Shown: one piece after another, positions 1-35,796 of the stretch
How positions within the stretch are numbered: the stretch's first letter is position 1
How the letters are laid out: each line of letters begins with the position of its first letter
Assembly (NCBI GenBank): GCA_001831095.1
Contig: MIDP01000035.1
Coordinates: 1-35,796, forward strand
Length of the DNA stretch: 35,796 bases
From: Verrucomicrobia bacterium GWF2_51_19
Lineage (GTDB): Bacteria; Verrucomicrobiota; Verrucomicrobiia; Opitutales; UBA12508
Reading direction: 5' to 3'
Position numbers and translations under genes: made by a program
The notes under the pieces: generated by a model
Told to the model about the DNA's origin: nothing
The model's database searches: none
Seen by the model: the letters and a program-made list of their open reading frames with translations, nothing else

Positions 1-121
1 CAATCTTGGAGTGCCCACTTATCTAAAGCGCGTCACAAGGGCCTATAGCCAGGCCCGAGGAGTGAGGGTGACAGGAGCGTACAAACGGTACGTGACTTAG
101 CCCGATCGACGAGAACGCCGC
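1..121 (+). repeat. Family A hairpin element, truncated copy A1
   Basis: This is a direct copy, with two mismatches, of positions 198-318. It holds the left arm and the whole family A core, including the apex GCGTAC-aaac-GGTACGTGA. The right arm is missing: the sequence departs after CCGC at 121 and enters a short tandem repeat. It is best read as a partial duplication of element A2. No gene is seen before position 340. Confidence 0.85.
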
Positions 122-125
122 AGAC

Positions 126-190
126 ATTCCGTATCATTCCCAGTAAATATTCCGCATCATTCCCAGTAAAGGCTCCGTATCATTCTACAC
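126..190. repeat. Short tandem repeat, 23-24 bp period
   Basis: Two nearly identical units begin with ATTCCG at 126 and 149 and share CATCATTCCCAGTAAA or a one-base variant. A third, diverged unit begins at 173. The array separates A1 from A2. Three units without distinct spacers do not make a CRISPR. Confidence 0.75.
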
Positions 191-210
191 TCACATGCAA
201 TCTTGGAGTG

Positions 211-352
211 CCCACTTATCTAAAGCGCGTCACAAGGGCCTATAGCCAGGCCCGAGGAGAGAGGGCGACAGGAGCGTACAAACGGTACGTGACTTAGCCC
301 GATCGACGAGAACGCCGCTATAGGCCCTTGTGACGCGCTTTAGATAAGTGGG
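211..352 (+). repeat. Family A hairpin element A2 with 36-bp perfect arms
   Basis: The left arm (211-246) is perfectly complementary to the right arm (317-352). The A core lies between them, running from CCAGGCCCGAGG to GACGAGAACGCCGC with a GTAC apex. The arm sequence is specific to this locus. The right arm contains the stop codon and last codons of the diadenylate cyclase gene, so the end of that mRNA would lie inside the stem. The GGCGTTCTCG side of the core faces the gene. Confidence 0.9.
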
Positions 353-1650
353 AGCATTTGGCCACGTCGGAAGAGGGTAACCTGTCCGGTGCTCGCCGAG
401 ACGGTGATGGCAACGCAATCAACGGCCATCGAGATGCCCAAGGCGGTCGCGTGACGTGTCCCCAGGCCACTTGGTAGGTGTTGTTTCATATCGGAGGCGT
501 AGATCATGCTTCCAGCGGACTCGAGGAGGCCGTCGCCGCCGATGACAAAGGCGCCATCGATGGATGAAAACTCTTTAATGGTCTCGTCCATGAAGGGGTT
601 GAGGACGTTGCGTTCTTCGGCCTTGTAGCCGTAAAAGGGGTTGAGGACGAGTGGTTTGATAAAGGGTTTGAGTCTTTGGACATCGCCCAAGACAAAGAGG
701 CAGCCGACGGGCCGACCTTCACGACCCTCAACCGCCAACTCCGTGGCAATCGCGAGGAGCCGTTCGAGGACTTCCGGTTTAACGCCGTCGGGGAGGATAT
801 CTTTGGGGTTGTTGAAGACGGACTGCATTTCCTTTTCCACCTCGATCACGACAACGGAGTCGAACTGGTTGCTGTGTGGAATGCCGCCCAAGCAACACAG
901 ACGCTCATCTGGCGAAAGAATGCCGTGCGTCAAGCAAATGACGATCGCGCTGCGCAGTTGCGACAAGCGATTGTGCGAAAAGAGGCGGACGGGCACAATG
1001 TAATGCTTCCCGCTGACCGACACCTCTGTCGCGCGTTGAGTGACCAAAATGGTCTTGAAGTCCTTGAGTGCCGGGCCACAGTCAACTGCGCCCGAAAAGG
1101 TATCTGCGAAGACAAAGATGGAGTCGCATTTCCCCTGTTTGGCAATTTTTATGGCCGCGCGCAAGAGCTGTTGATTGAAGCGGTTGCCCTTGCTGTCAAT
1201 GAGGGCCGTATCGCCGCCAAACGCAATGACGACACGCTGCTTAAAGATATCGAGGGTTTCGGACGCGATCACCTCTTCGAGGAGTTTTTCGTTTTGGAAA
1301 ATGCGGGCCAACGAGGCCAAGACATTGAGGTAGCTGTCTTCGTTTTCCGACGCCAAAATGAGAAAAATAAGACGGACCTCATCGTGGGTATCCCCGCCAT
1401 TTTTCAGACCCAATCGACACCGACCGATCGCAAACACGTACGGCCGGTTCATTTGAATTCGCATGTGAGGCAGCAAAACGCCGTTGCCCAAATAGGACGT
1501 CATGGTGGCCTCTTGCTCGACGAGGCCCTTCAACACTTCTTGCTTATTTTGGAGCGGGCAAGTCTGCAAAAGCTCCATTAGCGCGCCTTCAAAGGTATTG
1601 CTCTGGATGTCTAAAATCCGCGACTTTGAAATATATCGATCTAGATGCAT
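340..1650 (-). CDS. PTS-EIIA-like / diadenylate cyclase fusion protein
   Basis: This is a 436-residue predicted c-di-AMP synthase. Residues 1-145 resemble a PTS EIIA type-2 domain, with His62 in GVLLPH matching the phosphorylatable histidine of that family. Residues 150-300 look like an alpha/beta domain, possibly of the pyruvate-kinase C-terminal type. The C-terminal third is a DisA_N (DAC) domain with the DGA motif at 365-367 and GTRH at 397-400, the metal- and ATP-binding signatures. DAC proteins condense two ATP into c-di-AMP, which usually signals cell-wall or osmotic state. The start lies 1 nt after the nuoA-like stop, so the two are probably co-transcribed and coupled. The last codons and the stop lie in the arm of element A2. 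The DAC assignment is strong. EIIA is likely, and its regulatory role is inferred. Confidence 0.88.
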   Translation of the reverse strand: MHLDRYISKSRILDIQSNTFEGALMELLQTCPLQNKQEVLKGLVEQEATMTSYLGNGVLLPHMRIQMNRPYVFAIGRCRLGLKNGGDTHDEVRLIFLILASENEDSYLNVLASLARIFQNEKLLEEVIASETLDIFKQRVVIAFGGDTALIDSKGNRFNQQLLRAAIKIAKQGKCDSIFVFADTFSGAVDCGPALKDFKTILVTQRATEVSVSGKHYIVPVRLFSHNRLSQLRSAIVICLTHGILSPDERLCCLGGIPHSNQFDSVVVIEVEKEMQSVFNNPKDILPDGVKPEVLERLLAIATELAVEGREGRPVGCLFVLGDVQRLKPFIKPLVLNPFYGYKAEERNVLNPFMDETIKEFSSIDGAFVIGGDGLLESAGSMIYASDMKQHLPSGLGTRHATALGISMAVDCVAITVSASTGQVTLFRRGQMLPLI

Positions 1651-1651
1651 G

Positions 1652-1975
1652 TCATTTTTCCAAGGACCCTTTTTTTAGAGCGTACAGTAAGGCGAGGCCG
1701 ATAACAAGTATAAAGCTCAAAAAAGGCAAAAAGAGGGAAAAGCCGACCTGAGCGCACTGGCGGTAGATAACGACCCACGGAATCAAGCACACCGCGCCAA
1801 AAAACACGAAGAAAAACAGCAAAATCGCCGGCCCTGGACGCCCCATCGTCTTCGTTGCCTCAGGGCTCGCCTTTCCCTTGCGTCCGAACAACTCCCCCAA
1901 TAGCAACACCCCAGCGCCCACACAGATCCCCACACAGGTGTTAACAAACAAGATTATGTAGTTATGCAAGTCCAT
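1652..1975 (-). CDS. nuoA: NADH-quinone oxidoreductase subunit A-like membrane protein
   Basis: This 107-residue protein has three hydrophobic segments (about 5-27, 50-70 and 78-98). The second half follows NuoA closely: a PWV(V)IY segment after helix 2, then a helix ending in LLYALKKGSLEK, like the family's YEWKKGALEW end. Two family hallmarks are missing: the ECG motif in the first loop and the acidic FDxE in helix 2. It is therefore either a divergent complex I subunit or a related antiporter-like membrane protein. A GGAG ribosome site lies about 8 nt before the ATG. nuoB, nuoC and nuoD lie about 28 kb away on the other strand. The next gene, the diadenylate cyclase, begins 1 nt after this stop. 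Confidence 0.6.
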   Translation of the reverse strand: MDLHNYIILFVNTCVGICVGAGVLLLGELFGRKGKASPEATKTMGRPGPAILLFFFVFFGAVCLIPWVVIYRQCAQVGFSLFLPFLSFILVIGLALLYALKKGSLEK

Positions 1976-2044
1976 TAGAAATCTCCAACAAGTGTTAAAG
2001 CCCTATTCCATTCAAGCCTTTGTAAACGGTCTAGTGACATTACG

Positions 2045-2398
2045 CTAGTCAACGGACTTAAATGTGAATGTTGCTTCTTGTTGTTTGAATTTTGTTTGAA
2101 TTTTATTGGCAAATATTTGGCGACCGGTCTTGCCCTTAAACATGCCAGGCTTACCAACGTTGGTAAACTCAATGATTTTAATATTTGGTAAAGAGACAAT
2201 GAATGTAGCAATCTTCTCAGCATCTTTTTCAGTTTTTTCACCTTTATCTTGTAGTTTTACAGTAATTTTGCTGCCGCTGAGTGTAAGCTCTGCCATCAAA
2301 TTTCCATTTTCATCAAACAACGGGAACCCATTTAGGGTAATGGTGAGATTATTATTTTCTTTGTAGCGAGCGTAGAGCGTTTGGTCGTCAACCATCAT
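2045..2398 (-). CDS. Small hypothetical protein with a beta-rich module
   Basis: This 117-residue protein has no signal peptide and no recognised domain. It follows the lipase-like gene by about 25 nt on the same strand and is probably co-transcribed. Its middle (residues 25-85: an LxA-type strand, SGSKITVKLQ, then a Glu/Lys-rich helix and IKIIEFTNVG) resembles the last ~60 residues of the upstream lipase-like protein (SKSKITIAIE ... EMIIDCQKVEG). The two may share a duplicated module. The start could be Met1 or Met2. Function is unknown. Confidence 0.6.
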   Translation of the reverse strand: MMVDDQTLYARYKENNNLTITLNGFPLFDENGNLMAELTLSGSKITVKLQDKGEKTEKDAEKIATFIVSLPNIKIIEFTNVGKPGMFKGKTGRQIFANKIQTKFKQQEATFTFKSVD

Positions 2399-2422
2399 AC
2401 GCAGAGAGGCAAGTTCGTTCGT

Positions 2423-5230
2423 TTACCATTCTTCAAACAAGGACTGTCCCAACAGAAAACGGTAATAATTGCCTTCCACCTTTTGACAATCGATAATCAT
2501 TTCTTTTGGGAGAGTTTTTCCAACGGACTTAAGAATAGCAGCCTTATACTTTTTTCGATTACCTTCTGTGCTTCCGCCTGCTTCAATGGCAATAGTGATC
2601 TTTGATTTAGAGCGAGTCAGTGTTGCAACAGTCGTTTTTCCATAGAGCACATCTTGTCGCTCGCCCGGACCCTCCTCGCTGCTATCCGAAGATTCACTGG
2701 TAAATTCGCCCTCCCCGCGCGTGACAATCATAACATTGTCTGAGGACAGTATGAGCTTGCCAAGCTCATCTAACGCTTTCTGCGTCGTATGTGATTTCTT
2801 GCCCATTAAGGCACTAAAGACATTGGAACTGCGAGCAGAGCGCGGAAGCGAAATGTACACTTCTTTTGTCTTGTTTTTATCGTCAACAACTCTATTGACT
2901 TGATCTATGAACAACTGTCCCAGTGTTTTATTACTGGTTGAAACCTCTTTGTCAAAGCTTCCAGAAAAGAGGTAAAAGAGATATAAGGAAGGGTTTCCCT
3001 CCGTTTTTTCTTCACTCGATAACATCACAAAGCCGCCTTGATTTTTCCCATCAATGATTTGCGAGAAACGGTTCAGCTTTAATTGTCCAAACCACTCTAG
3101 TGACGTTCCACGAATATGAATGTAAGGCTCAAAAAAAGATTTTCTGTCGACAAATGAATTTTGTTTATTACGTAGGATCGAAAGGACCTCATGGGTGGTG
3201 TTCGAATCCGAATATTGTGTTCTCTTCCCCGATCCTCTTTCTGGTAAAATAAAAACACTCTTGTCAACAATTTCTTTGCCAAGTTTGTAGATCTCTTCAA
3301 GCATTTTATTTTGATCGTGTTTCCCAGGGAGAATATACTGGTACATCACTGTCTCCGTGATCAGCGTGATATGAGAAGGATTGTCCTTGGCATACTTAAC
3401 ATTGTTGTAACCCAAGATCTCTCCCAAAACGGCGAGTCCTTTTTTTCTGGTTTCTTCATTATCCAATCCAAAAATGTCACGATCGAGCACAGTCGCCCAA
3501 TCTCCAGCAAGCGCCAATCCTTTGGCATAAACAAAATTATCTTTACCTATTTCACTTGGAGCAGTGAGTCCTCGTCGAAGTCCTTCTACGAGATCAGTTG
3601 ATGGCAAAAGCGGGCAAAAATTATCGTCTTTGTCGATATTGAAAGGCGCACCATAGTGTGCCGCAGCGATAAATATACCGGCATCGTTTCCCAAGTCGAT
3701 CGCGCTGTCACCTTGCCATTCATACGCTCTTTGTATCTTAACAAAAGGGTGAATGAACTCTTCTATCTCTGTAGCCTCCCATTTTGTTTTTTTACTAATA
3801 AAACCGTTCAGTTCCTTCGACTTAACAATCATTGCAGTGGTTCCATCTAGCCAAAGATTGCCGATGTCTTTACCCTGAGGAGGGGTATTGGGGACGGTGT
3901 CCATAAAGGAATTGTGACGGACCATGTTGTACAGGCCACACGTGTCGTTAAAGAAGTCCACCGTTCCCTGTGTGTAAGCTACTTTGGCGCCAGAAACACT
4001 GTAAAGCGTGCAATTGCCGTGGATACTGTTGTCAAAAATACCATCTTCTTTATTTGTTTTTTCTGGAAAGAGTTTTGGTAAAACATTCACAACGACATCG
4101 AGAAAGGTCAACTGAGCCAAGGCACCCCCTTGGCTGTGTCCGGTGACAATAATGTTTAAGTTTTTAAGGCACTCTAAACCGAGCGTATTGACCACGTCAG
4201 AGAGTTGAGTCAAGGCATCCGGCAAGCCCTGCAATGATTTGGTCAACTGCCCTCGAGCGCTATCGCCGTCTTTGATTACCATCTCTTCGCGAGAAAGTAA
4301 GGCGTCTCGCGTGTATCCTTTCTCGCTCAAGTACACCCGTTTGAGCATATTGGTGATAGACTTTATCATGGATACACGGTACGACATTGCTTTGTATGCA
4401 AAACCTCCGTGAAGGAGCATATCCCCGTAATCTTGGCTTTCCTTATTGCTCGAGGTAACGCTCTTGACCGTATTTTTAACCGTCGACGTTATACCGATCT
4501 TTTTGACTTTTTCTGATTTATTAAAAAACTCTTCCATCGAGATGGGAGCGAGGGCAAAATTAGTCATCCAACTGGCCGAATTGAATTCTTTAAGCACTTT
4601 CCCTACGACCGATGTTTGTTCTTTACCTTGCCACGACTCTCCCTGGCTTCCACGTAAAACTATGAGGAGAATGTCTGGTGTTTTATCGGTTCCCTTTCTA
4701 AAAGCGATATAGCCAGGAAAATCGACTTCTATTTGCCGATCTGTCACACCATGCAACGCGGTTCCATATCCATGCAGACCCTCAAAGTTTGGCTCACATT
4801 CCCAACCATAGGAAAACGGGTAAGGGGCCGGATAACCCTGCTTGGAATCCAATGCCTTATCTCCAATAGTCCATGAATCTGTAGTAATGGATTTGTTCGC
4901 GTCATCAACAGGCATGAGATTGACAGAGCCAGCCTTTAACGTCATCGGGTATTTTAAGCCTTGTGGGCATGCCCATCCAGTCAAGTCGTTGATGCGTTTT
5001 GTAGTTACATAAGACCGCATAATGTGCAAATGAATGTCTTTAACCAAGTTTTCGTCTCTTAAAACAGGTGTTACGCAATTGATGTCGACTTCAATCTGTT
5101 GTGGATCTTTTACCTTTGCCCCTTCGAGTTCCCCAGTCTTCCCACCGGCATGAACCAATGCAGCGCTCAAAAAATAAACAACAATTATAGCTCTATAAAG
5201 AGCTCGTTTTGATAGTAATAACTTTTCCAT
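2423..5230 (-). CDS. Large secreted lipase-like (class 3 type) alpha/beta hydrolase
   Basis: This is a 935-residue protein. I place the start at the ATG at 5230, which follows GGGA at a normal distance and opens a Sec signal peptide (MEKLLLSKRALYRAI, then a hydrophobic core ending near VHAGG). In-frame ATGs at 5242 and 5275 would only add an awkward N-terminus. The nucleophile elbow GHSQGG (Ser366) lies in NIIVTGHSQGGALAQ, as in class 3 lipases and other alpha/beta hydrolases. The rest of the triad cannot be assigned by eye. The C-terminal third carries repeated beta/helix modules and an acidic Ser/Glu-rich linker. It is predicted to be exported, with an ester-hydrolysing role, possibly on host or environmental lipid. 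Substrate is unknown. Confidence 0.75.
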   Translation of the reverse strand: MEKLLLSKRALYRAIIVVYFLSAALVHAGGKTGELEGAKVKDPQQIEVDINCVTPVLRDENLVKDIHLHIMRSYVTTKRINDLTGWACPQGLKYPMTLKAGSVNLMPVDDANKSITTDSWTIGDKALDSKQGYPAPYPFSYGWECEPNFEGLHGYGTALHGVTDRQIEVDFPGYIAFRKGTDKTPDILLIVLRGSQGESWQGKEQTSVVGKVLKEFNSASWMTNFALAPISMEEFFNKSEKVKKIGITSTVKNTVKSVTSSNKESQDYGDMLLHGGFAYKAMSYRVSMIKSITNMLKRVYLSEKGYTRDALLSREEMVIKDGDSARGQLTKSLQGLPDALTQLSDVVNTLGLECLKNLNIIVTGHSQGGALAQLTFLDVVVNVLPKLFPEKTNKEDGIFDNSIHGNCTLYSVSGAKVAYTQGTVDFFNDTCGLYNMVRHNSFMDTVPNTPPQGKDIGNLWLDGTTAMIVKSKELNGFISKKTKWEATEIEEFIHPFVKIQRAYEWQGDSAIDLGNDAGIFIAAAHYGAPFNIDKDDNFCPLLPSTDLVEGLRRGLTAPSEIGKDNFVYAKGLALAGDWATVLDRDIFGLDNEETRKKGLAVLGEILGYNNVKYAKDNPSHITLITETVMYQYILPGKHDQNKMLEEIYKLGKEIVDKSVFILPERGSGKRTQYSDSNTTHEVLSILRNKQNSFVDRKSFFEPYIHIRGTSLEWFGQLKLNRFSQIIDGKNQGGFVMLSSEEKTEGNPSLYLFYLFSGSFDKEVSTSNKTLGQLFIDQVNRVVDDKNKTKEVYISLPRSARSSNVFSALMGKKSHTTQKALDELGKLILSSDNVMIVTRGEGEFTSESSDSSEEGPGERQDVLYGKTTVATLTRSKSKITIAIEAGGSTEGNRKKYKAAILKSVGKTLPKEMIIDCQKVEGNYYRFLLGQSLFEEW

Positions 5231-5319
5231 ATTTTTTCCCATTGAGACGTAAAACCTGTAAAATAAAAATAGCAAGCCTTAAACTCAGCTAAAAAAACTA
5301 CAACTACGATTGGGTGCGC

Positions 5320-5363
5320 CCTAACCTCCCACGAGTGTTAAATGGCAGCAGAGAAAGGGTGTC
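5320..5363 (+). repeat. Direct repeat of the left arm and flank of element B1
   Basis: These 44 bases recur at 5429-5472 with one mismatch (GAGTGTT against GAGCGTT). The second copy runs into element B1 and includes its left arm, TAAATGGCAGCAGAGAAAGG. The 65 bases between the copies hold no recognisable gene. The interval 5231-5577 contains only this duplication, element B1 and the upstream region of the lipase-like gene. Confidence 0.8.
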
Positions 5364-5446
5364 GGTTTTTGGATCTTATGTTTGTTGAAAGACGTGGAAG
5401 AAAGGATGCGAAAGAGTCTAGGGCAAGGCCTAACCTCCCACGAGCG

Positions 5447-5582
5447 TTAAATGGCAGCAGAGAAAGGGTGTCAAAACTTGGCTTTGCGCGAGTACGATCT
5501 GCCGTAGCGTACATAGACGTACGTGAGGCAGTCGGCGGAGCGCAAAACGAGTTTTCACGCCCTTTCTCTGCTGCCATTTAAA
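5447..5582 (+). repeat. Family B hairpin element B1 at the mlaD stop codon
   Basis: The outer arms begin TTAAATGGCAGCAGAG and continue through AAAGGG. They pair with the mirror sequence ending at 5582, with a few mismatches near the core. The B core runs from CTTTGCGCGAG to GGAGCGCAAAACG with the apex CGTAC-ataga-CGTACGTGA. The mlaD stop codon lies in the right arm. The GCGAAACG-type side faces mlaD. Confidence 0.9.
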
Positions 5583-6591
5583 AGAGGGCATTAGAAAGCA
5601 CCCCAATCGCAGTAACTGGGCCGCTGTCTTGCATCGAATCGACAGCTCCATCGACCTTATTTAAGGTATCTTCGGCCTTGGTATAGAGGCTGTCGTCGGT
5701 GATTAGGCGGCCGAGCGTGTTGTTATCGGCGTTGAGTTTTTCTGAAAACTGGTGAACATTGTCGACGGTGGCCCGTATTTTTTGACCCAACGTGTCGTCG
5801 GTAAAGAGTGCGCCAATGGTGCCTTGGCCCTTGTTGATTTTGTCGACAATGCCGTCGGCGTTGGATAGAAAGCCATCGGCCTTGTTGGCGGCTTTTTGGA
5901 TGTCGCTGAGGGTCGTCATGACTTTCGCATACAGTTCTTCGTCGTAGATGAGGCGGCCAAAGGTTCCCTTGCCGGACTTGAGCTGATCGGTGATATTGGC
6001 GAGGTTGTCGATAATGCGGTCGAGCTTGGGGCGGTTGACATCAAAGAAATCACCGACTTTTGAGAGCAAAGTACCTGAACTTTTCTGCCCTTCTCCATCG
6101 CTCTCAGAACTGCCGCCGAGGGCCTCTTCGACGCCCGTTAAGAGGCTATCAAGGCGTTTACCGACGTTGCCGAACTGCGACACAACGGCGGCAAAGTCGG
6201 CCGTATATTGCGTCTTGATATAGCTTTTGGGCGCGAGGTCATCCTTGTCTTTGCCGGCCTGAATGGCGACGTAATTGGCTCCCAACATGCCAGCGGACGT
6301 GATGATGGCTACAGAGTCTTTTGGAATAGTAAACTGCGTTTCGATGTTCAAAATGGCCACGCCGAAATCATCTTCTAGCGTTGTGTTTTCGATGGCGCCA
6401 ATCCGGACGCCTGACAAACGCACATCGTCACCGGGCTTCAGCTGTTTCAGATCGGTGAAGCGGGCGCGAATTTCGTAACCGCTGTGCTGGTAGAACGTCG
6501 TCTTGTTGAGCGTCTGGTGGACGAGCCAAATCATGAGGACGCCGAAGATAAAGAAGAGGCCTACGCGGATGGATTGTGAGGTTGTGTTCAT
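5578..6591 (-). CDS. mlaD: MCE-domain lipid transport protein, MlaD family
   Basis: This 337-residue protein has an N-terminal membrane anchor (about 8-26) and then an MCE domain (about 38-115: YEIRARFTDLKQLKPGDDVR ... GVRIGAIENT). A long helical C-terminal part has repeated GTFGRLIYDE / GTIGALFTDD / NTLGRLITDD segments, which space the helix as in Mce and long MlaD proteins. MlaD-type proteins form hexameric rings that carry phospholipid between the inner and outer membranes. The start overlaps the mlaF stop (TGATG), so translation is coupled. The stop is inside the arm of element B1. The family is secure; lipid direction is not determined. Confidence 0.9.
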   Translation of the reverse strand: MNTTSQSIRVGLFFIFGVLMIWLVHQTLNKTTFYQHSGYEIRARFTDLKQLKPGDDVRLSGVRIGAIENTTLEDDFGVAILNIETQFTIPKDSVAIITSAGMLGANYVAIQAGKDKDDLAPKSYIKTQYTADFAAVVSQFGNVGKRLDSLLTGVEEALGGSSESDGEGQKSSGTLLSKVGDFFDVNRPKLDRIIDNLANITDQLKSGKGTFGRLIYDEELYAKVMTTLSDIQKAANKADGFLSNADGIVDKINKGQGTIGALFTDDTLGQKIRATVDNVHQFSEKLNADNNTLGRLITDDSLYTKAEDTLNKVDGAVDSMQDSGPVTAIGVLSNALF

Positions 6592-7349
6592 CAGGATTTT
6601 TCTCTAAATCGTGGGTGTTTGGGATCGATGGAGGGGTCCATGAAGTCCCGAATGAGGTCATCTTTGGATGCGAGAAAACGTTTAGGTGTGTCGATGGCGT
6701 GAATGCGGCCGTTGTGCATGAGGGCGACGCGGTTGGCCACGGCCATGGCGAGGCTGCGGTCGTGGGAGACGACGATGCTGGTAACGTTGATTTCTTCTTT
6801 CAGCGTGGCGATGACTTCCGCAATGGTGGCCGACATGACTGGGTCGAGCTCGGACGTGGGTTCGTCGTAGAGCAGGAGTTGCGGCTCCATGACAAGTGCC
6901 CTGGCAATGGATACCCGCTTGCGCATGCCGCCAGAGAGCTCCGACGGGTATTTGTGGGCGGCGTCTTCGAGCGAGAGCATCGACAGCGTGTGCATGACTT
7001 TTGCGCGAATGTCGGCGTCGCTATACAGCCGGTGTTCCTTGGGATAGAGGGCGAGGTTATCAAAGACGTCAAGAGAGTTCAGCAGCGCGCCCGACTGGAA
7101 AACGAGCCCCATAACGACTTTGCCCTGCGATTCGTAGACGTCGAGGCCGTTGACCAAAATCTTGCCCTTATCTGGCCAATCGAGGCCAATGATGTTTTTG
7201 AGCAAAACGCTCTTTCCGGCGCCGCTCGGCCCCATCAATACAAAGATTTCGCCCGGGGCAACGTCGAAAGAAATGTCGTGGAGGACCTCTTGCTGACCAA
7301 AAGATTTATAGACATTTTTTATTTCTACACTGACGGCGTCTTTTTTCAC
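6591..7349 (-). CDS. mlaF: ABC transporter ATPase, MlaF family
   Basis: This 252-residue ATPase has Walker A GPSGAGKS (about 40-47), the signature LSGGMRKR, Walker B LLLYDEPTSELDP and the switch His in VVSHD. It would power MlaE/MlaD lipid transfer. It starts with GTG directly after the mlaE stop (TAA|GTG) and overlaps the mlaD start by one base, so the three genes form one tight operon. Confidence 0.92.
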   Translation of the reverse strand: MKKDAVSVEIKNVYKSFGQQEVLHDISFDVAPGEIFVLMGPSGAGKSVLLKNIIGLDWPDKGKILVNGLDVYESQGKVVMGLVFQSGALLNSLDVFDNLALYPKEHRLYSDADIRAKVMHTLSMLSLEDAAHKYPSELSGGMRKRVSIARALVMEPQLLLYDEPTSELDPVMSATIAEVIATLKEEINVTSIVVSHDRSLAMAVANRVALMHNGRIHAIDTPKRFLASKDDLIRDFMDPSIDPKHPRFREKS

Positions 7350-8156
7350 TTAAATAAGGATCTTGGTTACAAAGTAGTCCAGCAGGAGAACAAATATCAT
7401 TGAGATGACAACGCCCTTGGTGACGGCAAACCCGATTTCGCGTGGTCCGCCCTTGGTCCGCAAACCGACGTTGCAGCAGATCAGCGTGACGGCAATGCCA
7501 AACACTTCTGCCTTCAGGAGGCCGTCGGTCAGGCTTGCTGTATCAACGAAGTCCTTGAGGCTCCTCCAGTAAATTTGCGGGTCGAGGGCGATAAAGCTGA
7601 CGTATTTTACAACGATCATGCCGCCGTACCAGCCGATCACGATGGAAAAGATCGTCAACACCGGCATCATGACGGCAATCGCGACGAGCCTTGGCATGAC
7701 GAGTAAGCGCTCCGGCGAGATATTCATGGTTTTAAGGGCGTCAATCTCTTGGTAAACGGTCATAGAGGCCAATTCGGCTGTAATGGCTGACCCGACGCGC
7801 CCAGCGAGCAGAAAGGCGGTCATCACGGGCCCCAACTCGCGGCACATCGAGAGCCCCACAATGCTGCCCAAATAATTTTGCGCCCCTGGCACCTTTCCAA
7901 TGCTGTAACCCGCCTGCAAAGCCAAAACGGCCCCGATAAAAGCGCTCAAAATACCGACGATTGGCAAGGTCGTGTAACCGATGTGGTAGGCGTTGTCGAA
8001 AAAGCGCGCAAACTGCCTCGGAAGATACGGCAAATGGCAAATCGAGCGCCACAACAACATCAATGCACTACCAAACTCGTCTAAAATGTTAGCCAACACG
8101 TTCACTCTGTACCCTGTATTGTCGATGAAAAACCACCTCTTGTCAAACCTTGACAA
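7350..8156 (-). CDS. mlaE: ABC transporter permease, MlaE family
   Basis: This 268-residue membrane protein of the MlaE/YrbE family carries the family core RELGPVMTAFLLAGRVGSAI, followed by ELASM and EIDAL. It has about five or six membrane helices and is the inner-membrane part of the lipid transporter with mlaF and mlaD. The start is uncertain. The full frame begins with TTG at 8156, but a strong AGAGGTGG site lies just upstream of ATC GAC AAT (residue 12 onward), so initiation may be there on a rare codon or at GTG 18. It is transcribed divergently from the small gene at 8217. Confidence 0.9.
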   Translation of the reverse strand: MSRFDKRWFFIDNTGYRVNVLANILDEFGSALMLLWRSICHLPYLPRQFARFFDNAYHIGYTTLPIVGILSAFIGAVLALQAGYSIGKVPGAQNYLGSIVGLSMCRELGPVMTAFLLAGRVGSAITAELASMTVYQEIDALKTMNISPERLLVMPRLVAIAVMMPVLTIFSIVIGWYGGMIVVKYVSFIALDPQIYWRSLKDFVDTASLTDGLLKAEVFGIAVTLICCNVGLRTKGGPREIGFAVTKGVVISMIFVLLLDYFVTKILI

Positions 8157-8216
8157 AAATTATTTTGTTAAAAAAAACTTGCATTCGCCATACCTCCGAC
8201 TAGCGTCCCATGCGTT

Positions 8217-8600
8217 ATGAAAAAACTTACCCCACTCTTAATGTTGTTGCTGTCTACCAGCGCGTTTGCAATTGTATACCCCAATTTCAATATCGTTGAA
8301 TGCGCCGAAGGCATCCGTAACAATTATGGCGATTACAGTGAGTTAACGCCTGGTAGGAAAATCGAGTACCAAAACGAGCTCCGCGATCTACTCGGCAAGA
8401 TGTACAATAACTTAGACGGAGATGAACTGCTTACCGAAGCGCTGAATTATGTCGCGAATACACTAAAGCTGCAAGAAAACGACATTGAAGAACTCAAAAC
8501 TGTTTTCCTCGGCAAAGGCGCTTATGTCGGCGGCACACGAATCTTCAGGAAGAAATCGATGGTCAATATACGCGTCGGACTCGAAGACGACGAAGACTAA
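8217..8600 (+). CDS. Small secreted hypothetical protein
   Basis: This 127-residue protein has a clear signal peptide (MKKLTPLLMLLLSTSAFA, cleaved near residue 18). The mature part is about 109 residues with no cysteine pair, no membrane segment and an acidic tail (LEDDED). I do not recognise a family. It is divergent from mlaE (61 nt between starts) and convergent with tolC (6 nt between stops). No obvious ribosome site precedes the ATG, as for several exported-protein genes here. Confidence 0.7.
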   Translation: MKKLTPLLMLLLSTSAFAIVYPNFNIVECAEGIRNNYGDYSELTPGRKIEYQNELRDLLGKMYNNLDGDELLTEALNYVANTLKLQENDIEELKTVFLGKGAYVGGTRIFRKKSMVNIRVGLEDDED

Positions 8601-8605
8601 ACCGC

Positions 8606-9865
8606 TTAACGTCTCTCTCTCGCCGTCACATAAGCGAATTCCGCCAGGGCAACCATGAGAGTGTTGTCGGCAGAGACGAGATTGAGGCGGCCAGAGGCGA
8701 GAGTTTTCTGGGCATTGAGGAGGTCGAGGAGGCTGTTGACGCCAGAATGATAGCCCTCTTGTGTTGCCTCAAAGGACTCTTGCGAGGCGCCAAAGAGCGA
8801 TTGCGCGGCCTCGCGTTGACGGAAGGCCGACTTGACGGTAAAATAGGTCGACCAGACCTCCTTCATCACGTCTAACTCCTTGGCGCGCACGGCCTGGCGC
8901 TGTTGTTCTCGCTGTGTTTTGGCCTGAAGAATGGCATAGAAGTCGCCAAAACCGTTAAAAATGTCCCACTTGATGGCGATGTAGCCCAAATAATCGCGCT
9001 TGAGGCCAGACTGGTGTTGCGTCTTGATAAGGTCCGCCGAAAGACCGAGCACCAATTGCGGCCAAAAAGCGCGTTGCGACGAATAGACGTCCTTTTCGTA
9101 GGCCATAAAGGTTTCGCGTTCGGCACGCACGTCGGCCCGCTCCTTAACGACATCCGCCAACAGGGCCTCCAGCTTGAGCTCTTGGAAAAACGTTTTGGGC
9201 TCTTCGGGCAACGCGATATCAATGGCACTGCAGATGGGAACCCCCACAACGGCCGCCAAATTGGCGCGTTGCGCCTCGACATTCGCCCGCACGCGCTCCA
9301 ACTCGAACAGCGCTTTTAGCATCTCAGCCTTGGCCTGCAAGAGACTTTGTTTCTTGTCCAGGCCGCTTTCAAAACGGCTCTTGGCAGCTTCATAGGCCGA
9401 CGTCGCATCCTCGTAATTGCTCATGTTAGCGCAGACGGTCTCCTGCGCGGTAAAAAAGTCGAAATAGGCCGTCTGCACTTGGTAAACGATCGTCTGCAGC
9501 TCTCGGTTGTGGGCATATTGGGCGGCGATCAGGCGTTGATAGGCGGCATCGGCTTTTGCCTTGTCGGCTCCAAAGTGAAAGAGCGTGTACGTGATGTCGA
9601 CCGACGGGTAGGCGCTCTTTGTAACCACGGTGGGCGTCGACGACGTTGCCCCCGTCTGCTGCTGCTGGACCTGCCCCGTAACGCTGACCGTCGGGTACAA
9701 GGCCTTTTCCGAAATCCCCTTTTGCGCGCGTTTCAACTCAATCGCCTCACTCGAAATCCGTACATCCGGCGAGTTCTTCAACGCCAAATCAACGAGGTCC
9801 GGCAAAGCCAACTTATCGGCCGCCCAAGCAAAGGTACAGAAAAACAACAGACTCCATTTCAACAT
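8606..9865 (-). CDS. tolC: TolC-family outer-membrane efflux protein
   Basis: This 419-residue protein has a signal peptide (residues 1-15, ending FAWA) and two outer-membrane-factor repeats, rich in long Ala/Glu/Gln helices. Typical motifs include the LVDLALKNSPDVRIS start of repeat 1 and GYHSGVNSLLDLLNAQKTL near the end of repeat 2. TolC-like trimers form the outer-membrane exit duct for RND, MFS and type I systems. No pump or adaptor gene lies nearby. The length is close to the family norm. It is convergent with the small secreted gene at 8217. Confidence 0.88.
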   Translation of the reverse strand: MLKWSLLFFCTFAWAADKLALPDLVDLALKNSPDVRISSEAIELKRAQKGISEKALYPTVSVTGQVQQQQTGATSSTPTVVTKSAYPSVDITYTLFHFGADKAKADAAYQRLIAAQYAHNRELQTIVYQVQTAYFDFFTAQETVCANMSNYEDATSAYEAAKSRFESGLDKKQSLLQAKAEMLKALFELERVRANVEAQRANLAAVVGVPICSAIDIALPEEPKTFFQELKLEALLADVVKERADVRAERETFMAYEKDVYSSQRAFWPQLVLGLSADLIKTQHQSGLKRDYLGYIAIKWDIFNGFGDFYAILQAKTQREQQRQAVRAKELDVMKEVWSTYFTVKSAFRQREAAQSLFGASQESFEATQEGYHSGVNSLLDLLNAQKTLASGRLNLVSADNTLMVALAEFAYVTARERR

Positions 9866-9900
9866 GATTTGCCATTATGAAGAGGTTTTTGCATTCATTC

Positions 9901-9920
9901 AACAAAAGACCGTTGAAAAA
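9901..9920 (+). repeat. 20-bp direct repeat of the element A3 left arm
   Basis: AACAAAAGACCGTTGAAAAA occurs here and again at 9974-9993, where it forms the left arm of element A3. It is the third case in this window of a duplicated left arm beside a hairpin element. Confidence 0.8.
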
Positions 9921-9976
9921 GAAATGTTTTGAAAAAATCTAAAAAATCGTCATTGAATCATTTTCTGTCGATGAAC

Positions 9977-10103
9977 AAAAGACCGTTGAAAAATGGTTCT
10001 AGAGCAAGGCCCGAGGAGTAAGGGCGACAGGAGCGTACATGCGGTACGTGACTTAGCCCGAACGACGAGAACGCCGCTATAGACCATTTTGCAACGGTCT
10101 TTT
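9977..10103 (+). repeat. Family A hairpin element A3 at the sulP stop codon
   Basis: The arm AAAAGACCGTTGAAAAATGG pairs with CCATTTTGCAACGGTCTTTT (one mismatch). The core is family A with apex GCGTAC-atgc-GGTACGTG. The right arm overlaps the sulP stop codon (10102-10104). The GAACGCCGC side faces sulP. Confidence 0.9.
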
Positions 10104-11961
10104 ATTTTATGCGACGCTTAAAGAGGGACTTCTTGAGCTTAGGCATCTGGGGAATCGAGGCGACGAGTGGCGGCTGTTTTCGCAGTTTGGGCGCAAAGAT
10201 GTGGATGTTTGCCTCGGCTTGGCCGATGAGTTTTTGGGCCTGTTTGAGGGCGCGAGCGGTTGAGAGCGTTGGGTTGGTTTTGTTGTCAGGGAAAAGGTTG
10301 TCGGGGCCAATGAGCTCCAATAGGCCTGAATTCTCGATCACGTGACGGACGTAGGATCGCACTTCACTGAGAATCAGGTAACGGTGCGTATTATGCATGA
10401 ACTGCAGCAACTCTTCCATCGCCATAATACAGCTGGCGTCGATCAGGTGGGCGTTGCGCATCTTGAGAATGATGATCTGGACGTTGGGCCTCTCACACAG
10501 GTGCTTGATTTGATCGCGGAAGAGCTCTGAGGCCGCAAAAAATAGGTTGCCTTCGATGTGGATGATAGAGATTTCGGGTGTCAGGCGCTGTTGATCTTGC
10601 TGCATCTGCGTGAGCATACCCTCCGCATTGAAGGCGTATTCGCTCATTTCTGGCATGGCTGCCTTTTTCAAAAAGAGCAAAACCGACAGCCCCACGCCAA
10701 AATAAATCGCCGTGTTCAGTGGAAACAGCAGGCCCGAGGTCAAGGTGGCGAAAAAGACAAAGGCGTCCGAGGTCGTCGTCCGCGTGATCAGCCTAATCGC
10801 GTGTCGATTGAACCGCATACCGCTGAAAAAAATGACCACGACGGCGAGGGACGCTTTTGGCACGTACGCCATGTAGGGGCCCACATATAAGACTCCAGCA
10901 AACATCAAGAGACCCGCGAACAGGCCACTCATCGTCGTCCGCGCGCCGCTGCGGCAATTCACGGTAGAGCTCAGCAACGAGCCCGAGGCCGGCATGCCCG
11001 AGAAAAAAACGCTTCCCAAGTTCGCCAAACCAACGCTAAACATCGTCTGATTGGCGTCAATCTGGCCACCGGACTCCGCCGCGAGCGACTTTCCAATCGA
11101 CGCGCTCTCCAGGAGACACAAAAACGCCAACGCGACAGCCGGATTCGCCAACAAGCTAAGCATGTCGAAGTCGACCGCCGGCAACGTAAACCGCCATTCA
11201 GAGAGCGAAATGGGGTCCAAGTACTTGAGCAAGAGCCCATGACTCTCCATGCCATAGGCCAGGAGCGCAGACGCAGCCAAGGTCAGGGCGATATTCGGCA
11301 AGGCTGGTAACCATTTTTGTACGGCCCAAAAAACAACAAACGTAAACAGGCTCAATACCACCGACGGCCACTGCGTCAATGGCAATTTTGAGAGAGTCGC
11401 CAAGCAGACATCGTAAAAGGTCCGCACCATGGCCGAATGCGCATCAAACAGCGTATATCCAAGGACGTTGTGCACCTGATTGCCGATAACGAGAATCGCG
11501 CCCGCCGTGATGTACCCAAAGACGACACTTTTGGAGACAAAATGCGTTATGTTGGCCAAACGGAGAAACGAGCCCACGATCAAAAAGAGCGACACCAATA
11601 GCAAAAAGAGCGGCAAATATTGCACCACTTGCTCGTGCGAAAAACCCAAGGCCGCAAACGAGCTCAATAGCAAGATCGCCGTTGGGTTTGTCGGGCCAAG
11701 CATCACGTAGCGCGACCCAGAAAACAGCGCAGCCGCAATACTCGCAATCGCCGACCCGAAAATGCCGTACTGGAGAGGCAACCCCGCTATCATCGCGTAC
11801 GCCATCGCCTGCGGAAACGCCAGCAAAGCCACATTGAAGCCCGCCCGGAAATCTCCAAAAAACTTGTAACGCGTGTAGCCGTACACCGCCTCTCGCGCCG
11901 GGAAGAAGTCGATGTGCGGGTTTTTCAACCAAATTTTTAAACTCTGCAAAAAGTGTCCCAT
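10102..11961 (-). CDS. SulP-family anion transporter with STAS domain
   Basis: This 619-residue protein has an N-terminal transport domain with about 12-14 helices. It contains the SulP entry region (GDFRAGFNVALLAFPQAMAY) and GPTNPTAI in place of the usual GPTxA. A STAS domain of about 90 residues near 475-560 (EISIIHIEGNLFFAASELFR ... LIDASCIMAMEELL) is followed by a basic tail. SulP proteins carry sulfate, bicarbonate or dicarboxylates; the substrate cannot be read from the sequence. The gene starts 6 nt after the MBL hydrolase stop, so the pair is likely one operon, bracketed by elements A4 and A3. Confidence 0.9.
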   Translation of the reverse strand: MGHFLQSLKIWLKNPHIDFFPAREAVYGYTRYKFFGDFRAGFNVALLAFPQAMAYAMIAGLPLQYGIFGSAIASIAAALFSGSRYVMLGPTNPTAILLLSSFAALGFSHEQVVQYLPLFLLLVSLFLIVGSFLRLANITHFVSKSVVFGYITAGAILVIGNQVHNVLGYTLFDAHSAMVRTFYDVCLATLSKLPLTQWPSVVLSLFTFVVFWAVQKWLPALPNIALTLAASALLAYGMESHGLLLKYLDPISLSEWRFTLPAVDFDMLSLLANPAVALAFLCLLESASIGKSLAAESGGQIDANQTMFSVGLANLGSVFFSGMPASGSLLSSTVNCRSGARTTMSGLFAGLLMFAGVLYVGPYMAYVPKASLAVVVIFFSGMRFNRHAIRLITRTTTSDAFVFFATLTSGLLFPLNTAIYFGVGLSVLLFLKKAAMPEMSEYAFNAEGMLTQMQQDQQRLTPEISIIHIEGNLFFAASELFRDQIKHLCERPNVQIIILKMRNAHLIDASCIMAMEELLQFMHNTHRYLILSEVRSYVRHVIENSGLLELIGPDNLFPDNKTNPTLSTARALKQAQKLIGQAEANIHIFAPKLRKQPPLVASIPQMPKLKKSLFKRRIK

Positions 11962-11967
11962 ACTTGT

Positions 11968-12750
11968 TTACGCCACGAGGGCTTGTAGGGCGTCGAAATG
12001 TGGATTGACGACCGTTAAATTCAATTGCGGCCGTTGTTTCTGAAGAGCATGACACAAATTTTGCACGACGTCAACTCGGTTGCAGTCCCGACTCAGGTGA
12101 GCTAAGAAAATTTGCTTCCAGGCGGCGTCCGGCATGCCCCGTAAAACCTCAAAGGCAGCCTCGTTCGACAGGTGCCCATGACGGCCCAATATTCGTTGCT
12201 TGATGGACCACGGCCGCTTCGTGTCGTTCTCCAAGAGCTCAAGGTCGTGATTCGCCTCCAAGACCAAACACTCGACGTCGCGTATCTTTTCCCGCACGAG
12301 CTGCGGAACATAACCCAAATCCGTCACCCACCCAACAGATGCAAAACCGCCCCCACCCTCGCTTTTGAAAACATACCCAACAGGGTCCTGCGCGTCGTGC
12401 GGAATCGAAAATGCGTCCACAACGAGATCCCGATAACTGAACGCCGTCCCCGTCTCGAAGACCTTCCACGGCAAACGTTTACCCAGCTTGTCTTGCAAAA
12501 CACACGCCGTCGCTTCGTTCACAAAAATGTCTAACCCACTCTCCCCCAGCGCCTTCAAGCCCACAGAATGATCACTGTGCTCGTGCGTCAGAAAAATACC
12601 ATCAATCGACTCTATTCCCAAATCAAATACCCGCAACATCTCCCGTATCCGCTTCCCAGAAAAACCAACGTCCACCAGGACCTTGCTCTCCCCAGATATC
12701 AACAAACCACTGTTGCCAGCGCTGCTGCTGCCTAGTATTTCAAACCTCAT
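11968..12750 (-). CDS. MBL-fold metallo-hydrolase, YycJ/WalJ-like
   Basis: This 260-residue metallo-beta-lactamase-fold protein begins at the ATG at 12750 (MRFEILGSSSAGNSG). The open frame continues upstream only through element A4. The metal motif THEHSDH is at residues 55-61, with further metal ligands in LVLEANHD and LAHLSRDCN. It resembles the YycJ (VicX/WalJ) group of single-domain hydrolases, whose substrates are still debated (possibly a 5'-to-3' nuclease role). Element A4 ends 5 nt before the ATG and no ribosome site is visible. It is probably co-transcribed with sulP. Confidence 0.88.
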   Translation of the reverse strand: MRFEILGSSSAGNSGLLISGESKVLVDVGFSGKRIREMLRVFDLGIESIDGIFLTHEHSDHSVGLKALGESGLDIFVNEATACVLQDKLGKRLPWKVFETGTAFSYRDLVVDAFSIPHDAQDPVGYVFKSEGGGGFASVGWVTDLGYVPQLVREKIRDVECLVLEANHDLELLENDTKRPWSIKQRILGRHGHLSNEAAFEVLRGMPDAAWKQIFLAHLSRDCNRVDVVQNLCHALQKQRPQLNLTVVNPHFDALQALVA

Positions 12751-12754
12751 AAAA

Positions 12755-12871
12755 AAGAACCGTGCAAAATGGCCCACGGCGTTTCGCGTCGTTCTGGCTA
12801 AGTCACGTACCAACGTACGCGGTGGCCATCGCTCCTCGGGCCTGGCTATAGAACCATTTTGCCCAGTTCTT
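12755..12871 (-). repeat. Family A hairpin element A4 before the MBL hydrolase start
   Basis: The arms AAGAACCGTGCAAAATGG and CCATTTTGCCCAGTTCTT pair imperfectly. The core is a diverged A core (TTTCGCGTCGTTCTGG in place of TTCTCGTCGTTCGGG). The apex CGTAC-caa-CGTACG is kept. The GGCGTT side faces the start codon, 5 nt away. Confidence 0.85.
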
Positions 12872-12923
12872 GCTCGTTGATTGTTAATAAACGAAACATG
12901 TTCTCAAATGCCTTCGTCCTCAA

Positions 12924-13054
12924 AAAAAACTTATGATAAAGGGCGTCAAAGCTTGGCTTTGCGCGAGCACGATCGGCCGTAGCGTACACAGACGTACGTG
13001 AGGCCGGCGGCGGAGCGCGAAACAAGCTTTCACACCCTTTATCATAAGTTTTTT
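12924..13054 (+). repeat. Family B hairpin element B2 at the omp stop codon
   Basis: The outer arm AAAAAACTTATGATAAAGGG pairs perfectly with the sequence ending at 13054, then continues with one-base mismatches to AAGCTT. The B core apex is CGTAC-acaga-CGTACGTGA. The right arm overlaps the omp stop (13053-13055). The interval 12751-13052 holds only A4, B2 and about 50 bases of AT-rich sequence between them. Confidence 0.9.
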
Positions 13055-13688
13055 AAAAGCTATAGCGGACGCTAGCCTCTACGCTCTGCACAAAGAGGTT
13101 TTTGAAGCCTTTTTTGGCGCCGTTGCCGCTTTGGGCAATCTTGGGATCGGTGGTACCGAAGAAGCGGTAACCGACGCCCAGGGTGATATTTTTAGCAATA
13201 TCGTAACCGACGCCGGCCATGAGTTGGTAGGCGAAGGTATTGGCGCGACCGTTGTAAATGGCGTCGTTGGTGAACTTGCCCTTAACGCAACCGTAACCGA
13301 TACCGCCACCGGCATAGAGGCTCCAATTGGCGCTCATGGCGTAGTCGTAGTAGACGTTGGCCATCAAAGAGAAGATACGGAGGTGGCCGTCAACGGGATC
13401 TGAGGCTTCCGTGGCACCGGTCTTGTAATCTTTATTATCGAAGGTCTTATAGCCTGCCTCGAGGCCGAAACGCCACTCATTGAAATATTGGCCGACTTCG
13501 AGACCCATAGTGCCACCGGTCTTGAACTTGTTCCAATTGTCATTGGTGTTGTCCTTGTTCTTCAGCTTCATTGGAAAGGCAGCGCCACCGTAGATGGACG
13601 CGTACCAATCGTTGTGTTCGTCTCTCGCATAGACGGATGTGATCAGAAGTAATAGCACTCCCGTCAGTTTTAAAAACGTTGTTTTCAT
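13053..13688 (-). CDS. Small outer-membrane beta-barrel protein
   Basis: This 211-residue protein has a signal peptide (1-21, ending SVYA). Alternating amphipathic strands carry glycines and aromatics (WYASIYGGAAFPMK, WRFGLEAGYKTF, WSLYAGGGIGYG, ITLGVGYRFFG). The C-terminal strand ends in Phe (SVEASVRYSF), the usual beta-barrel assembly signal. This fits an eight-stranded barrel of the OmpW/Opa/OmpA-barrel type with no peptidoglycan-binding domain. Element A5 lies 9 nt upstream of its start and B2 overlaps its stop, so the gene is capped by one element at each end. The function (porin, adhesin or structural) is open. Confidence 0.82.
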   Translation of the reverse strand: MKTTFLKLTGVLLLLITSVYARDEHNDWYASIYGGAAFPMKLKNKDNTNDNWNKFKTGGTMGLEVGQYFNEWRFGLEAGYKTFDNKDYKTGATEASDPVDGHLRIFSLMANVYYDYAMSANWSLYAGGGIGYGCVKGKFTNDAIYNGRANTFAYQLMAGVGYDIAKNITLGVGYRFFGTTDPKIAQSGNGAKKGFKNLFVQSVEASVRYSF

Positions 13689-13697
13689 AGTTTTTTT

Positions 13698-13819
13698 AAG
13701 ACCATTGCAAAATGTTCTCTAGCGGCGTTCTCGTCGTTCGGGCTAAGTCACGTACCAACGTACGCTCCTGTCGCCCTCGCTCCTCGGGCCTTGCTATAGA
13801 GCCATTTTTCAACGGTCTT
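13698..13819 (-). repeat. Family A hairpin element A5 before the omp start
   Basis: The arms AAGACCATTGCAAAATG and CATTTTTCAACGGTCTT pair with a few mismatches around a full A core with apex CGTAC-caa-CGTACG. The GGCGTTCTCG side faces the omp start, 9 nt away. The stretch 13689-14072 holds this element, B3, a degenerate arm at 14050 and no gene. Confidence 0.88.
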
Positions 13820-13843
13820 ACGTCTTGTAGGTTGTTAATAGAC

Positions 13844-13972
13844 AAAGACCTATGATAAATGCTGTCAAAGCTTGGCTTTGCGCGAGCACGAGCTGCCGTA
13901 GCGTACATAGAAGTACGTGAGGCAGTCGGCACAGCGCGAAACGAGCTTTCACGGTATTTTGCATAGGTCTTT
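13844..13972 (+). repeat. Family B hairpin element B3
   Basis: The arm AAAGACCTATGATAAATG pairs with TATTTTGCATAGGTCTTT (two mismatches). The B core apex is CGTAC-atagaa-GTACG. The right arm sequence is the same class as the left arm of B12 (reverse complement AAGACCTATGCAAAATA). The GCGCGAAACG side faces the membrane-protein gene that ends at 14073. Confidence 0.88.
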
Positions 13973-14049
13973 TAGGTTGGAAACAGTATTCTGCTCCTTA
14001 ATCATTTCAGGAGAGATCCACCTGGCTGACAACAAAAAAATGCATGTTT

Positions 14050-14073
14050 TTGGCGCTATTTTGCATCGGTCCT
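14050..14073. repeat. Solo arm remnant of a hairpin element
   Basis: TGGCGCTATTTTGCATCGGTCC matches the class-1 right arm of B4, B8 and B9. It directly abuts the stop codon of the gene at 14073-14993. The core and partner arm are absent. Confidence 0.65.
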
Positions 14074-14993
14074 TACTTCGCAACAATCATGGGGACACAC
14101 AAGAGTGGCTGGTTGGGCAATCTATTCTGACTGGATGAAATAGGTAATGACTTAAAGGAAACGGTCAAGGACTGGCCCTTGTCGTCGATCGTGGCCTGGC
14201 GCTTGTCGTTGTCGAGCGAGGTGATGGTAGGCCGTGCGACGACGCGCTCACTCAGCGATTTCGAGGCCCTCTTCACTGTTGTAACAGCTGCAATAAAGGT
14301 CTGTATTTGCTCAGCAGAATAGGTTTGCTCGGGAAACGCTTCGCCGAGGAGGCCCTTGATTTCATCCAAAACGTCAGCCGATCGCAGATCATCCATCGAG
14401 AGATCACTGTTCTTAACCAACGATTGCAAGAACTCAACGGGCGTTTTGCCGTCCTCTGGCTTATTTTCCGAAAAGTGCTCTTTGAGCCAATGGCCCATTT
14501 TAACGAGGTCTTCTTTGTAGTAAAAGCCACGCAAGATGCTCGGCGCGATGGCGAGAAATTTTGTTGCAAAGGGCGCAATGATGCCTAAACCCTTCGAAGA
14601 AGCTGCCAATGTTGCAAAAATATTGGTGCCTGGAATAAAAATAGCAGCAGTCAAACCGATCACCTGTGTCAAGGGGTGGACTTTGTGACCCGTGAGGGCC
14701 TTGACGGTTGGAATGAGCATCCCGACCGACAACGCCCCCATAAAGGCCAGGCCGAGTGGGCCCGTTGTCGTGCAAAGAAGCCCAATTCCGCCAACCAGCA
14801 AAAACGGCGATTCCGACTGTTTTAACCACCGCACAGTCTGCCGCAGTCCGGCCGCCCCACCCTTCTTGACTGTGTCAAAAAACGACTCGTGCTTGCGGTG
14901 CATCGCCGCAAGATCTTTGTCTGGCGTTGGAACACCCTTGTCTGGCGGCAGAGAGAAATTTTGAGAAATACCTGTGTTTGTTATTTTTTGCAT
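14073..14993 (-). CDS. Hypothetical membrane protein with two hydrophobic blocks
   Basis: This 306-residue protein has a polar N-terminus. Two hydrophobic blocks follow, at about 63-97 and 110-155, each long enough for two close membrane passes. A soluble helical C-terminal half of about 150 residues is rich in Asp, Lys and Ser. There is no signal peptide and no known motif. Paired hydrophobic blocks are seen in inclusion-membrane proteins of intracellular bacteria, but this is only a resemblance of shape. The stop abuts a solo element arm, and B3 lies about 100 nt further on. Confidence 0.65.
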   Translation of the reverse strand: MQKITNTGISQNFSLPPDKGVPTPDKDLAAMHRKHESFFDTVKKGGAAGLRQTVRWLKQSESPFLLVGGIGLLCTTTGPLGLAFMGALSVGMLIPTVKALTGHKVHPLTQVIGLTAAIFIPGTNIFATLAASSKGLGIIAPFATKFLAIAPSILRGFYYKEDLVKMGHWLKEHFSENKPEDGKTPVEFLQSLVKNSDLSMDDLRSADVLDEIKGLLGEAFPEQTYSAEQIQTFIAAVTTVKRASKSLSERVVARPTITSLDNDKRQATIDDKGQSLTVSFKSLPISSSQNRLPNQPLLCVPMIVAK

Positions 14994-15001
14994 ACTATTT
15001 C

Positions 15002-15208
15002 AGACTGATGCAAAATGGATGCAAAAATGCGGCTTCGCGTGAGCACGATTCGGCCGTAGCGGCAGGGCTCGCCCTGCACCCTTGGATACTTCGTATCCTC
15101 TCTTACAAAGAGGATGCGCAAGCATACATTGGAGTACTGGGGCCGCTGCCAACGAAGGCTGTCGGCGCGCAGCGCGAAACGCATTTTGGCGCTATTTTGC
15201 ATCAGTCT
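15002..15208 (+). repeat. Family B hairpin element B4 with an enlarged apex
   Basis: The arms AGACTGATGCAAAAT and ATTTTGCATCAGTCT pair perfectly. The core edges are B-type (GGCTTCGCGTGAGCACGATT ... CAGCGCGAAACGCATTTTGG). The apex carries about 80 extra bases with their own inverted repeats, for example GCAGGGCTCGCCCTGC and GGATACTTCGTATCC. The stop of the AlbA_2 gene (TGA in GACTGATGC) is inside the right arm. Confidence 0.85.
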
Positions 15209-16590
15209 TCCTTGCGGTGTTGCAGAAATTGCATATAATTCTTAGTAATAAAGTAACGCTGGTGGGGGTCTTTTTCGGTGCGCATTTGGACGTGGACAAA
15301 GCTGCGGTTGACGAGACCCGGCAGACGTTGCTGGACGTTGGACGGCGCACAATGCAAGTAGCGGGCGATGTCCTTGAGCGTGAAGCCGTGGTCTTCGCGG
15401 AGGAACTGCAGAATGGAGTGATCGCGGGAGTCGAGGACTTGAAATGGGCTGCTTCGCAAAAACAGTGTGGATCGGAAGCGCATGCCGATCTCCTCGAAGA
15501 TGGGCCCTGGGATTTTGTTTTGTTTGCAGGCCTCGAGGACCTTGTGGACGCCGCTGCCCCAGAGTTCGGCATAGTGTTTTTCGCGAAAGAGGCGAGAGAT
15601 GACGCGGTTGCGCGTGCGCGTGATGCCCTGGTAGAGGTCTTCGATCACGATGCCGCTGATGAGAATGCCGGGGTTTTCGATTTCAACGCGGTCATCGAAG
15701 ATCGAAATTTGGATCGGCGACCCCTTTTGTGAGTAGTCGGCGTGCATGACGGCGTTGACCAGCAACTCGCGAATGGCCATTATAGGTAATTTCGGCATGG
15801 GGACGTTGTCGTTGCCGCGTTCGATCGTGCGCAAATTGTGACGCTGGATAAAATCAAAGGCCTTTTCGAGCGCAATTGGCAGGTTCTCAAAAAACTCTTC
15901 GGTTGCAAGCAGGTTGGCCTTGGTTATGCCTGAAAAGAGACCGCACTGGACCCAGGCATCGGGAAAGAGCTTGGCCTTGTCTTTGCCAAACAGCAGCATG
16001 CCACCGATCGTCGGCACCAATTTCCCCTGATAACGCCTCACGATGCGCAACGACTCCAGGTAGTGCTCAGAGCTGAAATCGTGCTCGTCTTCAAAAAAAC
16101 GCTCAACGAGTTTTCGATCGATCACCTCCTCGGAGTACTCCGTCAGGCCAATCTCGTCAAAGGACTGCGTGAGGACGACGCGGCGCATCTCCTCGATGAG
16201 GTTTTCGTCCGCCTGCCGGTTCGTCGACCCGATACGCACAAAGACGCCAGCCTCTTCCCCCAGGCGTTTCAAAAAGTGCGGGCGGTGCTGGCTGAAAGGA
16301 ATGTGCACGACGATTGTCTGTGTCTCGCGATAGGGGACAACGCGAATGTCTGGAATCACCTTTGGCTCGATGCTTTCCGCGATAAAGTTGGCCAGCCGCT
16401 CTTCTTCTTTTTGGGCGTCGTGAATACCCAAGACGTGGTGAGTGCGGTCGTCGACACCGATAACGATCATGCCGCCAGCGGTGTTGGCAAATGCGACAAC
16501 GGCCCTTAAAATGTTGACCGGTGAAGAGATGTCGCGCTTGAACTCCAGACGCTTACCTTCGTTTTGTGAGAGTATTCTGTCTAACTTCAT
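15202..16590 (-). CDS. AlbA_2/Schlafen-type ATP-binding regulator
   Basis: This 462-residue protein has an AlbA_2 (Schlafen-type) DNA- or RNA-binding domain at about 5-125 (NEGKRLEFKRDI ... FANTAGGMIVIGVDD). An ATP-binding domain related to HATPase_c_4 follows near 270-380 (IMAIRELLVNAVMHADYSQK, NPGILISG, RNRVISRLF). A winged-helix end at about 400-450 includes GFTLKDIARYLHCAPSNVQQ. Such proteins are often annotated as RecG-like or divergent AAA-4 regulators; targets are rarely known. The last residues (KED) and the stop are read from the arm of element B4, so the element appears to have set the present C-terminus. Element B5 lies upstream, after the MCP gene. Confidence 0.85.
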   Translation of the reverse strand: MKLDRILSQNEGKRLEFKRDISSPVNILRAVVAFANTAGGMIVIGVDDRTHHVLGIHDAQKEEERLANFIAESIEPKVIPDIRVVPYRETQTIVVHIPFSQHRPHFLKRLGEEAGVFVRIGSTNRQADENLIEEMRRVVLTQSFDEIGLTEYSEEVIDRKLVERFFEDEHDFSSEHYLESLRIVRRYQGKLVPTIGGMLLFGKDKAKLFPDAWVQCGLFSGITKANLLATEEFFENLPIALEKAFDFIQRHNLRTIERGNDNVPMPKLPIMAIRELLVNAVMHADYSQKGSPIQISIFDDRVEIENPGILISGIVIEDLYQGITRTRNRVISRLFREKHYAELWGSGVHKVLEACKQNKIPGPIFEEIGMRFRSTLFLRSSPFQVLDSRDHSILQFLREDHGFTLKDIARYLHCAPSNVQQRLPGLVNRSFVHVQMRTEKDPHQRYFITKNYMQFLQHRKED

Positions 16591-16661
16591 AAGACTATAT
16601 TAATTATCAAATTGATTGATTACGAGTTTTACGAGTTTTTACCGAAAAATTATTAGTAACT

Positions 16662-16788
16662 GAAAGACTGATCAGAAAGGATGTCAAAACTTGGCTTTGC
16701 GCGAGCACGATTGCCGTAGCGTACATAGACCGCGGGCAGTCAGCGGAGCGCGAAACGAGTTTTCACATCCTTTATCATCAGTCTTTCA
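16662..16788 (+). repeat. Family B hairpin element B5 at the MCP stop codon
   Basis: The arms GAAAGACTGATCAGAAAGGA and TCCTTTATCATCAGTCTTTC pair with two mismatches. The B core is present, but its right apex half is replaced by GACCGCGGGCAG, so the GTAC apex pairing is lost here. The right arm overlaps the MCP stop codon. The GCGCGAAACG side faces the gene. Confidence 0.87.
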
Positions 16789-18774
16789 TAGTTTAAACAT
16801 CTCAATAACCACCTTTAGACTTCCCGACAGCTTGTTCAGCTCTTGAGCGACGGTATGGGTTTTTGAGACGGTGTTAGATGCTTCTTCGGTGCGGTTTTTG
16901 AGGTTTTCGATGTGTTCAGCTAAGTGAGTAGCGCCTGAGGACACTTCTTGAATGTTGCCAAAAATCTCGTTGCTGGCCGTCGCGACCGCTTCCATGTTTT
17001 TAGAAATTTCCTGCGTGGTTGCAGACTGTTCTTCAACGGCAACAGCAATGGTATTGGAGAGCGTCTTGCTTTCATTGACGACACCTGAAATGATGCGGAT
17101 CGCTTTGACAGACACATTGACGTCTTTAATCATTTGATCGATACTGGCCTTGACTTTTCCAGTGGCATCCGCGCTCTTGCTTGCCAATTCCTTGACTTCG
17201 TTGGCAACGACGATAAAACCCTTTCCAGCCGATCCAGCATTGGCGGCCTCAATGGTGGCGTTGAGCGCCAGGAGGTTGGTCTGGGCGGCAATTTCCTTGA
17301 TTAAGTCGATCACTTGACTGATGCTGTGCGCCGATGCCTCCAGTTTATCCATAATCGCTTTAGCCTTGTTGACTTCTTCCGTCGCTTGATCGACAATCGT
17401 AACCTCTTGTGAGCAAATGCGGACCACTTCGCCAATCGACGCGTTCATTTCCTCGGAAGCGGAAGCCACGTTTTTACTGATGTTGTTGAGGTTTTCGCAA
17501 CGTTTGGTAATTTTATTGAGAATCTCTGGAAACGTTTGGCCAATCGCCGTTGCCTCAATCGCCTTTTGCATCATGTCTTCCGTGCCAGACGAGAGGTCTT
17601 CGCTGCTGCTGTTGAGCACTTTGGTCGTGTCGACGAGTACGCGGCCGTTGTCGGCGAGGTTTTGGATGATTTTGTAAATTTTGCCGACAAAACGGTTAAA
17701 CCAGGAAGCGAGCTCGCTCAGCTCATCATGGCCACCACTGTCGAGACGCTTGGTGAGGTCACCCTCTCCTTCAGCCATATCCTTGAGAATGGTAATGATT
17801 TTTTGCAGAGCCGATGTGATCGAGTGTCCAATCGTGATACCCAAAATCAAACCGATCAACATGCTGATCACAGAAAAGAAAAGCGCGATGCGTTCTGCAT
17901 GGAGACGCTCGTTACTGGCACGAGCGGTAATGTCGGCCTTAATTTGCAGACAAATCTCGGCAATGCCGGAACTCTGGATATCGAGAGCGGCCAATAAATC
18001 ATTCTGATGTTTTAGGGTCTTGAGGGTTGGGTCAGCCAAGCCGACAACGGTATTTAAGAGTTTTGTGAGTGTTGCTCTTCGGTCCTGCCACTCCTTGTCT
18101 TTTGCATCATTGAAAGACAATCCAAGATTGTAAAAGACCGTCTTACCTTCGGTTTCGTAAAACTTGTGAAATTTGTTTATGAAAGCCACATTTCCTGACA
18201 TAAGAAAGTCGCTGTACATCTTCGACAGTCGCAACGCAATACGCGCAATATTTTGTGTTCCATTACCGATTTCGACATAGTAGCGTGGGACCTCTTCGCC
18301 CGATATGCCGTAAGTAAAGTCCAACTCGCGAATGCCCTGAATGGTGTCTTGAGTGGCCACGAGGAAGTCTTCAGTGCATTTATCCATCTGCTCGCGCAAA
18401 ACTTTCATTTGCTTGAAAGCTTCTATGTAAGCAAAAAAACCATCGATGTACTGCTTGATTTGAGGCGATAAGGTGTCTTTGACAGACTGCCCTTCAAAGA
18501 CGGAGTCACTCTCTTCAATCATTCTACGAGCCGCGTCAGCATGGTTGATGGTCTTGTCGGCATAAACTGATTCGTGGTAACGCAGGTAAGCTTTTTCAGC
18601 CACTCGAGCCTGCAAAATTTCCGACACGACCTGGGTAACTTGTTGGTCTTGCTTGAGTAAGACCTCCACTTTTTTTTGCAACAAAACCCCTGAAATATGA
18701 TTGATGGAAATAAACCCGATAAAGATTCCCACCAACAAAAACAACTTTGTTCGAATATTTAGATGTTTAAGCAT
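16786..18774 (-). CDS. Methyl-accepting chemotaxis protein
   Basis: This 662-residue chemoreceptor has membrane helix 1 at about 10-30, then a periplasmic helical sensor of about 265 residues with no Cache signature. Membrane helix 2 is near 297-318, the HAMP domain near 319-375, and the signalling domain occupies the C-terminal half. The conserved hairpin tip, including AAQTNLLALNATIEA, lies near 491-512. No CheR-docking pentapeptide (NWETF-like) is present at the C-terminus. Chemoreceptors control CheA and so flagellar rotation. The flagellin gene 5.5 kb away agrees with motility, but no che gene is in the window. The next gene upstream is a secreted Cache-domain protein. Confidence 0.92.
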   Translation of the reverse strand: MLKHLNIRTKLFLLVGIFIGFISINHISGVLLQKKVEVLLKQDQQVTQVVSEILQARVAEKAYLRYHESVYADKTINHADAARRMIEESDSVFEGQSVKDTLSPQIKQYIDGFFAYIEAFKQMKVLREQMDKCTEDFLVATQDTIQGIRELDFTYGISGEEVPRYYVEIGNGTQNIARIALRLSKMYSDFLMSGNVAFINKFHKFYETEGKTVFYNLGLSFNDAKDKEWQDRRATLTKLLNTVVGLADPTLKTLKHQNDLLAALDIQSSGIAEICLQIKADITARASNERLHAERIALFFSVISMLIGLILGITIGHSITSALQKIITILKDMAEGEGDLTKRLDSGGHDELSELASWFNRFVGKIYKIIQNLADNGRVLVDTTKVLNSSSEDLSSGTEDMMQKAIEATAIGQTFPEILNKITKRCENLNNISKNVASASEEMNASIGEVVRICSQEVTIVDQATEEVNKAKAIMDKLEASAHSISQVIDLIKEIAAQTNLLALNATIEAANAGSAGKGFIVVANEVKELASKSADATGKVKASIDQMIKDVNVSVKAIRIISGVVNESKTLSNTIAVAVEEQSATTQEISKNMEAVATASNEIFGNIQEVSSGATHLAEHIENLKNRTEEASNTVSKTHTVAQELNKLSGSLKVVIEMFKL

Positions 18775-18827
18775 GTTTGCAACGAATCCAAGCTTGGCTC
18801 AATTAAAACGATCAACTGAACCCATAA

Positions 18828-18889
18828 AAGACCTGTTGCAAATTGGAGCAGCTCGAAACGAGCTTTTCTCGGCATTTTGCATCGGTCTT
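18828..18889 (+). repeat. Minimal hairpin element B6 (core mostly deleted)
   Basis: AAGACCTGTTGCAAATTG and CATTTTGCATCGGTCTT form class-1 arms around only about 28 bases. That centre contains CTCGAAACGAGCTTTTCTCGG, a relic of the gene-facing B core edge. It lies between the MCP and Cache genes and looks like an internal deletion product. Confidence 0.7.
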
Positions 18890-18898
18890 AAAATCATG

Positions 18899-18935
18899 TT
18901 TCCAAGAGGCAATCTCAAAGACTCCCTCTTGGAAA
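18899..18935. terminator. Stem-loop downstream of the Cache gene
   Basis: TTTCCAAGAGG and CCTCTTGGAAA form an 11-bp perfect stem with a 15-nt loop, 25 nt past the Cache-protein stop. No strong T-run follows on the minus strand, so it may be a weak terminator or a stability hairpin. Confidence 0.5.
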
Positions 18936-18959
18936 ATATATTAATCAGGTAAACACGTG

Positions 18960-19469
18960 TTACTTCATGTAAATGCCACAAGCTGGAATATAATCTTTTC
19001 CGTCGCTACCTTTAACGCGCTCGAAATAGGTATTCTTCTTGTGCAATTTCTTATCACCGGGCTTGGTGTAGGTGTAGTCAACCCATCCCTTACCTTTGGC
19101 TGGATCGTTGGCAATCTGCAGAATTTCTTTTCTGAACAGTTTACCAGTAGGATCTGGGCGATCAACATAGTTGGTGCCGATCAGCTTTGGGTTGTGAGGA
19201 TGGCAGACAACGGTTCCTGTAATATCGTACGCGAAGGCATAGAACTCAGGATTGTCTTTGTTGCAATAGGCTGGGTCTTTTGAATCAACAGCCTTAAATG
19301 CTCCGGGAGCATCTTTTGCTATATGAGCTGCCAAGGTTTGGACCATCTTGATCGCATCCGCATCTTTTGGCTCGAACTCGGCGGCAAACAAACGGCTGCT
19401 CGCCAGGAAGTAAGTCGCGACGAGGCCTAAAGCGACGAGGAGAACTTTGAATTTGTTATTATTGAACAT
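18960..19469 (-). CDS. Secreted single-Cache-domain protein
   Basis: This 169-residue protein has a signal peptide or uncleaved anchor at 1-29 (ending RLFAA). One extracytoplasmic Cache-type domain includes FYAFAYDITGTVVCHPHNPK, then GTNYVDRPDPTGK, GKGWVDYTYTKPG and IPACGIY near the end. This is the pattern of small calcium-channel/chemotaxis ligand sensors. It has no signalling domain. It lies directly upstream of the MCP gene on the same strand, so it could be a periplasmic ligand-binding partner of that receptor (inference). Two Cys (in TVVCHP and PACGIY) could form a disulfide in the periplasm, where DsbD acts. An AAGGA-like ribosome site precedes the ATG. Confidence 0.8.
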   Translation of the reverse strand: MFNNNKFKVLLVALGLVATYFLASSRLFAAEFEPKDADAIKMVQTLAAHIAKDAPGAFKAVDSKDPAYCNKDNPEFYAFAYDITGTVVCHPHNPKLIGTNYVDRPDPTGKLFRKEILQIANDPAKGKGWVDYTYTKPGDKKLHKKNTYFERVKGSDGKDYIPACGIYMK

Positions 19470-19566
19470 ATATATATCCTTTTGATTTTTAAGATTACGA
19501 GCGCTATTGACAGCGCAAGTTCTGAAAGAAAGTGTAATCTCTTTTTTACGAACTGCAAGCAGATTT

Positions 19567-21270
19567 TTAAGACCCGTGTAGAGACCTCAGCGCCTCACTG
19601 ACCATTGAAGCAGTCAATAGTTCTGGTAAAATCAACGGAGGTCGTTGCCTGTGAGGGAAATAGAGCACGTATGTCGGCACTCCATTGCGGCCCAAAGCAT
19701 TCAAGGCCCTAGTGATGTGTTCATCCCGCCGAGTCCAATCAGCACGCATTAAGAGCACTTTTTTCTGTTCAAACAGGGCTAAAACTTGTGGATCTTGCAA
19801 TGTTGTCCTCTTATTGACTTGGCATGTCAGGCACCACGACGCCGTAAAATCGACAAATACCGGCCGCCCCTCTGCCTGCGCCTGTTCTATTTTTTCGACA
19901 TCGAAGGGCTGCCAAACGTCTAATTTTGGGCTCGATGACTCTGTAAAAACCAGCAACAGTGCGACAATGATAGCCATGATCGCCAAAAACTTCAGCCAAT
20001 GGCTCGACCGACGATAGGCCCAAACGGCAAAGCTGATGACAAGCAGCCCCAAAAGCACGGGAATCACAGACACGCCCTGTTCACTCAGGACCCAGAGCAG
20101 CCAAATCACCGTAGCGAGGACGGGAAAGGCCAAAAATTGCTTTAAGGTCTCCATCCATGGCCCTGGTCTCGGCAACAGTCTTAATCCAGATGGGAAGAGA
20201 CTCAGCAACACATAGGGCAGCGCCATACCTAAGGCCAGACATGTAAAAATGAGAAAGGGCAACCATCCCGTATAAAAAAAGGCCGCGCCCAACGCGACAC
20301 CCATAAAAGGAGCTGTACACGGCGTCGCAATGAGCGTCGCGAGGCAACCTGACAGAAAAGATCCCAAAATGCCAGATGAGCCCCGCCCACTCCAAGCAAC
20401 ATTCACCTCTAAAAAGCCCAAAAAGTTCAGCCCTATCAAAAAGAACAGTACCACGAGCACACAGAGAAAGGGCGTCGATTGTAGTTGGAAACCCCAGCCC
20501 AGCTGCAAGCCCCATTGCCGCAAAAGGACCAAAACGCCGGCCAGCACAATAAAGGAGAGCCATATCCCCGCCGCAAAGGCGCCCGCATGAACGCGTACAG
20601 ACTGTCTCCCCTTCGACGCCACGTCTATCAGCGAAACAATCTTGATACCGATCAGCGGAAAGACACACGGCATGGCATTGAGCAGCAACCCTCCCAGAAA
20701 GGCCATTAAAAGGGTCATCCATGGCAGGTTCTGCGTTATTGGCTCTTCTTTTAACAATTCGCCATTGCTGGCACCACGAATCTCAATCTCTGCCGAGCCT
20801 GGAACGCAACTCTCCTTGCAAGCAAGCCAAGTAACAGTCGCCGAAAAGTCAGGTGCCGGCTTTGGCGCGCTGAACTTAGCTTTGACGACACATTGTTTTG
20901 CATAAACACGCGTCATAAGCCCCGCCTCACGCTCCACTTGAGGATCCGGCCAACTTTCACTCAACAGGGTAACGGTTGCCGGCAGGTGCCATTGTATGGC
21001 AGTTGAAAGACCCGTATCGCCAGGCGGGTTCGCGTAAATGTGCCAACCCTCTTCCATGTTCAAATGAACATCGACAGTGAGTGGATCGCCGTGCTGCGCC
21101 GACCAAGAAACGTCTACAGGAGCTCCAAAAGCAGCAACACTTGCGAAAAGAACTAGCCAAGACCGGCGTAAAATGGCGCCAAAATGCGTTTCGCGCTCCT
21201 TGAGGTGCCTCACGTACCATCGTACGCTACGGCAGATCGTACTCGCGCAAAGCCACATTTTTGCATCCAT
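19567..21270 (-). CDS. dsbD: Thiol:disulfide interchange protein DsbD, N-terminus read from a repeat element
   Basis: This protein has up to 567 residues. The N-terminal periplasmic domain has paired Cys in TWLACKESCVPG. About eight membrane helices include the redox cysteines of MPCVFPLIGIK and ATPCTAPFMG. The C-terminal thioredoxin domain has C480-LT-C483. DsbD passes electrons from cytoplasmic thioredoxin to periplasmic thiols, including cytochrome c maturation. The first ~36 residues are translated from element B7. The first in-frame ATGs (21270 and 21258) and a GTG at 21213 all lie inside the element, and no native start remains before the hydrophobic core WLVLFASVAAFGA. The stop is beside AAGACCCGTGTA, a possible arm remnant. 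Confidence 0.87.
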   Translation of the reverse strand: MDAKMWLCASTICRSVRWYVRHLKERETHFGAILRRSWLVLFASVAAFGAPVDVSWSAQHGDPLTVDVHLNMEEGWHIYANPPGDTGLSTAIQWHLPATVTLLSESWPDPQVEREAGLMTRVYAKQCVVKAKFSAPKPAPDFSATVTWLACKESCVPGSAEIEIRGASNGELLKEEPITQNLPWMTLLMAFLGGLLLNAMPCVFPLIGIKIVSLIDVASKGRQSVRVHAGAFAAGIWLSFIVLAGVLVLLRQWGLQLGWGFQLQSTPFLCVLVVLFFLIGLNFLGFLEVNVAWSGRGSSGILGSFLSGCLATLIATPCTAPFMGVALGAAFFYTGWLPFLIFTCLALGMALPYVLLSLFPSGLRLLPRPGPWMETLKQFLAFPVLATVIWLLWVLSEQGVSVIPVLLGLLVISFAVWAYRRSSHWLKFLAIMAIIVALLLVFTESSSPKLDVWQPFDVEKIEQAQAEGRPVFVDFTASWCLTCQVNKRTTLQDPQVLALFEQKKVLLMRADWTRRDEHITRALNALGRNGVPTYVLYFPHRQRPPLILPELLTASMVSEALRSLHGS

Positions 21271-21284
21271 TTTACGCCGGTCTT
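21159..21284 (-). repeat. Family B hairpin element B7 fused to the dsbD start
   Basis: AAGACCGGCGTAAAATGG pairs perfectly with CCATTTTACGCCGGTCTT. The B core has apex CGTAC-catc-GTACG. It begins 20 nt after the fkpA-like stop and its GCGTTTCGCGCTCC side faces dsbD. Its full length is open in the dsbD frame. Confidence 0.88.
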
Positions 21285-21303
21285 TAATCCACCTAGAGCC
21301 TGT

Positions 21304-22269
21304 TTATTTCTTCTCTACAGGCTTAGCTTTTTCGTTTACTGGCGCAGTAACGGGTGTTTTTTCTTTGGCTGACTCAACGACGGGTGCTTTCTCTACCGTC
21401 GGAGCTGCCTCAGGCTGTGGCTTAATCGCCTGAACATCAACGAGTTCCACATTGAATATCAGGGTCGATCCAGCTGGAATACTCGGCAACTTGCTGTCGC
21501 CGTAAGCCAAATCGGCCGGAATGTAAATCTTTGCCTTGCCACCCTTCTTCATCAGGCTGAGGCCTTCCTTGAACCCGGGAATAACAAAGTTGAGACGAAA
21601 GGTCGCCGGCTGGCCACGAGCAATGGAGCTGTCAAAGACTTTTCCATCGATCAGACTGCCTTCGTAATGGACCGTCAGGAGGTCTTTTTCTGTGGGTGTC
21701 GCTCCAGTACCCTCTGTGATAACTTCGTAAAATAGGCCGCTGTCGGTCTTCTTAACTTTGGCATTTTTGGCCAAATTATCTAAAAAAGCCTGTCCTTTTT
21801 CGCGCTGAACCTTCGCCTCTACAGCCACTTTCTCTTCCTTGATCTTGGCATAGGCGTCAGCTTTCTTTTGAATGTAATCTTGCATCTGCGGACCTACAAC
21901 GGCGAGGTCAAATGTTAACTCTTCTTCCTTGGCCGCCTTTTTGATGCCATCGATAAAGGATGCTATCTCGGCATCACTCAGGGCCAAGTCGGACAAGCCG
22001 GCCGCGCGCGTACCGATCATCCAACCGTACATTTCCATGCAGGCCTTGACGTCTACATCCTTTGCGATCTCGATAACAGCAACCTTTTCCTCGACGACCA
22101 CTTTGGGCGCGTCTGCGGACTTAACAGCTGCATCTTTAGAAGCAACGGATTCCGTCGACTTCGCGTTCTCGTTGACAGCAGGTGTCTTAGACGCCTGCAC
22201 GTTTTTACTCTCTGCGCCGCAGCCAGAGGCAACACATACACACAGTATGCTCAAGATTGACTTTTTCAT
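21304..22269 (-). CDS. FKBP-type peptidyl-prolyl isomerase lipoprotein, FkpA/Mip-like
   Basis: This 321-residue protein has a signal peptide with a possible lipobox ending at Cys17 (VASGC). A low-complexity Ala/Lys/Val/Glu stretch runs to about 65, then an FKBP_N helical dimerisation region to about 165. The FKBP domain lies near 170-260 (LLTVHYEGSLIDGKVFDSS, FVIPGFKEGL, IPADLAYGD, STLIFNVELVDV). A Pro/Lys/Glu/Ala-rich tail ends KPVEKK. It is probably an outer-membrane-anchored folding helper for exported proteins; Mip homologues aid host-cell infection in some intracellular bacteria. dsbD follows 34 nt after the stop, across element B7. Confidence 0.88.
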   Translation of the reverse strand: MKKSILSILCVCVASGCGAESKNVQASKTPAVNENAKSTESVASKDAAVKSADAPKVVVEEKVAVIEIAKDVDVKACMEMYGWMIGTRAAGLSDLALSDAEIASFIDGIKKAAKEEELTFDLAVVGPQMQDYIQKKADAYAKIKEEKVAVEAKVQREKGQAFLDNLAKNAKVKKTDSGLFYEVITEGTGATPTEKDLLTVHYEGSLIDGKVFDSSIARGQPATFRLNFVIPGFKEGLSLMKKGGKAKIYIPADLAYGDSKLPSIPAGSTLIFNVELVDVQAIKPQPEAAPTVEKAPVVESAKEKTPVTAPVNEKAKPVEKK

Positions 22270-22351
22270 AGAGGTTGCAGATTGTCGTGCCTTTTTTTTA
22301 AAAGGTCAAGCGCAATGGTTGTTTTTTTAACGCTCGGGGAAATACCTTACT

Positions 22352-22595
22352 AGGCCGATGCAAAATGGATGCAAAAATGTGGCTTTGCGCGAGCATGATT
22401 CTGCTATAGCGGCAGGGCGATCCATCCGGCTTCGCCAATTTTTTTGCGAAATATAAAAATGCATGCATTTTTGTGTTTCGCTTTAAAAGTTTTTTGGAGA
22501 GGGGGTCGGGGAGAGACTTTTTTTCAAAAAAGTCTTTCCCCGTGGCCAGTCAGCGGAGCGCAAAACGCATTTTTGCGCCATTTTGCATCGGCCTT
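22352..22595 (+). repeat. Family B hairpin element B8 with a nested insert
   Basis: AGGCCGATGCAAAATGG pairs with CCATTTTGCATCGGCCT. The B core edges (GGCTTTGCGCGAGCATGATT ... CAGCGGAGCGCAAAACGC) are kept. The apex is replaced by about 130 bases holding the palindrome AAAAATGCATGCATTTTT and the hairpin GGGGAGAGACTTTTTT / AAAAAAGTCTTTCCCC. The right arm overlaps the prfB stop codon by two bases. The interval 22270-22593 contains no gene. Confidence 0.85.
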
Positions 22596-23728
22596 ATTTT
22601 AGCTGTGTTTTCGAACACCCTGCCCTAAGCCAAGCGTCAACGAAAGGCTGGATATCGCCGTCCATGACGGCCTGAACGTTGCTGGTTTCGTGACTCGTAC
22701 GGAGATCTTTGACCATTTGATAGGGCTGAAAAACGTAACTCCTGATTTGATTGCCCCACGCGATTTCACCCTTTTCGCCATAAAAACGCTCTTGTTCTGC
22801 CCGTTTTTCATCTTCAAGCTTCTGGTAAAGACGCGCTTTTAGAGTTTTCATGGCAGTGGCGCGGTTTTTGATTTGGGAACGCTCGTTCTGGCAGGTGACA
22901 ACGATATTGGTAGGCAGGTGGGTGATGCGTACCGCTGACTCAGTCCTATTGACGTGCTGGCCGCCCTTTCCGCTGGAACGGTAGACGTCGACACGGATAT
23001 CGTCATCCTTTATCTCAATTTCGACATCATCATCGATTTCTGCAACGACGTCGACGGAGGCAAAGGACGTGTGACGGCGCTTATTGGAGTCAAAGGGGCT
23101 GATGCGGACAAGGCGATGGACGCCGCGTTCGGCCTTGGCGTAGCCGTAGGCATACGGTCCTGAAATTCGAAACGTGGCACTGCTGATGCCAGCCTCTTCG
23201 CCAGATTGAACGTCTTGCACATCAAGGCTATAGCCACTGCGTTCGGCCCATCGCGTATACATGCGAAACAGCATATCGGCCCAATCGCAGGATTCCGTAC
23301 CCCCTGCACCCGCATGGATATTGATAATAGCGCTGGCGTTGTCGTGCGGACCGCTGAGAAAGCACTGCAACTCAATCTTGTCAATCTCTGCAAACAGCGT
23401 CCGGAGCGTTTTCTCCAATTCTTCTAAAAACTCTGTACCCGCGGGGTCCTTGTCGTCCATTTCTTGCATTAGGTCGACTAGAGCAGAGAGGTCATCGACC
23501 TTCTTTTGAAATTGGACAGCAGGCGCTATGGCATTCTTCAGCTGATTCGCCAGACCAATCGTCTTTTGAGCCTCCTGTGTGTTGTCCCAAAAGCCCGTGG
23601 CCGCCATCAACGTTTCCAGTCGCGCAATCTCTGTTTGCTTCACTGGAACCTCAAAGATACCTCCATAAGTGCCCCGATCGTCGCAAAATCTCTTCTACTT
23701 GGGAGCGTATATCCGATGATAATTGCAT
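22594..23728 (-). CDS. prfB: Peptide chain release factor 2 with programmed +1 frameshift
   Basis: RF2 releases finished proteins at UGA and UAA. The short first frame starts at ATG 23728 and has 25 codons ending RYL. An in-frame TGA lies at 23653-23651, and a +1 shift at CTT-TGA leads into the main frame ([13 protein letters not shown]...). The full product is about 377 residues. The main frame carries the RF2 tripeptide SPF ([10 protein letters not shown]) and the catalytic GGQ (GKGGQHVNR). The recoding site has the usual AGG-TAT-CTT-TGA layout. The start codon lies in an arm-like remnant (GACCGTTGAAAAAATG), and the stop TAA runs into element B8. Confidence 0.93.
23650..23662 (-). promoter_or_regulatory. 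prfB: prfB +1 recoding site
   Basis: The sense strand reads AGG TAT CTT TGA G. The AGG acts as an internal Shine-Dalgarno at the spacing known for prfB. CTT is the slippery codon and TGA is decoded by RF2 itself, so low RF2 raises frameshifting. The base after TGA is G here rather than the C common in proteobacteria. Confidence 0.9.
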
Positions 23729-23744
23729 TTTTTCAACGGTCTTA
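23726..23744 (-). repeat. Arm-like remnant at the prfB start codon
   Basis: CATTTTTTCAACGGTCTTA matches the right arm of A5 (ATTTTTCAACGGTCTTA). The prfB ATG is the complement of its first three bases. No core is attached. It may be a relic of a lost element, or short chance similarity. Confidence 0.45.
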
Positions 23745-23823
23745 CCTTTCTAGTAAAACATAAATCATTGATATATATACTATGCTGCGTGCTTGAGATG
23801 CTTTGGCAAGAAAATTATCGCAA

Positions 23824-23898
23824 TGGCGCCCCCACCCAGACTCGAACTGGGATTAACGGTTTAGGAAACCGCGGTTCTGTCCATTGAACTATGGGGAC
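23824..23898 (-). tRNA. tRNA-Arg (anticodon CCU)
   Basis: The minus strand folds into a full cloverleaf. The acceptor is GTCCCCA paired with TGGGGGC, the anticodon stem is GCGGT/ACCGT with loop TTCCTAA (CCU), and the T arm is CCCAG-TTCGAGT-CTGGG. CCA is encoded. It reads the rare Arg codon AGG. Confidence 0.93.
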
Positions 23899-24008
23899 TG
23901 TTGTTCAGACTAGGTCAACTACGTAAGTAGACTCCTGTCGCTCTTTGGCTTATCCAGAAAACAATTTGTCATCGGCCTTAGGTCTGTTGGTATTCATTTA
24001 GTTAGATT

Positions 24009-24138
24009 AAAGACCCGTGTAAAATGGATGCAAAAATGTGGCTTTGCGCGAGCACGATCTGCCGTAGCGTACATAGACGTACGTGAGGCAGTCGACGGAG
24101 CGCGAAACGCATTTTGGCGCCATTTTGCACGGGTCTTT
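24009..24138 (+). repeat. Family B hairpin element B9 upstream of flagellin
   Basis: AAAGACCCGTGTAAAATGG pairs with CCATTTTGCACGGGTCTTT (one mismatch). The B core is a good consensus copy with apex CGTAC-ataga-CGTACGTGA. The GCGCGAAACG side faces flagellin, 157 nt away. The tRNA gene lies on the other side, reading away. The rest of 23729-24294 shows no gene besides the tRNA. Confidence 0.9.
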
Positions 24139-24294
24139 ATAACAATATTTGAAGTTTTCGCTTAAGCAAGCGGAAAACCATCCGATTCTATGCCTTGTTA
24201 ACGCACTCCGTGCATTAGCAAACAAATACCAATCACATTGGTCCTCGCAACAAGGAAGTTGCAAATAAATAAATACTCAAGGAAGGAGAACATC

Positions 24295-25098
24295 ATGGCA
24301 TTAGTAATCAATACAAACACAACCGCCTCATTGGCGTCAGCACAATTAAACTCAACCAATGCTTTGCTACAAAAAAGCATTAACCGTTTGTCTAGCGGCC
24401 GTAAAATCATCGAGCCGTCCGACGACGCTGGTGGTCTTGCTGTGTCGGTCAAGTTGGAATCGATCATCAAGAGAACCAGTGCGGTACAAAACAACGTCAG
24501 CAATGCGACCTCTTTCTTGCAAACGCAAGATGGCGCTATGGACACAGTAGGTAAGATCCTCAATCGTGTATCAGAGCTGAAAATGTTGTACACCGACGTT
24601 ACCAAGTCAACCAGCGACAAGGCGAACTACGATAAAGAGTTTACACAATTGAAAGCTCAGTTAGGAAACCTCGAAGCTGAAAAGTTCAATGGTGTTAGCG
24701 TATTTAGTTCCAGCAGTGTCGGTGAAGTCATTATATCTGAAGATGGTACACAGAAAATTACGCTGTCTGCCGCAGATATGTCTTCGAAACTGACAAGCGT
24801 AACGAACGCTTCTAGCTTGAACGACCTCGCCATCGCCACAATTACCACAGCGATTGGTGAAGTTGCGGGACTCCGTGCGCAAAACGGTGCTCAAAGCAGC
24901 AGGTTGGCGTTTGCTGGCGACATGTTGACGATTAACAAGACCAACATCGAAGCCGCGAATAGCCGAATTGTCGATACCGACGTCGCCGCCGAGTCGACTT
25001 CGTTCGCTAAGTTTAACATTCTATCGAATTCCGGTGCCGCCATGTTGGCCCAGGCAAACACGATTTCTCAAGTTGCCCTCCGGTTGATCGGTGGATGA
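24295..25098 (+). CDS. fliC: Flagellin
   Basis: This 267-residue filament subunit starts at ATG 24295, 6 nt after AAGGAG. The earlier in-frame ATG at 24238 would add a non-flagellin leader. The N-terminal D0/D1 helices (MALVINTNTTASLASAQLN ... RLSSGRKI ... DDAGGLAVSVKLES) and the C-terminal D1/D0 helices (IVDTDVAAESTSFAKFNIL ... QANTISQVALRLIGG) are complete. The variable centre is short, giving a small flagellin. FliC polymerises after export by the flagellar type III system. No other flagellar gene is in the window. A classical terminator and element A6 follow. Confidence 0.95.
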   Translation: MALVINTNTTASLASAQLNSTNALLQKSINRLSSGRKIIEPSDDAGGLAVSVKLESIIKRTSAVQNNVSNATSFLQTQDGAMDTVGKILNRVSELKMLYTDVTKSTSDKANYDKEFTQLKAQLGNLEAEKFNGVSVFSSSSVGEVIISEDGTQKITLSAADMSSKLTSVTNASSLNDLAIATITTAIGEVAGLRAQNGAQSSRLAFAGDMLTINKTNIEAANSRIVDTDVAAESTSFAKFNILSNSGAAMLAQANTISQVALRLIGG

Positions 25099-25127
25099 TA
25101 CTTAATCCTCTTAACATTAACCACACT

Positions 25128-25154
25128 AAAAGGGGGCCTTTGGCCCCCTTTTTT
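25128..25154 (+). terminator. Rho-independent terminator of the flagellin gene
   Basis: AAAAGGGGGCC-TTT-GGCCCCC is followed by TTTTTT. Element A6 begins directly after the T-run, so this locus has a classical terminator and an element in series. Confidence 0.93.
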
Positions 25155-25278
25155 AAGGCCGATGCAAAATGGTCTATAGCGGCGTTCTCGTCGTTCGGGC
25201 TAAGTCACGTACCGCATGTACGCTCCTGTCGCCCTCGCTCCTCGGGGCCTTGCTCTAGAGCCATTTTGCATCGGCCTT
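25155..25278 (-). repeat. Family A hairpin element A6 after flagellin
   Basis: AAGGCCGATGCAAAATGG pairs perfectly with CCATTTTGCATCGGCCTT. The A core has apex CGTAC-cgcat-GTACG. The TATAGCGGCGTTCTCG side faces flagellin. The remaining intergenic sequence to 25398 is T-rich with no clear gene. Confidence 0.9.
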
Positions 25279-25398
25279 TGGTTCGTTAAAGGAAAAGGCT
25301 TCAAAGATGCTTTTTTACATTTCGCTTTTTCAGTCCTTCATTCCAGGCGCTTTTCTTTTTCTTGCTTTTTCGATATTCCTTTTCTAGAATAACAGTGA

Positions 25399-26016
25399 AT
25401 GCGCTTATTTTTACCCCTACTCTTTTGTTCGACCTTGTTTGGTGGCAGTTTTCCGGAAGAGACACGTAAATTACCACGTGATTATTGGGCCTCAACTGAA
25501 TCGACGAATACAGACGATCTTTGGTCAAAATACGCGAGCCTCTTCAAAGAAAGAGGTTTTTTCGAAAAGCCAGACAGTATAAAAATGCAGATCGGTGCAT
25601 GTGAAGACTGGGCATGGGTCCTGTGCTATGTCACAATAGGCGAAACGACAACGTGGTTTGTGGCAGCATTAGAAGATTCGCCATTGCGGTGTATAGACGG
25701 CGAATCTTTTTTGTATTTAGAAAAAGGTGAACAACAGGTCTATTGGATCCCTCTGCCCTTGGTTTTTTCTGAAGAAAAGAGAAGTGTCTATTGGCAATCA
25801 TCATTGTTTAATTTTCAAGAAAACACAAAAAAGCATTACAGTCCAATCCAAGACATCCCTTGCCTTCGTTTGAGTAAACACAAACGCACAATTTTTATCT
25901 TTTGCGGTCTATTAGATAGCAGAACAATATGGATCTGTGTCAAATGCCCCTATTGTTTTCAAGAGGAGACGATGAAAAAGTCGTTGAGTGTTGGCGATCT
26001 TCCCAATAAAAACTGA
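25399..26016 (+). CDS. Secreted hypothetical protein
   Basis: This 205-residue protein has a signal peptide (MRLFLPLLFCSTLFGGS). The mature part is rich in Trp, Glu and Lys (five Trp in the first 120 residues) with a Cys pair near the end (CVKCPYC). No family is recognised. Its 3' end overlaps the 3' end of the convergent fkbH-like gene by 58 bases, and no terminator or hairpin element separates them. The start is plausible, but no ribosome site is evident. Confidence 0.65.
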   Translation: MRLFLPLLFCSTLFGGSFPEETRKLPRDYWASTESTNTDDLWSKYASLFKERGFFEKPDSIKMQIGACEDWAWVLCYVTIGETTTWFVAALEDSPLRCIDGESFLYLEKGEQQVYWIPLPLVFSEEKRSVYWQSSLFNFQENTKKHYSPIQDIPCLRLSKHKRTIFIFCGLLDSRTIWICVKCPYCFQEETMKKSLSVGDLPNKN

Positions 26017-28004
26017 TAGTGCCCGTTTCCGACGTCCGCAAAGCCGACGTCCGAATAAAAGGTGCTGGCGAGTGCATTTTTCGCCGTTGGAATGAAGGTG
26101 CCAGTCACGACCGATGCCCCTTCTTTTTTGGCAGCGTCGAGGAGAGTTTGCATCATGAACGTTTCCAGGCCCAGACCGATCGCGCGGCAGCTGAGCAAAA
26201 AGGTATCGATCGACCACGTCCGTCCCTGTTTTTCCGCAACAAGAACCCCAACGATGCCGTAATCGCCAAAAATATCCTTTAGCTTGAAGGAGCGCGCCCA
26301 GATGACAGGGTTGTCGATGCAACTTTTCAAATAGCCGAGGGCGTGGCGACGCGTGGTGAGGTTAAACTGGTTTGTACGCTGGACGAGCTGTTCGATGCGC
26401 GCCAGGGTCGCCAATTCGAAGGGTCGAACAGTCGCCTCGAGATGGAGGCTTTTGAGAAAATCCCGTGGCGACGTTGCCCCTTGCTTCAATGCCGTGCGCT
26501 TCAGTCCCATCTGGTAGGTCCGGTGGCGTTTTTTATCTTCGTCGGAAAGCGTTACCCGATCCAAGCAAAGGGACTCAAAAAGCTGCTTTTTGGCGTTGTA
26601 AACGGCCTGAATGACGGTCACCTCGGGCGCATTTTGGCGGACTTCGGCGCACTCATGCGGGTTGTCGTCGACGAATACAAGGCTGTCCAGGCCGACATCG
26701 AGCGTCTTGGCAATGTGCTTCATCGAAGCCGACTTCGGCCCCCAATTGGCGCAAAAGACCAAAAAATCTTCCCGTCGCAGGACCATGCCATCGTGTTTTT
26801 GAAAGGGCAGGAGGGCGTCCTCGAGGTTGTTTTTGCTCGCGACAGCCAACAAAATCCCGCGTGCCTTCAGCTCCTTGACAAACTGCTGAAAGTCGCTAAA
26901 AGACTCGCCGATAGCCGATGGCGCACCCACGCGGATGCCGTCTAGGCCGTCCTCAGAGATGATACCGCCCCAGAGCGTGTTGTCGAGGTCGAGGACCAGC
27001 ACTTTTTTCAAAAAACCCAGTGATTGTTGCATCAGGCTCGTCAGGTGCTTGGCGAGCGCTGGTAAAGTCGACAGCGATGGGTGCTGTTTTGCTTGAAACC
27101 ACAAGGCGTCGTCATTCCAACGACACAAGCCCTGTTCCGCCGAGAGCCGTTCGATGTCCACAATCACGACATTCGCCGCCTTCTTTTTCTGCAATTGACG
27201 GTTGAATTTCCGCAAACGAGCGACGGTGCCTGTCTCGGTCTGGTAAGCGAGGTAGCCGTCTGCGGGGCAGGCGGGCAGGTCAGCGTTGTATTGGAGAATG
27301 ACGGCCTTTGGCAGCTTTTCGGCGATCGTTGCCCACAGGACATGTAGGTCGGTTGGGAAATCTCTCCAATGCAGCGCCAGCACGACGAAGTCTGGCTGAA
27401 AATCTATCAGCGCCGTTCCGAAAATTGCCTGCCGGTAATTGCCAAAATCGCCCTCGTAGACTTCCGTCCGAATGTCGGCCGCAAAGGCAACGGCCCGCAG
27501 GAGGGGAGCCAAAAACAGCGTTGTCGAGCTCGAAAGGAGCGCCACGCGGACGGCCTTTTTGTGCGGCATGGGCGACTCACCTTCCAACTTTTTTAAAAAA
27601 ACAGACGCCGCTTGAAGCAGAACAGCGCTGTCCTGGCCGTTGCGAATCGCTCCTTGAAGGGCCTGCCAGGCTTCGTCAAACCGCTGCAGCGACGCGCACA
27701 ACTTTGCTTTTTTCAACCACAGCGTAGGGGAAAGGTCCAGCCCCTCCAAAAGCGATAGCGCCAGCTTTTTATCAGTCAATGAGGCGCATTCAAAGGTCAG
27801 CAAGCGCATTTGTGGGGAATCCGGCGTATCGATTTTAGCCCCGATCTCGACCGCGCGCTGCGCCAATCGAGCAAAAAAGTCCTCTTCGGCCAAGGGGAAC
27901 CGCTCTAGCTCGCCCAGCAGGCGCGACACCTCACCCTCATCCAAAGCACTTATGAACGGCAAAAGTTCCCGCGCACCACAAGCATCTAAGACACTAACAT
28001 CCAT
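25959..28004 (-). CDS. FkbH-like HAD-family protein with GNAT domain
   Basis: This 681-residue protein has three parts. Residues 1-160 are helical. About 160-330 resembles the SGNH-like front domain of long FkbH proteins. The HAD (IIIC) phosphatase core follows, with LDLDNTLWGG near 336-345 and FVDDNPHECAEVR later. The C-terminal GNAT-like acyltransferase domain occupies about 510-665. FkbH proteins load a three-carbon unit (glyceryl from 1,3-bisphosphoglycerate) onto an acyl carrier protein. The gene overlaps the adjacent carrier-protein gene by 11 bases, so the pair probably makes a glyceryl- or similar acyl-ACP for a surface glycan, lipid or small metabolite. The acceptor pathway is not visible here. 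Confidence 0.87.
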   Translation of the reverse strand: MDVSVLDACGARELLPFISALDEGEVSRLLGELERFPLAEEDFFARLAQRAVEIGAKIDTPDSPQMRLLTFECASLTDKKLALSLLEGLDLSPTLWLKKAKLCASLQRFDEAWQALQGAIRNGQDSAVLLQAASVFLKKLEGESPMPHKKAVRVALLSSSTTLFLAPLLRAVAFAADIRTEVYEGDFGNYRQAIFGTALIDFQPDFVVLALHWRDFPTDLHVLWATIAEKLPKAVILQYNADLPACPADGYLAYQTETGTVARLRKFNRQLQKKKAANVVIVDIERLSAEQGLCRWNDDALWFQAKQHPSLSTLPALAKHLTSLMQQSLGFLKKVLVLDLDNTLWGGIISEDGLDGIRVGAPSAIGESFSDFQQFVKELKARGILLAVASKNNLEDALLPFQKHDGMVLRREDFLVFCANWGPKSASMKHIAKTLDVGLDSLVFVDDNPHECAEVRQNAPEVTVIQAVYNAKKQLFESLCLDRVTLSDEDKKRHRTYQMGLKRTALKQGATSPRDFLKSLHLEATVRPFELATLARIEQLVQRTNQFNLTTRRHALGYLKSCIDNPVIWARSFKLKDIFGDYGIVGVLVAEKQGRTWSIDTFLLSCRAIGLGLETFMMQTLLDAAKKEGASVVTGTFIPTAKNALASTFYSDVGFADVGNGHYQFLLGRSPTLNDFFIVSS

Positions 28005-28221
28005 GATTTTTCAAAACATTGAGAATGTCGGCAACGGAACGAATCGCGGTCAGCTCCTCGATGGTAAACTGTATGCCGTACGCACTTTCCAACGCTAGGG
28101 CGACCTGGACCATCGCAACGGAGTCCCATTCTGGGTTTTTGTGCATCGAAAATTCTGGACCAATCACCAGTGTATCGTCTCCGAGAATATCGCGGAATAT
28201 CGCCTGAACCTTTTGTAGCAT
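27994..28221 (-). CDS. Acyl carrier protein
   Basis: This 75-residue protein has the phosphopantetheine site EWDSVAM (Ser34), preceded by a polar loop and followed by the acidic helix II typical of stand-alone carriers. DSV replaces the DSL of fatty-acid ACP, as is common for specialised carriers paired with FkbH or amino-acid-loading enzymes. Its stop overlaps the start of the FkbH-like gene. It is likely that gene's dedicated partner rather than the housekeeping AcpP. Confidence 0.87.
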   Translation of the reverse strand: MLQKVQAIFRDILGDDTLVIGPEFSMHKNPEWDSVAMVQVALALESAYGIQFTIEELTAIRSVADILNVLKNHGC

Positions 28222-28260
28222 GCATCCACTTTACAATCAAGGCCGGCAAAAATCAATCCC

Positions 28261-28314
28261 AAAGACCGGTGTAAAATGGCACCAAAACGCATTTTGGCGC
28301 CCCCGGCCTCGGTC
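28261..28314. repeat. Collapsed hairpin element B10
   Basis: AAAGACCGGTGTAAAATGGC is followed directly by ACCAAAACGCATTTTGGCGC. These are the two inner arm parts of a class-1 B element with the whole core missing. The outer right arm is degraded (GGCCTCGGTC). Confidence 0.65.
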
Positions 28315-28347
28315 GCTAATGAGGTCTTACAAGCTCAATCATTAGCG
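28314..28347. other. Stem-loop with CAATCATTAGCG motif
   Basis: CGCTAATGA and TCATTAGCG form a perfect 9-bp stem with a 16-nt loop that contains GGTCTTACAAGCT. The TCAATCATTAGC half recurs at 31494-31507 and 32819-32833, and in a diverged form at 29190-29202. Confidence 0.6.
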
Positions 28348-28519
28348 AAAAACAAGTCATACCGACCGCTTCCCCTTTCTAATTGAGACTTGCATGGCCA
28401 TGTGTGCTCTAATTTAAATTTCACCAAATAGTGAAAGCGCTCTCATGAATTTTTAACCGGTCCGCGGTGAATGCGTCTACAGAAGTACTGACTCCCTCAA
28501 GCTCTGCGTGTGACAACAC

Positions 28520-28601
28520 GCCCTGGATGCGCCATTAGAGAGCTCGGCGGGTCTCTGGAGCCTTTTGTGGCGCACTCCTTCAGCGTTCGGAAGCGGCTTT
28601 G
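28520..28601 (+). repeat. Left arm of an 82-bp imperfect inverted repeat
   Basis: This pairs with 29073-29154. The best-conserved part is TTAGAGAGCTCGGCGGGTCT, found in both arms, followed by ATGGAGC/CTGGAGC and GGCGCACTC. The arms are 471 bases apart. Confidence 0.8.
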
Positions 28602-28754
28602 GCTGTAAAAAAACAAGATATTGAAATGGATTTATCGCTGTTTTTAGATAAAATACTCGCTTATAGTATTTTTATAAAAAGTCAAGCTTTTCCGTGATTT
28701 TTTTGCGCTGAGGCATAACTGGTCTTGGCGCGCAATCAAGAACAATCTCGATTT

Positions 28755-28910
28755 CCGCATACTGAGCTGCATCCAGCTTATACGCTAAGACTAGACGGCT
28801 TTGTTACCGCATATTAGGCCGCAGCTAGCTTATGCGCTATATTTAAACGGCTTTATCCCCGTGTACTGGGCTGCAGCTAGCTTATGCGCTAAGGCTCGAC
28901 GTCTTTGATA
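28755..28910 (+). repeat. Three 52-bp tandem repeats
   Basis: Units start at 28755, 28807 and 28859 with CCGCATACTG-, CCGCATATTA- and CCGTGTACTG-like sequence. All contain AGCTTATRCGCTA and an ACGGCTTT or ACGTCTTT end. The period is exactly 52. A decayed fourth unit may begin at 28911. The units are contiguous, so this is not a CRISPR. Confidence 0.8.
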
Positions 28911-29072
28911 CTGCGTTGGGCGTTACATAGCTGTGTATGTCGGCCCTGAATCTAGCCTCGACGATTTATTGCGAAAAAGCTTGACTTTTTGTTTAAAAAT
29001 TATATTAGACATTAAAAAATTCTGAATATTTAAAATCCTCATCAATATCAGATATTTTTAAAAACATCAGAA

Positions 29073-29154
29073 AAAGCCGCCTCCGAAGCACATAATGAGT
29101 GCGCCGCAAAAAGCTCCATAGACCCGCCGAGCTCTCTAACGGCGCATTCAGGGC
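29073..29154 (-). repeat. Right arm of the 82-bp imperfect inverted repeat
   Basis: Partner of 28520-28601. It is followed by GCATCGGAAAACCGATGC, a small perfect hairpin with an 8-bp stem. Confidence 0.8.
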
Positions 29155-29295
29155 GCATCGGAAAACCGATGCGCGGTAATAAAGTTTTGTTAATGATTGA
29201 GGTCTTACAAGCTGTCGAGGTCTTTTGTCTTGCATCAGCATGGATGTCGGTTTAGTGTGAAGAGGACTTGTGAACATAAACAACTTACTGAAGGT

Positions 29296-29413
29296 AAGAC
29301 CGTTGGAAAATGGCCGGCAAGGCCAGAGGAGCGAGGGCGACGGGAGTGCACTGACGTGCATGACCTAGCCCGAACGACGAGAACGCCGCTAGAGAACATT
29401 TTCAAGCGGTCTT
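29296..29413 (+). repeat. Family A hairpin element A7 before nuoB
   Basis: AAGACCGTTGGAAAATG pairs with CATTTTCAAGCGGTCTT (slightly imperfect). In the A core the usual apex CGTAC/GTACG is replaced by TGCAC-tgac-GTGCA, a paired change that keeps the stem. The GAACGCCGC side faces the nuoB start, 6 nt away. Confidence 0.88.
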
Positions 29414-29419
29414 AAAGGT

Positions 29420-29842
29420 ATGGAGGCAAAGCGAAAAGCTATGAGTATAGCCCGGTGGGCGCGAGGGAATTCGCTTTGGGTGTTTCCTGTGCAATTGGGG
29501 TGTTGTTCGCTCGAGTGGGTGTCGGCGACGACGGCACGCTTCGATATGATGCGGTTGGGTGTCGAGATTGTTCCGGAGCCCGAGTTGGCTGATTGCCTGT
29601 GGGTTATGGGAACGGTGACGGCGAAAGTTGCACCTCATTTGAAGGCGGTGTACGAGCGCATGCGAGAGCCAAAATGGGTGGTGGCCGTGGGCGCTTGCGC
29701 CACTAATGAGGGCGTTTTCCATACAGACCTTGTGGTGCGTCTCGACTCAGTGCTGCCAGTCGATGTTTACATCAGCGGTTGTCCTCCCAAACCAGAGGCC
29801 ATGATCGATGGATTGCTGTTATTGAAGGAGCGCTGCGTATGA
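29420..29842 (+). CDS. nuoB: NADH-quinone oxidoreductase subunit B
   Basis: This 140-residue protein carries all four ligands of the N2 [4Fe-4S] cluster: C28 and C29 (GCCSLEW), C93 (GACATNEG) and C121 (SGCPPKPEA). The family start WARGNSLWVF is clear. N2 passes electrons to quinone at the NuoB/NuoD interface. The stop overlaps the nuoC start (ATGA). Only AAAGGT lies between element A7 and the ATG, so the ribosome site is weak; an alternative ATG at 29441 has GGAGG but at long spacing. Confidence 0.95.
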   Translation: MEAKRKAMSIARWARGNSLWVFPVQLGCCSLEWVSATTARFDMMRLGVEIVPEPELADCLWVMGTVTAKVAPHLKAVYERMREPKWVVAVGACATNEGVFHTDLVVRLDSVLPVDVYISGCPPKPEAMIDGLLLLKERCV

Positions 29843-30228
29843 ATGCGTTATTGGAAGCGTTTCCTGGGTTGCAGGAGGTCAATGTACTGGGCGCACAGGG
29901 CATTCGTCTTCAGCGAGAATCTCTACCGGCGGTCGCGACTTTTCTAAAAGAACAGATGGGCGCAAACTTGTTTGATATTGTCGGTGTCGATTGGGGTGGC
30001 GCTTTCGGACTCTACTATTCGTTTTTTAAAATGGAGAACGGCCTGCGGTACCGCCTGTATATGCACGTTGAAGCTGGCAAAAAAGTGCCGAGTTTGCGCC
30101 ACTTGTTCGATTCTGCAGAATGGCTCGAGCGGGAATGTTATGACCTTTTTGGTATAGAGTTTGATGTACCTTGTGAACGTCTTTTTGCAAACGCGGGACA
30201 TTCGATGCGCAAGGAGGTCAAGGCATGA
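29839..30228 (+). CDS. nuoC: NADH-quinone oxidoreductase subunit C
   Basis: This 129-residue protein starts at the ATG overlapping the nuoB stop. The family signature ERECYDLFGIEFD lies near residue 95, and the N-terminal alpha/beta domain includes DIVGVDWGG. It is shorter than many NuoC proteins (about 150-200), lacking most of the tail that holds NuoD. It is a peripheral-arm subunit of complex I. The stop overlaps the nuoD start (ATGA). Confidence 0.92.
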   Translation: MNALLEAFPGLQEVNVLGAQGIRLQRESLPAVATFLKEQMGANLFDIVGVDWGGAFGLYYSFFKMENGLRYRLYMHVEAGKKVPSLRHLFDSAEWLERECYDLFGIEFDVPCERLFANAGHSMRKEVKA

Positions 30229-31373
30229 AAGTGGGTCCACTCTACGCACTTCACGGGCCGCTCGAATTGAACTTGGAATTAGATGGTGACGTTATTACGG
30301 CCTGTAATCCCGTTGTCGGCTATCTGCATCGCGGGCTAGAAAAGATGGCGGAAAACATGACGTATATGCAGTTTTTGCCGCTGACAGACCGCCTCGATTC
30401 TCTGTCTGCTTTGAGCAACAGCGTCGCTTGTGTGATGGCGGTTGAGCAGCTAGCGGGTATCACGTTGACTCCGCGTTGCCAGGCGATACGGTTGTTGTGC
30501 TGCGAGCTGGCACGCATTGCTTCACACCTGTTTGCGACAGCGACGTTAGCTATGCAGGCCGACCTCACGTCGTTTTACACGCAGGCGCTCATTCAGAGAG
30601 AAAAATTACTCACGCTCATCGAGAGCCTTACGGGAGCCCGCATAAACACCCATTTTATGCGGATTGGCAGCCTTCGCAGTGATTTACCTAAAAATTGGTT
30701 GGGTCGCGTTCATTTATTTTTAGGCCCCTTTTTGCAAGAACTAGACACCCTTGCGGAGCTTCTCGACAACAACACTCTTTGGCGTCAACGGACGGAAGGC
30801 CTCGGCTACCTGTCTCCAGAAATAGCCCTCAGCCATGCCGTAACGGGGCCCAATCTGCGTGCCAGTGGCATTGATTGCGATCTCCGCAAACGCTTACCTT
30901 ATTTGGGCTACGAACAATACGATTTTGAAGTGGTTATTGGTAAATTCGGCGATGTCTACGATCGGTATCGAGTGCGCATGGAAGAAATGCGACAGAGTGT
31001 GGCCATTATCAATCAAGTCATTGAGACGCTGCCAGAGGGGCCCATTCGCTCCGAAGGACTCTCTAATCTCTCGTTGCCCCCCAAGTCCGCCATGCTGACC
31101 GAAATGGAGGCGCTCAGTCAGGCCTTTATGCTGACGATAAAAGGTCCGCAAGTCCCGCCGGGTGAAGCTTATGTCGAGATCGAAAACCCAAAGGGCGCCC
31201 TCGGCTTCTTCCTTATTTCTAAAGGCGGTGGAACGCCCTACCGCTTAAAAATCCGCCCACCCAGCCTCGCCACGCTGAGCTTGTTACCGAAAATCGCCCC
31301 TGGAACGCATCTCGAAGACCTCTCCTTGCTGCTCGCATCGCTCGATTTTTCCGTCAGTGAATGCGATCGTTAA
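30225..31373 (+). CDS. nuoD: NADH-quinone oxidoreductase subunit D
   Basis: This 382-residue protein is of the 49-kDa type. HRGLEKMAE near residues 35-43 and the C-terminal GGGTPYRLKIRPPS are family marks. It forms the quinone pocket with NuoB. It is translationally coupled to nuoC, completing nuoBCD. No nuoE follows: the strand turns to murE within about 50 bases, and a family A remnant begins 2 nt after the stop. Confidence 0.95.
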   Translation: MKVGPLYALHGPLELNLELDGDVITACNPVVGYLHRGLEKMAENMTYMQFLPLTDRLDSLSALSNSVACVMAVEQLAGITLTPRCQAIRLLCCELARIASHLFATATLAMQADLTSFYTQALIQREKLLTLIESLTGARINTHFMRIGSLRSDLPKNWLGRVHLFLGPFLQELDTLAELLDNNTLWRQRTEGLGYLSPEIALSHAVTGPNLRASGIDCDLRKRLPYLGYEQYDFEVVIGKFGDVYDRYRVRMEEMRQSVAIINQVIETLPEGPIRSEGLSNLSLPPKSAMLTEMEALSQAFMLTIKGPQVPPGEAYVEIENPKGALGFFLISKGGGTPYRLKIRPPSLATLSLLPKIAPGTHLEDLSLLLASLDFSVSECDR

Positions 31374-31413
31374 AAAGGCCGATGCAAAGTGTCTCTAGCA
31401 GCTTTATTTCCAT
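31354..31413 (-). pseudogene. Orphan start: strong ribosome site and 19-codon frame after murE
   Basis: Just after the murE stop, AAAGGAGG lies 5 nt before an ATG at 31413, the strongest such site in the window. The frame (MEIKLLETLCIGLFNDRIH) runs through the A9 remnant and into the end of nuoD on the opposite strand, then stops. It is probably the surviving start of the gene that once followed murE (often murF or mraY), cut off at the repeat element. It could instead be a real small protein. Confidence 0.4.
31375..31403 (-). repeat. Family A remnant A9 after nuoD
   Basis: AAGGCCGATGCAAAGTGTCTCTAGC matches the left arm and gene-facing core edge of A6 and A5 (AAAATGTTCTCTAGCGGCG). The rest of the core and the other arm are absent. 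It starts 2 nt after the nuoD stop. Confidence 0.7.
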
Positions 31414-31426
31414 AAAATCCTCCTTT

Positions 31427-32650
31427 TTAAGTACTCCTCTGCTTTATGTCTCCTTTCGGCTCGCTTGTCAATCCATTCTGGCGGTATGAAACAGCTAATG
31501 ATTGAGGCTCGATTTTCTCAGGGCTTCGTTGCAAGGCATTGAGGACGACCGTGCGGTCAGAAAACGGGATCTTTTGATCTCCAATGATCTGGTAAGCTTC
31601 GTGGCCCTTGCCGGCAATGAGAAGGACGTCGTCGGGCTGCATGGCATCTATGGCCGATTGAATGGCGTTAGCGCGGTCTGCATCGAAAATGACAGGCTTT
31701 GTCAAAGAGATGCCGTGGCGCATGTCGTCGAAAATGGCCTGTATGGCCTCCGTGCGAGGGTTGTCTGAAGTGACCCAGAGGGCATCAGCAGCATCGTGAG
31801 CAATGCGCATCATGTGGGGGCGCTTGGTCTTGTCGCGGTCGCCTCCGCAGCCAAAGACGAGTAAAATGCGCCGATAGGGGAGCGCTCGAAATGTTTGTAG
31901 CAGCTTTTTAAGCCCATCTGGCGTGTGGGCAAAGTCGATAAAGATGGGCCTATCGAGGACTTGTTCTATTCTTCCAGGAACGCCTTTGAAAGACTTTAGG
32001 GCCTCGATGGAGTGCTCTAGCGGAATGCCTTCGGCTGTGCAAATAGCAAGGGCGGCCATGCAGTTTTCGACATTAAAAGCGCCGACGAGCGGAATGTTGC
32101 AAGCATACTCGCGCTTGTGGACGAGCGTAAACGATGTCGATTTCAGCCCGCATTGAATCGAGTGGGCGAAAAAGTCTGCCTGCGTGCGCACGCCAAAGGT
32201 CAACCTCTGCTGTTGCGATGAAAGCGGAATGGCAGCCGAACGGGCATCATCGGCGTTGAGAACGATGTGTTTGGGGCCCTGAAACAACTTGCATTTTGCG
32301 GCAAAGTAATTATCGAGCGTCTTGTGGTAATCGAGGTGGTCGGGCGTGAGGTTTAAAAAGGCGGCTATCGAAAATGGAATTGCCTGTGTCCGGCCCTGTT
32401 GCAGGCCATGGGAGCTCACTTCCATGACGAGGTGCGTGCAGCCATTTGCCTCCATCTTTTGCAAAAACGTGGCTAGCTCGGTCGGCGATGGTGTTGTCAA
32501 CCGCGCTGGAACGATGTCACCGTTGCCGAAATCGTACTCGATCGTGCCCAAAAGGCCGACCCGATGTCCTGCCGATCTCAAAATATGGCGCACACAATAA
32601 CTCGTTGTGGTCTTGCCGTTGGTGCCCGTAATACCAATACAATGCTTCAT
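31427..32650 (-). CDS. murE: MurE ligase lacking the N-terminal domain
   Basis: This 407-residue UDP-MurNAc-tripeptide synthetase has the ATP loop GTNGKTTT at residues 9-16, the central motifs MEVSSHGL, NLTPDHLDYH and FNVENCMAA, and DNPRTE near 296, the motif of meso-diaminopimelate-adding MurE. The usual N-terminal domain of about 85-100 residues that holds the UDP group is absent. There is no room for it, since a tRNA gene begins 19 nt upstream. After the normal family end (IPFSDRTVVLNAL) it has about 35 extra residues, part of which (PQSLA) is read from a repeated motif. It is either a shortened functional enzyme or a decaying copy. Confidence 0.88.
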   Translation of the reverse strand: MKHCIGITGTNGKTTTSYCVRHILRSAGHRVGLLGTIEYDFGNGDIVPARLTTPSPTELATFLQKMEANGCTHLVMEVSSHGLQQGRTQAIPFSIAAFLNLTPDHLDYHKTLDNYFAAKCKLFQGPKHIVLNADDARSAAIPLSSQQQRLTFGVRTQADFFAHSIQCGLKSTSFTLVHKREYACNIPLVGAFNVENCMAALAICTAEGIPLEHSIEALKSFKGVPGRIEQVLDRPIFIDFAHTPDGLKKLLQTFRALPYRRILLVFGCGGDRDKTKRPHMMRIAHDAADALWVTSDNPRTEAIQAIFDDMRHGISLTKPVIFDADRANAIQSAIDAMQPDDVLLIAGKGHEAYQIIGDQKIPFSDRTVVLNALQRSPEKIEPQSLAVSYRQNGLTSEPKGDIKQRST

Positions 32651-32668
32651 TCAACACTACAAAATACA

Positions 32669-32745
32669 TGGCACACCCCGAGGGAGTCGAACCCACAACC
32701 TCCTGATCCGTAGTCAGGTGCTCTATCCAATTGAGCTAGGGGTGC
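32669..32745 (-). tRNA. tRNA-Arg (anticodon ACG)
   Basis: Full cloverleaf on the minus strand. The acceptor is GCACCCC with GGGGTGT (one G-U), and the anticodon stem is CCTGA/TCAGG with loop CTACGGA (ACG). The T arm contains GGGTTCGACTCCC. CCA is encoded. It is the main CGN-reading tRNA, with A34 expected to be changed to inosine. Confidence 0.95.
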
Positions 32746-32876
32746 ACACATCAGAGGCACTCGAAAAGATAGTATTTAACAACTGCCGTCAAGCGCTTTT
32801 TTAAAAAAAGGTATGGCTCCTCAATCATTAGCGAAATAGAGAAAAGTTCACCCGCTGAAAAAGTCTTTGAAAATGG

Positions 32877-32933
32877 CCACTGAGGCTGCAATATGGTTGC
32901 ATGCATGGGCCTGAGCAGTGGTGTCGTTTTTTT
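32877..32933 (+). promoter_or_regulatory. Hairpin plus T-run in the rpmB leader
   Basis: CCACTGAGGC and GCCTGAGCAGTGG form a stem with a 3-nt bulge, followed closely by TTTTTTT (32927-32933), 65 nt before the rpmB start. It reads as an intrinsic terminator. No gene on the plus strand ends just upstream, so it may be an attenuator in the L28 leader. Confidence 0.55.
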
Positions 32934-32997
32934 GATAAAAGACTTGCATTTCAAAAAAAGACCTTTAATTTGCCACACTTATCAACAATTAAAGATT

Positions 32998-33228
32998 ATG
33001 GCACGCGTTTGTTTCATCACTGGTAAAAAGCAAGTTACAGGCAACATCATCCGTCGTAAAGGTCAATCGATCAAGAGCGGCGGTATCGGTACACACGTTA
33101 TTAAAGTCGTTAAGCGCGTCTTTAAGCCCAACCTCCAACGCGTACGCGTGAAGCTCCCGACGGGCCAAGTCAAGCGCCTGTGGGTCTGTGTTAAGGCGCT
33201 CAAGGCAGGTAAAGTCCTCAAGGCCTAA
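32998..33228 (+). CDS. rpmB: 50S ribosomal protein L28
   Basis: This 76-residue protein starts at ATG 32998 (MARVCFITGKKQVTGN). RRKGQSIKSGGIGTHV and FKPNLQRVRVKLPTGQVK follow the L28 pattern. The first CxxTGK region keeps only one Cys, so it is the zinc-free form. No rpmG (L33) follows; element B11 overlaps the stop codon and the next gene is a Gfo/Idh protein. In-frame sequence upstream of 32998 is non-conserved and belongs to the leader. Confidence 0.93.
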   Translation: MARVCFITGKKQVTGNIIRRKGQSIKSGGIGTHVIKVVKRVFKPNLQRVRVKLPTGQVKRLWVCVKALKAGKVLKA

Positions 33229-33356
33229 TAAAGGGGGTCCAAAGGGTGTGAAAACTCGTTTCGCGCTCCGCCGACTGCCTCACGTACCACCGTACGCTAC
33301 GGCAGGTCGTGCTTCGCGCAAAGCCAAGTTTTGACGCCCTTTGGACCCCCTTTATT
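33227..33356 (-). repeat. Family B hairpin element B11 at the rpmB stop codon
   Basis: AATAAAGGGGGTCCAAAGGG pairs perfectly with the sequence ending at 33356. The outer, G-rich half is specific to this locus and looks like a classical terminator stem. The B core (apex CGTAC-cac-CGTACG) sits inside. The ACTCGTTTCGCGC side faces rpmB, whose stop codon overlaps the arm. Confidence 0.92.
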
Positions 33357-33381
33357 GGTCTTATGTTGGAAAACAGAAGTC

Positions 33382-34452
33382 ATGACTAAAGCAACGCCAA
33401 CTCCAGAGCGCGATGTCCCAAAGGGCCCGCTGGCCAGGCCCGAGGAACGAGGGCGACAGGAGCCTACTGACGTAGGTGACTTAGCCCGAACGACGAGAAC
33501 GCCGCCAGCGGGCCCTTTGGGACATCGCGCAAAATGTGGGGTGGTGGGAGTGGGCTACTTGGGCCAGCACCACGCGAGGATTTACAGCCAGCTTGCAAAC
33601 TGCGAGTTGGTCGGCGTTTACGATGTCAATCCAACGGCCGCCGCGACTGTCGCCGAGGCCTACAAGACACAAGTGTTTCCATCGATCGAGGCCCTCGCCG
33701 AAGCCTGTGATGCCGTCAGCGTAGTTGTCCCGACCGACAAGCACTGCGATGTCGCCCTGCAGTTGTTTGAGAAAAAATGCCACCTGCTGATCGAAAAGCC
33801 CTTGTGCGTCTCTCTCGAAGAAGCAGAAAGGATTTTAGAGGCCTCTAAACGCAACCAGTGTATTGTGCAAGTGGGTCATATTGAGCACTTTAATCCCGTT
33901 ATGGCGTTTTTGGAGCAGGCTGTCGAGAGTCCACGCTATATCGTAGCCGATCGCCTCGCGCCCTTCAATCCGCGCGGGACCGAGGTTGGCGTCGTCCTGG
34001 ACCTCATGATTCACGATATCGGTATTATTTTGCAACTCGTCCGGTCGCCCGTCAATCGCGTTGAGTCCATCGGCGTCAACGTACTCTCGGCGCACGACGA
34101 AGATATCGCCAACGCCCGTATCGTCTTTGAAAATGGTTGCATCGCCAACCTCAATACCAGCCGCGTCAGCCTCAAGAAAGTTCGCGAAATCCGCATTTTT
34201 CAACAAAACGCCTACCTGTCTCTCGACTTTATGAACCAGGTTGGCCATCTGTTGCGCAAACAGGCCGGCACGCTTCACAAAGAAGACATCCCCATTGAAA
34301 AAGGCGAACCACTCGCCCTCGAACTCGCCTCGTTCGTCGACTGTGTCCAACATCACAAGACTCCCAAAGTCAACACCGACCTCGGCCGTACCGCCCTGGC
34401 GCTGGCCATCGAGATCACCAGCCAAATCCAAGACCTATGCAAAATATCGTGA
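33382..34452 (+). CDS. Gfo/Idh/MocA-family oxidoreductase with an in-frame hairpin element near its N-terminus
   Basis: This 356-residue NAD(P)-dependent sugar dehydrogenase starts at ATG 33382. The Rossmann motif GVGYLG lies only at residues 56-61; family members usually begin it within ~10 residues. Residues 10-50 (LARPEERGRQEPTDVGDLAR and flanks) are encoded by element A8. The catalytic EKP is at 138-140, and GHIEHFNP and DLMIHD follow. The latter pattern resembles UDP-GlcNAc 3-dehydrogenase (GnnA) and WbpB-like enzymes, suggesting lipid A or surface-sugar synthesis, but the substrate is not proven. An alternative start is the TTG at residue 46. The last six codons and the stop lie in the arm of element B12. 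Confidence 0.87.
   Translation: MTKATPTPERDVPKGPLARPEERGRQEPTDVGDLARTTRTPPAGPLGHRAKCGVVGVGYLGQHHARIYSQLANCELVGVYDVNPTAAATVAEAYKTQVFPSIEALAEACDAVSVVVPTDKHCDVALQLFEKKCHLLIEKPLCVSLEEAERILEASKRNQCIVQVGHIEHFNPVMAFLEQAVESPRYIVADRLAPFNPRGTEVGVVLDLMIHDIGIILQLVRSPVNRVESIGVNVLSAHDEDIANARIVFENGCIANLNTSRVSLKKVREIRIFQQNAYLSLDFMNQVGHLLRKQAGTLHKEDIPIEKGEPLALELASFVDCVQHHKTPKVNTDLGRTALALAIEITSQIQDLCKIS
33408..33530 (+). repeat. Family A hairpin element A8 inside a coding region
   Basis: The left arm starts GCGCGATGTCCCAAAGGG and continues CCCGCTGG; it pairs perfectly over 26 bases with the right arm ending GACATCGCGC. In the core, the apex is CCTAC-tgac-GTAGG, a paired change from CGTAC/GTACG. All 123 bases (41 codons) are open in the gene's frame. 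The GAACGCCGCC side faces the Rossmann domain. Confidence 0.93.
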
Positions 34453-34554
34453 AAGCTCGTTTCGCGCTCCGCCGCCTACCTCACGTACCATCGTACGCTA
34501 CGGTAGCTTGTGCTCGCGCAAAGCCAAGCTTTGACGGTATTTTGCATAGGTCTT
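34431..34554 (-). repeat. Family B hairpin element B12 at the gfo stop codon
   Basis: AAGACCTATGCAAAATATCG pairs with CGGTATTTTGCATAGGTCTT (near perfect). The arm is the same class as in B3, so it belongs to the element, yet it encodes the last residues (DLCKIS) and stop of the Gfo/Idh protein. The B core apex is CGTAC-catc-GTACG. The CTCGTTTCGCGC side faces the gene. Confidence 0.92.
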
Positions 34555-34634
34555 GTGATGTTTGTAAGGTGGAAGAGAAGTGACTTTTTATAAAACACAT
34601 TGAATTTGGCATTTACCAACCTACCCTAAAACTT

Positions 34635-35762
34635 ATGAAAATCTTATTATTTCTATTAGCCTTAGCTACAACCACCGCTGGTTTCTCCGTATGCTGCTGC
34701 AAAAACGAGTCAGATGATGCGTCGTTCCCAGATGAAGAGGTCCAGCCGCTCCTGCCGCGCACGGAAACGCCTGTGACTGCATTCCCCAATGAGCTGCCAA
34801 ATCCAGTCATTTTGCCTGTGGAAACGACACCCGTAATCACAAGCGTTGCCCCGCTCCCAGAGGTTTCTCTGATCGATCTCGTGAATCAATTTGTGACGCT
34901 TTTTAATGCAGTAGGTCAAGAACAACGCTTTCACGTCTTTCCTGCGCGCATGAATGAGGAGACAAAAGAGACGTTTGCGCAAAAAATAAAGGAGCTATCT
35001 GATTTGCTCAAGCGCATCACCGACCTCGTGCGCAACAAATTAGACACGACTGGTCTGACGAGAGAAGAACAGACGGCTCTGGAGGGGAAAGCTGACATTC
35101 TAGACGAAGCTGCATGGACCCTTCTCGATGCGGCTGTCTTTTTTGGCGACGTAAACGATTTTGAGACCTTACTCGACGCTAGCGTGGTTTGCGTTGATGA
35201 TACGCACCAAAAAGGGAAACGGGTAGTCTTTATTTGTGGTTTGGGTCAGACCGATAATCTTCTTGCCATAGAAGCCATGGGGTTGTCGCTAGAGAATGCA
35301 CGCTTACGGCAGAAACAAATGCTGAAGCTCTTTTTGGATCGTTACCCGGAGTCGATGCTGGGTGCGCTTGGATACAGGGATCCAGAGAATAGCTATTTCA
35401 CCAGCGCATTTTTTACTTACCTCCGTTCGCCCGAATGGGATCAAGAAGTTATTGATATGCTGTTTACGGGATTCGAAAAGGCCCTGGAGAGGCTCGAGCA
35501 ATCCAACGACACTGAACGAGAAGAGAACGATTATCTCAAGCTTATTCAGCAACTGCCTTTGTCGCTATGCGAAGATGGTTATAGGGGCGTCACTATTTTC
35601 CACTACCTGTATGCATTTAATCAGCAGGCGATCATTGAAAAGCTGGTGGAGATGCAGGGTCCAATTGAGTCCATTATGTCCGAGTATTGCAAAGCGCCAT
35701 CCGAGTGCACGCGTGAACATTTGGAAAATTATTTCAGGCTCTTGACTAGCAGTATAAGATAA
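34635..35762 (+). CDS. Secreted hypothetical protein
   Basis: This 375-residue protein has a signal peptide (MKILLFLLALATTTAG) and a run of three Cys just after it (VCCCKN). A Pro/Thr/Glu-rich linker follows to about 75, then a mainly helical domain. One segment near 315-345 (DGYRGVTIFHYLYAFNQQAI) recalls an ankyrin repeat, and another near 165-185 (LDAAVFFGDVNDFETLLDAS) does too. It could be a degenerate ankyrin-type exported protein; this is a weak inference. No ribosome site is evident. Its last codons form one arm of a 12-bp perfect hairpin. Confidence 0.7.
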   Translation: MKILLFLLALATTTAGFSVCCCKNESDDASFPDEEVQPLLPRTETPVTAFPNELPNPVILPVETTPVITSVAPLPEVSLIDLVNQFVTLFNAVGQEQRFHVFPARMNEETKETFAQKIKELSDLLKRITDLVRNKLDTTGLTREEQTALEGKADILDEAAWTLLDAAVFFGDVNDFETLLDASVVCVDDTHQKGKRVVFICGLGQTDNLLAIEAMGLSLENARLRQKQMLKLFLDRYPESMLGALGYRDPENSYFTSAFFTYLRSPEWDQEVIDMLFTGFEKALERLEQSNDTEREENDYLKLIQQLPLSLCEDGYRGVTIFHYLYAFNQQAIIEKLVEMQGPIESIMSEYCKAPSECTREHLENYFRLLTSSIR

Positions 35763-35776
35763 ACTATACTGCTAGT
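35745..35776 (+). terminator. 12-bp perfect hairpin overlapping the final stop codon
   Basis: ACTAGCAGTATA and TATACTGCTAGT enclose an 8-nt loop that contains the TAA stop of the upstream gene. No T-run follows. The placement across the stop codon is the same as for the A and B elements, but no core is inserted. Confidence 0.7.
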
Positions 35777-35796
35777 GCCGATGAACAAACGAAAGA

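Follow-up and report, generated by a model that had tools for sequence, protein, structure and literature searches.

The GTAG and CGTC REPs are high-copy palindromes that are mostly intergenic and often lie <20 bp from the 3' end of an ORF (PMC3733652). The ends of GTAG REPs often provide a TAG stop codon, and some REPs are located at the NH2 terminus of an ORF; in some REP-rich genomes most of these N-terminal cases are thought to be non-coding because translation can start downstream (PMC3733652). The verrucomicrobium Opitutus terrae is rich in such REPs (PMC3733652). Among Rickettsia palindromic elements (RPEs), RPE-1 copies at protein NH2 termini in R. conorii are reported to be expressed in vivo (PMC3733652), and RPEs form in-frame fusions with host proteins (PMC10969869). 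In pneumococcus, SPRITE hairpins are enriched near CDS 3' ends and are proposed to be co-opted terminators, and large BOX elements may hold expressed ORFs with a start codon borne on the repeat (PMC3049150). Mycobacterial MIRUs occupy the space between one gene's stop and the next gene's start in operons; rnc and fpg are 279-358 bp apart where the repeats are present and a few bp apart where they are absent, and the repeats end at the fpg start codon (PMC2734929).

The window analyzed here is a 35,796-nt stretch of contig MIDP01000035.1 of Verrucomicrobia bacterium GWF2_51_19. A long palindrome, called B7, separates dsbD from the gene upstream of it. The features of this junction are as follows.

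19567-21270, minus strand: dsbD, an intact ORF with DsbD_N, DsbD_TM and thioredoxin-like domains
21121-21159, minus strand: hydrophobic core WLVLFASVAAFGA of the DsbD signal peptide, directly outside B7 and sharing its first base with it
21159-21284, plus strand: B7, a palindromic element of family A, whose left end AAGACC at 21159 faces dsbD and whose right end at 21284 faces fkpA
21211-21213, minus strand: GTG, a candidate start for dsbD that lies 55 nt from B7's left end and is kept in 48/81 family-A copies
21256-21258, minus strand: ATG, second candidate dsbD start, inside B7
21268-21270, minus strand: ATG, candidate dsbD start within the basal stem of the hairpin
21285-21298, plus strand: B7 tail TTAATCCACCTAGA, which shares its first T with the arm end; it holds AGGTGG (minus strand, 21290-21295) and is homologous to the family form of the tail, TTAATCTAACTA(A/G)A
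21304-22269, minus strand: fkpA-like gene for an FKBP peptidyl-prolyl isomerase (FKBP domain), upstream of dsbD; its stop at 21304-21306 also bounds the dsbD frame

The minus strand runs from the fkpA TAA (21304-21306) through ACAGGCTCTAGGTGGATTA and B7 into the DsbD core WLVLFASVAAFGA. The dsbD frame reads ...KMDAKMWLCASTICRSVRWYVRHLKERETHFGAILRRS/WLVLFASVAAFGAPVDV (the slash marks the junction), the peptide encoded by B7 in this frame includes VRHLKERETHFGAILRRS, and the frame stays open through the element and continues back to the in-frame TAA of fkpA. No ATG, GTG or TTG occurs in the dsbD frame from the end of the element to the end of the core, and the next in-frame starts past B7, TTG +95 and ATG +101, are both within the mature domain. 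The only codons preceding the core that could initiate are ATG 21270, ATG 21258 and GTG 21213, all inside B7; the initial annotation, which had placed the first usable starts within the element, named 21270 and 21213. The basic n-region ending in ILRRS is encoded by the B7 arm, as had also been claimed, and this peptide is generic to family A. The sequence supports the conclusion that B7 is the only possible source of both the initiation codon and the basic n-region in the DsbD signal peptide. The hexamer coding signal of dsbD begins only downstream of the element.

Comparison genomes were from the same order only, and the source genome is the sole species of its family among them. The relatives lacking B7 are thus distant, and the same N-terminal peptide is absent from all of those compared, which leaves the proposed origin of the DsbD N terminus standing. 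Their dsbD genes begin 2-4 residues ahead of the hydrophobic core, for example with MRIFLFFILSAAACFAS or MKRLLFILFLSIFSTFLYSA, and no FKBP gene was found beside dsbD in these relatives. The preferred reading, to which a probability of about 0.7 is assigned, has B7 taking the place of dsbD's first codons, so that the arm gives the start and the n-region while the core and the mature protein are dsbD's own.

B7 is a near-perfect palindrome of 126 bp. The predicted RNA fold has a free energy of -73 kcal/mol over 151 nt (z = -7.3), a stability that none of 200 shuffled sequences equaled, and the DNA fold has z = -6.4. No Rfam family matches the element. It shares full-length sequence with the other family-A copies, carries the AAGACC/GGTCTT ends and has covarying arms, and its sequence thereby shows it to be a family member. 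Its placement departs from that usual for the family: B7 is reversed, with its left end at the dsbD start and 19 nt between its right end and the stop of fkpA. The draft genome is in 43 contigs, palindromes are difficult to assemble, and one copy elsewhere in the draft (L140) contains N; a palindrome misplaced or collapsed during assembly could have left the native dsbD start off the contig. This artefact is very unlikely: B7 is distinct from every other copy (87-88% identity over 126 nt to the best of them), its two arms agree with one another, and junctions of this type are present at several other loci.

The draft is a reduced genome of 1.26 Mb, ~92% complete and probably of the order Opitutales, in which 16S was not found; we take Opitutus terrae to belong to the same order. 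A search of this genome with the pattern AAGACCNNNGNAAAATGG returned at least 104 motif-bearing arms (49 forward and 55 reverse), compared with 0 and 1 for the reversed-pattern control. None of 372 other genomes of the order contains a copy of B7 at E<=1e-6. Elements were surveyed in 398 kb made up of 71 stretches, the window and 70 others; these were picked around element matches, so the counts describe elements rather than every gene boundary. Genes were called with a rough hexamer gene caller, and full copies were scored with two profiles. The profiles identified 148 full copies, 82 of family A (the B7 type) and 66 of family B, which has outer arms in common with A and a different core. The palindromes of the high-copy family are 120-128 bp long, and an alignment of 39 family-A copies has a mean column identity of 85%.

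The two families occupy different ends of genes. Family-A left ends lie <=4 nt from a stop codon or overlap it in 52 of the 61 copies that have a left gene on the same strand, with 3.4 expected for uniform placement in the gap, whereas family-A right ends show no such hugging (1/32, 2.2 expected). Family-B left ends are beside gene 5' ends in 45 of the 64 copies with a left neighbor. The order stop / A> / about 27-31 nt / <B / start is frequent. By the rough gene call at most 2 of the 148 copies lie inside ORFs, and all others are located at a gene boundary or close to one. Few A copies in this survey occupy a B position, and B7 is among them; of the 68 copies in the first set, it alone has its right end within 30 nt of a gene 3' end.

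Genome-wide, family-A palindromes abut stop codons exactly, often with TA/A over the junction; examples in the window are 5450-5577, 12926-13052, 16663-16785, 33229-33355 and 34430-34554. Others overlap the gene, by 13, 18 and 23 nt, and provide its final 4-7 codons along with the stop. Family-B ends lie 3-15 nt ahead of start codons with no space for a separate ribosome site (12755-12870 and 13698-13818 in the window; L120, L125, L162, L170, L173, L188 and L194 elsewhere). Frequently an A and a B copy are joined into a single unit by a spacer of about 27-31 nt.

Start donation recurs in the genome: the usable start is located inside an element in at least five further genes besides dsbD. One of these is in the same window.

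33409-33529, minus strand: family-B element; the Gfo/Idh dehydrogenase ORF at 33517-34452 has its only suitable start, TTG 33517, in the arm of this element

In three cases the Pfam profile starts, at position 1-2, at or adjoining the element boundary. Profile position 2 falls at residue 6 of the Gfo/Idh dehydrogenase, of which the element encodes residues 1-5, and at residue 16 of an FAD oxidoreductase (L176; element residues 1-16); position 1 falls at residue 6 of a hydrolase (L158; element residues 1-5). The remaining two are prepilin-like ORFs. The L194 ORF has a GTG at -55, the same family GTG as in dsbD, followed by AG/FSLIELIVVIG, and the L181 ORF reads ...LRRSF/AFTLLEMTVVLGI. Neither has a Pfam match, so the prepilin-like label refers to the visible motif. 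Including dsbD, 3/6 of the start-donation cases are for exported or prepilin-type proteins. Most other element-adjoining genes have an ATG 3-15 nt past the element, which makes start donation a minority outcome. At L144 a divergent family-A element (621-748) lies between an apparent tRNA 3' end (the left flank ends in CCCCCCTTCAGCACCA) and ftsZ (747-1949), and the last bases of the element offer GTG/TTG in the ftsZ frame. This gene was kept off the list since translation could instead begin at a TTG located 48 nt downstream.

B7 is not alone in offering an in-frame start. An ATG or GTG in an open frame occurs in 219 of 342 combinations (64%) of copy, orientation and phase among family-A copies. 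The GTG 55 nt from the left end is present in 48 of 81 copies, and in 45 of these no stop follows before the end, giving VRQSAERETHFGAILHRS-like peptides. Because such starts are common in the family arms, B7 required no special change to act as one, and an open frame by itself is weak evidence of selection. The same frequency lends some weight to the alternative that dsbD lost its start when the element arrived, in which case the open frame is chance and the gene is silent or yields a signal-less product from TTG +95 or ATG +101; the hairpin would also hinder initiation. This alternative is unlikely. The remainder of dsbD is an intact run of 500 codons with all domains and a coding signal, the arm puts basic residues right ahead of the core, and the same arrangement is found in five other intact ORFs.

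The initial annotation had also proposed that B7 split dsbD's own ribosome site, AGGTGG, from the coding region. The motif is indeed across the element, at 21290-21295 on the minus strand and past B7 as drawn, but it is probably tail DNA of the element. Repeat I5 aligns 21222-21295 with an inverted copy at 23999-24072 at 93%, extending past the palindrome and across AGGTGG. The tail TTAATCTAACTA(A/G)ATGAATACC trails several copies, and GGTCTT plus tail occurs at 11 places with <=3 mismatches, compared with 0 for the reversed control; AGGTGG of B7 corresponds to AGTTAG in the family form. This homology to the tails of other copies indicates that AGGTGG is probably element DNA, and the candidate was rejected as the old ribosome site of dsbD. 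SD motifs are weakly enriched in this genome and SD use is weak: an SD-like 4-mer is found ahead of 40 of the 166 starts that are away from elements (shuffling predicts 26) and of 7 of the 28 that are near one (2.9 predicted), and most genes therefore manage without one. Given the tail homology, the 18-nt distance to the closest in-frame ATG (21270) and the weak SD use, AGGTGG is poor evidence for a split ribosome site, and that part of the proposal was dropped. AAGGAG at 21201-21196 in B7 was considered as a newly evolved SD and rejected; the only well-spaced in-frame codon is ACG, and the variant also occurs in L133, L138 and L184 and is thus not specific to B7.

AGGTGG also bears on whether dsbD is initiated outside B7, either at a rare codon beside the element, such as the ATT in AGGTGGATT, or by read-through of the fkpA TAA to give a FkpA-DsbD fusion. 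The dsbD frame is continuous to that stop and AGGTGG immediately precedes the ATT; there is, however, zero spacer between them, the motif is tail-derived and TAA is an efficient stop. Both routes require unusual mechanisms, and an outside start is the least probable of the explanations weighed here.

Among the starts inside B7, which the replacement reading requires, GTG 21213 is slightly favored over ATG 21270 or 21258, because L194 has this GTG as its closest start within the element and because the ATGs fall in the basal stem or close to it. All three candidates are within the very stable hairpin, and none has a well-placed SD. The replacement may have occurred as follows. High-copy palindromes of 120-128 bp would have spread across the gene boundaries of this genome, and B7 would have settled between fkpA and dsbD opposite to the usual orientation of the family, with its tail towards the fkpA stop. 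The first codons of dsbD were presumably lost during this event or later. Insertion into an intact gene would leave the original dsbD start on the upstream side of B7, where no such start is present, which points to an added loss at the dsbD-side junction; with a comparison set of distant relatives, the loss is deduced rather than seen at an empty site. In the dsbD phase the arm encodes an open basic peptide (VR..ERETHFGAILRRS) that may have been good enough as a start and n-region to keep the gene alive. The arm would then give the n-region of a Sec signal peptide, with the hydrophobic core and the mature protein still derived from dsbD, and the protein is probably expressed and exported. As for many genes of this genome, no good Shine-Dalgarno sequence would direct initiation; ribosomes re-initiating after the fkpA stop, which lies about 34 nt ahead of ATG 21270, may contribute.

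Changes in the arms are nearly always two-sided. In the 39-copy alignment, column pair 8/128 has 17 A-U, 13 G-C, 5 U-A, 2 C-G and one G-U, the ten outermost pairs have 0-1 one-sided changes each, and double compensating changes are present at 17 of 38 pairs. The arms of one copy match each other at 11.0 of 12 bases, compared with 7.6 between different copies. Inspection of the same alignment (A1) shows outer arms that vary among copies and are complementary within each, with nearly no G-U or one-sided intermediates. The scarcity of G-U intermediates suggests that the arms are kept the same at the DNA level, one arm being copied from the other, and not by slow RNA-level compensation. The elements share some attributes of MITEs: they are short, need no ORF to move and have terminal inverted repeats. 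Of 68 copies, 12 have TA at the left end, 15 at the right and 6 at both (genome TA frequency 0.035), and B7 has TA on the tail side only; these flanks are only partly consistent with target duplication. A search of the ~92% complete genome for the Y1/RAYT transposase (PF01797) gave 0 matches with positive controls, and searches for DDE_3 and DDE_Tnp_1 transposases (PF13358, PF01609) also gave 0.

Three other features were noted in the window. A single ORF at 340-1650 matches PTS IIA in its N-terminal part and the diadenylate cyclase DacZ in its C-terminal part, a possible PTS-linked c-di-AMP synthase fusion. A murE-like ORF at 31427-32650 matches family profiles only from about position 86-106, and its N-terminal domain is missing or its start misplaced. 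Three 52-bp tandem repeats at 28752-28907 are unrelated to the palindromes by inspection.

A broader interpretation is offered tentatively, as one that may well prove wrong. A two-part palindromic system, with A at stops, B at starts, shared outer arms and often a 27-31-nt spacer, may have colonized gene boundaries so tightly that many genes take their stop codon from it and several their sole start codon and the front of the leader, the repeats thus serving as the translation start regions of native genes. As part of this interpretation, and equally tentatively, the ILRRS-type basic arm peptide could be a workable n-region for exported or prepilin-type proteins. Repeats that replace gene starts and the front of an export signal, several times in one genome and with no alternative start downstream, would illustrate how a shrinking genome can recruit selfish or structural DNA for translation initiation. 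Automatic annotation is liable to misplace the starts of such genes, and the arrangement raises the testable question of whether initiation can occur within a very stable hairpin without a Shine-Dalgarno sequence.

That palindromic repeats lend genes stop codons and internal peptides is already known; new here is the apparent replacement of a start, with no downstream alternative, recurrently in one genome and in genes that include those for exported or prepilin-type proteins. The B7 family resembles REPs in being high-copy palindromes that hug gene 3' ends. It differs in size (~126 bp for B7, 20-40 bp for REPs), in its AAGACC/GGTCTT ends in place of a GTAG or CGTC tag and in the lack of a Y1 transposase match in this genome, and dsbD has no downstream start, unlike the N-terminal REPs for which that option exists. 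The pneumococcal SPRITE, BOX and RUP repeats were compared by description, and the passages of PMC3049150 considered here describe neither a 5' partner family nor exact abutment to stops. MIRUs are direct tandem repeats, in contrast to the long palindromes here. With RPEs the family shares palindromes of about 100-150 bp, a peptide that appears to be fused in frame to host proteins, and a reduced genome. RPEs are commonly within ORFs, whereas here the element-encoded peptide is retained at 6 gene starts and at most 2/148 copies are inside ORFs; an RPE adds an internal insert, and B7 appears to replace the start.
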